Of a stretch of 64,000 bases of DNA, positions 1-64,000 are shown in pieces (positions within the stretch are counted from its first letter, which is position 1; every line of letters begins with the position of its first letter). The translations under genes and the position numbers were made by a program. The notes beneath the pieces are model-generated. The model made no database searches and had not been told where the DNA came from. It saw only the letters and a list, made by a program, of their open reading frames with translations. The DNA is from Pogonophryne albipinna (taxonomy: Eukaryota; Chordata; Actinopteri; Perciformes; Artedidraconidae), in the NCBI GenBank assembly GCA_028583405.1, contig CM053253.1:677013-741012 (forward strand), written 5' to 3'.

Positions 1-128
1 ATGTATTTTACGTCATGCGATCGGCTCTCGCGATCGGCATGTTTAGAGAGCACCGATCGATCGGTAGAGAGTGAGTATCGGCCGATCTCGATCGGTGACC
101 GATCGATCGGAGCATCTCTAGTTGTATG
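1..128. mobile_element. DNA-transposon end fragment rich in GATCGATCGG palindromes
   Basis: The first 128 bases hold several copies of CCGATCGATCGG and end in a motif like the terminus of fish hAT elements (reverse complement starts CTAGAGATGCTCCGATCG). A shorter piece of the same end lies at about 37,075-37,107, at the same place relative to the flanking repeat. The rest of this element lies left of the window, so its type is not certain. Confidence 0.4.
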
Positions 129-730
129 TATTGATTTAAATTGACATGCATCCTCTAAGAAAAATAGTCCGTTGTTACTGTTTGAACTAACGTAGCAACG
201 GCAGGAACTGCTTCGATAGCGTTTTTGAGGAGCTTTTTGATTACAGATTTGAAAACATTGTTGCTTGCTTTAAAAGTAGCACAATTCATGATGTCAAACC
301 TTAGAAAGTATCTAGATATCCCTGCCCTAATGCCAAAGTAACTGCACACTGAATATGTGTCGCCGTTTGATGTCTATGTCTGGACCGCTGCGTAAAAAGG
401 AGGGTTTCTGCCCCGTTACTTCTCTTCTTACTTCTATAAGAATAAAACACGGTGGACGGAGATCTCTTTTTCTCCCCCTCTTCTCCCCGCTGCAGCCCAG
501 CAGCTGATCTCAGAGCACGCTCCCCTCTCCTGCAGGGGGGCGTGGTCAGCTGCAGCTCACAGAATCAGCCCCCTGCAAAAACAGCGCTGGAAAGAGCGAA
601 TAGAGCGAAATGAGGCGTGGCTAACATGCAGGATCTTTTTTGTATTTTGAAAAAAACTATATTTATATACTTTATATAGGTATGGCCCTACAATATATTG
701 TTCAAATATAGCATGATAGATCCACTTTAA
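122..730 (+). mobile_element. T2/Kolobok-like MITE, right part
   Basis: This segment matches 37,101-37,735 closely. It ends in a terminal repeat GCATGATAGATCCACTTTAA with a TTAA at 727-730. The second copy in the window shows both ends, TTAAAGGGGACCTATCATGC and its inverted partner, so this is the right part of a short non-autonomous DNA element with a TTAA target site. TTAAAGG ends are typical of T2/Kolobok elements; that assignment is inference. It sits in the intron just upstream of the zinc-finger exon. A 64-codon minus-strand reading frame (155-349) is shared by the two copies but shows no recognisable domain. Confidence 0.6.
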
Positions 731-816
731 GTGAGTTTTTATTGTGTTAACTTGTATTTATTATTATTTATGCTTTTTAGATTGACTTTCTCTCTTTCTC
801 TGTCCGTCTGTTCTAG

Positions 817-1599
817 AAACCGAAAGGAAGAGAGAGACGTCACAGCTGTCAGCAATGTGACAAATCCTTCACAACATCTGGAACTTTAAAGAGCCACCTG
901 CGTATTCACATGGGAGAAAAACCGTACAGCTGTGAAGAGTGTGGGACAACTTTCACTAGATCAGGTCATCTCAAAACGCATCAACGTATTCATACTGGAG
1001 AAAAACCGTACAGCTGTGAATTGTGTGGGACAACTTTCACTACATCTGGTGCTCTAGAATCACATCATCGTATTCACACTGGAGAAAAACCTTACAGCTG
1101 TGAAGAGTGTGAGACAACTTTCACTACATCAGGTGCTCTCAAATCACATCAACGTATTCATACTGGAGAAAAACCGTACAGCTGTGAAGAGTGTGGGACA
1201 ACTTTCACTCAATCAGGTCATCTCAAAACACATCAATGTATTCATACTGGAGAAAAACCGTACAGCTGTGAAGAGTGTGGGACAACTTTCACTACATCAG
1301 GTGCTCTAGAATCACATCACCGTATTCACACTGGAGAAAAACCTTACAGCTGTGAAGAGTGTGGGACAACTTTCAATACATCAAGTAATCTCAAAAGACA
1401 TCACCGTATTCATACTGGAGAAAAACCGTACTGGTGTGAAGAGTGTGGGACAACTTTCACTAGATCAGATGCTCTAGAATCACATCACCGTATTCACACT
1501 GGAGAAAAACCGTACTGGTGTGAAGAGTGTGGGACAACTTTCATTCAATCAAGTGCTCTCAAAAGACATCTTCGTGTTCACTCAGGAGAAAAACCATAG
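817..1599 (+). CDS. C2H2 zinc-finger protein, terminal exon with 9 fingers
   Basis: The exon opens after a pyrimidine-rich acceptor ending TTCTAG at 816 and stays open in one frame to the TAG at 1597-1599, giving 260 residues with no start codon of its own. The first eight residues (KPKGRERR) are followed by exactly nine 28-residue C2H2 units (C-x2-C-x12-H-x3-H) joined by TGEKP-type linkers. An ATG at 910 is only a Met inside the first linker (HMGEKP), not the start. Recognition positions -1,2,3,6 read T-G-T-S, R-G-H-T, T-G-A-S, T-G-A-S, Q-G-H-T, T-G-A-S, T-S-N-R, R-D-A-S and Q-S-A-R. Such proteins are normally nuclear sequence-specific DNA-binding regulators. The 5' exons, and any effector domain, are not identified. 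A 17-finger paralogue lies at 37,822-39,276. Confidence 0.85.
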   Translation, partial: KPKGRERRHSCQQCDKSFTTSGTLKSHLRIHMGEKPYSCEECGTTFTRSGHLKTHQRIHTGEKPYSCELCGTTFTTSGALESHHRIHTGEKPYSCEECETTFTTSGALKSHQRIHTGEKPYSCEECGTTFTQSGHLKTHQCIHTGEKPYSCEECGTTFTTSGALESHHRIHTGEKPYSCEECGTTFNTSSNLKRHHRIHTGEKPYWCEECGTTFTRSDALESHHRIHTGEKPYWCEECGTTFIQSSALKRHLRVHSGEKP

Positions 1600-1655
1600 T
1601 GGTGTTAAGAGTGTAGGAGCCCCAATTAAGCATATTGTGTATTTTCACAGTTTAC

Positions 1656-1661
1656 AATAAA
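1656..1661 (+). promoter_or_regulatory. Poly(A) signal AATAAA for the 9-finger exon
   Basis: AATAAA lies 57 bases after the stop codon and is conserved at the same distance in the paralogous block (39,334-39,339). Similarity between the two blocks stops about 15 bases later. Confidence 0.55.
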
Positions 1662-1711
1662 CAATTCCCATCTATTGGCCTTGTGTTGGGTAATCCTTTT
1701 TTCCATTACAG

Positions 1712-1995
1712 ATCCCATCCCAACAGCGCCACGTCAACAGATGGCTCACCTGTGACTCTCTGCAGCTCACCTGTGACTTTCTGCAGCTCAGCTGTGACTC
1801 TCTGCAGCTCACCTGTGACTCTCTGCAGCTCACCTGTGACTCTCTGCAGCTCACCTGTGACTCTCTGCAGGACGCTGAGCTCTACTGCAGCGTCAGGAAT
1901 CAGGAATGAAGTGAGCTCAGAAAGGAGTGAGGGCCTCGGAGTGAACATCCTCCCTCCTGCAGACTCACACTGCAGATATGTGGTTCACCTGCAAG
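1712..1995 (+). other. Candidate exon containing a 21-bp minisatellite
   Basis: A strong acceptor (TTTTTTCCATTACAG, ending 1711) and a donor (GCAAG/GTAACG at 1995/1996) bracket 284 bases that are open in one frame. The frame encodes repeats of CSSPVTL, made by the 21-bp repeat at 1744-1870, then a non-repetitive tail ending DSHCRYVVHLQ. I recognise no domain. It could be an exon of an unidentified host gene or fortuitous splice-like sequence beside a minisatellite. Position after the zinc-finger terminal exon argues that it belongs to another transcript. Confidence 0.25.
1744..1870. repeat. 21-bp minisatellite, about 6 units
   Basis: Six near-identical copies of CTCACCTGTGACTCTCTGCAG run head to tail, with two single-base variants in the second and third units. 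Because 21 is a multiple of three, both strands stay open through the array, which explains overlapping short reading frames on both strands. Confidence 0.85.
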
Positions 1996-4030
1996 GTAAC
2001 GACTCTGATTCATATAAATATCAGATATAAAACCTAATGAAAGAACTGCTGTTCCTACGATGTGTTTATAATAAACGCACCTTTCAAAATGAATCACAGC
2101 GAGTAATAAGACATGCTTCAGATCGTGGTACATAACTGTTTAGCAGCAGCACCTTTCAAATGACTTTAGTTGGATCTTTATGTAGCGCTGCAGTGTGTCG
2201 GCTTTGCCTTCAGTGACTCATAGTGGCCGTGTTTGAAAGCACACACACACCAGGATGAATTTGGGTGTGTGCGCTGCATATATAAACACAGTGAGAGACA
2301 TTCATTAAATACATGTTTCTAACTAAACTTAACACAAGAAGGCAATTTGTGTTTGATGGACGATTTCTATGTTGTAACAATGCTTGTTGGCATTGCTGTG
2401 TTTGGTTCTTCCACACGCTACTGAGGCGGCTTGCTAAATGAATCAATTGTTAATAACTCAATTGTTGCCAATGTGTCTTTATTGATCAGTCTTCAATCAT
2501 CCACTCCACCACACAAGAGTCAGCAGAAGAAAAAAAGCTGTCTATTATGACATTTGTCATGGGCGCACCCCACACACTCAGCTCTGCTGCTCATCCCACA
2601 AATGCTTGTTCCTCGCAAATGTGGTTCCATTGGAAAGATAAGAAAACAGGCTTTCCAACGGTATGAGATGTATTGCCAAAAGGCATTGTTACAACATAGA
2701 AATCATCTACCAAACACAAATTGCCTTACGTTTTGTGTCTTTACAACAATGATACTGTATATACAAATATTTAGACAACGTATCAAATAAGTACAATAAA
2801 AGATAACAAAATACTGATAATCTTAGTTTTTAAAAGCAATTAAAAACTGAAATATGTTTAATTTCTTAAAGAGGAAGCGTAGAACTGAATGTGACATTAG
2901 TCCTTTGTGAGAAGAGTCTGGGTCATAGTGCACGTCAGCGTTTATCAGACTTACCATAGTGTAATTGATTAGATAGCTTTCCAGTGAAGCGTACAACACA
3001 TCAGACCAAAGCGTGCAGAAAGAGGAGAAGTGAGGAGAGGGAGGGATCTACAAGCCGAACAGATCACAAAGAGACGCTTAGACCCCACAGATGTACACAA
3101 AGCGACTACAGAGGACATGGATTGACTAAACAGAAATGTAAGACAACCACAACATGACCACCAGGAGACCAACAGACTGAACACACTCTGGAGACCACAT
3201 AGAAAGAAAGGTGTCTTTAAAAAGATTGTTATAGCAGAATGTTTAATACAGCGTATTTCTGATATTCATTAAGGTCACATGCTAAGCTATATGATGTGTG
3301 TTACTGAGTTGGGTCACACAGTTAGAGAGACAATGGTTCTTCTGAGTTATCAATAGATGTATTCATTTGAAGTGAGCTGACACCGAGGGTAGAGGAAGTT
3401 CAGAGAAGGCCTCAGGTTATAAAAACAGATCACCTTTGTTAGTTAACTAATCCTAAGGATGTCATGAGACTAAACTAAATAATAATTACTGATCGGCTAT
3501 ATGTGTGTTTGTGTTTTATTGATTCCTCTCTGTTTCTGGATCGCCACAACAAGATGCACAAAGACTTAAATGAATGAACAACAATCACAAAGAGCCAAAA
3601 GGGTCCGGGGGAATATCTCACACAATGTATCTAAAGACGCACAAAGATCCCAAAGATGATTCCAGCCCACAGATATACACAACATGACGAAAACAACCTC
3701 AAGATATGTAAACAACCACAACATGAGATGAACACGCACTTTAAAGATCTGTTGAACGAGCAAAGAATCATCAATGCCTTAAAAAAGATGCAAAACAATC
3801 ACAAATAGGCGCAAAATTCCTAAGAATAGTGGAAAAAGTACTACAAACAAACACAACATGACTTTAAACAACCAAACATGACCACAAGGAAATGCAAACA
3901 GATTAAAAATATACTTCAAACAACCAAAAAGAAACATCAAATGCAGGGACGCGGGAAGTCAGTCAGAGTGGGGGTGGGGGGTGCGGGTGCCTCGCAGCGG
4001 CGAAACTGTGGCGCTTACACTGCGTTTGCG
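1996..4030. repeat. Non-coding stretch with an inverted repeat and degenerate ACAAAGAG repeats
   Basis: No gene seen. A roughly 60-bp inverted repeat lies at 2,338-2,398 and 2,672-2,728 (arms share CTATGTTGTAACAATGC), probably ends of a small palindromic element. Stretches 2,995-3,180 and 3,545-3,930 are degenerate AC-rich repeats built on motifs such as CACAAAGAGACG and ACAACCACAACATGA, resembling decayed fish minisatellite DNA. The same texture returns at 4,540-4,745. Confidence 0.5.
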
Positions 4031-4114
4031 CTTCAGATGAGGCTCCCTCCGCAAAACGAGGCCCCACGCAGTCTGCGTGATCTGCGTGGAGGGAGGGTCC
4101 GGTATAATAACGTC

Positions 4115-4350
4115 ACACTAAATGCAGTCATTTGTTCTTTAGCAACAGCTTGTGAGAGCAGCGCATTCATCAGTGTTCGTTTTAATGCTGCCAGTTTGTT
4201 GACGGCCTGTGTGTTGATGGGACTTCTCATGTTCCCTAAATGTTTCCTCTGCCTTTCGCCAGTTCTTAAACCGTGCTTTCACAAAACTCCCATCCCTGAT
4301 CTTGCGCTGACGAGCTTCTTTTCTATAGCAGAGCAACAGAAGAAGCACAC
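4115..4350 (-). pseudogene. hAT transposase exon relic (TTF-type zinc-finger, ZMYM1-like)
   Basis: On the minus strand two overlapping frames read as one conserved segment broken by a frameshift. The first gives a stretch containing GSFVKARFKNWRKAEETF and REHEKSHQH; the second continues with QAVNKLAALKRTLMNALL and SQAVAKEQMT. This order is typical of the N-terminal region of TTF-zinc-finger hAT transposases and ZMYM1-like proteins derived from them. The frameshift lies near the HQHT/QAVNK join. No TIRs or further exons are seen, so it is an isolated decayed fragment. Confidence 0.6.
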
Positions 4351-4399
4351 TGCGTTATCACTTTCTCTTAAAGTTAAGCTTTTTAGAGACTGCTTACAC

Positions 4400-5010
4400 T
4401 AAAATGCTAACTCAAACATACTCAAAATAAAACTTTTGTATTGATTTGATTAGTGAACTTTTTGGCGTTGCAGTTACAACTCTCCGCCAACAGGTGGGGG
4501 TGCTGCAGCCCCCTCAGCACCCCCCCTTCCCACGTCCATGATCAAATGACTAAAGAAACATCAGAGAGAAGCTGAATTACTGCAAGGAGAGGAGGAAGTA
4601 CTAAAACATACACAAAACAACCACTTTGAAAGCAAAAGGACTTAAAGGGGATCAAAACAGACTACTTAAAACGATCACATAAATACAGAAAAAGGGTTAA
4701 AAAAGATGCAAAAAGACTGAAAGTAGATTTGGTGACACAAACAAAGACATCCCTCCCCCCCCCCTCGCTTGGACCTTAAAACAGGAACTTAATCTTTAAA
4801 TTCACACAATTCAAGTTTTATATCTCTCCAACTCCATCTTAGTGCCAAAGTCTATCCACTCCCAGAAACGTTGATCACTTCTCAGGAAAGAAGAGTAATG
4901 ATGAGAAGGAAACAGACGTTGTGTCAGAGTGGAACATGTTCATGTTGGTGAGCAACAGACAGGAAGCAGGGGGCGGGTCTCAGACTCTGGACCAGGGGTC
5001 ACCAACCTTT
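4400..5010. other. Unassigned AT-rich spacer
   Basis: No gene seen. A GC-rich block at 4,470-4,535 (GGGGTGCTGCAGCCCCC) resembles the ends of fish hAT elements that carry such C-runs. 4,540-4,745 holds the degenerate ACAAACAACC repeat texture seen at 3.0-3.9 kb. Confidence 0.3.
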
Positions 5011-5013
5011 TTT

Positions 5014-5090
5014 AGGGTGAGGGCTACTTTCAAAACATAAAACAAGTCGGGGGCTACTTTTACTCCTCTTTTTTTGTTTTTTGCAGTGTA
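5014..5090 (+). mobile_element. hAT-type terminal fragment
   Basis: CAGGGGTCACCAACC is a typical left end of one fish hAT group and is followed by GGGCTACTTTC, like the end at 25,981. No matching right end or target duplication is visible nearby, so this is probably a truncated copy. Confidence 0.4.
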
Positions 5091-5221
5091 TATATTTAGC
5101 ACATTTTAACATTATTATATGCTGACCTTTAACCTTTGTGTGCTGTTTGGGTCTGTGGGACCCGTTTGCAGAGTTTACTAAAATAACATGTATTTAATTA
5201 TTTTAACCTGCTTTATTTGGG

Positions 5222-5418
5222 GGTGGACCTCACCTCCTCTAGGGGGGTCCTCGCCTCCTCTAGGGGGGTCCTCGCCTCCTCTAGGGGGACCTCACCTCCT
5301 CTAGGGGGGTCCTCGCCTCCTCTAGGGGGGTCCTCGCCTCCTCTTGGGGGGTCCTCACCTTCTCTAGGGGGTCCTCGCCTCCTCTAGGGGGGTCCTCACC
5401 TCCTCTTGGGGGGTCCGG
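5222..5418. repeat. ~22-bp GC-rich minisatellite, about 9 units
   Basis: Copies of a unit like CCTCCTCTAGGGGGGTCCTCG are arranged head to tail. One or two units of the same repeat occur at 13,190-13,250 (inverted) and 45,505-45,560, each inside a hAT-type element and each next to CATCAATCTGGTGCACTTTGAG-like or GCACTTTACCACTGC-like sequence. The array is therefore an expansion inside a dispersed element, not host coding sequence. Confidence 0.75.
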
Positions 5419-6173
5419 GGGCATTCATCAATCTGGTGCACTTTGAGCACAACATGAATTTATGGACACAGCTCTCAGCACTCAGATGAAAGGGAGCTGT
5501 ATACTTTTCAATACTCCAATCATCTTTAGAATATGATCACAACCAATAACAAATAATTTAAACTTGTTTATTCTTATCTTATGTTACCTAGTTAGCATTC
5601 TTTCTTTCTCGCTATGCATATTTTACTAATCACTCCCCTTTTAAACTGTTTTTTTACTGTCCTATACACATTGGAATGATCTCTATACAGGCAGTAGCCT
5701 TGATATACGCCCTTTGGGCACCCCCAGGGCACAGCAACTTCGACGTGCCGTACTCCTGAATGTCAAAGCGTGCCAGCTGGGCAGGCTGATTGAAGTGGGT
5801 TTGTGGAATGCCACATTTGCCCAAAGGGCAACGTCTGAGAGTCCCACCTCGGGCTTGTATTGTTTACGGAGAGGACACGCAACTCCCCGAGCTGCTTCCC
5901 TGAGGCTATGGCAAGCAGAAATGCTGCCTTCGTGGGCAGCCACCTAAGCCCCACCAGGGCCAGGGTCTCGAAGGGAGGAGATGATAGGGCATCCGGCAGC
6001 AGGGGCAGGTCCCAAGCCGGAGCCCTCGGGGTGCTAGGGGGACGCTGCCGTAAAGCCCCTCTCATAAAGAGGGACACCGACCTGTGGCACCCTGCCGTGG
6101 CGCCGTCGACTCGAACATGTCGGGCAGAAATTGCAGCCACATAAATTCAGAGTGGAGTGAGAACGTCCACTAT

Positions 6174-6794
6174 CTAGAAGGGACTGTTGTCTAAGCAACA
6201 ACGTACATGCTGTCCCCAAGGAACACGCACATTCTTGCCCCCCATTTGGGGTAGAAAGTGCGTGGGTGCAAGCTGCACAGCCCGAAGCACTAGCACGTTG
6301 ACCTGGCGCGCACTCTCCTGGGCAGACCGCTGACCCTGAACGGTCCTGCCCTGCCGCACTGCACCCCACCCTGAGAGACATGCACCTATGGTGATGGTCT
6401 CCTGGCGGGGTGGGATGGCGCCCATGGGCACGCCCACCAGGAGATAGGCCCTGCCCCTCCAGCGTGACAGAGAGTGGAGGCAATGCTGCGACACCCTGAC
6501 TTCCCTGTGCCTGTGCCACTTGGCGTCCAAGTGAAGGCTGTTCAGCCACATCTGCATGGGGCGCAACGACAGCGGCCGAGGCAGCTGCCAGTCTGCCCAA
6601 GGGCCGAAGGAACTGAATATAAGGCACCATCTTGCCCGGCCCACGTGGAAGTAAGCATCCCTCAAGTCCACGGTTGAGAACCACTCCACCTGTGCATATG
6701 CAGTGGTCAGCATATAGAATGGCAGCACCTTCAGGAATCTGTTGATTCCGCTGAGGTCCAAGATCGGGCGAAATCCGCCGACTTTCTTGCTCAC
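6174..6794 (-). pseudogene. DIRS-type reverse transcriptase/RNase H fragment
   Basis: The 206-codon minus-strand frame begins MSKKVGGFRPILDLSGINR and keeps WFSTVDLRDAYFHV, which corresponds to the first catalytic-aspartate motif of DIRS reverse transcriptases. Sequence that should carry the second, Y/F-x-DD, motif is not recognisable; the frame changes and then resumes with a segment (ACLSGWGAVRQGRTVQG) like the RNase H domain. Loss of the central catalytic region makes it non-functional. Confidence 0.65.
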
Positions 6795-7194
6795 GAGAAA
6801 GTACGCCGATTAAAACCCCCTGGGCTAAGCAGAGGGTCTTACTGGCTTGATTGCGTCCTTGGACAGAAGGACGGACAACTCTTGGGCCAGAGCTAGGGCC
6901 CCTGCCGGATCGCTGACGACTATCAATTAGACCCAGCCGAAGGCTAGGGGCCGGAGCTGCGGTCCGTACCCCTGGGTTAAGGTGAAAACCACTCAAGGGC
7001 CAGAAGTACAGACCGGCCAGTAACTGAGCTGCTGCTGGGAAAGCAGCCGACGACCGCCCCCGGGATTTCAGGGCCCAGCCCCCCGGCCCCTGGAGCCTCT
7101 TGGGGGTGCACCGGTAAGGCTCTGGGGCACGAGGCCGCCTGGAAGGCGGGCGACCTGGGGCACGAAAGTCATTGGGAGGCGGTTGAGTGGGCCG

Positions 7195-7629
7195 CTAAGA
7201 CCTCTGCAGACCACCCCTGTAATCCGGCGGCTGAGTGCGGCTGCTAGAGCAGCCACTGGGCCGGCTGGGAGTGGGCACAGGTCTGCGAAGACCCGAGAGC
7301 TGCTGCCTGGTCCGCCTAGCTTTGGCAGCACGCTCCAGTGCCTCCAGGGCAGCTGACCTAAACAGCTCCCCTGGCTCGACTGGTACGCTACGGAGGACTC
7401 CACTACATGTCTCCGTTAGTGGTGACTGGGCCAGCCAAAACTGGCGACGAGTCTGTACCAGCGACAAGGCGTACTCATACAGAGGTGCGTCAACCGAAGG
7501 AGGTACGTCAGCCGAAAGAGGTGCGCCAACCGAAGGAGGGGCGTCAACCGAAGGGGGGGTGGGGGGAGACAGGCGGCCCGCTAGCAGCCCGCTACCAGCC
7601 CCTACACCGGGCCCAGGCTGAAGGGCCAA
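7195..7629 (-). pseudogene. DIRS-type gag fragment
   Basis: The minus-strand frame has a repetitive N-terminus (VDAPPSVGAPLSADVPPS), produced by an 18-bp repeat at 7,487-7,555, followed by a helical segment with RRQFWLAQSPLTE, PVEPGELFRSAALEALERA and QQLSGLRRP. That segment matches the pattern of fish DIRS gag proteins. The frame sits upstream (minus orientation) of the reverse transcriptase block, as expected. Confidence 0.55.
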
Positions 7630-7750
7630 GAGGCGACTTCATCATGCCCCTATCGGCAGCTAGCCGATCCACTTTAGAGGACAGCCTGTTTCTAGTCCTT
7701 CTATTGGGGTCTATGGGGCTTTGTGGGCAAAAGGCCGCAATGTAGCACAT

Positions 7751-8235
7751 GTTGGAAAGAAAATACAAGCTGCAATAGTTGAAGTGGAGAAATGGACAAA
7801 TAAATGGTTATGGTAACAAAGTGTTTATTTAATATATCTGGCTTGCTATAGCTACTTGCTAACGGTTTAGCTTACCCGCGCGATTCAAAGTAACGTCAAC
7901 GCTATAATTTATGCTTTGCTTACATGTTTGCATAACTTGTAAGTTTACTGACATTTACATACCTTGTTCACCTGGCTCAGGTGGTGGTTCTGGGGTTGTT
8001 GTGTGAGCCACCACTTGAGAATTGCCGTCTGTTTTATTAAAAAAATGTCTAATGTCCATCTTCTTCAGAAACTCAGCGTCCGCGGCTGACAGTTTAAAGT
8101 TTAAACACTGTCACAGAGGAGAGGTACGTACCTGTCAGCCAATAAAACACGTTTATTTCCATGCAACTCTCTGATTGGTCTGGTGGCTCTGTTGCATTCA
8201 CCGAACACGGGAAATTACATTTCTGCCGTCCTCTA
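7751..8235 (-). other. Probable 5' piece of a transposase gene with a splice donor
   Basis: On the minus strand, 8,061-7,965 begins with an ATG and encodes MDIRHFFNKTDGNSQVVAHT followed by a proline/glutamate run, ending at a good donor (AAG/GTATGT). It resembles the MDIRKWLKK start at 8,827 and the 5' exons of TTF-type hAT transposases. No downstream exon is found toward 7,750. The rest of the interval shows no gene. Confidence 0.35.
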
Positions 8236-8263
8236 GGTAAAGTACGGTTAATGTATTATATTA

Positions 8264-8509
8264 TTGAGGGAGAATTTGTCCGGGACGACGCCCATGGATG
8301 GAAGGAAGGTGGGGTTTAAAAGAAGGGAGGAAAATGTCATTTCTCGGATGAGAATAGGTCATACAGGTCTCAATCATACATTAAGTATAATTGGAAAGCA
8401 TCCAACCGGAAAGTGTATACACTGCAGCCAGCCAGAAACTGTTGAGCATGTTTTACTGCTTTGCAGGAAATATAGTACTCAGAGAAATGTGCTTTTCCAG
8501 ACACTGAAG
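8264..8509 (+). pseudogene. LINE ORF2 C-terminus, part 1 (I/Nimb-like), split by a hAT insertion
   Basis: The frame encodes RREENVISRMRIGHTGLNHT, then a cysteine/histidine cluster CIHCSQPETVEHVLLLC, typical of the C-terminal region of I/Nimb-group non-LTR reverse transcriptases. At 8,510 a 4.8 kb transposon begins. Skipping it and one copy of the 8-bp duplication, the same frame continues at 13,345 with KKAKFHDLS. Upstream of 8,264 the LINE appears 5'-truncated. Confidence 0.7.
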
Positions 8510-8756
8510 CAGGCCCGGTTCTACGGGGGTGCATAAGGGTGCATTGCACCCTCAGTTGAGTCGTTATGCACCCTCATTTGAAAAATGAAAAGTGAAAAAA
8601 ATGAAAAGTGAAAAAAATTAAAAAGTGAAAAATATTAGATATATAGTAGTAATAATAATAAGAAGAATTTAGTTGAAATAAAATAAATTGTGGTTAAATA
8701 ACATTGTCTGCTGCATTTATTTGGTCAATTGAAACGGTAAGTAGGCCTACGTTATT

Positions 8757-9265
8757 ATGTCAGGTGTGCGTGACCTGTGCCGCTGCGCATTCGTCATCTG
8801 CAAGGTGCTTACACAGCAGTCAGTGATGGACATCAGAAAATGGTTAAAAAAAACAGCCCTAATCGCCAGCAGTAACACTGCACCTACTGCAGGTAATAAC
8901 AGTTCAGATCATGGGGACATTGCGTTACCCACGGTCAGTCCTCCCGCCCGACTCGCCGGCTTTGTCCGCCTCGCCCACGGAGGCGGAGCAGCCGCAGCCG
9001 TCTTCGTTGCCCCAAACGCCGCCACCCCTCGGCGGCCCGCAAGTGCCAGAGGACCTCGGCAAAACAGAGCCTGCCCAGGTATATTAAAAAAAGTACCCAA
9101 CTCGCCTGTACAGTGGGGTGAGGCGCTCATTTTGCAGCTCATGGTTTCAAAACAGAGATTGGCTGGAATATTCATGTAAAAAAGATGCCATCTTCTGCAT
9201 GTAGACATTTCGGTTCAAGTAAGTCAGATGCCTTCATCACAACTGGCTACAACAACTGGCGCCAT
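8757..9265 (+). pseudogene. hAT transposase N-terminus relic (TTF/ZMYM type)
   Basis: An ATG at 8,827 encodes MDIRKWLKKTALIASSNTAP. After frame changes the segment 9,030-9,265 reads as the conserved N-terminal domain of TTF-type hAT transposases: GGPQVPEDLGKTEPAQVY, then WFQNRDWLEYSCKKDAIFC, then CRHFGSSKSDAFITTGYNNW. At least one frameshift and a stop interrupt it. It lies just inside the left end of the 8,510-13,336 element, so it is probably that element's own transposase start; the catalytic part is missing. Confidence 0.6.
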
Positions 9266-9273
9266 GCTCTTTA

Positions 9274-10375
9274 AGGTGACCAGATTTTCAAAATTAAAAC
9301 CGGGGACATTTTGAGTTTTGCGGTCAATATATCATTAACATATCCAATTTTCTTCACTGTTAAAGAAAAAAGGGGGACAATTCTGCTTTAATGTAATTCG
9401 AACATTTGAACTGTTGGATACAAACAGAAGGACGATAGTTCATATATGAGACTTCAAAGGTATTTTATTTTGAAACTCTACATCAGATTGTCCAGATTCT
9501 CTCTGAGTGACTAGATGGGGTGTCCTGCTATCACCCTGGAGTGAAATAAGTCTTTGATAATTTGACAGTTTTTTATTAATTCTTGTATAAAAACAGAAGG
9601 ACGATAGCCCATATATGAGATTTCAAAAGTATTTTATTTTGAAATTCTTCATCAGATTGTCCGGATTTTCTCTGTTTGACTAGATGGGGTCTCACCCTGA
9701 AGTGAAATAAGTATTTGATTGACTTCGAATGACTCTTTGATTATGGACGGTTTCCATTAAATAATAATCAAAATATAGATGGACAATAGATCTAATTTGA
9801 GATTTTAAACAGCATACATTTTAAATTGTGCTTCAGAAAGTAATGTTATTTTAGGAGTGTTGTGAGATGGTGTCAACATCAATTGAAATTAGTCACCCAG
9901 TGGAAATGTCAGATATGTCTTCATAACTGTAGTTTACATTTTACATTCACTCAGTTATAATGTGGTAGTTATACGTAGTTTGTTTAAAATTATTATTGAT
10001 CACATTATATAGTACATATTTCTTAATTTAAGCTCCAGTATATATGCATATGTTTGGTGTGTTTTTTAGGTAGCCTATATTTGTTATTGACCGAGTAAAC
10101 ACTTTTATTTTGAAGGCAGTTTTTACAGGCCTCAATCTATCTATTCGCGCACCGCAATACAACGTGCGGGCTGGCTTAACTGTGTTTTCCGAAGTGGGGG
10201 CTGGCATGACCACAGTCTGTTTACCCAGTGTTTCCTGACATGAAACGTTTTATATCACCTTGCTATGTGTTTTTAACGTATATTAAAAAACGGGGACATT
10301 TCCGGGGACAGTTTCAACAGGGGACAGGCCAATACAAACGGGGACTGTCCCCGGAAAACGGGGACGTCTGGTCAC
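9274..10375. mobile_element. MITE with GGTGACCAG ends and an internal tandem duplication
   Basis: The left end GGTGACCAGATTTTC with AACCGGGGACA nearby mirrors the right end TCCCCG...GACGTCTGGTCAC. Internally, a roughly 170-bp segment is repeated in tandem (about 9,420-9,590 and 9,590-9,760; both contain AGTATTTTATTTTGAAA-like and GACTAGATGGGGT). No coding capacity. Flanking duplication was not resolved. Confidence 0.55.
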
Positions 10376-10383
10376 ACTATCTA

Positions 10384-12683
10384 ATGGCGCGTTTCCACTG
10401 CAGGCCTCGCTCGGCCTCGCTCGGTTTGGTTAGGCCTTATTAGGCCCGGCTCACTTTAATGCTGCGCTTCCATTACAGTTTAGGAACTGGGGTAGTTACT
10501 ATAGTAACGCAGTGTAGGCGGAGCCGTGACGTCATCTTCAATGAGCGCCCCAAACAACAACACAGCCGTTAGCTCTTAGCACTCAGAGCTCACAGCTCTT
10601 CATATCTGTTCAGAAACTAGACAAAAGTTAAACAAGTACAAACCACAGACTGTCTGTGTCATGGAGAATACAGTCGCTGGTTTATTTATGTCTGTAGGCC
10701 GTTGTTGTGAGTGTGGACGGTCGGAGCATATACAACGTTAGCTTAGCCAAGCTCCGTTTAGAAAACACGCATTTTAAAAGGGTTTTTCGCCTGCCGTCTG
10801 TCTGCAGACTTGTCAAAGCATTAATTCATGGTTTTTACTAACCGGTATCAGTATGTTGTTACTTCGGCATCATTTTGAAACGTGTATTACAATTAAATCA
10901 CGGTCAAATATTTCATCTTGTTGTAGTTGTAGCCCCCTTGCCAGCGATTCTCTCTCTAGTTTAGCATACTCAGCCCGACTCAGCCTGGTTGTTCCTGGCC
11001 CTAGAACCACGATTTATGGCGCGTTTCCACTGCAGCGGGTAGCTCGCTTTAAGCGTGCCGAGCCGTGCGGGGCCCGTTTTTGGTTGCGTTTCCACTTGGC
11101 CTAGTTTTGGCCCGGGGCTACTTTTTCACCTTTTTTCTGGCCCGACTAATGGCGCGTTTCCACTACAGGCCTCGCTCGGCCTCGCTCGGTTTGGTTAGGC
11201 CTTATTAGGCCCGGCTCACTTTAATGCTGCGCTTCCATTACAGTTTAGGAACTGGGGTAGTTACTATAGTAACGCAGTGTAGGCGGAGCCGTGACGTCAT
11301 CTTCAATGAGCGCCCCAAACAACAACACAGCCATTAGCTCTTAGCACTCAGAGCTCACAGCTCTTCATATCTGTTCAGAAACTAGACAAAAGTTAAACAA
11401 GTACAAACCACAGACTGTCTGTGTCATGGCGAATACAGTCGCTGGTTTATTTATGTCTGTAAAGGCCGTTGTTGTGAGTGTGGACGGTCGGAGCATATAT
11501 AACGTTAGCTTAGCCAAGCTCCATTTAGAAAGCACGCATTTTATAAGGTTTTTTCGCCTGCCGTCTGTCTGCAGACTTGTCAAAGCATTAATTCATGGTT
11601 TTTACTAACCGGTATCAGTATGTTGTTACTTCGGCATCATTTTGAAACGTGTATTACAATTAAATAACGGTCAAATATGTTCATCTTGTTGTAGTTGTAG
11701 CCCCCTTGCTAGCGATTCTCTCTCTAGTTTTGCATACTCAGCCCGACTCAGCCTGGTTGTTCCTGGCCCTAGAACCACGATTTAGTCGGGCCAGAAAAAA
11801 GGTGAAAAAGTAGCCCCGGGCCAAAACTAGGCCAAATGGAAACGCAACCAAAAACGGGCCCCGCACGGCTCGGCACGCTTAAAGCGAGCTACCCGCTGCA
11901 GTGGAAACGCGCCATAAATCGTGGTTCTAGGGCCAGGAACAACCAGGCTGAGTCGGGCTGAGTATGCAAAACTAGAGAGAGAATCGCTAGCAAGGGGGCT
12001 ACAACTACAACAAGATGAACATATTTGACCGTGATTTAATTGTAATACACGTTTCAAAATGATGCCGAAGTAACAACATACTGATACCGGTTAGTAAAAA
12101 CCATGAATTAATGCTTTGACAAGTCTGCAGACAGACGGCAGGCGAAAAACCCTTTTAAAATGAGTGTTTTCTAAACGGAGCTTGGCTAAGCTAATGTTAT
12201 ATATGCTCCGACCGTCCACACTCACAACAACGGCCTATACAGACATAAATAAACCAGCGACTGTATTCGCCATGACACAGACAGTCTGTGGTTTGTACTT
12301 GTTTAGCTTTTGTCTAGTTTCTGAACAGATATGAAGAGCTGTGAGCTCTGAGTGCTAAGAGCTAACGGCTGTGTTGTTGTTTGGGGCGCTCATTGAAGAT
12401 GACGTCACGGCTCCGCCTACACTGCGTTACTATAGTAACTACCCCAGTTCCTAAACTGTAATGGAAGCGCAGCATTAAAGTGAGCCGGGCCTAATAAGGC
12501 CTAACCAAACCGAGCGAGGCCGAGTGAGGCCTGCAGTGGAAACGCGCCATTAGTCGGGCCCGAAAAAAGGTGAAAAAGTAGCCCTGGGCCAAAACTAGGC
12601 CAAGTGGAAACGCAACCAAAAACGGGCCCCGCACGGCTCGGCACGCTTAAAGCGAGCTACCCGCTGCAGTGGAAACGCGCCAT
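10384..12683. repeat. Palindromic MITE array of layout A-B-A-b-a-b
   Basis: Two units, each with GGCGCGTTTCCACTGCAG-type ends, are arranged as A (10,384-11,014), B (11,015-11,147), A (11,149-11,784), then inverted b (11,785-11,913), inverted a (11,914-12,550) and inverted b (12,552-12,683). The A copies share GGCCTCGCTCGGTTTGG and TGACGTCATCTTCAATGAGC; the B copies share GTGCCGAGCCGTGCGGGG. The result is a near-perfect inverted repeat centred near 11,785, able to form a long hairpin. Short reading frames in the arms (e.g. 11,827-12,057 minus) recur only because the units recur. Confidence 0.8.
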
Positions 12684-12719
12684 TATAGGCTACGTGATAA
12701 GGGACTGGGAAGGCATGAA

Positions 12720-13145
12720 TCAAGCAAAGAGCACATAGATCCATAGATCTCTTCATTTTGCTCTGAAAGTGCACCATGCTGCTCAAAGACAGTTTTTTCC
12801 CAAGAGCCATCATTGCTCTTAACACCTGACATGTGAATCAATGTGTACATATACATATATATCATTACTATTATTATTATTATTATTATTATAAATACAC
12901 ACTATTATTATTATTATTATTATTTATTACATTACAGATTTTATTTTTATACTCCTGGAAATAATTACTGCAATTTATTCCTTATTCCTTTATCCCTTAT
13001 TCCTAAGTATGTATGCTGCGTGTATTTTGTTGTCTTATGTTGTGATGTTTTGTTTTTGTTTTGATGGCACCCTTGAAAGGGAGAAGCATTTATCTCATTG
13101 TACATGTAAAATGACATTAAACTATTCTATTCTATTCTATTCTTT
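12720..13145 (+). mobile_element. L2-like LINE 3' end with (TTCTA)n tail
   Basis: The segment holds an ORF2-like tail (CTCAAAGACAGTTTTTTCCC, reading SKDSFFPRAIIAL), ATT-rich 3' UTR and the ending ATGACATTAAACTATTC plus short TTCTA repeats. The same kind of ending closes the LINE at 22.2 kb. It is 5'-truncated. Confidence 0.6.
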
Positions 13146-13336
13146 TAACTTCAATATTTAAAAAAAGAAAAATCTTCCCGGGGGAGCATGCCCCGGGCCC
13201 GGACCCCCCTAGAGGAGGTGAGGACCCCCCTAGAGGGTGTTAGGTCCACCCCCCACTTATAAAAATAGCACTTTACCACTGCACCCTCTCTAATCTCAGA
13301 TGCACCCTGAGTCATTTTGTTCTGGAACCGGGCCTG

Positions 13337-13610
13337 CACTGAAGAAAGCAAAATTCCATGACTTGTCGCTATCAGGGCTGTTAGGGAAAACATCAGGCAA
13401 TATATATTGTGAGATTATTAAATTTCTAAGAGAAATTGATACATTTCAAATAATCTAGAGTTTTGGTTCTTTGTTTTGTTTCTTTTGTTTCTTGTTTTCT
13501 GCATAGTCTCTTGTCCACACTCCAGTCCAGTTGGTGGCGGTAATGCACCTACAGGTTGGTTTGCCAACCGCCAATAAACACGAAAGAAGAAGAAGAAGAA
13601 GAAAACGAGA
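13337..13610 (+). pseudogene. LINE ORF2 C-terminus part 2 and 3' end with GAA tail
   Basis: After the second CACTGAAG (13,337-13,344) the LINE frame resumes, reading KKAKFHDLSLSGLLGKTSGN and closing at TAG 13,456-13,458. The 3' UTR follows, containing GTTGGTGGCGGTAATGCACC and CCAACCGCCAATAAACAC, and ends in a (GAA)n tail at about 13,588-13,605. The retroposons at 39.4 and 54.5 kb end in a related GGTGGCGGTATGCACC motif and GAA tail. Confidence 0.65.
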
Positions 13611-14737
13611 GAAGAAGAAGGACAAAAGAAGAGGTGAGTGGATTAAACACATGCAGAGGTTTCATTAAGTGTATTTACACCTGTTAGCTTCCAGTTAATC
13701 ACGAATCAGAAGTTATCTTATTTAACACAACAGCTATAATCTTGGAAGAAAGAAACTCACAAAAAAAACTTTAAAATGTGCGACAAAAATAGTCTCAAAC
13801 TATCTTTAAATAAAGGCTAAAAGCTACAGTCTAACAGCTACAGTCTGAAAGCTACAGGCTAACAGCTACAGTCTAACAGCTACAGTTATTATTCCAGTTC
13901 GGCTCTGGGGGAGTAACAGTTGATTTGTAATGCTCAGCTGACTTTTTGTTAGTTATTTATTACACCAGTTGTCTTTAAGACGGTTTGAGTTGTTGTGTTG
14001 GTGCTCTTTACCATAGATATGGTTTTAAATGTATGCTAACTAGCTTATTAGCATCGCCATTCACCGCGACGTAGCATTTTTCCCATTGAAATGAATGGGG
14101 TTCTTCAGTTAGCAGCTAACGCTAAGCTAAGCGACGGTTTAGCTCATTAGATAAATAGATATACTTTATTTAAATAATGATTTATCTTAAACTGGGAAAT
14201 GAATGTGTCACAGCGGAAGTGTTTTCAGGCATTACACGAGTTAAACATATTTAAAAGATGCAATAAGATAATAAAAATGAAGCATTAGCAGCAAGTATAC
14301 ACACAGGACACATATCACTAGAGTATCTAAAGAATACACAATGTACATTAAACAGTCTCACTAGCTAATGTCTGCTTTCTGTGTTAACTTAGTGAGAGTT
14401 ACACACGGATAGCGTTATAACCGTGGTTCAAACATCCATTAATGTCACTTTCTATGTGAATAAAGTCATTTTAATGAAATAAAAGTGAACAAACTGTGAG
14501 CTGTAAGTTAGAATGTAAGTTGCTACACAGATTATGCTGAATTATATCTAAATATTTGTATTATATTAATAATGAAGCAGCTCTGTGGTCTTCATCAGGA
14601 CAGCTGATGAGCTGCATGGAGGAGAAGAAAGAGACCCCTGGAGCTCAGGTCAGTGTGCACTTCATCACAATATATTCCTAATTCCAGCGTTTCCGCCAGG
14701 CGGGCGTCTTGCCTTCATTTGACGCCCTTATTCAGCT
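13611..14737. other. Spacer with a candidate donor and a short tandem repeat
   Basis: Just after the GAA tail, GACAAAAGAAGAG/GTGAGTGG looks like a good splice donor, so a transcript starting in the LINE 3' end is possible. Five copies of an 11-13-bp unit (AACAGCTACAGTCT) lie at 13,818-13,887. The candidate small exon at 14,600-14,649 is listed separately. Nothing else recognised. Confidence 0.35.
14600..14649 (+). other. Candidate short coding exon
   Basis: A TCATCAG acceptor-like stretch is followed by an ATG frame reading MSCMEEKKETPGAQ that ends exactly at CAG/GTCAGT. It ends in phase 0, the phase in which the 17-finger exon at 37,822 begins. Short acidic first exons of this kind occur in fish zinc-finger genes, so it might be a 5' exon, but 23 kb of repeats separate them and no intermediate exon is seen. 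Confidence 0.25.
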
Positions 14738-14907
14738 CAGAACGCCCTATACAGACATAAATAAACCAGCGACTGTATTCGCCATGACACGGACAGTCTG
14801 TGGTTTGTACTTGTTTAACTTCTGTCTAGTTTCTGAACAGATATGAGGAGCTGTGAGCTCTGAGGGCTAACGGCTAATGGCTGATGTTGGTTTTGTGGTT
14901 CACATTG

Positions 14908-15498
14908 TCACTACCCGATCTGCAGCCCTGCCCTATCTGCAGTGCGCATGTGCAAGAAGGTCCGCCATATTTGACAACTCCATACGGCAACTCTAATGGG
15001 ACATTTGACGTCTAGACGGCTGCCCGATTTGCATCGTGCATGCGCGAGTCATAAACGTCTCAAATATCTTTATTAAAATATTTTGTTATTTTATTTGAAA
15101 TAAAATGAAGGACATTCACAGTTAATGTAATTAGATATAAATTATGAATGCCATACATATTGCATACATTCACAGTCAATATTTCTTCAGTATGTATGAT
15201 AGCTGTCTGACAGAAGTTACATCCATTTCTCACTTATTCTGACAATGTACTTAACCCAATAAAATGACCCAATAAAAGGAGTTGCTCAATAATAGTGAAG
15301 TCACGTTGTAATAACAATAACTCATCTCTCTCGTTCAGATTAATATTGTCGGGTTTTTTGAGTTTTCTTTTTCTGCTTTGCCAAACGCCACTGTGTCAAA
15401 TGTCCTATTAGAGTTGCCGTATGGAGTTGTCAAATATGGCGGACCATCTCTCACATGCGCACTGCAGATAGGGCAGGGCTGCAGATCGGGTAGTGACG
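14908..15498. mobile_element. MITE with ~100-bp TIRs
   Basis: The left arm starts TCACTACCCGATCTGCAG and includes GCCATATTTGACAACTCC; the right arm is its inverse, ending CTGCAGATCGGGTAGTGACG. CACATTG stands on both sides (14,901-14,907 and 15,499-15,505), a likely 7-bp target duplication. No coding sequence. Confidence 0.7.
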
Positions 15499-15551
15499 CA
15501 CATTGAAGATGACGTCGCGGCTCCGCCTACACTGCGTTACTATAGTTACTG

Positions 15552-16302
15552 CTAGGGTTGCAAAGGGGCGGAAAGTTTCCGGAAAGTTAAGCTGGGGAAT
15601 TTTGGAAATATTCGATGCAAAATTAAACAAAAAAACATGACATTTAACAGACTTTTTTTTAAACATTTTTTTTTAAAGTAGAACAGAACGAGTTTTAATT
15701 ATTTTAATGAACAATTATTTGTTTCAGTGAAGAATGAAAACCGGAATGTTGAGTTAAATGTTACTCATCCCCCCCAACCCCACTCATTAAAAAATGAACA
15801 AAAATGCACCCCCATCCAAAAATCCCCACAAAGTCCCATTAAAAATGTTAAATGAAAAGAGCCCTTCTCCCATTTTGACTAAACCCTTTCAGTCAACGGG
15901 CTCTTCCTGGGCCTCATCAACATCACACTCTGAGTCTTCCTCTGCAGTGTCACTGTCCAGCCTTGTTGAGGATGGCTCTGTGTCCGGCTCAAAGAGCCTT
16001 AGGTTTGCCGAATGCCAACCAGTTTTTCCACTCTCACATTTGTGAGCCTGTTGCGAACCTTTGTGTGGTCTCAATAGCCATGCAGTGAGCAGTGTGCTAT
16101 GGCATGGATATTCAAGTGTACTTGAATGGCATCTGTTTGTTTTAGTCAAGATTATGCTAACATATACTTTCTCCAACTATATTTAAGTTCCCTACGAAGA
16201 GCCAACCTTCAATTTAGAAAATTCCCAGTTTATTCCCATAAATTCCTGTTAATTGCCGTGGAAAGTTTCCATCTTTGAAAATTCCAGGAATTTTGCAACC
16301 CT
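15552..16302. mobile_element. hAT-like MITE, 751 bp, 8-bp target duplication
   Basis: Ends CTAGGGTTGCAA and TTGCAACCCT are inverted, and AGTTACTG flanks both sides (15,544-15,551 and 16,303-16,310). Internally, GAAAGTTTCCGGAAAG near the left is mirrored by GGAAAGTTTCCATC near the right. A 95-codon minus-strand frame (16,176-15,889), acidic at its end, may be a transposase remnant but is not recognisable. Confidence 0.7.
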
Positions 16303-16434
16303 AGTTACTGCCCCAGTTCCTAAACTGTATTGGAAACGCAGCATAAAGTGAGCCTGGCCTACCAAGGCCTACCAAGGCCTAACTATACCGTACTAAGCCG
16401 TGCGAGGCCCTGCAGTGGAAATGCGTTCCAAACA

Positions 16435-17466
16435 GTTATTTAAATGCAAGAAATTACTCAACTGTTGAAAAACTACTTTTTCAATGATTTTACCTAGAAA
16501 TGGGAGGTTTGATATGGGCCTGTAATTGTTCATTACTGAAGCGTCTAGATTATTCTTTTTTTAAGAGCGGTTTAATGACTGCAGTTTTCAGAGCCTGTGG
16601 AAAAACACCTGAGTGAAGAGACTTGTTTACTATGTGAAGTAGATCTGAGGCCATGCAAGGAAAAACATCTTGGAAAAACCCTGTTGGAATAATATCAAGG
16701 CAGCAGGAGGAGGATTTCAGAAGTTGAATAATGTCCTGTAGGTTTTTATCATTAATCTGATGGAACTGTGTCATGGTGTTTGTATTGATTTTAGATGGAC
16801 ACAGAGACAAAACATCTGCTGTACCTGATGCAGAGGCACTGACTGCTTGTCTGATTTTCTGAATGGGGGGGATACTGACACTGTGGGGTTTGTTAGTCTG
16901 TCGACGGTAGCAAACAAGGCACGTGCATTGTTTTTGTTTTTGGCAATGATGTCAGAGAAGAAAGACTGTCGTGCAATTTACAATTCCAAATGATAAAAGC
17001 CAAGTCTCTCTTTATAGATTTCAAAATGAACCTGGAGATTTGTTTTTCTCCACCGACGTTCAGCTTTTCGACACTCTCTTTTTTCTGTTCTCACGGTCAT
17101 GGCCTTTCTCCATGGAGATATTTTCTTGCCAGTCACTTCCTTTACCTTAGTTGGAGCAATGGCATCTATAACATTTTTATTTTTGAATTAAAATGATCTA
17201 CTAGCTCATTTACTGAGATGTTAGCAGGGGCAAGTGTGGAAGAAACATCCTGAGTAAACATTTCCCTAGTGTTTTCAGTTAAATATCGCTTTGTGGTTAC
17301 CTCTTTTTGAACATTTGTGTGAACAGAAATAGAGCTCTCAAAGGAATGATCAGAGAGCGCAACATCAGTCACTACAACCTCAGAGATATTCAGACCCTTT
17401 GAGATCATTAAGTCCAGAGTGTGCCCCTTATTGTGCGTGGGCTCTGTCACATGCTGAGTCAGTCCA
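16435..17466 (-). pseudogene. L2/CR1-group LINE fragment (endonuclease end to start of RT)
   Basis: Read on the minus strand, 17,450-17,166 contains TEPTHNKGHTLDLMIS and VTDVALSDHS, the C-terminal part of an apurinic-like endonuclease with its conserved SDH. Next comes linker sequence, then 16,810-16,550 with CCLDIIPTGFFQDVFP and FPQALKTAVIKPLLKK, the beginning of reverse transcriptase. Further minus-strand sequence carries NNYRPISNLPFL-like codons. Frames change at least twice. Both ends are truncated. The fragment resembles the element at 33,078-34,010. Confidence 0.65.
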
Positions 17467-18090
17467 TTGAATTGATTTATTTAAAACAAGGGACAGTGTA
17501 CATTAATCAACATATTAAAAACATGTAAAAGTACTCGAATTAGCCAAAAGGCTAGTTTTCACCGATAGTCCCTTTGCCAGATGGTGATTGACATCCTAAA
17601 AGCAATAATAAAAATACCACGACATTGTTATACCATTGTACATATTTACAATAGATGACATCACTGAATACAGATGAGAGCAAGTCATGATAATAAATAA
17701 AAAATGTACAATACGCACTCATACACACACCTACACCCACACATCAGTGCTGACACTGTTGATTATTAATGAGCCACTTTTTAACACTGTGCTTGAATGT
17801 GTAGTAGGATGAGGACTCTCTTATTGGTTGTGGTATTGAATTCCATTGATGGGATGCGTGGAATGAAAGACAGCCTGGCTGAATGCGCTGTTCCTAAATG
17901 GGATGGTGCAGTCTCCCCTAGCCGCACCTCTAGTAGCCCTGGTTGAGGTGGACTTTAGGCTGATGCAGCCAGAGGAGGAGGAGCCAACCCACGAGTGATC
18001 TTATAAACTAAGCAGATGTTTTTGTAAACTATGAGATTTTCCTAGCTGAACAGATTATACTTTTCAGTGCATGGCATTAAGGATTTTGGG
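17467..18090 (-). mobile_element. Probable LINE 3' fragment, minus strand
   Basis: Similarity to the neighbouring LINE stops at 17,466. The next sequence reads, on the minus strand, toward an AT-rich 3' end with TACACTGTCCCTTGTTTTAA. Possible remnants of an ORF2 tail lie near 17,840-17,870. No intact frame; the family is not determined. Confidence 0.35.
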
Positions 18091-18950
18091 AGATGGCCCT
18101 GTGGGCCGTCTAAGCTAATTTACAGATGAGCCCAATGGAGATTGCCCTGAAAAATGCGCGCCGACGTAATGGCACGAAGGGTTTGGGGGGCCTCCCCCTA
18201 GAACATTTAGATTTGTGCAGGTCTTCGATGCTGTCTGGTTCTCTAGACTGAATTATAAGATGAACCACCACAATATTATATTGTACAATTTCAAGTTTAT
18301 TCTTCATTTCACTTGTTTGTTTGTTCTTGTTTGTATTTGCTCGCTTGCATGCCCTGCATAGCTATAAGAAATACTTAAGTTGTTGGTCAAGACACTTTCC
18401 ATCTGATGAAGGCAAATGCCTTCCCAGATGGAAACAAGTAGAAAACATTACATTCAGTTATTAATGCCAAAACAAACATTATTTACACTATTATGGCCCC
18501 TGTTAAAAATGTTTGTAATGTTATCTACTGTAAGTTGGTCGAACGAATGCCTCCTCATCCGGAAGCTGACCGAGCAGACCCGAGCAGCAGTCGAGAGGAG
18601 TCGAGCGCATCCACGAAGCACACAACATGGCGAGTTCCCGTTGGCCGGCAAATCTAAATCTCTTCGGTCAAAATAATTTCCCTTTAGCGCAATACCGCTT
18701 CAGTTGGGCCACTTATGTGACAGACAAGAAGAGTCAATTCTAATGTCGAACACTTAATGTGGAGAAAGAGATGTCCTGGATGGGTTGATTGTGCGTTGAT
18801 CTGTTGGTAATGCCTCGGGGTTCCGGTGGGCATGTAAACAAATGCATAATGCTGCGCTATACTTTGTGGCCTCACCCGGTTGCATAGCGACACTTATTGT
18901 TTAGGTGTCTTAATAAGCAGGTAGTCCTATCATTAGCTAGAACGAGCTGG
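18091..18950. other. Unassigned spacer
   Basis: No gene recognised. Short frames on both strands show no domain. A GC-richer patch at 18,540-18,650 (CGAGCAGACCCGAGCAGCAG) has no identifiable function. Confidence 0.3.
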
Positions 18951-18954
18951 ATCT

Positions 18955-21900
18955 GATCGATATGGACATAAACGCGAGTGAAGTCTAATCTGACGGGAGA
19001 GAGAGATCAGCTGCTGCTGACGAGTCGACACGCAGCTCTGCATAATCACCTGCAGCGGTGAGCGGACAAAACACACACTTCAGGTTAGAATATCACACGT
19101 AGCTATTTTAATGACCTCTCAAACTACCTAAACTAGTTATAGATATGTTTAGAACAGGCGAATTACATATACAGTCACATGGACTTATTTGACATAGGGA
19201 TGAGTTGTCGCTCTGACATCACAGCCGATTTCCACCGGACTAACAACATCCCGGAGGACATAGCGAGACCGCTCGGGTCTCCCTGGATTGTTTTCGGGCC
19301 TGTGAAGCAACGCAGGCGCCGGAGGGAGAGGAAGCAGAAGCGAGGTTGCCGTGCAGGCCTGCTTGCTAGGCTAAGGAGGCGGCCGCACCGCCAGGTCCAT
19401 CGTCCACAAAATTGACGAATTGGAGGTACTACTAGCTGCTAACACGAACGTACGCGACTGCTGTGTGATGATCATCACAGAATCCTGGCTACACCCGCGG
19501 ATTCCGGACGCAGCAGTGCAGCTACCAGGCCGCTCTCCCCACTGCTACGACAGGAACAGCGCTTCCGGTAAGAGCCGAGGGGGTGGTCTGTGTGTTTACA
19601 TCCACAACGACTGGTGCATGGACAGCAGGGTTACACATACACATTGCTCTCTCGACCTGGAAGTAATGTCTATCATGTGCAGACCCTTTTACCTGCCCAG
19701 AGAGCTGACGGTGGTGATAATTAACACTGTTTATATCCCACCTGATGCTAACGCCAGCATTGCACTTGACCACCTCCAGAGCTTAATAAATAAACAACAG
19801 AGGTCCCATCCGGACGGAGTTCATATTGTTGCTGGAGACTTCAATCATGCATGTCTAAAAAATGTGCTTCCCAAATTTATACAATATGTACGATGTACCA
19901 CCAGAGGAAAGAACACACTGGACCGGGTGTATTCTAACCTGAAGCATGCTTACAGAGCGGTCCCACTGCCCCATTTAGGACTATCTGACCACCTCTCACT
20001 GCTTCTCATCCCAGCTTACACCCCCCTCAGAAGTAACACCAAGCCGGTGGTCAAATATATTAGAACCTGGCCCGAGGGGGCACTCTCACAACTGCAAGAC
20101 TGCTTCGAACACACAGCATGGGACATATTTGAACAGACAGACTTGGAGGAACACACAGAGGCTGTCTTATCCTACATCAAGTTCTGCACAGACACTGTAA
20201 CTGTGGAAAAACGCATTCGGGTCTACCCAAACCAAAAACCATGGATGACAAGAGCGGTGCGGTCTCTCCTGAGTTCCCGTGACACAGCCTTCACGTCGGG
20301 GGACGCAGCCCAGTACAGCTTGGCAAGGGCGAATCTGAGGAGAGGCATCAAGGCTACAAAGGAGGACTACAAGGGAAAAGTGGAGGAGAATCTCGCTCAT
20401 AACAACACACGGTGTGTTTGGCAGGGCCTTCAACAGCTAACCAACTATAAGGGCAAAACATCTGGCACTACTAGAGCTGACGCCCACCTTGCTGAGGAAC
20501 TAAACCACTTCTTTGCCCGCTTTGAGGCTACCAGACCCCCCCACTTTTCTATTCTGCCTCTGTCCCTGCAAACTACCAGCTCCATACCACCTCTCATTCT
20601 CAAAGAACATCAGGTAAAGCAGACGCTGAAGTCTGTGAATCCTGGAAAAGCCGCAGGACCCGATGGAGTACTCGGAAAAGTACTCAAAGCTTGTGCTGAC
20701 CAGCTTTCAGGGGTCCTGACCAGGATATTCAACCTGTCCCTGTCACAAGCTTGCATTCCATCCTGTCTGAAAACGGCTACCATCATTCTTGTCCCCAAAA
20801 AGACACCAGTCAGTGAGCTCAACGATTACAGGCCCATAGCCCTAACATCGGCGGTGATGAAATGTTTCGAAAGACTGATGGCCGACTACATCAAAGCCAG
20901 CCTCCCACCCTCCCTCGACCCTCATCAGTTCGCCTATAGAGCAAACAGATCCACGGATGATGCCATCGCCACGGTCCTTCACACAGCTGTGAGCCACCTA
21001 GAAGGCCCAGGCAACTATATAAGGATGCTGTTTATCGATTTTAGCTCCGCTTTTAACACCATCATACCTGACATACTAGTGGAAAAACTGTCAAGCCTAG
21101 GTTTCCCCTCCATCTTATGCGCCTGGATTATTAATTTCCTTACAGACCGTCCTCAGACAGTGAAAATAGGCCCTTATTGCTCCTCCACCCGCACCCTCAG
21201 CACTGGCTCCCCGCAGGAATGCGTGCTGAGCCCTCTACTCTACACTCTCTACACACACGACTGCTCTCCCATTCACCCCTCCAACTCCATTATCAAATTT
21301 GCAGATGACACCACTGTGATCGGCCAAATATATAAGGGAGACGACGAGTCGGCATACAGAGACGAGATCCTGAAGCTGTCTGTGTGGTGTTCAGCAAACA
21401 ATCTGTATCTGAACACAAGCAAAACAAAAGAAATCATCATAGACTTCAGAAAGCACCGTCCAGAACCCGCCCCCCTTCACCTCAATGGAGAGAGAGTGGA
21501 GAGGGTCTCCACCTTTAAGTTCCTGGGGGTTCACATTTCGGAGAGCCTCAGCTGGACGGCACACACCACTGCAGCAGTTAAGAAGGCCCAGCAGCGACTA
21601 CACTTCCTGAGGGTGCTTCGGAGAAACCGACTGAACAAGAAGCTGCTGGTGTCCTTCTACCGGGCGACCATCGAGAGCGTGCTGTCATACTCCATCTCGG
21701 GGTGGTATGCAGGATGCTCAGCTGCGGACAAGAAAGCCCTGCAGAGAGTGATCAGGATGGCAGAGAAAACCATCAGCTGCCCCCTGCCCTCTCTGGAACA
21801 CATCTCCACCTCCCGCTGCCTCAGCAGAGCTAACTAAATCATAAAGGACAGCTCTCACCCAGGTCACAGACTGTTCTCTCTCCTGCCTTCTGGGAGGAGA

Positions 21901-22232
21901 TACAGGAGCTTCAAGTCACGGACAAACAGACTCAAAAACAGTTTCTACCCCTGGGCCGTCAGGCTGCTGAACCACCACACATAATGCAATAACCGTAACC
22001 ATTCTCACACATACACACACTTTTAAATGCACTTTATATACTATTTTTTATATCAATATTTTTAACTATTTATTCCCCCGTATGATTGTATGTTGTCTGT
22101 CCTATTGCCGTGTTTTTTAGTGTTATGTATTTGTTTGTATTTTTTGCACACCGGGACAGAGTTGCACTCTGAATCTCGTTAATACTCTGTGTATAATGAC
22201 AATAAAAGTCTTTAACTTAACTTAACTTAATT
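18955..22232 (+). mobile_element. Nearly full-length L2-like LINE
   Basis: A GC-rich leader begins near 18,955. It is followed by the start of ORF2 (ATG 19,179), a frameshift near 19,395, the main frame to 21,984, and a 3' UTR with CACACCGGGACAGAGTTGCA, ending ATGACAATAAAAGTC plus three CTTAA repeats at 22,216-22,232. Short tandem repeats in place of poly(A) are typical of L2-group LINEs. No ORF1 is seen. Confidence 0.75.
19179..21984 (+). pseudogene. L2-like ORF2: endonuclease + reverse transcriptase, three lesions
   Basis: The protein would nick target DNA and copy its RNA onto the nick. The frame from ATG 19,179 (basic region, RRRRERKQKRGC) runs to 19,415. Homology continues one frame over, reading SIVHKIDELEVLL, so one frameshift lies near 19,395. 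The main frame (19,420-21,837) has endonuclease motifs TESWL, VAGDFNHA and LSDHLSLLL, then RT motifs NDYRPIALTSAVMKCFERL, MLFIDFSSAFNTI, SPQECVLSPLLYTLYTHD and KFADDTTVI. In the conserved PQG motif the glycine is replaced by glutamate. A TAA at 21,835-21,837 stops the frame early; the same frame then reads IIKDSSHPGHRLFSLLP to TAA 21,982-21,984, so that stop is premature. Confidence 0.8.
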
Positions 22233-22639
22233 TTACTGTCGGGTCACTCATTACTGGATCCGCGAGCTGCATGATACTGGCATAATAGATTGCCCGATCG
22301 GGCAACCAGCAGGTGAGGCTTCATTGCCCGAGCTAAATACTAGATGGCCCCGGGCCATCGGGCAGTCCTTAATGTCGAGCCCTGCTTTTTAACAATGTGA
22401 CAATGATGATACCGGAATGGCTTTTTGTCTCGTGTTTTGAGTGCTTGTTTATACAGTGATTCCAGTGGTCTTAGAGCTGTAGAGTGTGCATTAGACCAGC
22501 TGATCAGACAGTAGTAGATGTGGGAGAGGACCATTGAGTGAAGGTATAGCTTAGCTGCTGCAGATGATAGGAAGTTTCTAATGTATCTGTAATTTGACAG
22601 ATTGAACTTTACTTTATTGCAGATCTTTTTGATATAGAG
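22233..22639 (-). mobile_element. DNA-element fragment and minus-strand LINE fragment
   Basis: 22,245-22,384 contains GCCCGATCGGGCAACC and ends AATGTCGAGCCCTGC, like a hAT end. 22,534-22,390 on the minus strand reads MVLSHIYYCLISWSNAHSTA and LYKQALKTRDKKPFRYHHC, a reverse transcriptase thumb/C-terminal segment of a CR1/L2-group LINE. The LINE continues to the hAT MITE at 22,640 and probably resumes after 23,004. Confidence 0.5.
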
Positions 22640-22996
22640 CAGTGCTTCTCAAAGTGTGGTCCGCGGACCACTGGTTGTCTGTGAGCGCCCCCTAGTGGTC
22701 CGTGAGTACATTGGTAAAATTTCACATTTGAAATAAATAAATACATTTAAGTTTTCCGCACTCTCGCGGGAATATCTCCGCAATGGAGCGAGGTTAAGTT
22801 TCACTTTCAATTGCATGATATAGCCCAGCGCAACACCTTCATCACATGTTGCCACTTGTTTGTACCATTTTCAGGCGATTTGTAATCTGTTCGAGAAAAA
22901 CAATGTGTTTTTTTTATATTTGTGGAGTTAGGTGGTCCGCAAGTTTTTTTTTATTGGTTAAGTGGTCCTTGGTATGAAAAAGTTTGAGAAACACTG
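22640..22996. mobile_element. hAT-like MITE, 357 bp, 8-bp target duplication
   Basis: Ends CAGTGCTTCTCAAAGTGTGG and TTTGAGAAACACTG are imperfect inverted repeats, flanked by ATATAGAG at 22,632-22,639 and 22,997-23,004. It contains GTGGTCCGCGGACCACTGG and no coding sequence. It is inserted in the minus-strand LINE fragment. Confidence 0.8.
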
Positions 22997-23297
22997 ATAT
23001 AGAGGAACTAAGACTTTCTACACGGACCACTATTGCGGTAAGCATGTTGTAACTTCCGGTTGTTGTTGTTGTCATCTCCGGGTATCCCGTGTGCCTGTTC
23101 TGTTGCTGATAGCTTATTATCTTAACTTAATCGATCGTTTTAAAACTCTTGATCACGGCAACTGCCTGACGTTGTAATCACACGTTACTACAGCTTAAGC
23201 ACTCACAACTCTCCTTCTCTTAGCGACTGTAATTCCACAGTTGCCTACACTCTTTTCGGGTTTGCTAACGGTAGCTACTTTAGCTTGATAGCTAGCC

Positions 23298-24155
23298 ATG
23301 GCTCTTTCCCCACCCTCGGGTGCTATTTCCTGCTCTTCCTGTCTCATGTTTGGTTACTTCCCTACCTCCTTTACTGGTACCGGTACATGTGTTAAATGTA
23401 GTATAGTTGTTAGGTTGGAGGCGGGAATCATAGCCATAGAAGCCCGGCTCCGCATCTTAGAAAGTAACTCAGCTACAGTAAAGCCCAAGTTAGCCGGTGC
23501 GGACCGGCAAAAGGTAGCTCCTCTTAGCCGTCCCCCGGCAACTCCCGAGCAGCAGGGAGACTGGGTGACTGTTCAGAAGGGGCATAACGCGAAACCCGCA
23601 GGTCCCCACCAACCCGTTCACGTATCTAACAGATATTCCCCACTCAGCGAGACACCCGCTGAGAAGCCAACTCTGGTTATTGGTAGCTCTATTATGAGAC
23701 ACGTGAATTTAGAGACCAAAGCCTCCACAGTCACATGCATTCCGGGGGCCAGAGCGGGCGACGTTGAGGCGCATCTTAAACTGCTGGCTAAAAATAAACG
23801 TAAATACAGTAGGATTGTTATTCACGTCGGTGGTAATGATGTTCGTTTACGCCAATCAGAATGCACCAAACTTAATGTGGAGTCGGTGTGTAGTTATGCT
23901 AAAACAATGTCGGACACCGTAATCTTCTCTGGTCCCCTCCCCAATCTGATCAATGATGACATGTATAGCCGCATGTCATCATTTCAGCGCTGGTTGTCTT
24001 GGTGGTGCCCAGCAAACAATGTGGGCTTCGTAAATAATTGGACAGCCTTCTGGGGAAAACCTGATCTGATTAAGAGAGACGGCATTCATCCTACTTTGGA
24101 AGGTGCAAATCTCATTTCGGCAAACATTTCAGGGCTTTGTGGACTTAATCCATGA
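23298..24155 (+). CDS. LINE ORF1 protein with SGNH/GDSL-esterase-like domain
   Basis: The ATG frame encodes 285 residues. Near the N-terminus two CxxC pairs (C12/C15, C31/C34) suggest a small zinc-binding module, followed by a short helical, possibly coiled-coil, segment (residues 36-57). A proline-rich linker leads to an SGNH-hydrolase-like domain: block I VIGSSIMRHV (127-136; GSS instead of GDS), HVGGND (176-181), and DGIHPTLEGANLI (from D261, H264), giving a plausible Ser-Asp-His arrangement. CR1/L2-group LINEs are known to encode ORF1 proteins with PHD-like and esterase domains. The frame is intact and ends just before ORF2 in the same frame. Confidence 0.8.
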   Translation: MALSPPSGAISCSSCLMFGYFPTSFTGTGTCVKCSIVVRLEAGIIAIEARLRILESNSATVKPKLAGADRQKVAPLSRPPATPEQQGDWVTVQKGHNAKPAGPHQPVHVSNRYSPLSETPAEKPTLVIGSSIMRHVNLETKASTVTCIPGARAGDVEAHLKLLAKNKRKYSRIVIHVGGNDVRLRQSECTKLNVESVCSYAKTMSDTVIFSGPLPNLINDDMYSRMSSFQRWLSWWCPANNVGFVNNWTAFWGKPDLIKRDGIHPTLEGANLISANISGLCGLNP

Positions 24156-24206
24156 CAAACTGGAGTTGAGACCAGGAGGCGGAGTCGCAGTCTTACACGC
24201 TTCTCT

Positions 24207-25980
24207 GTGCTCTCTCCTAGGCAGTCATCCATAGGAATCCCGAACCCAATAAAATACCCAATATTAACGGTGTGTGTGTCTGCCCAAGGACAATTAAAGG
24301 TAAAACCTAATAGAGGTGTCATACATAATAACATAATAAAAGTAAATGTAACAACTACTACAGTGCAACAAAACTGGAAGATTAAATGTGGTCTCTTAAA
24401 CATAAGATCTCTAGCATCTAAAGCAATATTGGTAAATGATTTAATATCAGATTATAATATTGATATATGCTGTCTCACTGAAACTTGGTTGAGACATGAA
24501 GAATATGTCAGCATAAATGAGGCCACTCCACCCAGCCATATCAATACTCATATTGCCCGAGGCGTGGGCCGAGGAGGTGGAGTTGCAGCAATCTTTGACT
24601 CAAGTTTACTTATCAATACTAAACCAAAATTAAATTATACCTCCTTTGAAAGTCTCGTTTTTAGTCTTACGCATCCGACCTGGAAAACTAATATTACACT
24701 AGATAGTAAACTAGAATGCTTTTCAGCCATAAACCTTGAACAATTAAATTCAATGATTCTCTCTTCTAAACCATCAACGTGTATGTTAGACCCAATTCCA
24801 ACTAAGCTGTTGAAGGAAGTTTTTCCATTAATTAGCACTTCTTTATTAAATATTATGAATATGTCTTTATTATCAGGCTATGTTCCACAAAAAGCAGTCG
24901 CAAAACAGTTGTGTGATTACTTAAAAAACAATGATTTATTTGAAGATTTTCAGTCTGGCTTTAGAACACATCATAGCACAAAGACAGCTCTGGTTAAAGT
25001 CACAAATGACATTCTAATAGCCTTAGACAAGGGACTTGTCTCTATTCTTGTTTTGCTCGATCTCAGTGCTGCATTTGATACTATCGACCATGATATCCTA
25101 TTGCAAAGACTAGAGCACTTAGTTAACATACAGGGAACTGCTTTAGGCTGGTTTAGGTCCTATCTATCTGAACGCTCTCAGTTTGTACGTGTCAACGATG
25201 AATCTTCCACGCAAACCAAAGTTAGCCATGGAGTGCCACAGGGCTCAGTGCTCGGACCTATTTTGTTCACATTATATATGCTTCCGTTAGGCAATATTAT
25301 AAGGAATCATTCTGTAAACTTTCATTGTTATGCGGATGATACTCAACTATATTTATCAATCAAGCCTGATGAAATTAATCATCTAAATAAAATTCAAGAC
25401 TGCCTCAAGGACTTAAAAATGTGGATGACCTTACATTTTTTGATGTTAAACACGACCAAAACTGAAGTTATTGTACTTGGCCCGAAGAATCTACGAAACA
25501 AATTATCTAAAGATATACTAACTATGGATGGCATTAATTTGGCCTCCAGTGAGACTGTAAGGAATCTTGGTGCTATATTTGATCAGGATTTATCCTTTAA
25601 CGCCCACATAAAATCAATTTCAAGGACCGCCTACTTCCATCTACGTAACATTGCAAAAATCAGGCATATCTTGCCTCAAAACGATGCAGAGAAACTAGTC
25701 CATGCATTTGTTACTTCAAGGCTGGATTATTGTAACTCCTTATTATCAGGGTGTACCAAGAAGTCAGTCAAGTCGCTTCAGCTGATTCAAAATGCTGCAG
25801 CTCGTGTACTAACCAGAGTTAGGAAAAGGGACCACATTACTCCTGTTCTGGCTGCCTTACACTGGCTCCCTATAGAACACAGGATAGAATTTAAAATTCT
25901 TCTTCTCGCCTACAAAGCCCTTAATGGGCAGGCGCCATCTTACCTTAAAGAACTCATTATACCCTACTGTCCTACTAGGG
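24207..25980 (+). pseudogene. LINE ORF2, first part: internally deleted endonuclease-RT, cut by hAT
   Basis: The frame is open with no stop, but parts are missing in frame. Endonuclease sequence runs from CGLLNIRSLASKAI through CLTETWLRHEEY and GRGGGVAAIFDSSLL to LTHPTWKT, then jumps to pre-RT linker (NITLDSKLECFSAINLEQL), losing the region that should hold GDFN and SDH. A second jump after MSLLSGYVPQKAVAKQLC removes the KPLLKK/NYRPIS motif. Later RT motifs remain: LLDLSAAFDTIDHDILL, SHGVPQGSVLGPILFTLY, CYADDTQLYL. The C-terminal TRLDYCNSLL, LQLIQNAAARVLTRV and ALHWLPIEHRIEFKILLL are intact up to CPTR at 25,980. The start is not an ATG and is uncertain. Confidence 0.75.
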
Positions 25981-26132
25981 CAGGGGTGCCCACACTTTTT
26001 GGGCCGGTGGGCTACTTTTTAAATGACTAGCTCACCGAGGTCTACCAACCAAAAATAAAATCCCAAATTGCAAGGGGCTGAATAACACGTTTTATGTATA
26101 CATGGGATAACTACAACAACTCTATTTGGGTT

Positions 26133-26529
26133 TGTGATGCCCCTGTGGGTTCATCAGTAGAGAGGAGGTGGCTGTGCTGTGGTGATTGGTGATTGGTGAT
26201 TGCAGTAACTCAGGGCACCTGGGTCTGGTGTCCTGCAGCTATTTAACGCCTCTCTGCTCCTCTCTGTTCTCTCTCTGCTTCTCCCTGCAGGCACACCGGT
26301 TTTGTTGAGTATGATAGGAGTTTATTCAGTTGCTTTACTTTGTGCACTTCAACACTCTCACACACATACATGTCCATACAATCCTCACCCTGCATTTACA
26401 TTACTGATACCACTGACTTCCACACCTCATACTTTACTGGTTTTGACTTGTTTGTCTTAAACACCATTACCTACCCGTTGATATGTTGTGTCTCCTTTTT
26501 GTTGTGGCCTTTTGAGCCAGGTCGCAACA
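26133..26529 (+). repeat. 5' LTR (397 bp)
   Basis: Begins TGTGATGCCCCTGTGGG and ends GAGCCAGGTCGCAACA. A TATA-like CTATTTAACG at about 26,239 could be the core promoter, followed by a pyrimidine-rich stretch. GATTGGTGATTGGTGATT at 26,180-26,200 holds three tandem CCAAT-box-like copies in inverse orientation (ATTGG). Confidence 0.9.
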
Positions 26530-26531
26530 AA

Positions 26532-26544
26532 TGGGGGCTCGTCC
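26532..26544 (+). other. Primer-binding site, tRNA-Pro type
   Basis: TGGGGGCTCGTCC begins two bases after the 5' LTR. It matches the first 13 bases of the well-known tRNA-Pro primer-binding sequence used by gammaretroviruses and some gypsy elements; after that the match is lost. Confidence 0.75.
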
Positions 26545-27099
26545 AACGGGTTATTTGTTTAAAAAGTTTGTGTAGTGCTCAGAGCACATGGTGTCATTGA
26601 GCAGCTGATTAATTGTTGTGGTCCAGCTGTGTGCTGGCTTGTCGCTGCTATTTGGGGGACACATCATGTCTTTTGGGTTTTAGGAGGCTGTAGTGTTTGA
26701 CATGTCGTCAGGTTTTGTGTGCCAATCAGAAGGTAAGATGTTGCTGTTTGTTACGCTTTTGTAAAAGAGATTTTCCCCGCTAGGCTTAAGTGGCGTTTCC
26801 CCTTGGGTTGCGTCTGTTTTTTTTTTTTTTTTCATAGTGTTGTGGCGACGTGGTTAGTGTCAGCTGTTTTCGGACAGCTGTCTCGGGGGCACGTCCGCGT
26901 GAGTTCTTGGTGTTACATGCGTGCAGGTTGCTCCATAACTCCGCCGGGTTCCAGTGCGTAATTACCCACCGCAAGCCACATGAAGACTAGGTGAGATTAG
27001 GAAGATTTTGTTTAGGCAGTTTGGGGGAAATTCTCTGTTGGGTTAATCTTATGCCCATGCGTGTTGGCAGGTTAATACTTTGCTTTCTGATTGGTTATT

Positions 27100-29277
27100 A
27101 TGACTTCTTTGTCAGCGTTTGTGGATGCGCCCTCAGTGTCTTTCTTAGATGATTGCCAGAAGGCGCAGTTGGTCGAAATAGCAGAGCACTATAACATTGC
27201 TGTTGTGGGGAGCAAGCGGAAACATGACATTAAAACTGTCATTGTGTCATCTTTGTTTGAGCAGGGGGTGTTGCAGAAGAGTGAGTCTGGTGCAGCAGGG
27301 TTCGTGCCGGTAGTGGTTCAGACAGCTGGTTTAACGTTCGAGCAGCAAAAGGAGCTTTTGGCCATGCAGTTTGATCAGGAGAGATTGCGGTTGGAGTTGA
27401 GGTTGGAGCAGGAGAAGTTGCAGTTGGAGATAAGGGGTCAGCAGCAGGAGGTAGAGAAGCGTTTAGAGGTGGAGAAGGTGCTGGAGGTGGAAAAGATGAA
27501 ATGTGAGGTGGAACATGCTAGATTACGGCTGATGGGAGAGGGCAAGTTTTCTCCAGGGGAGGATGGTGGTGATAGGTCGGCATCAGGCAGTGGCGATATC
27601 ATTTCTTACTTGCGATTAGTGCCAAAGTTCAATGAGCGTGACCCGGACATTTTTTTCACTCTATTTGAACGCATAGCAGAGGCAAGAAACTGGTCAGATT
27701 CGGACAGAGTGCTGTTACTTCAGTGTGTACTCACTGGGCGAGCACAGGAAGCCTATTCAGCTGTTTGTGGCGAAAATGCTTTGGACTATGATAGAGTAAA
27801 ATCAGCGGTGTTGAAGTCTTACGAACTGGTTCCTGAAGCGTATCGTCAAAGGTTCAGAAGTTGGGTCAAGGGAGATAAACAGACACATGTGGAGTTTATC
27901 CGTGATTTAACTTCTCATTTTCAGCGCTGGTGCGCGGCAGAAAAGGTTGCAAGTTTTGACGGTCTTTGTGAGCTCATTGTCTTGGAACAATTTAAAGACA
28001 TTCTCCCTCAGCGTGTGGCCACTTATGTGAATGAACAGAAGCCTTCCACCGCGTTTAGAGCTGCTGAATTAGCGGACGATTTTGTGTTGACACATAAGGG
28101 CAGTTTTACTGAGAAGTATTCTAGGGGTGATTGGAAACGTGGAGAAGACAATGGCTATGCCCGCGGTGGTGCAAAGTTTTCACCAGGCTCCTCCCGTAGA
28201 TTTGTAGGTCCAGGGCGATCCGAGGGCGCCAGAGTGGGCCAATGTCATTATTGCCGAGAAGAGGGTCATTGGAAGGAGCGGTGTCCGTTGCTGGAACCTG
28301 AGGGGAAGCCTCGTTCTTCATCACATGCTCCAGCCATGTGTTGTTCTGCCGTTTTGGTTAAAAAGCCGCAGGGTGTAAGATCGGGCATGGTGCCTGTTAA
28401 GAAGCTGGTTTGTGCCGACTTGGAGGTGGGTTCTGTTTTTGAGCCGTTCATAACGGAAGCCGTTGTATCAATGGTCGGTAGTGACAAGTATGTTCCGATT
28501 AAGGTGTTGCGTGACACAGCAGCTAGATACTCATTTATTGTTGAGTCCGTGTTGCCTTTTTCGTCAGAGACAGAAACAGGGGATTTTGTGCTGATGAGGG
28601 GCATGGAGATGGGCTTGATTCCTGTGCAACGTCATACAGTAGTGCTGGATTGTGAGCTGGTACGGGGAGTTGTGTCTATCGGCGTGCGTCCCGCGTTGCC
28701 ACTTGATGGGGTACAGATGATTTTGGGCAACGATCTAGCTGGTAGTGCTGTGTGGGCGGGTGTGCCACCGCCTGTGGTGATTTCCAGGCCGTTGGCATCT
28801 GTAGAGCCAGATGAGAGCGGTTTGCAATTTCCAAGTGTGTCTCCAGTTTATACTGTTACGCGTGCGCAGAGCCGTAGGATGTCGACTGGCCTGCCTGTTT
28901 CGGAGTCTGGAAAATGTGGTCCAGCACGGTCCTTGGACTTTGAGATCGAGACAAAGAAGAAGGAGAAGAAAAAAGAGAGGAAACCCTGCAAAGCGAACAA
29001 GAGGAGGCCGAAGAAGAGGAGGCCGAAGAAGAGGAGGCCGAAGAAGAGGAGGCCGAAGGAGGTCGGCGCGCCCAAGAGGCCGATGAGCGCCTACATGCTG
29101 TGGCTCAACGCCAGCCAACCCAAGGAGGAGTGGGACAGTGGCGGAGGAGGAGCGTCCTCCAGTCCTAAGAAGGAAATTAAAAAAGCTGGAATTAAGAAGG
29201 ATATTGGGTTGTCGTGGATCCCTTTGGGGCCCCGTCTTAAGGGGGGGGCTGTGATGCCCCTGTGGGTTCATCAGTAG
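27100..29277 (+). CDS. Gag-protease-like polyprotein fused in frame to SSRP1/HMG-box-like sequence
   Basis: The ATG at 27,100 opens 725 codons ending inside the 3' LTR. In order: an N-terminal region; a charged helical segment (about 80-150, repeats of EKxxLEVEK); a capsid region with SCAN-like C-terminal half (about 170-330; AYRQRFRSWVKGDKQTHVEF, LIVLEQFKDILPQRVATYV); a zinc knuckle CHYCREEGHWKERC near 381; a retropepsin-like part with DTAA near 471 (usually DTGA) and ILGND near 540. Instead of pol, the frame enters a lysine-rich stretch, four KKRRP units (about 634-653), then APKRPMSAYMLWLNAS near 656, which matches the HMG-box start of the histone chaperone subunit SSRP1, then KEEWD and a Gly/Ser-rich tail. 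The HMG box itself is largely deleted. The final WIPLGPRLKGG looks like retroelement sequence. Confidence 0.85.
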   Translation: MTSLSAFVDAPSVSFLDDCQKAQLVEIAEHYNIAVVGSKRKHDIKTVIVSSLFEQGVLQKSESGAAGFVPVVVQTAGLTFEQQKELLAMQFDQERLRLELRLEQEKLQLEIRGQQQEVEKRLEVEKVLEVEKMKCEVEHARLRLMGEGKFSPGEDGGDRSASGSGDIISYLRLVPKFNERDPDIFFTLFERIAEARNWSDSDRVLLLQCVLTGRAQEAYSAVCGENALDYDRVKSAVLKSYELVPEAYRQRFRSWVKGDKQTHVEFIRDLTSHFQRWCAAEKVASFDGLCELIVLEQFKDILPQRVATYVNEQKPSTAFRAAELADDFVLTHKGSFTEKYSRGDWKRGEDNGYARGGAKFSPGSSRRFVGPGRSEGARVGQCHYCREEGHWKERCPLLEPEGKPRSSSHAPAMCCSAVLVKKPQGVRSGMVPVKKLVCADLEVGSVFEPFITEAVVSMVGSDKYVPIKVLRDTAARYSFIVESVLPFSSETETGDFVLMRGMEMGLIPVQRHTVVLDCELVRGVVSIGVRPALPLDGVQMILGNDLAGSAVWAGVPPPVVISRPLASVEPDESGLQFPSVSPVYTVTRAQSRRMSTGLPVSESGKCGPARSLDFEIETKKKEKKKERKPCKANKRRPKKRRPKKRRPKKRRPKEVGAPKRPMSAYMLWLNASQPKEEWDSGGGGASSSPKKEIKKAGIKKDIGLSWIPLGPRLKGGAVMPLWVHQ
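29239..29249 (+). other. Polypurine tract
   Basis: AAGGGGGGGGC stands directly before the 3' LTR, where plus-strand DNA synthesis is primed in LTR elements. Confidence 0.8.
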
Positions 29278-29646
29278 AGAGGAGGTGGCTGTGCTGTGGT
29301 GATTGGTGATTGGTGATTGCAGTAACTCAGGGCACCTGGGTCTGGTGTCCTGCAGCTATTTAACGCCTCTCTGCTCCTCTCTGTTCTCTCTCTGCTTCTC
29401 CCTGCAGGCACACCGGTTTTGTTGAGTATGATAGGAGTTTATTCAGTTGCTTTACTTTGTGCACTTCAACACTCTCACACACATACATGTCCATACAATC
29501 CTCACCCTGCATTTACATTACTGATACCACTGACTTCCACACCTCATACTTTACTGGTTTTGACTTGTTTGTCTTAAACACCATTACCTACCCGTTGATA
29601 TGTTGTGTCTCCTTTTTGTTGTGGCCTTTTGAGCCAGGTCGCAACA
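29250..29646 (+). repeat. 3' LTR (397 bp)
   Basis: Same length and, by eye, same sequence as the 5' LTR. The polyprotein ORF stops 28 bases inside it (TAG 29,275-29,277). GGGTT follows as target duplication. Confidence 0.9.
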
Positions 29647-29689
29647 GGGTTCTTGAACAGAAACAAATACATGAATACATAAAACTAAA

Positions 29690-29943
29690 ATGGCATGTTA
29701 ACCGCTCTCTATTTCTCTCTCTCTCTGTTAAGAAACACATAACAAGCAGGCTAAGAAACCACTCTCCATGTCCTGAAATCTTAAACATAAAACACAAATA
29801 TAAGTACAAGGAATACAATAAACGAGTAGAACACTCAACTTAGACACCAGACTCAAATGGGTCCTATGAACAGTCTCTCAAAGTTATAATGATATATACA
29901 TAGGTCCAATATAGGCATGTTAACTCTCTCTCTCTCTCTCTCT

Positions 29944-29977
<34 letters not shown>

Positions 29978-30070
29978 CTGACTGTCCCTTAATTTCCCTG
30001 TTAAGAAACACATAAAAACAAGCAGGGTAAGAAACCTCTCTCCATGGTCCTGATATAATGCTGCAAAACA
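29690..30070. repeat. Tandem duplication with (CT)n arrays in the hAT 3' region
   Basis: GGCATGTTAAC, a CT run, CTGTTAAGAAACACATAA, AAGCAG and CTCTCCATG occur in the same order at 29,690-29,780 and 29,913-30,045. The second copy has a longer CT array (29,923-29,983). The transposase ORF runs through the second copy, giving its C-terminus a string of alternating Glu-Arg. Confidence 0.7.
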
Positions 30071-31957
30071 CAATTCAATATATTTAAGTGGCTCCCTACC
30101 ATATTCTGATGACTTGCACTGAATGGAGTCCGTCAATGTTGCATAATCAGGACAGTAACTGCTGATGGCTAGTCTCAGGCAGGCCTCCAAATGTTCATCA
30201 GTTAAGGTGGAACGGTATTTCGACTTCACTATCTTCATTTGGGAGAAGGCTGACTCGCATAAATAAGTCGAGCCGAAGAGTGAGGTCAGTGAGGTGGCAC
30301 ATTTTCTGACGTTTGGATAGTTTTCAGCCCTGAATAAGTTCCAAAACTGTCCGGCATGGGCACGCGCCTTCAACTGGATGTCGGCCTGCAGCGACAACAT
30401 CTCATCCTCCAGCGCAGACGGGTTCAGATGAAACACTGCTCCGATGTTTTGGGCCAGCGAATCAATATCATGGTCTTCACTAAATGGATAGCACATGAAT
30501 GTGGCGATTGGCTCGAGCAAAGCGAAGTCTCGGAAGCGTTTCTCGAAGTCAGATGTAATGTTATTGACTTGCTCTGTGTAGCGCGCACTGTCAAGGAGCG
30601 CGCTGTCCTTCCCTTGCTTCTCCAGCTCAGAGGCGATGTTTTGGAAGTTGGCCAAATCTTTGCGCTGCAGCTTTGAACACAGCAGATGCAGTCTTCGTTT
30701 GAAGGCATTAACTGAGCTGATCATGTCAACCACAGTTCTGTCTTTCCCTTGTAGCTCCAAGTTCAGCTCATTTAACATGTGTGTAATGTCTGTTAAAAAC
30801 GCCAAATCTAACAGCCACTCCTCGTCATCTAGACGTGCGTACTCCGCGAGCTTGGTGCCATGGAGAAATGCCTTTATCTCCGGTAGAAGCACTCGAAATC
30901 TCTCGAGAAAATTGCCCCTACTCAGCCATCTTACGTCGGTGTGTAGTAAGAGGTCAGTGTGAACACAGTCGGCATCCTCCAGATATGCACGAAACAGCCG
31001 TCTTTGAAGAGGTCTTGCCCGAATAGAACAGGCCACTTTAAGTGACACATCCATGACCTCTTTCATGTTCAGCATTTTAGCACAAAGTGCGTGCTGGTGT
31101 ATGATGCAGTGATAATTCAGAAAGTCAGGGAATGTGTCATCCTCTCTGCATTTTGCGATGAAGCCATTACACCGGCCCACCATCGCAGGCGCACCATCCG
31201 TTGTGATGGAACTCAACTTAGACATGGGGAGTTTAGTTTTGTCAACAAAGTTTTTAAACGTCCGAAAAATGTCCTCGCCCCGAGTGTGTTCCTTCATTGG
31301 CAGAATTGTCAGCAGTTCCTCTTTCGCCGTCATGTCTGTGAACACCATCCGGATAAAAACGCACAATTGTGCTGTATCGCTCACGTCAGTGGACTCGTCT
31401 AGTTGGAGTGAGAAACACTCGCAGTCTTCTATGTCCTTCCTGAGTTGCTGGGTCAAATCCTCAGCCATGACTTCACAGCGACGTGTGACTGTGCTCCGTG
31501 ATAATTGGACGGCCTTGATAGCGTTTACTATTTCTGTTTTGTTTGTGTAATCCCGAAACAAGGCGTCTGCTGCTTCTACGAAGGCTTCTTTCACCATCTC
31601 TCCATCTTGAAAGGATTTTTTGTGTTTGATTATAGCGTGACTCACTCGTAGAGATGCTTCAGTGGCTGCCTTTGCGGTGGATGTCGGCTTTAAGAAAAGT
31701 GACTGCTGTCCAGCTAATTGTGACTTAAGTTCCCTCACCTTTCTCTTTCTCAACTCGCTACTCGGAGGGAAGTCGCTGTCATATGCCTTGTGAACACTCC
31801 GATAATGCCTCTCCACGTTACATTTCTTTGGCAGAGCGACGCTTGCTTTACAAATAAGGCAAATAACGTTTGAATGTGACATCACAAAAAAATATTCTTC
31901 CTCCCATTCTGGGTGGAAGTGGTATGTTTTTAGCTTTTTGCTCGGTCCCGCACTCAT
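29864..31957 (-). CDS. hAT transposase (Charlie/SCAND3-GTF2IRD2-like), 697 aa
   Basis: The enzyme cuts and rejoins DNA at the hAT ends. The minus-strand ATG at 31,957 opens an uninterrupted frame. Residues 33-56 form a C2H2-like BED-type finger (CLICKASVALPKKCNVERHY). The RNase-H-fold catalytic core has FSLQLDESTDVSD (D187) and ITTDGAPAMVG (D254), then YHCIIHQHALCAK and VRWLSRGNFLERF. The C-terminal dimerisation region has FGSTYLCESAFSQMK with the conserved glutamate, then YRSTLTDEHLEACLRLA. Domestic relatives include ZBED5, SCAND3 and the Charlie-derived part of GTF2IRD2. After about residue 640 homology ends and the frame continues through (GA)n sequence, so the normal stop is probably lost and the C-terminus is abnormal. 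Confidence 0.85.
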
Positions 31958-32253
31958 TTTGTTATTTGTCTCTTGTTTACATTAATTTGAGTTTTCCCGC
32001 ACTTGACTGATTTTATATCGCTTTGCATTCTGGGTTAACAGACTGGAAAGCGATAGGTCGCTTTTTCTGTCAATCAAGTAAACTCCTGAATTAAGTGGCA
32101 GGGAGGCCAAAGGAGGAGGGATCAAAACCTGTTTTGTCTATTTCAACGGAGCTTTATTTTTTTTTTTTAATGAATGACTCGCGGTCTACCAGCATTGCCC
32201 CCGCGGGCGACCGGTCGCCCGCGGTCGACGTACTGGGCACCTCTGTACTAGGG

Positions 32254-32444
32254 CATTGCATTCCAAGAATGCAGGGTTGTTGGTTGTTCCTAGAGTCTCT
32301 AAAAGTACAATGGGAGCCAGAGCCTTTTCTTATCAAGCTCCACATTTGTGGAATCAGCTTCCAGTTTGTGTTCGGGCGGCAGACACCCTATCCGTTTTTA
32401 AGAGTGCGCTTAAGACCTTCCTTTTTGATAAAGCTTATAGTTAG
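32254..32444 (+). pseudogene. LINE ORF2, C-terminal part after the hAT insertion
   Basis: The frame continues the ORF2 cut at 25,980: after one copy of TACTAGGG it reads ALHSKNAGLLVVPRVSKSTM, ARAFSYQAPHLWNQLP and TFLFDKAYS, then TAG. This is the usual C-terminus of this fish LINE family. The join is exact, so the LINE ORF was open when the hAT landed. Confidence 0.8.
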
Positions 32445-33077
32445 GGCTGATTAGATTCAGCCCCTAGTTTTGCTGATATAGGCTTAGTTTGTCGGGGGAC
32501 ATCTTACTTCTTCCTTCTCTCTGTCTATACCTGTGTACTCTCATGTTCCGATTAACCCAGCTTCCCCAAATGTCTTTCTTTTTGGTGTCTATATACGCCG
32601 GGATCCGGAGGCATGGATGATCCTGTGTCCTGCATCGCGAGCCCTGGATCTTGAGTCGTGGCTGTGGTCCTGGATCATAAGTCCTGGATGGATATCCTCA
32701 TGGATTCATCTTCCTATTATACACACATGCTTTTCCAAATATTTGGACAACCTATGTTGCAAATGTATTATCTTTTCAATGTACACACGGCATCTATTGC
32801 ACGTCTGTCCGTCCTGCGAGAGAGATCCCTCCTCTGTTGCTCTCCCTGAGGTTTCTCCCATTTTCCCCTTTAAACTGTGGGTTTTCTCCGGAAGTTTTTC
32901 CTTGTACGATGTGAGGGTCTAAGGACAGAGGGTCTAAGGACAGAGGGTCTAAGGACAGAGGGTGTCGTATTGTCATACTGATATTCTGTACAAACTGTGA
33001 AGTCCACTGAGACAAATGTAACATTTGTGATATTGGGCTATATAAAGAAACATTGATTGATTGATTGATTGATTGAT

Positions 33078-34015
33078 ATGGGTTTTGAAATTGAGGTTTG
33101 TGTCAATATGTACTCCTAAGTACTTGTACTCCGAGACAACCTGAAGTCTCCTTCCAGAAAATAAAACATCTTGTTCTGTTATAATGCTGTGGCCCTTGGA
33201 GAAGAACATACACACTGTCTTTGAGATATTTGGTTGCAAACAATTATTGTTAAGCCAGGATGTAATATTCTCCAACACATCAGTGACCTTGGTAGCAGCC
33301 TCTTCTGCGTTTTTGCCATGAGTAAAAACAACTGTATCATCAGCATACATTAATACATCACATTCTCCACACACAGAAGGCAGATCATTTATGTACATAC
33401 TAAACAGGATTGGGCCCAATACAGAGCCCTGCGGTACTCCAGTTGACAAACATAGTGCACTAGACTTATGGTTCTCAATTTGAACACATTGGGAGCGGGA
33501 TGAAAGATACGAATTAAAGAGGTTGGTGAATTCTATAGAAACATTTAAGTTGAGTATTTTTTGCAATAAGATGTTGTGATTAACAGTGTCAAAAGCTTTC
33601 CGTAAGTCAAGGAACACGGCCCCCACAACCCCACCCCTGTCCATTGATGCCTTAACTTTCTCCACGAAGAAGCATTTTTCTGTTGAGTGATTAGCCCTGA
33701 ATCCAAATGGCATTGGATGCAGTGGAAAGGAGCTGTTGTTGAGATGATTGATGATTTGTTTGGCAATCAATTTCTCAAATACCTTGGATACTATGGGTAA
33801 GATACTGATGGGCCTATAGTTGGATGTCATGAGAGGGTCCCCACCATAGTTATCAAGAACACAAAACAGTTCTTTAGCCCCTCTGTCCTGGGGGTTGTCA
33901 ACATGGTTGTTAAAATCACCAACAATGACTAGACGGTCAAAGTCAAAACACACTATAAACAGCAGTTCAGTAAAGTCATCAAAAGAAGCTAAAAGAAGCA
34001 AAGAGCACAGCTGAA
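33078..34015 (-). pseudogene. L2/CR1-group LINE fragment with endonuclease-RT deletion
   Basis: On the minus strand the frame begins in endonuclease (FDFDRLVIVGDFNNHVDNPQ) and passes directly at DNYGGDPLMTSNYRPIS into reverse transcriptase, so the rest of the endonuclease and the linker are deleted. RT motifs are good: FLDLRKAFDTVNHNILL, STGVPQGSVLGPILFSMY, LMYADDTVVFTHG, YKYLGVHIDTNL. The last residues (NQSINQS) come from the (ATTG)n tail of the neighbouring LINE, so the apparent ORF to 32,973 is chimeric. The element is truncated at both ends and cannot be active. Confidence 0.75.
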
Positions 34016-34099
34016 CTCCCGCAGCCCTGGGGGGCCCTACATTGGTTGTAATGGCAGATGACAGGGTTTAGTCAAGTTGCTGGTGTGGAAAGCGGCATA

Positions 34100-35645
34100 C
34101 CAGTAAATCAGGTATGGGTTTACTTCCATTTTGGCAATTTTTGACACCAAGATGTCTGCTTGTATTGTGTTGCTGCTGAGAAGTCTAGGAAGAGGGCTCT
34201 TGCATAGGTGTGACGTTTATCTAAATGTTTAGTGATGATGTGAACCAGAGCAGCAACAGTACCACCCCCTTGCTTATAGGCAAATTGGTATGGATCAAGT
34301 ATGTCCTTCACAATAGGTTTAGCTGAAGAGGTCATTCCTGTCACGGTTCTCATGGTGTCCCACACTTTTTTGGGGTCTTTGGCTTTAAAAGCATTTCCCA
34401 AAAGCTCTCAGTTTTGATTCCCTCAATTTGACTTTCAGTTCTTTCTCTGTCTGTTCAAGTGCTCCATAGTCTTTGTTTTTGAAAGCTATTTTCCTGTTTT
34501 ATATAACTTTTTGTAATATCCTTGTCACATATGATTTATTACTTGGATAGATTTGTATTTCTTTAGTGGGAACACAGAAGTTAATATAGTCTTTGGTAAC
34601 AGTAGTTATTTCATCTGGTGAACCTTCCTGAAAAATGTCCCAATCTTTCCAATCAAAACAGGCTTTCAACTGCTCCCTACTTTCATTTGTCCATGTCCTT
34701 ATTACTTTCTTTTCTGGTTCCCTTGAGTTTGGTCTTATACACTGCTATCATATTCACAACATTATGATCAGAGTTCAGTATTGGTGGTCTGTATTTAGAC
34801 ACATAGGCTCCTTTATCATTAACAAAGCATTTGTCCAGGAGATTGTCTTTCCTGCTGTGATCCCTAACATACTGCTGGAACCCAGGCGACATTGCTTCAT
34901 ATCCCGAGCACTATTGCCGGTGCATCGGGGTGGCTGAGTTGCAGCTCGTGAACACAGTGTCCTCTGCCGCTGGGAGGCACGTAAACAACAAACAGTAATA
35001 TACACCCGAATTCTCTAGGCAGATAAAAGGGTCTTAACGTCATGCCGAGAATTTCTACATTGGGATTGCAGGTTTTACATTTTACTGAGTATGATCGGCA
35101 CCACAGATCATTAATATACACACAAATACCGCCTCCTCTGGTTTTCCCCGAGTTCCCATCCCTGTCTGCTCGAACAAGGGTGAATCCGGGTACTTCAAAG
35201 AGAGATTCAGGCATCGTAGATTGTAGCCAACTTTCCGTGAAACATAATAAAGAGGCCTCGAGAAATTCATGACTGTACCTTGTGTATGTCCTTAGTGTGT
35301 CCACGTTGTTGTGAGCGCAGGTTTGTGAGAATGATGGAAGTGGTGGCCGGCTGAATCTCCGCCGTATTCTGAACGCCTCCCCTCCTTCCTCGTCTCTTTT
35401 TCCTGGTGTTTCTAAGCGGCTCCCGAGGGATTTCATCCAATAACGAAGAGCACAGATGGCTTGGTGTATTCGTAGGAGGCCGATCGCATTGTAGCTCTAG
35501 CATAGCCTCGCGGCTGTAGCAGCGCAGAGGCCGGGGCTCCTTGCCATACCTGTTCGTGCTGTCACTCAGGTGGGTCTTGGAAAGTTGAATGGCCAGACGT
35601 GGTCTGCAGAAGGCAAAAGTAATCCACAGGATCAAAAGCATGGTC
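34100..35645 (-). pseudogene. Second minus-strand L2-like LINE fragment
   Basis: The minus strand reads, from 35,641: a basic N-terminal segment (RNTRKKRRGRRGGVQ), then endonuclease (CFTESWLQSTMPESLFEVPG, GGGICVYINDLWC, MTLRPFYLPRE), a frame change, SDHNVVNMI-like sequence (34,760-34,785), linker, and RT start (LDPYQFAYKQGGGT, ARALFLDFSAA) ending near 34,120. Several frameshifts split it. It parallels the element at 19.2-21.9 kb but is clearly a different, older copy. Confidence 0.65.
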
Positions 35646-35771
35646 TCTCAAAATGACGTTTCATACAGACACGACAAAGTTTAGACAATAATTAGACAAA
35701 AAACACAAAACGAATGGAGCATACTGAGACTCGCAGTGACAGGATGCCGTCTCCCTCTGTCTCCTGTATAC

Positions 35772-36855
<1,084 letters not shown>

Positions 36856-36950
36856 GTATATACTTTGGTTAGAATATTGCTGTATTACTGTATCAAATAT
36901 AATAAACACAAACAGTTGATAAGTAGTACTTTGTTAACTCAAGGTTTATA

Positions 36951-37735
36951 TTAAAGGGGACCTATCATGCAAAATGCACTTTAGTACGTCTTTTATACAT
37001 GAACATGTGTCCCCGGTGTTCCAGGGAACTCACCAAGTGTAAGTGAAAATATAGAGGGTTGTGTTTTCTGACACATCGGTGACCGATCGATCGGAGCATC
37101 CCTAGTTGTATGTATTGATTTAAATTGACATGCATCCGCTAAGAAAAATAGTCCGTTGTTACCGTTTGAACTAACGTAGCAACGGCAGGAACTGCTTCAA
37201 TAGCGTTTTTGAGGAGCTTTTTGATTACAGATTTGAAAACATCGTTGCTTGCTTTAAAAGTAGCACACTTCATTATGTCAAACCTTAGAAAGTATCTAGA
37301 TATCCCTGCCCTGATGCCAAAGGAACTGCACACTGAATATGTGTCGCCGTTTGATGTCTATGTCTGGACCGCTGCGTAAAAAGGAGGGTTTCTGCCCCGT
37401 TACTTCTCTTCTTACTTCTATAAGAATAAAACACGGTGGACGGAGATCTCTTTTTCTCCCCCTCTTCTCCCCGCTGCAGCCCAGCAGCTGATCTCAGAGC
37501 ACGCTCCCCTCTCCTGTAGGGGGCGTGGTCAGCTGCAGGGGGGCGTGGTCAATTTCAGCTCACAGAATCAGCCCCCTGCAAAAACAGCGCTGGAAAGAGC
37601 AAATAGAGCGAAATGAGGCGTGGCTAAAATGCAGGATCTTTGTTGTATTTTGAAAAAAATACTATATTTATATACTTTATATAGGTATGGCCCTACAATA
37701 TATTGTTCAAATATAGCATGATGGGTCCACTTTAA
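36951..37735 (+). mobile_element. T2/Kolobok-like MITE, complete copy
   Basis: Starts TTAAAGGGGACCTATCATGC and ends GCATGATGGGTCCACTTTAA, inverted repeats with a TTAA target site at each end. At 37,075-37,107 it carries a fragment of the GATCGATCGG hAT-like end seen at 1-128. The right 635 bases match 122-730. It lies in the intron before the 17-finger exon. Confidence 0.7.
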
Positions 37736-37821
37736 GTGAGTTTTTATTGTGTTAACTTGTATTTATTATTATTTATGCTTTTTAGATTGACTTTCTCTCT
37801 TTCTCTGTCCGTCTGTTCTAG

Positions 37822-39276
<1,455 letters not shown>

Positions 39277-39333
39277 TGGTTTTAAGAGTGTAGGAGCCGC
39301 AATTAAGCATATTTTGTTTTTTTCACAGTTTAC

Positions 39334-39339
39334 AATAAA
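39334..39339 (+). promoter_or_regulatory. Poly(A) signal AATAAA for the 17-finger exon
   Basis: AATAAA lies 58 bases after the stop, at the position conserved in the first block (1,656-1,661). A dispersed repeat beginning AGAGTGGCGAAGTCACGCC starts at 39,355, just after it. Confidence 0.55.
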
Positions 39340-39354
39340 CAATTCCCATCTATA

Positions 39355-39433
39355 GAGTGGCGAAGTCACGCCCATCTACTTCCGCTCCATGGGACCTTAT
39401 TTCGGAAAAATAATGTATTCAAGTCAATGGAGA
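39355..39433. mobile_element. Short dispersed-repeat end
   Basis: AGAGTGGCGAAGTCACGCCC followed by CTACTTCCGCTCCATGGG marks an abrupt end of similarity between the two zinc-finger blocks. The sequence looks like the end of a fish MITE. Confidence 0.4.
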
Positions 39434-40315
39434 GAGAACTTAGGCTTGTTTGAGACAAGCGAGACCTGCGCAGACCTGCGCAGTTGCGATCAAGGTCTTG
39501 CTAGTGCGTTGCATGATGGTTAGTCATTTTGTCCGACTTGCTCTTGAGGGCCGCCTACATGAGACGTTGAAATCTCGCGGGACAAAGACGCCCGCAGCCT
39601 TGAGAGCGAGGCGCGGCGAGTCGGCGCAGTTCCTCTCCACGGGCTGCGGAAGCGAAATGCTTGATGGGAAACGACTCGCTGGTATCTCGAGCTGAGCGCT
39701 CATTGGTGGTTTTTACCACGTGCTGGTGATGAAACTCTCCAATTGGCTCGGCAAAAGTTTGTTGTTGTTTTGTGTCAGTTTTATGTCGCCCCCTCCATTA
39801 AAAAATTTCATAATTGTTCCACAATGTTTATCATCATGAAATTAATATCTGTTATACTATACTTGCACTGCTTACCGTTTTCATACTTTATATATATTAG
39901 CATATTCATACACACTGTTCATACTGCTCACAGGCTGCTGTGTGTATCTAGTGTATTCATACCCCTCACTGTTTATTCATCATTCAATTCATTCTATATT
40001 TTATTCTGTAGATTGTGTACATTACTTTACATTACTTCAGTTTACTGCTTGTTGCTCCTGGTTAGAAGCTAAACTGCATTTCGTTGTCTCAGTACCTGTA
40101 ATATGTGCAATAACAATAAAGTTGAATCTAATCTTGAGCAGGAACAAATGTATTTACTTAGTACATATCTGACATTAACGATTGTGTAACATGTGTGCAT
40201 TCTTTATAAATGCAAACCGAGTCAAGCCGACTCCGAAGGTGGCGGTATGCACCTTCAAGCTGTTTGCAATCCGCCAAAAAACCGAGAGAAGAAGAAGAAG
40301 AAGCCGACTCGGAGC
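39434..40315 (+). mobile_element. GAA-tailed retroposon, copy with one minisatellite unit
   Basis: Starts with GGCTTGTTTGAGACAAGCGA, includes a GC-rich part (TGAGAGCGAGGCGCGGCGAG), a single 45-bp unit near 39,899-39,950 (ACACACTGTTCATACTGCTC), an AATAAAGTTGAATCTAATC segment, and a 3' end GGTGGCGGTATGCACC followed by a GAA run (40,286-40,303). An inverted copy lies at 54,517-56,092. The 3' end resembles that of the LINE at 13.5 kb, suggesting it was mobilised by a related LINE. Confidence 0.6.
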
Positions 40316-40860
40316 TGTCCGACTTCAGGCATTCAAGAGTATCTTTCGATCCCGTTTGAATTGTGCCATGAGTTGTCCAGCTGATCCGGGATGACGGTGT
40401 TGGTTGTGAAGTAATCCAATTGTTTGTCCGGTGAAAACGATCCTTAATCCAATGCGATATGTTTCTTATTGTCCAGTTTCACTCATAGAGTACGATTCCA
40501 CTTAATGTAATGGTAGTTTAAATGTTCCAGTGTCCTATATCTTTTTGCCATTACTTCACAGGAGGGTTTAGAGTGATCCTGACGCCGACACAAACATATG
40601 AAGTTCCGGTCTTTTGCTGCAGTTTTAGAATGATGTTTTATTGCTTTACATACCAAGGTTTAAGTACACTGTGTCAATAGTTGTAGTATGAGCATCTGCT
40701 GCGGCTGGGCTGGCCGTCTGGTAGAATCAGTATGCTCTTAGTCCTGTGTCCTCTTCCTCTCCTGTGACCTATGACCCCTTTTATACACCCCGCCACCAAG
40801 TGTTCAAAAATAATATTACACTATACATATAAATAAGGTAAACTGAGACACCAACAACAC
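40316..40860. other. Unassigned spacer
   Basis: Nothing recognised: no frame with a domain, no clear inverted or tandem repeats. Confidence 0.3.
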
Positions 40861-40865
40861 CCATT

Positions 40866-42026
40866 ATGGTTTTTGCTAATAGAAAAAAAGATGAAAACAT
40901 TTCATTGTCCATTGATGGAGTTTTTATTGAAAGGGTTTCTGAATTTCCATTCTTAGGTGTGACGCTGGATGAAAACCTGACATGGAAATCACACATAGCA
41001 CATGTTAAAACGAAAGTGTCTAGGAATATTTCTGTTCTAAACAAGGCAAAGTATTTGCTAGATTACAAGGCATTGAGGATGTTGTACTGTTCACTCATTT
41101 TGCCATTTTTCATTTATTGTATAGAAGTGTGGGGCAACACGTATATGAGCAACATAAAGCCATTGTCAATATTACAGAAAAGGGCAGTAAGAATAATTCA
41201 TAAAGCTGACTCAAGAGAACACACCAACAGACTGTTTTTTAAGTCAGGACTCTTGAAACTCAAAGATATAGCTGAGCTGCAGACATTATCAGTAATGCAC
41301 AAAGCAGAATGTTACCAGCATATTTACAACAGTTGTTTGTTTTTGGATCAGACAAGGAAGACCACAGAAGGAAATGTAATTTTAAGCATCCATATGCAAG
41401 GACTACTCTTAAACAAATGTGTATTTCGGTAGTTGGTGTACAATTGTGGAATTCTCAACACAAGGATCTAAAGAATTGTATATGTATTTTTCAGTTAAAG
41501 AAGTTGTATAAATGAAGAAAGATGGGACTATATGAAGCAGAATGTGAATAAGTCTATGTACTCTGGTCCTTCATGTTTTTGATGTCTTTGATGTGATGTC
41601 TCCTCTGTATTTGCGGGTCCCATTGCCATTGTTATTGTTGTTATTGTTACTATTATCATCATGTGTCGCTTTCCACTTTCTTCTCCAGGAGGACTCAGAT
41701 GAGGGTGTTGCACTTTTATTTTCTTTTCCTTATACATGTTGTTTTGTTTCTTTCCGTTAACCGTCAAGTGGGAAATAAGTATTTTTTTGTGTCTCTGTTA
41801 GTATCCTAAGATACTGTTATGTTTGGCTGTGAAGAATAATAATAATATATATATATATATTATTATTATGAAGGGCAGACCATCTATTTGTTTTTTTGTT
41901 TTTTTTAGAAAGGGGGTCACATAAGATTTTATTCTTCTCCCTGCTCCTTTTCGCTCAATGGTAGTCATGTTTTGTGGCAATTATTGTACATTTGGTTTTG
42001 CGTACCATGAGCGGGACAAATAAAAA
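40866..42026 (+). pseudogene. 5'-truncated LINE: RT C-terminus and 3' UTR
   Basis: The frame (40,866-41,432) begins at the end of the RT palm and reads FPFLGVTLDENLTWKSHI, then the thumb/C-terminal region SRNISVLNKAKYLLDYKALR, YCIEVWGNTYMSNI and LSILQKRAVRIIHKADSREH, then loses homology by a frame change near 41,345. The next frame carries KEDHRRKCNF and VQLWNSQHKDLKNC, the usual C-terminus. The 3' UTR runs to AGCGGGACAAATAAAAATGA near 42,026, including a TA-rich hairpin at 41,838-41,868. L2/CR1-group by pattern; exact family not determined. Confidence 0.65.
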
Positions 42027-42090
42027 TGAGTGTGGGAAAACGTTTTCTTAAAGTATTCACCTTAAAGTCCATGAGCGAGTTTCACTGTTC
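42027..42090 (+). pseudogene. Relic of a single C2H2 finger
   Basis: Directly after the LINE 3' end, GAGTGTGGGAAAACGTTTTC reads ECGKTFS, then a TAA, then SIHLKVHERVS. Spacing C-x12-H-x3-(S) matches a finger with the last His changed and an in-frame stop at helix position -1. It suggests that a further zinc-finger exon of this cluster was cut by the LINE. Too short to be certain. Confidence 0.4.
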
Positions 42091-42424
42091 ATTAATCTGC
42101 TTCATGTATCTGGAACATATTTACGATGTTTTCAGTTTGATTCTATTCTCTTGTTGAAATGATCAGACTACCAAAAATAAAATGGCCTTAGAAACAGACT
42201 CGTAACCCTGCATATTTGTTGTGTTTTGCAGCATATTATAAACATGTCATTCCCTTATCTTCAAATACCCCAGGTTGTGTAGTGATGTATTTGAGGTGTA
42301 CTGTCCACATCGCAGACCTGAAGTCGTGCAGTCAATGTATGCAAAGTGTACAGGACCTTGGTCTCTGAGACTCAAAAAAGCCTTTCTCGCCTACCTGTCC
42401 ACTTTGCATACCTGGGATCCTGCA
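42091..42424. other. Unassigned spacer with a short inverted motif
   Basis: GTATGCAAAGTG at about 42,337 is mirrored by CACTTTGCATAC at about 42,400, giving a small imperfect hairpin. No gene seen. Confidence 0.3.
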
Positions 42425-44360
42425 GTCATTTCTCAAAGATGGTGTGGCATATAGGGAGGTGCAATCTCCTGATGGTATAGACTGTATTATAGTGGACATC
42501 TGCAACCCTAGAAAACAAGATAACATTAGGATAATCAATTTATACAACCCATGTCCAAATCTAACCACTGATATATTTAAAGAAATAGCAGAAAAATAAA
42601 CATAGGAAGGAAGTTTGGTGTGGTGATTTCAATGCACACAACAGTCTATGGGGCAGCAACCATACAGACGGTAACGGAAATATAGTGGAGGAAATGCTGG
42701 AGGAAAGAACACTAGTATGCCTTAATGATGGACATGGCACAAGAGTAGATGTTCACAGGGGGAAGGTCTCATGCCTGGATCTGACATTAGTGTCAAACTG
42801 TTTGGTTCATGCGAATGGTTTGTTTTGAATAACTCCACTGTAGGAAGTGACCATTATCCAGTGCTTACTAAAATGAATAATAATGTATATATGCAGGAAG
42901 GAGGTGTAATAACCAGGTGGTGCTTTGCTAAAGCTGATTGGGGGAAATGTAGGATATGGTGTGAGGAGTCGGTACACCTGCTAACATCAGAGGGAAGCAT
43001 AGAGGTCATTACAAGCCACATAACGCAACATATACTAAATGTAGCAGAGAACAGTATACCCAAAACAACAACCAAGGGTAGGAAGAAAGTGGTGCCATGG
43101 TGGAATGAGGAATGCAGCAGGGCTATTAAAGAGCGAAACGATGCATTTAGAGAATTAAAGAAACATGACACAAAATAATGTTATAAAGTATCAAAGGAAA
43201 AGGGCAGCTGCTCGTAGGACAGTAAAATACACAAAAAAGAGAACATGGAGAGAATTGTGTTCTACCATTGGCAGAGGAGTAACATTAGGTGATGTCTGGT
43301 CCATGTTTAAGCAGATGAGTGGGAAAAGGAATCTATTAAAATGCCAGCTTTGGTTGATGGGGAGAGGCTGGCAGTGACAGATAAAGAGAAGGCAGGTATG
43401 TTAGGAAGGACACTTGCAGCAGTACATAGTGGGGAGCATCTCAGTGATATCCATAGGCAGCAAAAACAGCAGTTACTAGCAGAGAATGAAAACGTGAAGG
43501 AGAAGAGACAGGATAATAGGTCAGCTCTGGATGTGGAATTAGTAAGAGTGAGTAATGATGTGGGAAAAACATTGAAAATGAAAGAGATAATGGCAATAGT
43601 GTACTTTGACATTGAAAAGGCGTATGACTGTGTGTGGAGGGAGGGGTTACTGATCACATTGAGTAGAATGGGTATTGGAGGGAGAACGTTCAATTGGGTA
43701 AGGGCCTTTTGAACAGACAGGATATTTAGAGGAAAGGTTGGAGCAGATATTTCCAATTATTTAGAAATAGAAAATGGTATTCCCCAAGGGAGTGCAGTCA
43801 GTCCAATATTATTTAACATCATGATTAATGACATATTGACATGCTTAGACACATGCATCCAATGGGCTCTACACGCAGATGATGGGGCTATTTGGATGAG
43901 GGGAAGACATGCCCCATACGTAATGGAGAAGCTAGAGCGATTAAAAAAGTGGAGAGGTGGTCATATAACTGGGGATTCAAAATGTCAGAAAGCAAGTCAT
44001 GCTACATGGTATTTACAAACAAACACAAGATTGATGGCCAACAGCTAACACTATATGATCGTCCAATGACAAAGGTGAATGAGTTCAAATACCTAGGACT
44101 GTGGTTTGATAGCAAATACACATGGAAAATGCATATTAATCAAGTGGAAACAAAATGCTAAAAAGTATTAAATGTATTGCGAGCTGTAGCTGGATGCAAC
44201 TGGGGCGCAGACAAACAAGCATTAATAGACATTTACAGATCAATGATGAGGTCCACAACAGACTATGGTTGTATAGCGTATGGAGCAGCAGCAAAAACAT
44301 CACTTACAAATGGATAGACTACAATATAAAGCCTTGAGGTGTGTATTGGAGCGATAAGTC
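42425..44360 (+). pseudogene. I/Nimb-like LINE ORF2, decayed
   Basis: Successive frames give endonuclease (INLYNPCPNL, VWCGDFNAHNSLWGSNHTDG, GSDHYPVLTKM), a linker (KKVVPWWNEECSRAIKERND), RT (YFDIEKAYDCVWREGLLIT, ENGIPQGSAVSPILFNIMIN, LHADDGAIWMRGR with His in place of Tyr) and the following SESKSCYMVFTNKHKIDG and VNEFKYLGLWFDSKYTWK, ending MDRLQYKALRCVLGAIS near 44,358. At least five frame changes and a stop in RAF*TDRIF disable it. The missing C-terminus would resemble the fragment at 8,264, so both may belong to one family. Confidence 0.75.
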
Positions 44361-44399
44361 AACTATTTGCTTATCGCGACAGGCCTATGCACACAATGA

Positions 44400-45066
44400 A
44401 ACAGTGGAAACAAACATGTGTTTGACTTTCATTAGTGAATGAAACTGTGTTGGTCATAAAATGTGTTGGTCATAAAATGTGTTCTGATCTTCATCTAAGT
44501 CACAACAATAGACAAACACAGTCTGCTTAAACTAATACCACACAAACAATTATATGTTTTCATGTTTTTATTGAACACACCATGTAAACATTCACAGTGT
44601 AGGGTGGAAACAGTGAACCCCTAGGCTAAAGACTTCTTCAAGAGCTAATTGGAGTCAGGAGTCAGCCAACCTGGAGTCCAATCAATGAGACGAGATTGGA
44701 GGTGTTGGTTAAAGCTGCCCTGCCCTATAAAAAATACACACCAGTTTTGAATGTTCTATTCTTAAGAAGCATTGCCAGATGTGAACCATGCCTCGCACAA
44801 AAGAGCTCTCAGAAGACCTACGATTAAGAATAGTTGACTTGCATAAAGCTGGAAAGGGTTCCAAAAGTATCTCTGAAAGCCTTGATGTTCATCAGTCCAC
44901 GGTAAGACAAGTTGTCTATAAATGGAGAAAGGTCAGCACTGTTGCTACTCTCCCTAGGAGTGGCCGTCCTGTAAAGATGACTGCAAGAGCGCAGAATGCT
45001 CAATGAGGGGAAGAAGAATCCTAGAGTGTCAGCTAGAGACTTAACAGCAACAGTTAAAGCCTTACA
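44400..45066 (+). pseudogene. Tc1-like transposase fragment, 3'-truncated
   Basis: An ATG at 44,788 encodes a 72-codon N-terminus of a Tc1-like transposase: the paired-like helix-turn-helix [20 protein letters not shown], then [20 protein letters not shown] and the second domain [17 protein letters not shown] frameshift at about 44,995 ends it; the other frame continues [16 protein letters not shown] to 45,066, where similarity stops. The DDE catalytic domain is absent. Upstream sequence to about 44,400 looks like the 5' part of the element, with a tandem TGTTGGTCATAAAATG. Confidence 0.75.
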
Positions 45067-45388
45067 ATGAACCGTTTGGCTTAGCTACATATCAGAGATA
45101 CATATCGTTCTTGTAATACTCTTTGTTTGTCTGGATTATATCTCACATTTGCATTAACAGTAATATATGTATAAATGCTACTAAATGAATGCAACATATA
45201 TGATACTCTACATAGAAACTACTCCGTGTATGTCACAGTTTACACTTCACCCTTTCTAAACACTGAATGAAATAGGTTTTTGATGCTTATACATTCAAAT
45301 AAACGACCTGTTTAAACTTTTAATGAGGTTTATACATTTCAGATAACGGTCAACAGTTAACGGTACAAAAATAAACTGATTTTCATGT
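45067..45388. other. Unassigned AT-rich spacer
   Basis: No gene or repeat unit recognised. Confidence 0.3.
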
Positions 45389-45396
45389 TTGGAAAG

Positions 45397-46594
45397 CAGT
45401 GGCGGATTTAGGATTGTAGGAGATCCGGGGCTTAGCCCAGGAGTTGTTGGGGGGGGGGGGGTGCAGGGGTACAGTGCTATTTTGTATAAGTGGGGGGTGA
45501 ACCGAACATCCTTTAGGGGGGTCGTCGCCTCCTCTGGGGGGGTCCGGGGGCATGCTCCCCCGGGAAGATTTTTTTTTAAATATTGAAGTTGAAAGCATCA
45601 ATCTGGTGCACTTTGAGAGCAACATTAACCCTACCTTAATAATACCTTAAAGCGGACAAAAGGCACTGGAGAACACTCATTAACACCCTTTAATGAAGCA
45701 AACTAATGCCTTAACTCACTCAAACAGTCGTTTACTTATTAAGGTGAAACGAATGTGCGTAGAGTTTTAAAGGAAGCGGATAGTCTCACCTTGATTCTGG
45801 CGCATTGCTTATCGTTTTATAGATCTATTCTCATCCACCATCTTTGTTTGTGACATAAAAATGTGTAAGAGTCACGTTTCTGAATCGGACACTCTGATGC
45901 AGTCACAGCCAATCGGAGTCTGATTCAGAGGGTTGCCTGTCAGTTCCGTTGTTATGTGTACTGAAACGAGAGCCGGTATAATTCCACATGGGAAAACAAA
46001 ATAAAAAATGGAATACGTTATTTTAGTGTCTTAAAAGTAGACTGAGGTATGAAGGGGTAACGTTACATCTTAGGATAATTTTTAGTCATGTTCTGTATAC
46101 ATACTAACATATAAGCGTATACCTAGTGTGGTTACTCCATGTTTACTAACTATAACATTAACGTTACATCACTCTTTTTCACTTCTTACTCAGTCAGCCA
46201 GAGTGCAGATATCACCATTAGATTCACAAACCTGAAACATCATCCATTTCTTCACTGCTGGTGATGACATTGTTGTCAGCTGCTGATACTGCTGCTGCTG
46301 CAGCTTGTTAAGACAATAACTTTCTAATATCCATAACTGTATAGGCTATTAGCTTAAAACTCGTCAGGCACTAGGAAGGATCACTTCTACTTCAGGGCAG
46401 GCTACGCAGTACGCAGGCTAATGTCCCGCAGCGGATGCCTCTCTGGTGGACTCCGGTACTGCACATTACTCCCGAGACGTTTTCAAAACAAAAAAAAATG
46501 TTTTTTTTTTGTTTTTTTTAAGTGAAACATCCGGGGCTTTTCAGAAAACATCCGGGGCTTGAGCCCAAGTAGCCACCCCCTAGCGCCGCCACTG
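45397..46594. mobile_element. hAT-like MITE, 1,198 bp, 8-bp target duplication
   Basis: Ends CAGTGGCGGATTTAG and TAGCGCCGCCACTG are imperfect inverted repeats. TTGGAAAG flanks both sides (45,389-45,396 and 46,595-46,602). The left third has the GTCCGGGGGCATGCTCCC block and one or two 22-bp minisatellite units also found at 13.2 and 5.3 kb. ACATCCGGGGCTT occurs twice near the right end. No intact transposase. Confidence 0.8.
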
Positions 46595-46602
46595 TTGGAA
46601 AG

Positions 46603-46890
46603 TAAATAAAGTTCATTTACTCAAATACAGATTGCAGGTAGTTTTATTAGCTGAAGTATTTTCATTTGATGTCACTTTATACTACTCCTTCATTACATAC
46701 CAGATATAAAGATGTACTTTTAATAAGATGAGAGAAGAGTTACACATCATGTGAAACTAAAACTGGTATATCTACATATATATAATCAATGAGTAAATGT
46801 GTCTTTCAGACGCCCCTTGATTACATGATGGTTATTAAGTCATCTCAATATATTTCTGTTTTCTTTCTGCTGATTCTCTGTCATTAAGGT
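46603..46890. other. Unassigned spacer before the PWWP exon
   Basis: AT-rich; ends in CTGCTGATTCTCTGTCATTAAG, which could be an intron 3' end or 5' leader of the exon that follows. Confidence 0.3.
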
Positions 46891-46903
46891 GAGAGTTATC
46901 ACG

Positions 46904-46980
46904 ATGCCGGGGAAAAACGGGGACCAGTTCAAACAGGGAGACCTGGTGTTCGCCAAGATGAAGGGATTCCCCCACTGGCC
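46904..46980 (+). pseudogene. Truncated first coding exon of an HDGF/PSIP1-type PWWP protein
   Basis: The ATG frame starts with MPGKNGDQ and then FKQGDLVFAKMKGFPHWP, the start of the PWWP domain as in the HDGF/LEDGF (PSIP1) family, where the domain binds methylated histone H3K36 nucleosomes and DNA. After HWP the sequence changes abruptly into a transposon (TACTACGAAGCAGG), so the expected ARI/ARV continuation is missing; the frame stops about 28 codons later. No later exon of the family is seen. It may be a processed or partial gene copy, or an exon captured by the transposon. Confidence 0.55.
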
Positions 46981-48507
46981 TACTACGAAGCAGGATTTTC
47001 GCTTAGCGGCTAAATTCAGGGGAAACTCCGGCTTTCCGGTCCTACGAAGCTGGTTCTCTTTTTAGCGGGCTAGATCTCCATGGTAACTGATGCTTAGCAG
47101 CTAACCAGGGGGGTATACTACGAAGCAGGATTTTCGTTTAGCAAGATAACTTCTGGGATTTCCGGTACTACGAAGCTGGTTCACTTTTTAGCGGGCTAGA
47201 TCTCCATGGTGACTTATCCTGGAACCTAGTCTGTGCTCCGAAGCAGGATAGGTTCCAAGATAAGAGATCAACTCAGCGAAAGCACCACGCCTGCTGACCA
47301 ATCAGAGCTCAGTGTGCGGAGGTAATACAGTTTAAACTGCCGTTGTAGGAAAGACGGCCGGCCAAAATCACCGACTGTGTGAACGTGAAAATGAATAGAA
47401 TATCACCTCCATCTTCAGAGCAATCTGACTATTATAACTATTATACTATTATGTTAAGAAAGCTTAATTAAATATCTGCCACAACATAAGTAACCGGATC
47501 AAAGTAACATTACGTAGCCTACAGTCCGCGGCACTGTGAGTGCAGACGTCGATATGTGCCATTATCATTCATATCACATCATAATGTATCATATATTTCC
47601 TTATCTGAGTCAGCTGAGCCGTATCTGGCCGTGCAACACTCACAGTGTCACATACTGTATGCATAACTATTATTCTAAGCAACACATTAAGTTGACGAAA
47701 CACTCGAGTCAAATGTAATTAAAGTCAGATCCACTCGTGTCTTGGACGGGGCAGTGATATCATAAACCTGTTAATGTACGCATTCAAACACTTGTTCTTT
47801 TACCAGCTGTATTCACCTTGCATGTGCAGCTCTGTGGCTTTGATCCTGGATCAAGTGTTTAAGTCATGGATGTTTAAAGTTTAACTTCTACATATTTGAC
47901 TAATATTATAGATGACTTTTCAGGAAGTATGACGCTGCGCTGTCAGTACGCTTCTCCATGTTTGTGATTGGTCGAATGCTCCAGATACCACCCCTTTCAT
48001 GTGAACGCGCACCTAACTAGATAGGACACGGCTGGCTTGAGCGAACGAGTTGATAGCCAGCGTCGTAGGACAGTTTAGCGAGAGCGGCTTTGTTTTGGAT
48101 TAAGTCAACCGGATAACTCAAAACATATCCAGGATAGGTTGAACTAGATTCGTAGTATACCCCCCTGGTCGGGACCAGGTTAGGTTGCAGGCTAAGAGCT
48201 CAACTCAGTGAAAGCACCGCCTGCTGACCAATCAGAGCTCAGTGTGCGGAGTTTAAAGCGATCAAGTCATATTACAGGAGAAAGGAAATACAGAAAAGCT
48301 GCCGTTGCAGGAAAGACGGCCGGCAAAAATCACCGACTGTGTGAACGTGAACATGAATAGAATATCACCTCCATCTTCAGAGCAATCTGACTATTAGAAC
48401 ATTAGCGTTAAGAAATCTTATTTAAATATCTGCCACAACATAAGTAACCGGATCAGAGTAACATTAAGTACAGTCCGCGGCATATCACATCATAATGTAT
48501 CATATAT
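46981..48507. mobile_element. TACTACGAAGC transposon, outer copy, interrupted and truncated
   Basis: 46,981-47,105 and 48,169-48,507 match parts of the inner element (shared CTACGAAGCTGGTTC, CACCGCCTGCTGACCAATCAG-like, CAGAGCAATCTGACTATTA). The inner element lies between them. The left end begins TACTACGAAGCAGG without the GGGGGTA of the inner copy, and the right end is cut at 48,507. Confidence 0.6.
47105..48168. mobile_element. Non-autonomous TIR element, inner copy (about 1.06 kb)
   Basis: Perfectly inverted ends CCAGGGGGGTATACTACGAA and TTCGTAGTATACCCCCCTGG-like sequence bound it. It is related to the outer copy it interrupts, i.e. one family member jumped into another. No transposase. 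Target duplication not resolved. Confidence 0.7.
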
Positions 48508-48644
48508 CCAACCCGGTATCACGGCAAGACGTGAACATGTGACGATTTCAACCCTGTCTCCTAAAAATTACGTTCCGACAGAACAAAACTGCATTCTCAA
48601 TTACGTTTAGCTAGAAACGTATTTTCTCCCACGTTACGTTTCTT

Positions 48645-48827
48645 ATGAACGTATCTCAAATACGTTTATTTTCTACATATCTTCTAGAAACATATTTTCT
48701 CCCACGTTACGTTTCTTATGAACGTATCTCAAATACGTTTATTTTCTACATATCTTTGCCATTTGTTGTCTTGCTTATAATAATGATAATAGTCATTTAT
48801 AAATATCATTTTAGAGCACACATTTGA
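48645..48827 (+). other. 60-codon frame mirrored in both inverted arms
   Basis: The frame, with a hydrophobic segment (LPFVVLLIIMIIVIYKY), recurs at 52,328-52,146 on the minus strand with a single visible change (V to I). Conservation is expected from arm homology alone, so it is not evidence of a protein. Confidence 0.2.
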
Positions 48828-50440
48828 AATCAGTAGGCGAGGCTGTAATTTCTCCAGCTGTTACTCTCATGAGCGAGACAGAAAATAATAGTTTTAACAG
48901 CCAAAAAGCTGCTGTGTCGTTTATTGCACCTCAAACATTAAAACAAATCCAGAGTTACGTGTTTCTGAACTTCCTCTAAGAAGAAAGGACAGTAACAGAA
49001 GAGCTCTGTGGCTTCAGGCTTGATCGCCGTTCAAATGACAGCGTTGGTTTCCCCAAAAGTGGGCGGGGCTGTAAAGTGACGTAGATTTTACTCTCATCTA
49101 TTATTCAAAACCATTCTATTTATTCTAACGTAAATTACATGCCAGTGTTTTATCTTTTTATTTATTTGTTTTTATTTTAAATCGTATAATGTCGGACTTG
49201 TTTTTCCGTCTGTGAGGAAAAGAAATGGGGCTCAGAGCCTCAAATACTGAAATCTGTATTTTTGTAAATCTTTTTTTCCTTCTAATTTGTTATTATTTTC
49301 TAAATAATACACTGTTATTTACTCACCAATAACACACAATTATCCTTGTTTTTATTTATTTGTTTAATTCTATAATCTTGGGCTTTTTAGCCGTAAATAA
49401 AGTCACCGGAAACAGACGTAGGCCTATAATGGACATTTCGAGCGATACACACCACAAACCCACTGAACAGATTACCCAAGATCCTCAGCTTGAAGCTCGT
49501 TGATTGGATGTTTTAGCCGCAATGCATGTTGGGATATGATGTTAATGCGATATGAAATCCGAAAACATTTAAAAAAAAAAAAAAAAATACTTTATTCCAA
49601 GTTTTCTTGCTTTTCTCTTTGGAAGTCATCACATAACGGCATTGTAATACACGGTTCGGCTGCATTAAATATTACAGATCTGCTGTAGTTCTTTATTTAT
49701 AGAGCCCTGATGAGAAGACTTCTGGACAAACAGGAGAACTGCCGCCAAAACTGAATATGTGACGTGGATCATAAATATATCAACAATTAAACAACATCTT
49801 GCATTTCTTTTCACAAAATACGTCTCCTTGCAGTATCAATAGTAATTTGGCTGACTTTTATATTTGGTCCAATTGGTAGATAGGTTATATTTACACCATA
49901 ACGGTGCACAGCTGATAGAAAAGGACTTGTAGTTTTTAAAGATATTACTGATTTTCTTTGAATATAAGAATGTAAATACTGAGTTGAGAGAATAGTCAGG
50001 GATTTTGGGTGATGGGAGACACATCTAGCAATATCCTGTACAATTATGTAAAAACATGAATAAAACTACACATCTTCAGATGTTATACACAAGTGTCCTA
50101 CACTAATAATACAAAGTTATTATTAGTATGCTGTGTGTACCTTGTGTGCACCGCCTAGTGGTTAAAGCACGTTATTGAATTATTTTTGTTGAATAATGTT
50201 ATTTTTGTTGAATAATGTTATTTGATGAAAAACATATTAAGAGTACATACTTTCATAGAGGGAAAGTAGAAGGTCAATGATAGAAATATAAAATATAAAA
50301 AATCAAGAAGATACTATAAGTGATCTCTACAATAAAACAGTTTAGTGCAGGATGTACAAAGATATTAATATGAGGATGTGCAAAACAGACAAACTAATTA
50401 ACCTTTATTAACACATTAAAGAATACTTTAGGTTAAGGTC

Positions 50441-50800
50441 TGTCACGGCTGGAGGGCAAGGTACGCAGGACCCAAATGCAGAATATCCAAATTCAAAATA
50501 CTTTTGTTGCAAAACTAGCAACAAAGTAAAACTAAGGCAAGGCAAAAACACATAAATCCCTCTGAACAAAAACCCTTCCAACAACATCAATAATCCCACA
50601 AAGACAGACAGAAAAACCAGAACTTAAATGCACACAAACTAATCAACTGAACAGGACACAGGTGAGGGGGGAGGAGACAACACAGGGCACCAGGTGCACA
50701 CAATCAGCAGTAACAGAAAAGACGGGAGGGGGAACACAGAGAAAGGAAACCAAAGACAGAACTAGACATGACAAAAACACAACACAGACAGATCGTGACA
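50441..50800. mobile_element. 360-bp TG...CA element with 5-bp target duplication
   Basis: Begins TGTCACGGCTGGAGG and ends GATCGTGACA, with AGGTC at 50,436-50,440 and 50,801-50,805. TG/CA ends, short inverted TGTCACG/CGTGACA and 5-bp duplication fit a solo LTR; a MITE is the alternative. It lies in the interior of the 3.9 kb element. Confidence 0.7.
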
Positions 50801-52465
50801 AGGTCTTCTTTCAAATAAGAAAAAGCTTTGGGGGTATCTATCTACAGATAAATATTAAGCCTGACAAAGTACTTAACGTCTAATATATTGCTTTCCTGCA
50901 ATGTTAACTATGTTGAAGCACTTATTTTAACTGATATTATACACATTAATTATACTCTTATGTAGATAGAATAAGAAATGTGCAGAATGACAGTTTAATG
51001 GTGGAGGTACACACATGTTGATAGATGTCGTAATGCACTGTTGAGGAACCTGCGACCCAAGATTTTCATTCATTGCATAACTACACTAGTTGTGAATATG
51101 ATATGTCAATAAACCTTAGAAAATCTTGAAATCTTGAAAGGGATGTGCAAAATAGCCATTATATACCGTCTTCAATTAACTATTAGTAGAGAATAACGAG
51201 TAATTCATATACTTTATAGAGATCTGCAGATAAATGTTTAGTCTTCTCGAGCACCAACTATCAAATATCTCTCCTGATTGTTGGCACTTGACAATCACCT
51301 TCCCTGAATTTTACTCAGGTGTAACTAAAGTCTGCTTTAAGGGTTGTTTATATTTCACATCATTAATCAGAATCTGCAAAGTAACTAAAATAAATGTAGT
51401 GGAGTAAAAATACCAGGTTAACCTCTGAATTGTAGTGGAGTAGAATTACAAAGTAACAATGAGCTGTCATGTGGGTATATATTAATGCTGCGCATTATGG
51501 ACACAAGCGATTTTCACCCATTTAGTAATTACATGTTTTAAATGTGTACACACCAATGTGTTTCCTATCGCCTAAACCTCCAGACACAGTTTAATACTGT
51601 CAACTTCTAATTTTGGGGAAAACGTCTTTTAAAACTACAATTCCCAGTAGAGACGTGCCTTAGAGAGCATGTTGCGAAACACAATAGCCAGCATGTGTAT
51701 TTCTGGGAGGGCGTTCGAGTCCAGTTTTGAATAGTCTGCCGTGGTTTCGTTCCATTTCAAAGAGCTTGACGCTCGGCGTAACCTTGGTGCACTGCCACTC
51801 CAACATCCAATCCCAGAGCTAGAAGATTAATCACGGGGTTTGTCAACGGGACTGTAGTCCCAAACAATAGCTGGGGATTATGGGTAGTGTAGTGTCTTCG
51901 GCCATCCTAAACTGATTTTTTTTTCGGATATCATATTGCATTAACAACATCACATCTGGTGTCACAGAGATCTTCTGTTACTGTCCTTTCTTCTTAGAGG
52001 AAGTACAGAAACACGTAACTCTGGATTTGTTTTAATGTTTGAGGTGCAATAAACGACACAGCAGCTTTTTGGCTGTTAAAACTATTATTTTCTGCCTCGC
52101 TCATGAGAGTAACAGCTGGAGAAATTACAGCCTCGCCTACTGATTTCAAATGTGTGCTCTAAAATGATATTTATAAATGACTATTATCATTATTATAAGC
52201 AAGACAATAAATGGCAAAGATATGTAGAAAATAAACGTATTTGAGATACGTTCATAAGAAACGTAACGTGGGAGAAAATATGTTTCTAGAAGATATGTAG
52301 AAAATAAACGTATTTGAGATACGTTCATAATGAACGTAACGTGGGAGAAAATACGTTTCTAGCTAAACGTAATTGAGAATGCAGTTTAGTTCTGTGGGAA
52401 CGTAATTTTTAGGAGACAGGGTTGGACGATTTACCATGCTGGGAGACGTGAATATGTCACGGTTT

Positions 52466-52895
52466 TTTCCCTTCAAAACGTGACAGTTACACGGTATTGT
52501 TAACCCATGTTAACCAGTGGAGAAATACCCGGAAGTACCAAGCAAAGGCTCTACCGCGCCTATTGGTCAGATGTTTTTAATTTATTTTGTAATCCTCGCA
52601 CTCGATTTCACCGATTTTCTTGTGGCTCTAGCTGGTCGACACCTCTTTTAGCAGAAACAAAGGCTACATTCATGTATTACATCGATGTTAATCCCCTTCA
52701 AACGTGACAGTTACACGGTATTGTTAACATGGAGAAATACCCGGAAGTGCCAAGCAAATGGTCTACCGAGCCTATTGGTCGGTTTTTATTGTCAAAATTA
52801 GATGTTTTTAATTTATTTTTTAATCGTCACACTCGATTTCGCCGATTTTCTTGTGGCCCGAGCTGGTCGACACCTCTTTTAGCAGAAACAATAGA
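52466..52895. repeat. ~220-bp tandem duplication
   Basis: CGTGACAGTTACACGGTATT, GGAGAAATACCCGGAAGT, CTGGTCGACACCTCTTTTAG recur in the same order at about 52,478-52,650 and 52,703-52,890, with small differences. No gene. Confidence 0.7.
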
Positions 52896-53282
52896 GGCTT
52901 CTCAATACTCAAATTTCCCCTCCTCGACTCCTCGGTTCTCCGGTAGTGACCCGGAAATGAATTTCAGCGCGCCATTTTGAAGGACATCTCATTTCTCTAA
53001 ATGCACACCGAGGATCGAGCGTCGAGAAGGCTCTCTGGAGGAGCTCTAACCGAGGATACACTGATGGTTCCTGCACGGCTCCTCCGTGGATGCATTTCCG
53101 GGAACGGTGGAGGCGTGACGCACGGCTGGACTTATCTCAGCCAATGACAGCTCTGCATGCATCCCCTGGATATTATTGTAGAAACTGCTTTCATCGCAAC
53201 GCGATGTTTACAGTGGCCCTTTCTAATTTCATCAAATCCCCCTCCTCGACTCCTCGACTCCTCGGTCCTCCGGTAGTGACCC
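52896..53282. other. GC-richer repeat sequence
   Basis: CCTCCTCGACTCCTCGG and CTCCGGTAGTGACCCGG occur at 52,919-52,953 and again at 53,246-53,284, probably subterminal parts of a MITE. No gene seen. Confidence 0.4.
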
Positions 53283-54509
53283 GGGCCCTTTCTCATTTCT
53301 CTAACTCCCCTCCTCGACTCCCCTCCTCGACTCCTATCCTCGAGACTTAGTCCCGCCCACAGGAGATGCGAGCCGAGGAGCCGAGGAGGGGAACGGAGGA
53401 GAGAGGAGGGGAAGCAGCAGGCGGTTAGAGAAATGAGAACTCCTCTCCTCTGAGAGGTCATTTTAAAGAGACTCCATTAATGATGACAGGAGGCACAGCA
53501 GCCCTCTGTCTGATGGACAGATGTGTTCATGATGACTTATTTACTTTGATTCATTCACAGTGCGGTATAATGAGACACTAACAGGCTACAGATGAGGACA
53601 CACACACACATACACACATATATATATGTATATATTTATATACATATATATACAATTTCAGAATCAAACAGAGCACTCTCATAATAACGTAACACTATCA
53701 GAGACTGGATATATCCCCCTGGACGCGATGTTTCCAGAGAGAACAGCTGTGAGGTCCGTGCAGAAAGCAGAGCAGTGTGTATAATATATATCACTCAGTA
53801 TAACAGGCCTACTCTCTTTATTTGCTGTAGTTTAGTAGATATCTACAAACAAAGAGTCCATATTTTTCTAAAACCATTTAGTGCTTCACATAATAAAATA
53901 CACAACGGCTGTTAGGCTGTAGGTGCGTGTGTGTGGTACAGTGTGTGCGTAGATGCAGCGGACAGACAGGTCTCAGTTGGTTTGGTGTCCTCTGCTTACT
54001 TTTAATACTTGTAAATAAAACTTTTGGCCTGTAATTTATTTTCCTCATTGTAGCGACCAGAGAGGGGGGGGGGGGGGATATATCCAGTCTCTGATAGTGT
54101 TACGTTAATATGAGAGTGCTCTGTTTGATTCTGAAATTGTATATATATGTATATAAATATATACATATATGTGTGTGTGTGTGTCCCCCCCCGCATCTGT
54201 AGCCTGTTATTGTCTCATTATACCGCACTGTGAATGAATCAAAGTAAGTATAGAAGTGGTCATGAACACATCTGTCCATCAGACAGAGGGCTGCTGTGCC
54301 TCCTGTCATCATTAATGGACGTCTCTTTAAAATGACCGCTCAGAGGAGAGGAGTTCTCATTTCTCTAACCGCCTGCTGCTTCCCCTCCTCTCTCCTCGGT
54401 TCCCCTCCTCCGCTCCTCGGCTCACATCTCCTGTGGGCGGGACTAAGTATCGAGGATAGGAATCGAGGAGGGGAGTCGAGGAGGGGAGTTAGATAAATGA
54501 GAAAGGGCC
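53283..54509. repeat. Foldback element with ~440-bp inverted arms
   Basis: 53,283-53,720 and 54,070-54,509 are inverted copies: the outer ends are GGGCCCTTTCTCATTTCTCT and its inverse, and the arms share CAGCCCTCTGTCTGATGGAC and CCCGCCCACAGGAGATG. Arms include a CA/TA-rich microsatellite. The 350-bp spacer has no gene. A G-run of about 13 bases at 54,066-54,078 marks one arm's inner end. Confidence 0.75.
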
Positions 54510-54516
54510 TCGGAGT

Positions 54517-56092
54517 CGGCTTCGTCTTCTTCTTCTTCTTCTCTCGGTTTTTTGGCGGATTGCAAACAGCTTGAAGGTGCATACCGCCGCCTCCGGAGTC
54601 GGCTTGACTCGGTTTGCATTTATAAAGAATGCACACATGTGTTTAATCGTTAATGTCAGATATGTACTAAGTAAATACATTTGTTCCTGCTCAAGATTAG
54701 ATTCAACTTTATTGTTATTGCACATATTACAGGTACTGAGACAACGAAATGCAGTTTAGCTTCTAACCAGGTGCAACAAGCAGTAAAGTGAAAAGTAATG
54801 GACACAATCTACAGAATAAAATATAGAATGAATTGAATGATGAATAAACAGTGAGGGGTATGAATACACTAGATATCAGCCTGAGAGCAGTATGAACAGT
54901 GTGTATGAATACACTAGATATCAGCCTGTGAGCAGTATGAACAGTGTGTATGAATACACTAGATATCAGCCTGTGAGCAGTATGAACAGTGTGTATGAAT
55001 ACACTAGATATCAGCCTGAGAGCAGTATGAACAGTGTGTATGAATACACTAGATATCAGCCTGTGAGCAGTATGAACAGTGTGTATGAATACACTAGATA
55101 TCAGCCTGTGAGCAGTATGAACAGTGTGTATGAATACACTAGATATCAGCCTGTGAGCAGTATGAACAGTGTGTATGAATACACTAGATATCAGCCTGTG
55201 AGCAGTATGAACAGTGTGTATGAATACACAGATATCAGCCTGTGAGCAGTATGAACAGTGTGTATGAATACACTAGATATCAGCCTGTGAGCAGTATGAA
55301 CAGTGTGTATGAATACACTAGATATCAGCCTGTGAGCAGTATGAACAGTGTGTATGAATACACAGATATCAGCCTGAGAGCAGTATGAACAGTGTGTATG
55401 AATACACAGATATCAGCCTGAGAGCAGTATGAACAGTGTGTATGAATACACTAGATATCAGCCTGAGAGCAGTATGAACAGTGTGTATGAATACACTAGA
55501 TATCAGCCTGTGAGCAGTATGAACAGTGTGTATGAATACACAGCAGCCTGTGAGCAGTATGAACAGTGTGTATGAATACACAGATATCAGCCTGTGAGCA
55601 GTATGAACAGTGTGTATGAATATGCTAAGATATATAAAGTATGAAACGGTAAGCAGTGCAAGTATAGTATAAAATATATAGATATTAATTTCATGATGAT
55701 AAACTTTGTGGAACAATGATGAAAAATGGGAATGGATGTGGCGACGTAAAACTGACACAAAACAACAACAAACTTTAGCCGAGCCAATTGGAGAGTTTCA
55801 TCAGCAGCACGGGGTGAAACCCACCAATGAGCGCTCAGCTCGAGATACCAGCGAGTCGTTTCCCATCAAGCATTTCGCTTCCGCAGCCCGTGGAGAGGAA
55901 CTGCGCCGCCTCGCCGCGCCTCGCTCTCAAGGCTGCGGGCGTCTTTGTCCCGCGAGATTTCAACGTCTCATGTAGGCGAGCCTCCAGAGCAAGTCGGACA
56001 AAATGACTAACCATCATGCAACGCACTAGCAAGACGTTGATCGCAATTGCGCAGGTCTGCGCAGGTCTCGCTTGTCTCAAACAAGCCTACTG
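54517..56092 (-). mobile_element. GAA-tailed retroposon, copy with expanded minisatellite
   Basis: Inverted relative to 39,434-40,315 and colinear with it: GAA tail (as CTTCTTCTTC at 54,523-54,541), GGTGGCGGTATGCACC-like 3' end, AATAAAGTTGAATC segment, then a 45-bp array, then the GC-rich part and the GGCTTGTTTGAGACAAGCGA start near 56,085. Nearly all of the length difference is the array. Confidence 0.7.
54889..55625. repeat. 45-bp minisatellite, about 17 units
   Basis: The unit reads GTGTGTATGAATACACTAGA then TATCAGCCTGTGAGCAGTAT then GAACA. Some units lose two or three bases (ACACAGATATC). As 45 is a multiple of three, one frame is open for 117 codons with a 15-residue repeat (MNSVYEYTRYQPVSS); this is repeat translation, not a protein. 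The sister retroposon at 39.9 kb has a single unit. Confidence 0.95.
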
Positions 56093-57109
56093 TGCTGCAC
56101 CGCATGCCTCCAATATTTTAATGTTTATTGCAAGTAAATCAGTTGTAGTTACATATCTTTTTAAAGCACGAGCTAGCTAAACACATATTAGCTTTACTTG
56201 ACCGGAGATATAGTGCAGTGATGAGTCTTATAACCCGTAAGTGAGTTAGCATTTTACAACTATTGGTTCCCTGGTCTCAGAGTCAATGGGATTTCTCCAT
56301 AGGATTTTGGAAAATAGCTTGAAATAAGATCTGTGGAAACGAACCTGCTTGATAAATGCACGTTTTGTTCAGCCGGATAATCTCCACATATCTACCCTAC
56401 TTTTATACTTTTCGAATCTTAAATCTAATGGCCAGAAGCAAAATGCTAACGTTATGCTATAAACGAACTACAGACCATGGATGTATAATAAGAACCTTTA
56501 GAACAATTACCTTTAGAAGTACACCAAAACATAACTGCTAACAATGTAAATGCTGTGTTGGATGAAGTGAATGTAAGAAAATGTTGAGTTAAATACTTTT
56601 GGCACTGTATATACAAAGCTTGGAAAAATGCCTATTGTGGCTGTCATACTTGCATACAGTGGCAACTAATAGTATTGTGAAGAAATGTCATGACAACCAT
56701 CTACAGACTGTTACTGCACGCTGATTGTTGTGGTCCTATTTAGGACAAAACGTTCAGAGCTGTCCTTGTTCCAGTCCGCCCCTGATTGATTAGTGCTTTA
56801 ACTCATAAATTACCCCCAATGTTAAAGCTTGTTGATGATATGTGAGATTGTAAATTGTCATGCATTCTAAAGTGTTCACTGTATTTTTTTCCTTCAACAG
56901 ATACCAAACCAAAGAAAGATCAAACAGCACTTTTAAGAGCCTTTTTCAATTTCTTCTCTTCTCCCTCCTCAGAGCTATATTCCCTACATTTCTTCCTGTC
57001 TTCTCCCCATTTTTACCATCTTCATCTCTGTCTCTTTACCACTTTCTCTTTTGTATTTATATGCACGCAAACACACACACACCTGTCCTGTGTGTGTTTT
57101 GATTTCTAG
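56093..57109. other. Spacer upstream of the KDZ-type gene
   Basis: No gene recognised. At 56,881-56,900 a pyrimidine tract ending CTTCAACAG could be an acceptor of a further 5' exon. 56,940-57,060 is TC-rich. Confidence 0.3.
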
Positions 57110-60100
57110 TTCCTGAAATGGCTGCTAAACAAGGCGAGGAACAGCTAGAAGACGCCATTTTCCTTGCCGATTTACTTTGTAAACAACTGAAGGTACATTT
57201 TTTTAATTTCAATTGTATTGGTTTTGTGCCCGATGTACTGATTAGGTTGATTGATTATGTGCTTGTAATTTTGTAATGCTTGTAAGTGAATAGGAATACA
57301 CTGGGAATGAAAAGCAGCTTGTTGTGGTAATGCATGACTACTTTATTGAAGGAGGAAGAAGACAGGGCCAGAGCAGCATCTAGCAGGAGCAGAATCCGCT
57401 GGGTAGGCAAAGATGCTCAGGGGCGTCCTCTAAAAAGGAGGAGCAGAAGTGGGGCAACCTGCCGACGTACTAAAGGTTTGTGCATGTATACAGGTATTCA
57501 TGATTAACATATCATTTTTGTTTTGATTGTTCGCAACATGATTGGTACAGCATGTTTCAGCTTAGAGAGGTATTGAACAAATATCTGTTATTCCGTCGTA
57601 CGTATAAAAATAGGCCATTGTAATAAATAGTTAGAGTTGGTTAGAACTGTTAGAACTATTTTAATGCATAACATTTGCCTGCGATTGCCTCCTGTTCTCT
57701 GTAATTATGATCTGTTATCAATATATCTATTATTATAATTATTATTTTTCAGCCAGAACTGTTGCCATTGACAGTCCAGTGACTGTGGAACCAGCTGGAG
57801 CAACCTCTGCAGTACCCCCTCAGCTTTTTGGTAGGATGACATTTACTATCATTGAAAGTTAGGAAATGTGTCAACATAACATCAAACGAATACGTGATGC
57901 AATATGAGTACGCTGTTGTGATGCTGAACATTTTCTTTTTTGTTTGTTTCCAGAAGATGAGATTCAGCAATTGCAGGAGCTTTTGGTTGATCAACCATCA
58001 ACCTCTTCCTCATGGTGCCTGCGCCAAAGTGCTGCCCAATTGGAGTGGCAAAAGGCAAGGTCCCATCACTTGGACAGCTTGCTGTCTTCAACTATGGTAC
58101 CGGAAAGGAGATCCTTCGCTGCAGAGAAAGCATGCCCCTTGAATGGTTGTGTCATGACTGTGACATTTCTAAACACAGCATACACACCCTTCATAACAGG
58201 GAGTCCTTCAATGAAGGATATTTCAAATGTATTCCCCTAACAATGTCACTAGTCAAGACAAATGACATGTTCACTTTGAGACACCAAGGTATTTCACTTA
58301 ACACAATTTAGCCCCAAGTGGTTATTTTATAACTTTCCTAATGTGCTGGTAGTTTAAGACATATTTTTAACCTCTCTTCACAGATCATCTTCTGCCCACT
58401 GGTAGGCCTTCACACTCGTGTAACCCTGAAGGTGTTACAGAGTCTATAGGCAGGCCTGTCATTTTCGTCTGCATTAATGGTATGATTTTAAGTGTTCTTT
58501 TTGTCACCCTAATACAGGTAATGAATGCGATTGTTTTTACTAAACTGTGTTTGTTATTAGGGCGTTATGATTTGCATCTCCCCAAGAGGGTGTGCAACAC
58601 ATGCCATTACGAATGGACACCTGATTGGGGACACCTCATTAGAAGCGGTTACTGGCCAGCTTCTGTGAACGGAGACACGTTATATCCCACGGATGTCTTC
58701 AAATCTTTTGAGGACCTGAAGACTGTGGCACCAGGTTTGTCCAGACAGGCCTTTTTACAGATGCTGGAACGGAGGACACAGCATTATGGGGGGGTAAGAT
58801 GACTTTCACTAAGTATTGCATAAGTAGAGGGCATTGTGAAAGGATGCATTTTATTTTGTGTAGATGAAATATGTTGATTGGAAATATGTTTATGTCAAAA
58901 TAACTAAATTGAAAAGCTTACAATGTTACTGAAAGTAGTTTAACTAGTGTTACATTAGAGCTAAAAACCTAGCACTGGTAGATGTAGGACATACTGTATA
59001 AGATCAAACATATCATAATCCAACTTTTGTTCTTTACTGAAGAACACAATTTGTATGATGAAAAACATTGTGCTCTTCTGTGGGAAAAAATGGGATTCTG
59101 TATTGTACTGTACTGTATAGAGTCATGGTGCATATGACAAAAGCTGAAATAATGTTCCTTCTCTTCCAGCATCTGCCAATCCTAACCTGACCTTCACTTT
59201 TCAGGATATCGTGTGTTAGGGATACTCCTAATAGCCCCCCTCTTGCCTCCAACCACTGTGAAAGTCTTCCTGTTTCCTCGTATTATTCTGACATGTGTAA
59301 GGTAACAATTTTGCTTCTCAAACTTCCAGACAGGAAAAATCCATGGAGATGTCTTCCAAAGAAGCTTTCTAGAGTATATGGCCTGCCAGTACGAGTGCCA
59401 GAAAATGACGTGTGAGGAACCCTTCTCATGCCCAGCTTGTACTCCCGAAATGTTGGCTGTGTCAGTGGATGGGAATAGGAAACAGTACCGTTTCCGACAG
59501 TCACAGAGGTACATCTTTTTTTGTATGTCAATTGAATTTAAGAAGTAGCCTATCAATGATGATAATAATGAATTGAATATTTATTTTTGAATTTAGGATC
59601 GATGAACCACTTTTTAAAGGGCCGTTCATCATGGAAGACTTGGCTGTCACAGACTTTGTTGACAAAGTCAGAACAAATGTAAAATGTGTAAGCACAACAT
59701 TTTTTTTCCTATCATTTTTCTAGCCTTTACTTGTTTTGAGAGTGTAACATTAAAATGTCTTTAATTGTAGACCCCAGGAAAAGGTACATGTGGTACCAGC
59801 CAGTGGTCAGCTGCTCGAGAGACAGCAAGAAGAGCCAGCAGGCTTGATGAAGAGGGGTTAGAGGTGGCTGTATGTAGACATGGAGTGCTACTGAAAGCTC
59901 TCAACATGTTCAGAGGAGAAATATTGCCTACCCTTCAAACGCAGTTTCAAGCTACAAACGTGTATTTTTATTGCACAGATATTGCTTGTAAACACTGGCC
60001 CTACCTCGAGAAAGTGGCAAAGACAATGCCAGAACTGCGACCTTTGCTGAGCATGCAACCGTTTCTCTCGGTCATGCATGCCAAGGCCCATTCCACAAAG

Positions 60101-62049
60101 TGTGAACTTATATTATTGTGATTGTAAGATTTTTTTTATTTATCTATGACATATAATATGTGTACTTGTTAGATTGTGTGGAGTGGGAGAAATTTGGAGG
60201 GTGCTGGTTCGACGGCCGGGAGTGAGATGGTGATGGTTGTGCCATCACAACTAAGTACATGACAAAATCAGGTATGTCCTCTTGTCATTAGACCAACATA
60301 ATTCTGTCTTGAAGTTATTATCCATCTCTTACTTTACTTTATCTTTGTCTTTGATGTAGTCTGTTTCAACAGTACTAGAGTTTTTATGAGTTGATTTCCA
60401 AATACCCAAGTTATATTATCTGCTTGTCAATTTTATTTTTAAAAACAGCTCGCAATGACATGTTGACTGTCCATGCAATGGGATGGAACAGACGGAAGCA
60501 GGAAAACCTTCATGTGGTGTTGGCCAAGAGATATGTCAAGGTAATTGGCCATGTAAGCATAGGCATGATAAAATTTGATTTGTAAGGCTAATGTGCAAAC
60601 CTGTCACAAACAAATAATTGTCCAAGCTGGTAAAGTGTTGGATACTGAGTGCTTGCGCAGGTCTGGAAAAGTTTGAATGATTAATTACTGTTTTCAAGAC
60701 ATGAAAAGTTATGGAAATTTGGGTGAAAATCTTGAAAATACATCTGTATCTGCAACATATTTTTTACAACAGACAATCACAATGTTGGAGGGTGAGACTC
60801 AAAAAATGAAGAACACCTGCGAAGAGCTTGGATGCCCTGAGGACAAAGTCCAACAATGGGTTAATGATGTTAGAGACTGGGCAACAAACGGTATGCTGTT
60901 TCCTAACTTGATAATATAACATTGTTATTTAACGTATAGTATTAACACCAATGTTTTCTTTGTTCTCAAACTGTGTTTCTTGTTATTTACCCAAGACAAC
61001 ACATCAGGCGACAATCAGTCTCTCCAGATGTCCATTGAGCAGCTATTTCTAGGGCTGTGCCAAAAGAAAGCTTGCCTCTATAGACAGACTGGTAAGTTAT
61101 TATTATTCAGTTGCAGTCATGTAAAAAAATTCCATTGAACATTGTTTCTGTAATCTTTTTTACAATTATGTCATATTGACAGCAATAAGATTCGGCAGTT
61201 GCGTCGCAAAAGGTTAAGGGAGGAAAAGACCAAACTCTTAGCGGCAATATGCCAGTACAACACCGGACAGCCTCCTGAAACAGAAATCCAGGAAGAAGAG
61301 GTGGAGAGAAGACTGTCTGCAGAACAGCAAACAACAGAATGTCTAATATGGCCATGGGAAGTGCAAAGTGATGGTAAGAGCTTCTCTTCTTTGTGTTTAT
61401 AGAATATGTTTATTTTCTGGCACTAAGCAAGACCTATAACACCAGCTTCCCAGTCAATGGACTATGACCGGTCACTTATCCTACTGGTGCATGTCTTGGT
61501 CGGTAATGGTATGCTTGCTGTTCCTCTCTCTTCAGAATCGGTGTCCATTTTGGCCCAAAAAAAAGTCTTCGATGCCTACATGGGCAAAAGGAGACTTGTG
61601 GAGGAGAGGGCCATAATTGTGAGGGAGATGAGGCAGCACTGCCTTTATCTGTGAAGTCAGGCTGACAAGATCAGGATGCAGATGCAACATGTGTCATGTG
61701 GAGGACATAGTGGTAAATTCCATGATACCATACCCAAATACTACTTAACATCCAAAGTGTGTACTAGTAACAAAAATGAGATGCCTTTTCACTATTCTAT
61801 TCTCTATGTTCTGCCCAAGACATGACTCAAGAAGGGAGAGATGGATTAGCTAGTCTTCTAAAGAAAAGACTTGCTGACGTGGACATACACATCCAGCATC
61901 TTTCATCGGCCTACAGCCTGGCAATCGGACCAAATGCCCCTCAATGGCCTGATGACTCTGTGGAGAACCATGACCAAGACAGTGACATCAGTGATGACAG
62001 TGAGGAAGACCCTGATGAGGACATCACACACACCCTACCCCCACCTTGA
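57110..62049 (+). pseudogene. KDZ/Zisupton-type transposase gene, about 14 exons, with CxC cysteine clusters
   Basis: Probable exons: 57,110-57,192 (ATG 57,118), 57,352-57,475, 57,753-57,830, 57,954-58,288, 58,384-58,479, 58,561-58,793, 59,330-59,508, 59,597-59,687, 59,774-~60,110, 60,173-60,290, 60,449-60,540, 60,773-60,890, 60,996-61,091, ~61,180-61,373, 61,536-61,712, 61,820-62,049; most have clean GT/AG ends and matching phases. Recognisable parts: cysteine cluster WLCHDCDISKHSIHTLHNRE; CNTCHYEWTPDWGH then SGYWPASVNGDTLYPTDVF and VAPGLSRQAFLQMLERRT (CxC-type domain); CPACTPEMLAVSVDGNRK (first catalytic Asp region); LDEEGLEVAVCRHGVLLKAL; VYFYCTDIACKHWPYLEKV; FLSVMHAKAHSTKCE; MLTVHAMGWNRRKQENLH; EELGCPEDKVQQWVNDV; acidic C-terminus. 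Lesions: frame jump in exon 4, frame jump near 60,230, TGA at 61,652. Confidence 0.75.
58012..58288 (+). pseudogene. CxC cysteine-cluster exon, reading frame shifted
   Basis: Upstream exons feed a frame that reads DEIQQLQELLVDQPSTSSSW and would end at a TAA at 58,238-58,240. The conserved sequence (GKVPSLGQLAVFNYGTGKE, CRESMPLEWLCHDCDIS, LHNRESFNEGYFKCIP) lies one frame over, open from about 57,991, and joins in phase with the next exon (DHLLPTGRPSHSC). So a one-base change lies between about 57,985 and 58,012, or translation starts at the ATG at 58,012 in a different transcript. Confidence 0.6.
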
Positions 62050-62200
62050 GGAAAGGACGCTGGGGCACAGCGCCTCTCTCCCCCACCCTACCCCCTCCTT
62101 GAGGAAAGGACGCTGGGGCACAGCTTCTCTCTCCCCCACCCTACCCCCTCCTTGAGGAAAGGACGCTGGGGTACAGCGCCTCTCTCTCCCACCCTACCCT
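62028..62200. repeat. 53-bp minisatellite at the 3' end of the KDZ gene, about 3 units
   Basis: Units of CCTACCCCCTCCTTGAGGAA then AGGACGCTGGGGCACAGC then CTCTCTCCCCCAC run in tandem; a partial unit follows. The gene's TGA stop (62,047-62,049) lies inside the first unit. Confidence 0.85.
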
Positions 62201-63490
62201 GAAGGACACTAGGGTGTACAGCAGGGGTGGCCAACCAGTTAGAGGTTGAGAGCCAATAATTTCCCTGCGTTACTGCAAAGAGCCACATCATACACATAGG
62301 CACATATGCTGGGTGTATGTCCCCCCCACCTCTCTCTCTTCCTTTCTGTGTGCTCCCTCAGTCTCTTCCTCTGTGTGCCACTCTCTCTCACACATAGAAC
62401 ATGAACATCTAAACATTTACAATAATTGACCCACACACTCGGACACACCCTCCCTCACACAGACACACATACCTCTGCTCAGTCAGAATTCTTGTTAATG
62501 TCACACACCATGATATTGACTGAAATGTACTTAACCTCTCCTACCAGTATTAAGACCAGAGGCCAGTTATCGTCAACCAATAACATTGTGTGCACTCTCA
62601 CACACAACCTCTCACTTCAAATAATGTGAAAAAAGTTGTTATCTTACTATGCATGTTGCTTCTTTGAACTAAGTGAACATTCTGGAATGAATTGCCTTGA
62701 ACAATCCTTAAAAATGTGGCTTGTGAGGAATATGTAAACGTTTGTATTTAAAACAAACCCATGACTAAGGTTGGTTCAAACATTGCTATGTATTGTATTT
62801 TAGTTAATTCTCCTCACATGATAACTATCTCAACCTTTACCTAACCCTCTGACTGACAGAAGCTCTGCTGACAGAGATGCACTTTCTCTATTTTTTATTT
62901 CTTTATCACAATTCACCTATTCGGGAGTCCTTCTGTGTCAGCAACCAGCTTTCCGTGAGCAGGCCCTCTCTCACACTCACACACACACCTACCTACAACT
63001 ACAAAGTGTTGCCGTTTAGGGTTGAAAACATTATATTGAGTTATTACGGTTTTATCTGAGTTATTATCTTCAGAAGCAGAACTCTCCCTTCACTGTCACA
63101 TTGCGAGTGCAGTAAAGCCTGCCTCCGGTGCTGCAGGATCTGCATTCTGATTGGCTAAATCACTGCTGTGTTGAAGACTCTGTAACGATTGGCCTGGAAC
63201 TTGTGTGTTGTTTACCCTTTGTGAACTGGGATACATATGCGCAAAAAAACACAAAATTAAAATTCTATATGAATTGAAGTTCACAAACCATGGTTTACGT
63301 GTCAACTCACTAATTTCTTTGTTGATGTTCACATATCTGTTATCTGATTAAATAAATGCTATTTTAGCCCACTTCCGTCCAACTGGACAGATGTTATCCA
63401 ATACCCATAGTCTGACAGGTATTCGCCTGGCTTTCTTAAAGTAAAACAGGTACACAAGTTCACAAAATACATTTATTGTCATGTTTCTCA
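62201..63490. other. Unassigned 3' flank with a hAT-like end
   Basis: CAGGGGTGGCCAACCAGTTAG at 62,222 is typical of a hAT end; no partner seen. 62,315-62,470 is CT/CA-rich simple sequence. No gene recognised. Confidence 0.4.
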
Positions 63491-63780
63491 CACTAGGAAT
63501 GTACCATTACAATAGCATTCGTCTACATATAAGAGGCAATGTAAGCTGTGTCCAAGTTCTGACACCCATGTGCAACATCTCAACTGGCTCATATCTTGTC
63601 TTATTAATGTTTCTCATAACTAATTGTATTAAAATAAACTAATTTTCCATCAACCAGCTTGTCACAGGAGTCTCAATGTTCGTCACACCCTCTGAATGTA
63701 CCATTACAACAGCATTCAGCTACATACAAGTGTGTCCAAGTTCCGACACCCTGTGCAACACCTCAACTGGCTCATATCAG
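63491..63780. repeat. Imperfect ~200-bp-spaced direct repeat
   Basis: GAATGTACCATTACAA, AGCATTC, CTACATA, GTGTCCAAGTTC and CAACTGGCTCATATC occur in the same order at 63,497-63,597 and 63,694-63,778. Confidence 0.7.
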
Positions 63781-64000
63781 AATCAGAAATCCTTTATTAG
63801 TCCCACAGTGGGGACATTTCCACTTGTTACAGCTAAAGTGGCATAGCATCTAAACAAAAACGGATGCATACCACAGAATAAGCTAACATATTAATTATAT
63901 TATCTATAATTATATTTAAAAACATTTTAGAAGGTCTCACGAAATACTTGAATGTAAATTAAAATGTGTGCAATGTGGTGATTGCTATGGGTGATTGACA
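63781..64000. mobile_element. Short retroposon fragment
   Basis: AGAATCAGAAATCCTTTATT followed by AGTCCCACAGTGGGGACATT is a common fish dispersed-repeat motif (probably the inverted 3' end of a LINE or SINE). The rest to the window end is AT-rich with no gene. Confidence 0.45.

What the first reader, a model, noticed from the sequence alone, without database searches (positions are those of the whole stretch)
27100..29277. LTR retroelement whose pol is replaced by SSRP1-like (HMG-box) sequence in frame with gag-protease
Seen: one open frame passes from a SCAN-like capsid, CCHC knuckle and protease-like DTAA/ILGND segment into a Lys/Arg-rich stretch, four KKRRP units and APKRPMSAYMLWLNAS, then KEEWD and a Gly/Ser tail, before returning to retroelement sequence at the purine tract. 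Known: APKRPMSAYMLWLN is the highly conserved start of the SSRP1 HMG box; HMGB and SOX boxes differ there. Inference: a non-autonomous gypsy-type element has transduced part of an SSRP1 transcript, as acute transforming retroviruses captured host genes. The HMG helices are mostly deleted, so the retained function, if any, would be a basic nucleic-acid or nucleosome-binding tail on Gag.
Basis: partly seen in the sequence, partly recalled or inferred. Interest (0 to 1): 0.88.

Follow-up and report, generated by a model that had tools for sequence, protein, structure and literature searches.

The report
Jumping gene carrying stolen SSRP1 fragment
A short LTR retrotransposon in a fish-like genome has copied pieces of the spliced message of the chromatin gene SSRP1, fused them in frame to its own capsid gene, and spread the fusion to many places, which is an unusually clear case of a mobile element capturing a host gene.

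Summary
The window holds a complete 3.5-kb LTR element (26133-29646): identical 397-nt LTRs, 5-bp target-site duplication, one 725-codon ORF (SCAN capsid, CCHC knuckle, DTAA protease-like stretch, no RT or integrase). Its last part is SSRP1. It crosses three host exon joints whose GT-AG introns (95, 967, 75 nt) are exactly absent, so a spliced mRNA was captured and then shortened. It is no assembly artefact: 62 of 63 fetched places carry the same 5' junction (the other has withheld letters), and the frame holds nearly to the end of the captured part in 61 of 62. Twelve of 21 LTR pairs are identical, so the family moved recently. It encodes no polymerase, so it must be moved in trans; I found no partner. 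What the basic tail does is unproven: gag shows purifying selection, the captured part does not. New variant of a known kind.

The parts
26128..26132 (.). target-site duplication GGGTT (5' copy)
26133..26529 (+). 5' LTR, 397 nt, TG...CA, identical to the 3' LTR
26532..26544 (+). primer-binding site TGGGGGCTCGTCC (tRNA-Pro type; that assignment is recalled)
   Evidence: sequence; the same 13 nt after the 5' LTR in the 21 copies with a complete LTR pair
27100..29277 (+). single open frame gag-(protease-like)-SSRP1 tail, 725 codons, stop inside the 3' LTR
27832..28098 (+). SCAN-type capsid domain
   Evidence: Pfam PF02023 E 2.2e-19
28240..28287 (+). CCHC zinc knuckle (below Pfam cut-off)
28513..28734 (+). 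protease-like stretch by motif only (DTAA ... ILGND); the usual DT/SG (recalled) is DTA here
   Evidence: no Pfam or PDB match
28925..28956 (+). captured SSRP1 exon A piece, 31 of 32 nt identical to the host gene (32 of 32 in 7 of 52 copies)
28957..28995 (+). captured SSRP1 exon C piece, shortened; joined to exon A at a shared ACAAAG (read by eye)
28996..29055 (+). 15-bp tandem repeat (four K/N-KRRP units) grown from the single KKRRP of host exon D
   Evidence: 1-7 RRP units in 60 copies
29041..29116 (+). captured SSRP1 exon D piece, 76 of 76 nt identical to the host: KKRRPKEVGAPKRPMSAYMLWLNAS (start of the HMG box)
29122..29137 (+). host exon D|E joint AAGGAG|GAGTGGGACA, 967-nt intron absent
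29151..29171 (+). captured SSRP1 exon E end, 21 of 21 nt identical
29172..29201 (+). captured SSRP1 exon F start, joined to E with the 75-nt intron absent; 25 of 29 nt identical
29239..29249 (+). polypurine tract AAGGGGGGGGC
29250..29646 (+). 3' LTR
29647..29651 (.). target-site duplication GGGTT (3' copy)

Best explanation
It is a member of a young, multi-copy, non-autonomous Ty3/gypsy-like LTR family whose gag gene ends in a patchwork of host SSRP1 exons. Shown: the SSRP1 sequence came from a spliced SSRP1 mRNA of this host lineage, sits in one frame with gag, and was copied with the element to many places as LTR-flanked insertions with target-site duplications. Inferred: reverse transcriptase switched between a packaged SSRP1 mRNA and the element RNA at short matches (for example ACAAAG), with loss of pol and of most of the HMG box; enzymes of a pol-bearing relative move the element in trans; and the very basic, unfolded Gag tail (35 K/R to 11 D/E in 94 residues) adds nucleic-acid or chromatin binding or nuclear entry to Gag particles. 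I rate the capture and spread as near certain, movement in trans as very likely, and a useful function of the tail at about 0.4. The confidence below is for capture, spread and movement in trans, not for the tail's function.
For: Host SSRP1 is one locus (3 exon matches, 5 candidates). Exon-by-exon DNA identity, including 76 of 76 nt. Three GT-AG introns exactly absent; the joints fit better than any unspliced stretch of the fetched gene region in 51 of 52 copies (C|D) and 52 of 52 (D|E, E|F). Same 5' junction in 62 of 63 places. LTR pairs identical in 12 of 21, exact 5-bp duplications in 17 of 21. No RT or integrase. Full-length gag open in 24 of 29 readable gag-selected places. Gypsy-type integrase genes exist in this genome (150 scored of 3879 candidates, all 150 over cut-off, many in long open frames). 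Tail modelled as unfolded but for one short helix, mean pLDDT 64.9 without an alignment.
Against: No pol-bearing element with these LTRs was found: 10 of 10 further LTR-selected copies also carry the insert, and six stretches just past gypsy-type integrase domains show no match to this LTR, though they may end short of their own LTR. The captured part shows no purifying selection (pN/pS 1.48; 0.87 without the repeat; 1.77 in the HMG part; only 5 synonymous changes) while gag does (0.19). Copies decay: 13 of 30 insert-selected copies have a stop in the 509 gag codons fetched, one has a one-base loss inside the insert (L011) and two shift frame just after KKEIKK (L046, L050). Length changes of 3 and 15 bp keep the frame by themselves.
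Confidence: 0.88

Rival explanations
1. Passenger: capture and spread as above, but the SSRP1 tail has no function. One defective element that happened to capture SSRP1 kept its cis signals, was short, and was amplified by a helper; the tail is kept by recent common descent. (A rival to the function step only.)
For: pN/pS of the captured part is near or above 1 against 0.19 for gag; 12 of 21 LTR pairs identical, so little time to decay; repeat number drifts widely; the HMG fold is destroyed.
Against: All 39 readable places picked by gag (29) or LTR (10) rather than by the insert carry it, although the gag picks are near-identical to this copy and so biased; host exon D stays identical over 76 nt in 31 of 52 copies. 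Neither point excludes descent alone.
Confidence: 0.5
2. Decoy: the Gag-SSRP1 fusion interferes with the host FACT complex, which represses endogenous retroviruses.
For: FACT is reported to repress ERVs in mouse ES cells (PMC7834818, abstract and passages); the captured gene is a FACT subunit.
Against: The fusion keeps only about ten residues of the middle domain, the basic stretch and the first turns of the HMG box; the SPT16-binding N-terminal part (recalled) is absent. No effect on FACT is shown.
Confidence: 0.04
3. Chance similarity, low-complexity match or assembly artefact.
For: The tail is rich in K and R, and part is a tandem repeat.
Against: 76 of 76 nt identity to the host gene, three exact splice joints, 62 of 63 places, target-site duplications.
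Confidence: 0.005
4. The SSRP1 piece entered as DNA from a processed SSRP1 retrocopy rather than directly from mRNA.
For: A processed retrocopy could also have supplied intron-free sequence; not excluded in detail.
Against: The query with human SSRP1 382-516 found only the intron-bearing C3 gene (3 matches, 5 candidates), so no separate retrocopy of that region showed up; other regions were not searched.
Confidence: 0.06

Closest known systems
Crocodilian ERVs with captured KIT-ligand and nectin3 (PMC4299795; passages and section 15 read)
   Same: Host mRNA captured between LTRs, more than one copy, usually at the cost of viral genes.
   Different: There the captured genes are longer ORFs of ligand or surface proteins in retroviral (ERV) elements; here a patchwork of a chromatin protein is fused in frame to gag of a pol-less gypsy-like element.
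Acute transforming retroviruses with onc genes (details recalled; onc capture named in a PMC6431247 passage)
   Same: Gag-host fusion, loss of pol, dependence on a helper, internal deletions in the captured gene.
   Different: No oncogene; germ-line spread to many copies in this genome.
SCAN-bearing Gmr1-like gypsy elements (PMC3424704 passages; PMC8672886 passages report 97 SCAN sequences among 1119 zebrafish gag genes)
   Same: SCAN-type capsid in gag, LTRs.
   Different: No pol; SSRP1 tail instead. Kinship to Gmr1 itself was not tested.
Zebrafish 'fifth class' of LTR elements whose interior is replaced by host genes (PMC8672886 passages)
   Same: LTRs flanking host gene sequence in a fish.
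   Different: Reported as interiors completely replaced by cellular genes; here gag is kept and fused, introns are gone, and the unit is repeated.
Gag-borne chromatin tethers: MLV p12 and foamy virus Gag (PMC9861059 passages)
   Same: Possible way of working: a Gag segment that holds the complex to nucleosomes.
   Different: Not tested here; no homology claimed.

Membership tests
LTR retrotransposon (Ty3/gypsy-like, SCAN/Gmr1-type gag) | Paired LTRs TG...CA with target-site duplication | tested here: met
   397 nt identical, GGGTT; 17 of 21 copies with exact duplication
LTR retrotransposon (Ty3/gypsy-like, SCAN/Gmr1-type gag) | Primer-binding site and polypurine tract next to the LTRs | tested here: met
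   (tRNA assignment recalled)
LTR retrotransposon (Ty3/gypsy-like, SCAN/Gmr1-type gag) | Gag with SCAN-type capsid and CCHC knuckle | tested here: met
   SCAN E 2.2e-19; CCHC sub-threshold
LTR retrotransposon (Ty3/gypsy-like, SCAN/Gmr1-type gag) | Aspartic protease with DT/SG | tested here: not met
   DTAA in this copy; no Pfam or PDB match
LTR retrotransposon (Ty3/gypsy-like, SCAN/Gmr1-type gag) | Pol (RT, RNase H, integrase) of gypsy type | tested here: not met
   absent; therefore filed only as a non-autonomous gypsy-like element by its gag
Transduction of a host mRNA by an LTR element | Captured sequence matches a host gene at DNA level | tested here: met
Transduction of a host mRNA by an LTR element | Introns absent at exon joints | tested here: met
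   three joints
Transduction of a host mRNA by an LTR element | Junction copied with the element to other places | tested here: met
   62 of 63 places
SSRP1 / HMG-box protein | Complete HMG box | tested here: not met
   18 of 69 profile positions, E 0.005, 17.7 bits against a cut-off of 25.4
Gag chromatin tether | Binds nucleosomes or mitotic chromosomes | not testable with these tools
   needs an experiment
Helper-dependent element | A pol-bearing partner with matching cis signals | tested here: inconclusive
   none among 10 further LTR-selected copies or in six stretches past integrase domains, which may not reach their LTRs; searches score only the best candidates

The most novel reading that the evidence does not exclude
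A vertebrate LTR element turned part of a host histone-chaperone subunit into a working Gag tail: the SSRP1-derived basic repeat gives Gag and its cargo nuclear entry or nucleosome binding, and this gain explains why the pol-less, SSRP1-bearing form is the only form that I saw with these LTRs.
Probability: 0.3. Interest if true: 0.85.

Novelty: new variant of a known kind. Interest (0 to 1): 0.68.

Why it matters
Capture of host genes by LTR elements is known, but here the donor gene, the splice joints, the break points and many young copies sit in one genome. Donor and product can be compared base by base, so template switching, internal shortening and repeat growth after capture become directly testable. 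It also raises a question: is an element's use of a host chromatin protein fragment a chance passenger or a gained function? FACT/SSRP1 already touches retroviral integration (ASLV integrase binds FACT, PMC8149907 passages; HIV-1, PMC5534098 abstract) and ERV silencing (PMC7834818 passages).

Tried and rejected
Chance or K/R-rich similarity: rejected. Assembly artefact: rejected. SSRP1 piece as misread pol or linker: rejected by 76 of 76 nt identity to the host gene. Pol hidden in a longer copy: L062 has 2.1 kb more between insert and LTR; read by eye it begins and ends in inverted AGAGCCTGTGACA-type ends, like a DNA transposon, and its ORFs over 60 aa there looked like no pol (no profile search was run on it). 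Relatives in viral contigs: none in 3 scans. Structure: the protease-like stretch gave a useless model (pLDDT 35.5), so no fold search was run. Three PDB searches led nowhere: one sent in the wrong frame, two with short in-frame pieces of the insert and no useful match. Kept frame as proof of function: rejected, because unit lengths of 3 and 15 bp keep it by themselves. Purifying selection on the tail: looked for, not found. An alignment of the element with separate host exons was too loose to use; the word-by-word comparison replaced it. Some exon ends were off by one base and were corrected. Searches for print on an SSRP1 capture by an LTR element: 20 of 122 listed; 17 of 17; peptide words, 0; 5 of 5; 30 of 51 listed; in what was listed I recognised none. 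These are listings and abstracts, not full reading, and the library is partial.

Full report
What is there. The finding lies inside a complete LTR element, 26133-29646 (3514 nt). The two 397-nt LTRs begin TG, end CA and are identical; GGGTT flanks both sides. A tRNA-Pro-type primer-binding site follows the 5' LTR and AAGGGGGGGGC precedes the 3' LTR (the tRNA name is recalled). Between them the frame from ATG 27100 is open to a stop at 29277 inside the 3' LTR. Pfam reads a SCAN domain (E 2.2e-19) and a sub-threshold CCHC knuckle and nothing else; there is no RT, RNase H or integrase. The protease-like stretch is a motif call: DTAA where DT/SG is usual (recalled), and no profile or PDB match.

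The SSRP1 part. Against PDB sequences the tail's best match is SSRP1 (E 4.7e-6), ahead of HMG-D (0.0015) and HMGB1 (0.044). QPKEEWD fits human 591-597 (9 of 3000 shuffles as good; 0 of 597 gag windows), and GGGGASSSPKKEIKKAGIK fits 616-634 weakly (68 of 3000 shuffles; 0 of 588 windows). Third-position GC is 0.92 in the HMG part, 0.40 in the last part of the insert and 0.49 in gag-pro; the highest of 586 24-codon gag windows is 0.88, so this is a soft sign only.

The donor. The window's own genome (1,073,210,567 bases, 861 contigs) was reachable now and then. A human SSRP1 382-516 query found one locus, C3:26394518-26397311, in three exon matches from 5 candidates. DNA comparison (L067) gives: exon A 31 of 32 nt (32 of 32 in 7 of 52 copies); an exon C piece with short deletions; exon D 76 of 76 nt (also in 31 of 52 copies); exon E end 21 of 21 nt; exon F start 25 of 29 nt in the window copy and 26 of 29 in 15 of 52 copies. 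The 52 include the window copy. The element crosses three host exon joints: C|D (25 of 28 nt), D|E (16 of 16) and E|F (29 of 31). The host introns there are 95, 967 and 75 nt, each GT...AG, the host reading frame runs on through all four exons, and the introns are absent from the element; the best unspliced stretches in the fetched gene region have 7, 4 and 10 mismatches to the same words, more than in 51 of 52 copies for C|D (one copy has that part deleted) and in 52 of 52 for the other two. So the source was spliced mRNA. Inside the capture, read by eye, exon A jumps to exon C at a shared ACAAAG; 24 nt of exon C between two AAGGAGAAG words are missing; most of the HMG box in D, most of E and much of the Gly/Ala run are gone; and the single KKRRP of the host has become a 15-bp tandem repeat (the mechanism is inferred).

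Copies. The insert query scored 40 of 313 candidates, 94-100% identical over the full query but for one base in one row; the gag query scored 40 of 445, printed as 100%; the LTR query scored 40 of 1223. I fetched 30, 30 and 10 places by these three queries; 7 of the second set repeat the first, leaving 63 distinct places, the window copy among them. 62 carry the SSRP1 insert directly after the gag-protease part at the same junction; the last has withheld letters. Of these, 30 were picked by the insert itself; the fairer test is that all 39 readable places picked by gag (29) or LTR (10) carry it. The HMG fragment is read in the Gag frame in 61 of 62. The script counts 60 with the frame held to KKEIKK or KKGIKK; of the two it lists as failing, L068 merely reads KKEIEK with the frame kept, and L011 has a one-base loss, so the frame holds in 61 of 62. 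Among those 61, L046 and L050 shift frame by one base just after KKEIKK, and L058 is interrupted there. RRP unit number runs from 1 to 7 in the 60 copies. Exon A reads F as in the host, not L, at its third residue in 16 of 62 copies.

Gag in the copies. Of 29 readable gag-selected places, 24 have gag open over its full 609 codons (21 of 22 new ones; of the 7 repeats, the window copy, L035 and L041) and 5 are broken. Of the 30 insert-selected places, 17 are open over the 509 gag codons that were fetched and 13 have a stop. So copies decay, but many look able to make the fusion.

Age. Of 21 LTR pairs complete in the fetched stretches, 12 are identical; 17 have exact 5-bp duplications, and the other four are cut at the edge (two), off by one base, or have an LTR indel (9 of 30 loci had no complete pair). 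With the fish rate used in PMC8672886 (1.46e-8 per site and year; passage), zero differences in 397 sites put the window copy under about 0.26 million years at 95%; the rate is borrowed.

Selection. On 29-30 copies, pN/pS is 0.19 in the capsid part, 0.46 in the knuckle-protease part, and 1.48 in the captured part (0.87 without the repeat, 1.77 in the HMG part), with only 5 synonymous changes in the captured part. So gag bears the mark of function, in part perhaps from before the capture, and the tail does not. A kept frame in the tail is weak evidence because most of its length changes are multiples of 3 or 15 in repeats. This is the main result against a working tail.

How it most likely works. 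The element encodes Gag and holds its cis signals, and its enzymes must come from elsewhere (inference from absence of pol). The genome has many gypsy-type integrase genes (150 scored of 3879 candidates, all 150 over the cut-off, many in long open frames). Six stretches of 1.7-1.9 kb just past such domains show no match to this element's LTR, but I recognised no LTR in them and they may stop short of it; 10 of 10 further LTR-selected copies again carry the insert. The partner is thus not identified. The tail is very basic (35 K/R, 11 D/E in 94 residues, against net -6 in the 609 before it) and modelled as unfolded except one short helix at AYMLWLNA (mean pLDDT 64.9, no alignment). Gag segments tether MLV and foamy virus complexes to nucleosomes (PMC9861059 passages). 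I therefore put nucleic-acid or chromatin binding or nuclear entry first among possible functions, at about 0.4 including weak effects, and a plain passenger at about 0.5.

Compared with what is known. LTR elements that captured host mRNA are known: KIT-ligand and nectin3 in crocodilian ERVs (PMC4299795, passages and section 15), onc genes, and occasional animal and plant cases (PMC6431247 passages). In zebrafish, LTR pairs with host genes inside are reported as a fifth class (PMC8672886 passages). SCAN comes from the gag of a Gmr1-like gypsy element (PMC3424704 passages). What differs here is a chromatin-protein patchwork fused in frame to the gag of a pol-less gypsy-like element, in many young copies with the donor gene at hand. 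I recognised no report of it in my listings, which show only part of the hits.

Noticed in passing
23292-26030 (+): LINE-like pair: an ORF with a GDSL-esterase domain (23292-24155) and an RT ORF (24156-26030) whose endonuclease match is partial; the LTR element sits about 100 nt past its end.
   Followed up: partly
19375-21837 (+): Second LINE-like ORF, 820 aa, endonuclease plus RT without a stop.
   Followed up: no
29864-31981 (-): 705-aa open frame with hAT dimerisation domain and Spin-doc-type zinc finger just past the 3' LTR, running into a CT microsatellite.
   Followed up: no
817-1599 and 37822-39276 (+): Two C2H2 zinc-finger arrays (9 and 17 finger matches) starting with the same leader KPKGRERRHSCQQCDKSFT.
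   Followed up: no
26133-26529: The LTR is CpG-poor (observed/expected 0.19) while leader and gag-pro are 0.73.
   Followed up: no
L062:2040-4170: A copy of the family interrupted between insert and 3' LTR by about 2.1 kb with inverted ends like a DNA transposon.
   Followed up: partly
L056 (LTRs), L040, L046, L050, L053, L054 (primer-binding site): Sub-lineages: L056 has LTRs only about 90% like ours over part of their length; the primer-binding site is followed by GACGG instead of AACGG in these five copies.
   Followed up: no
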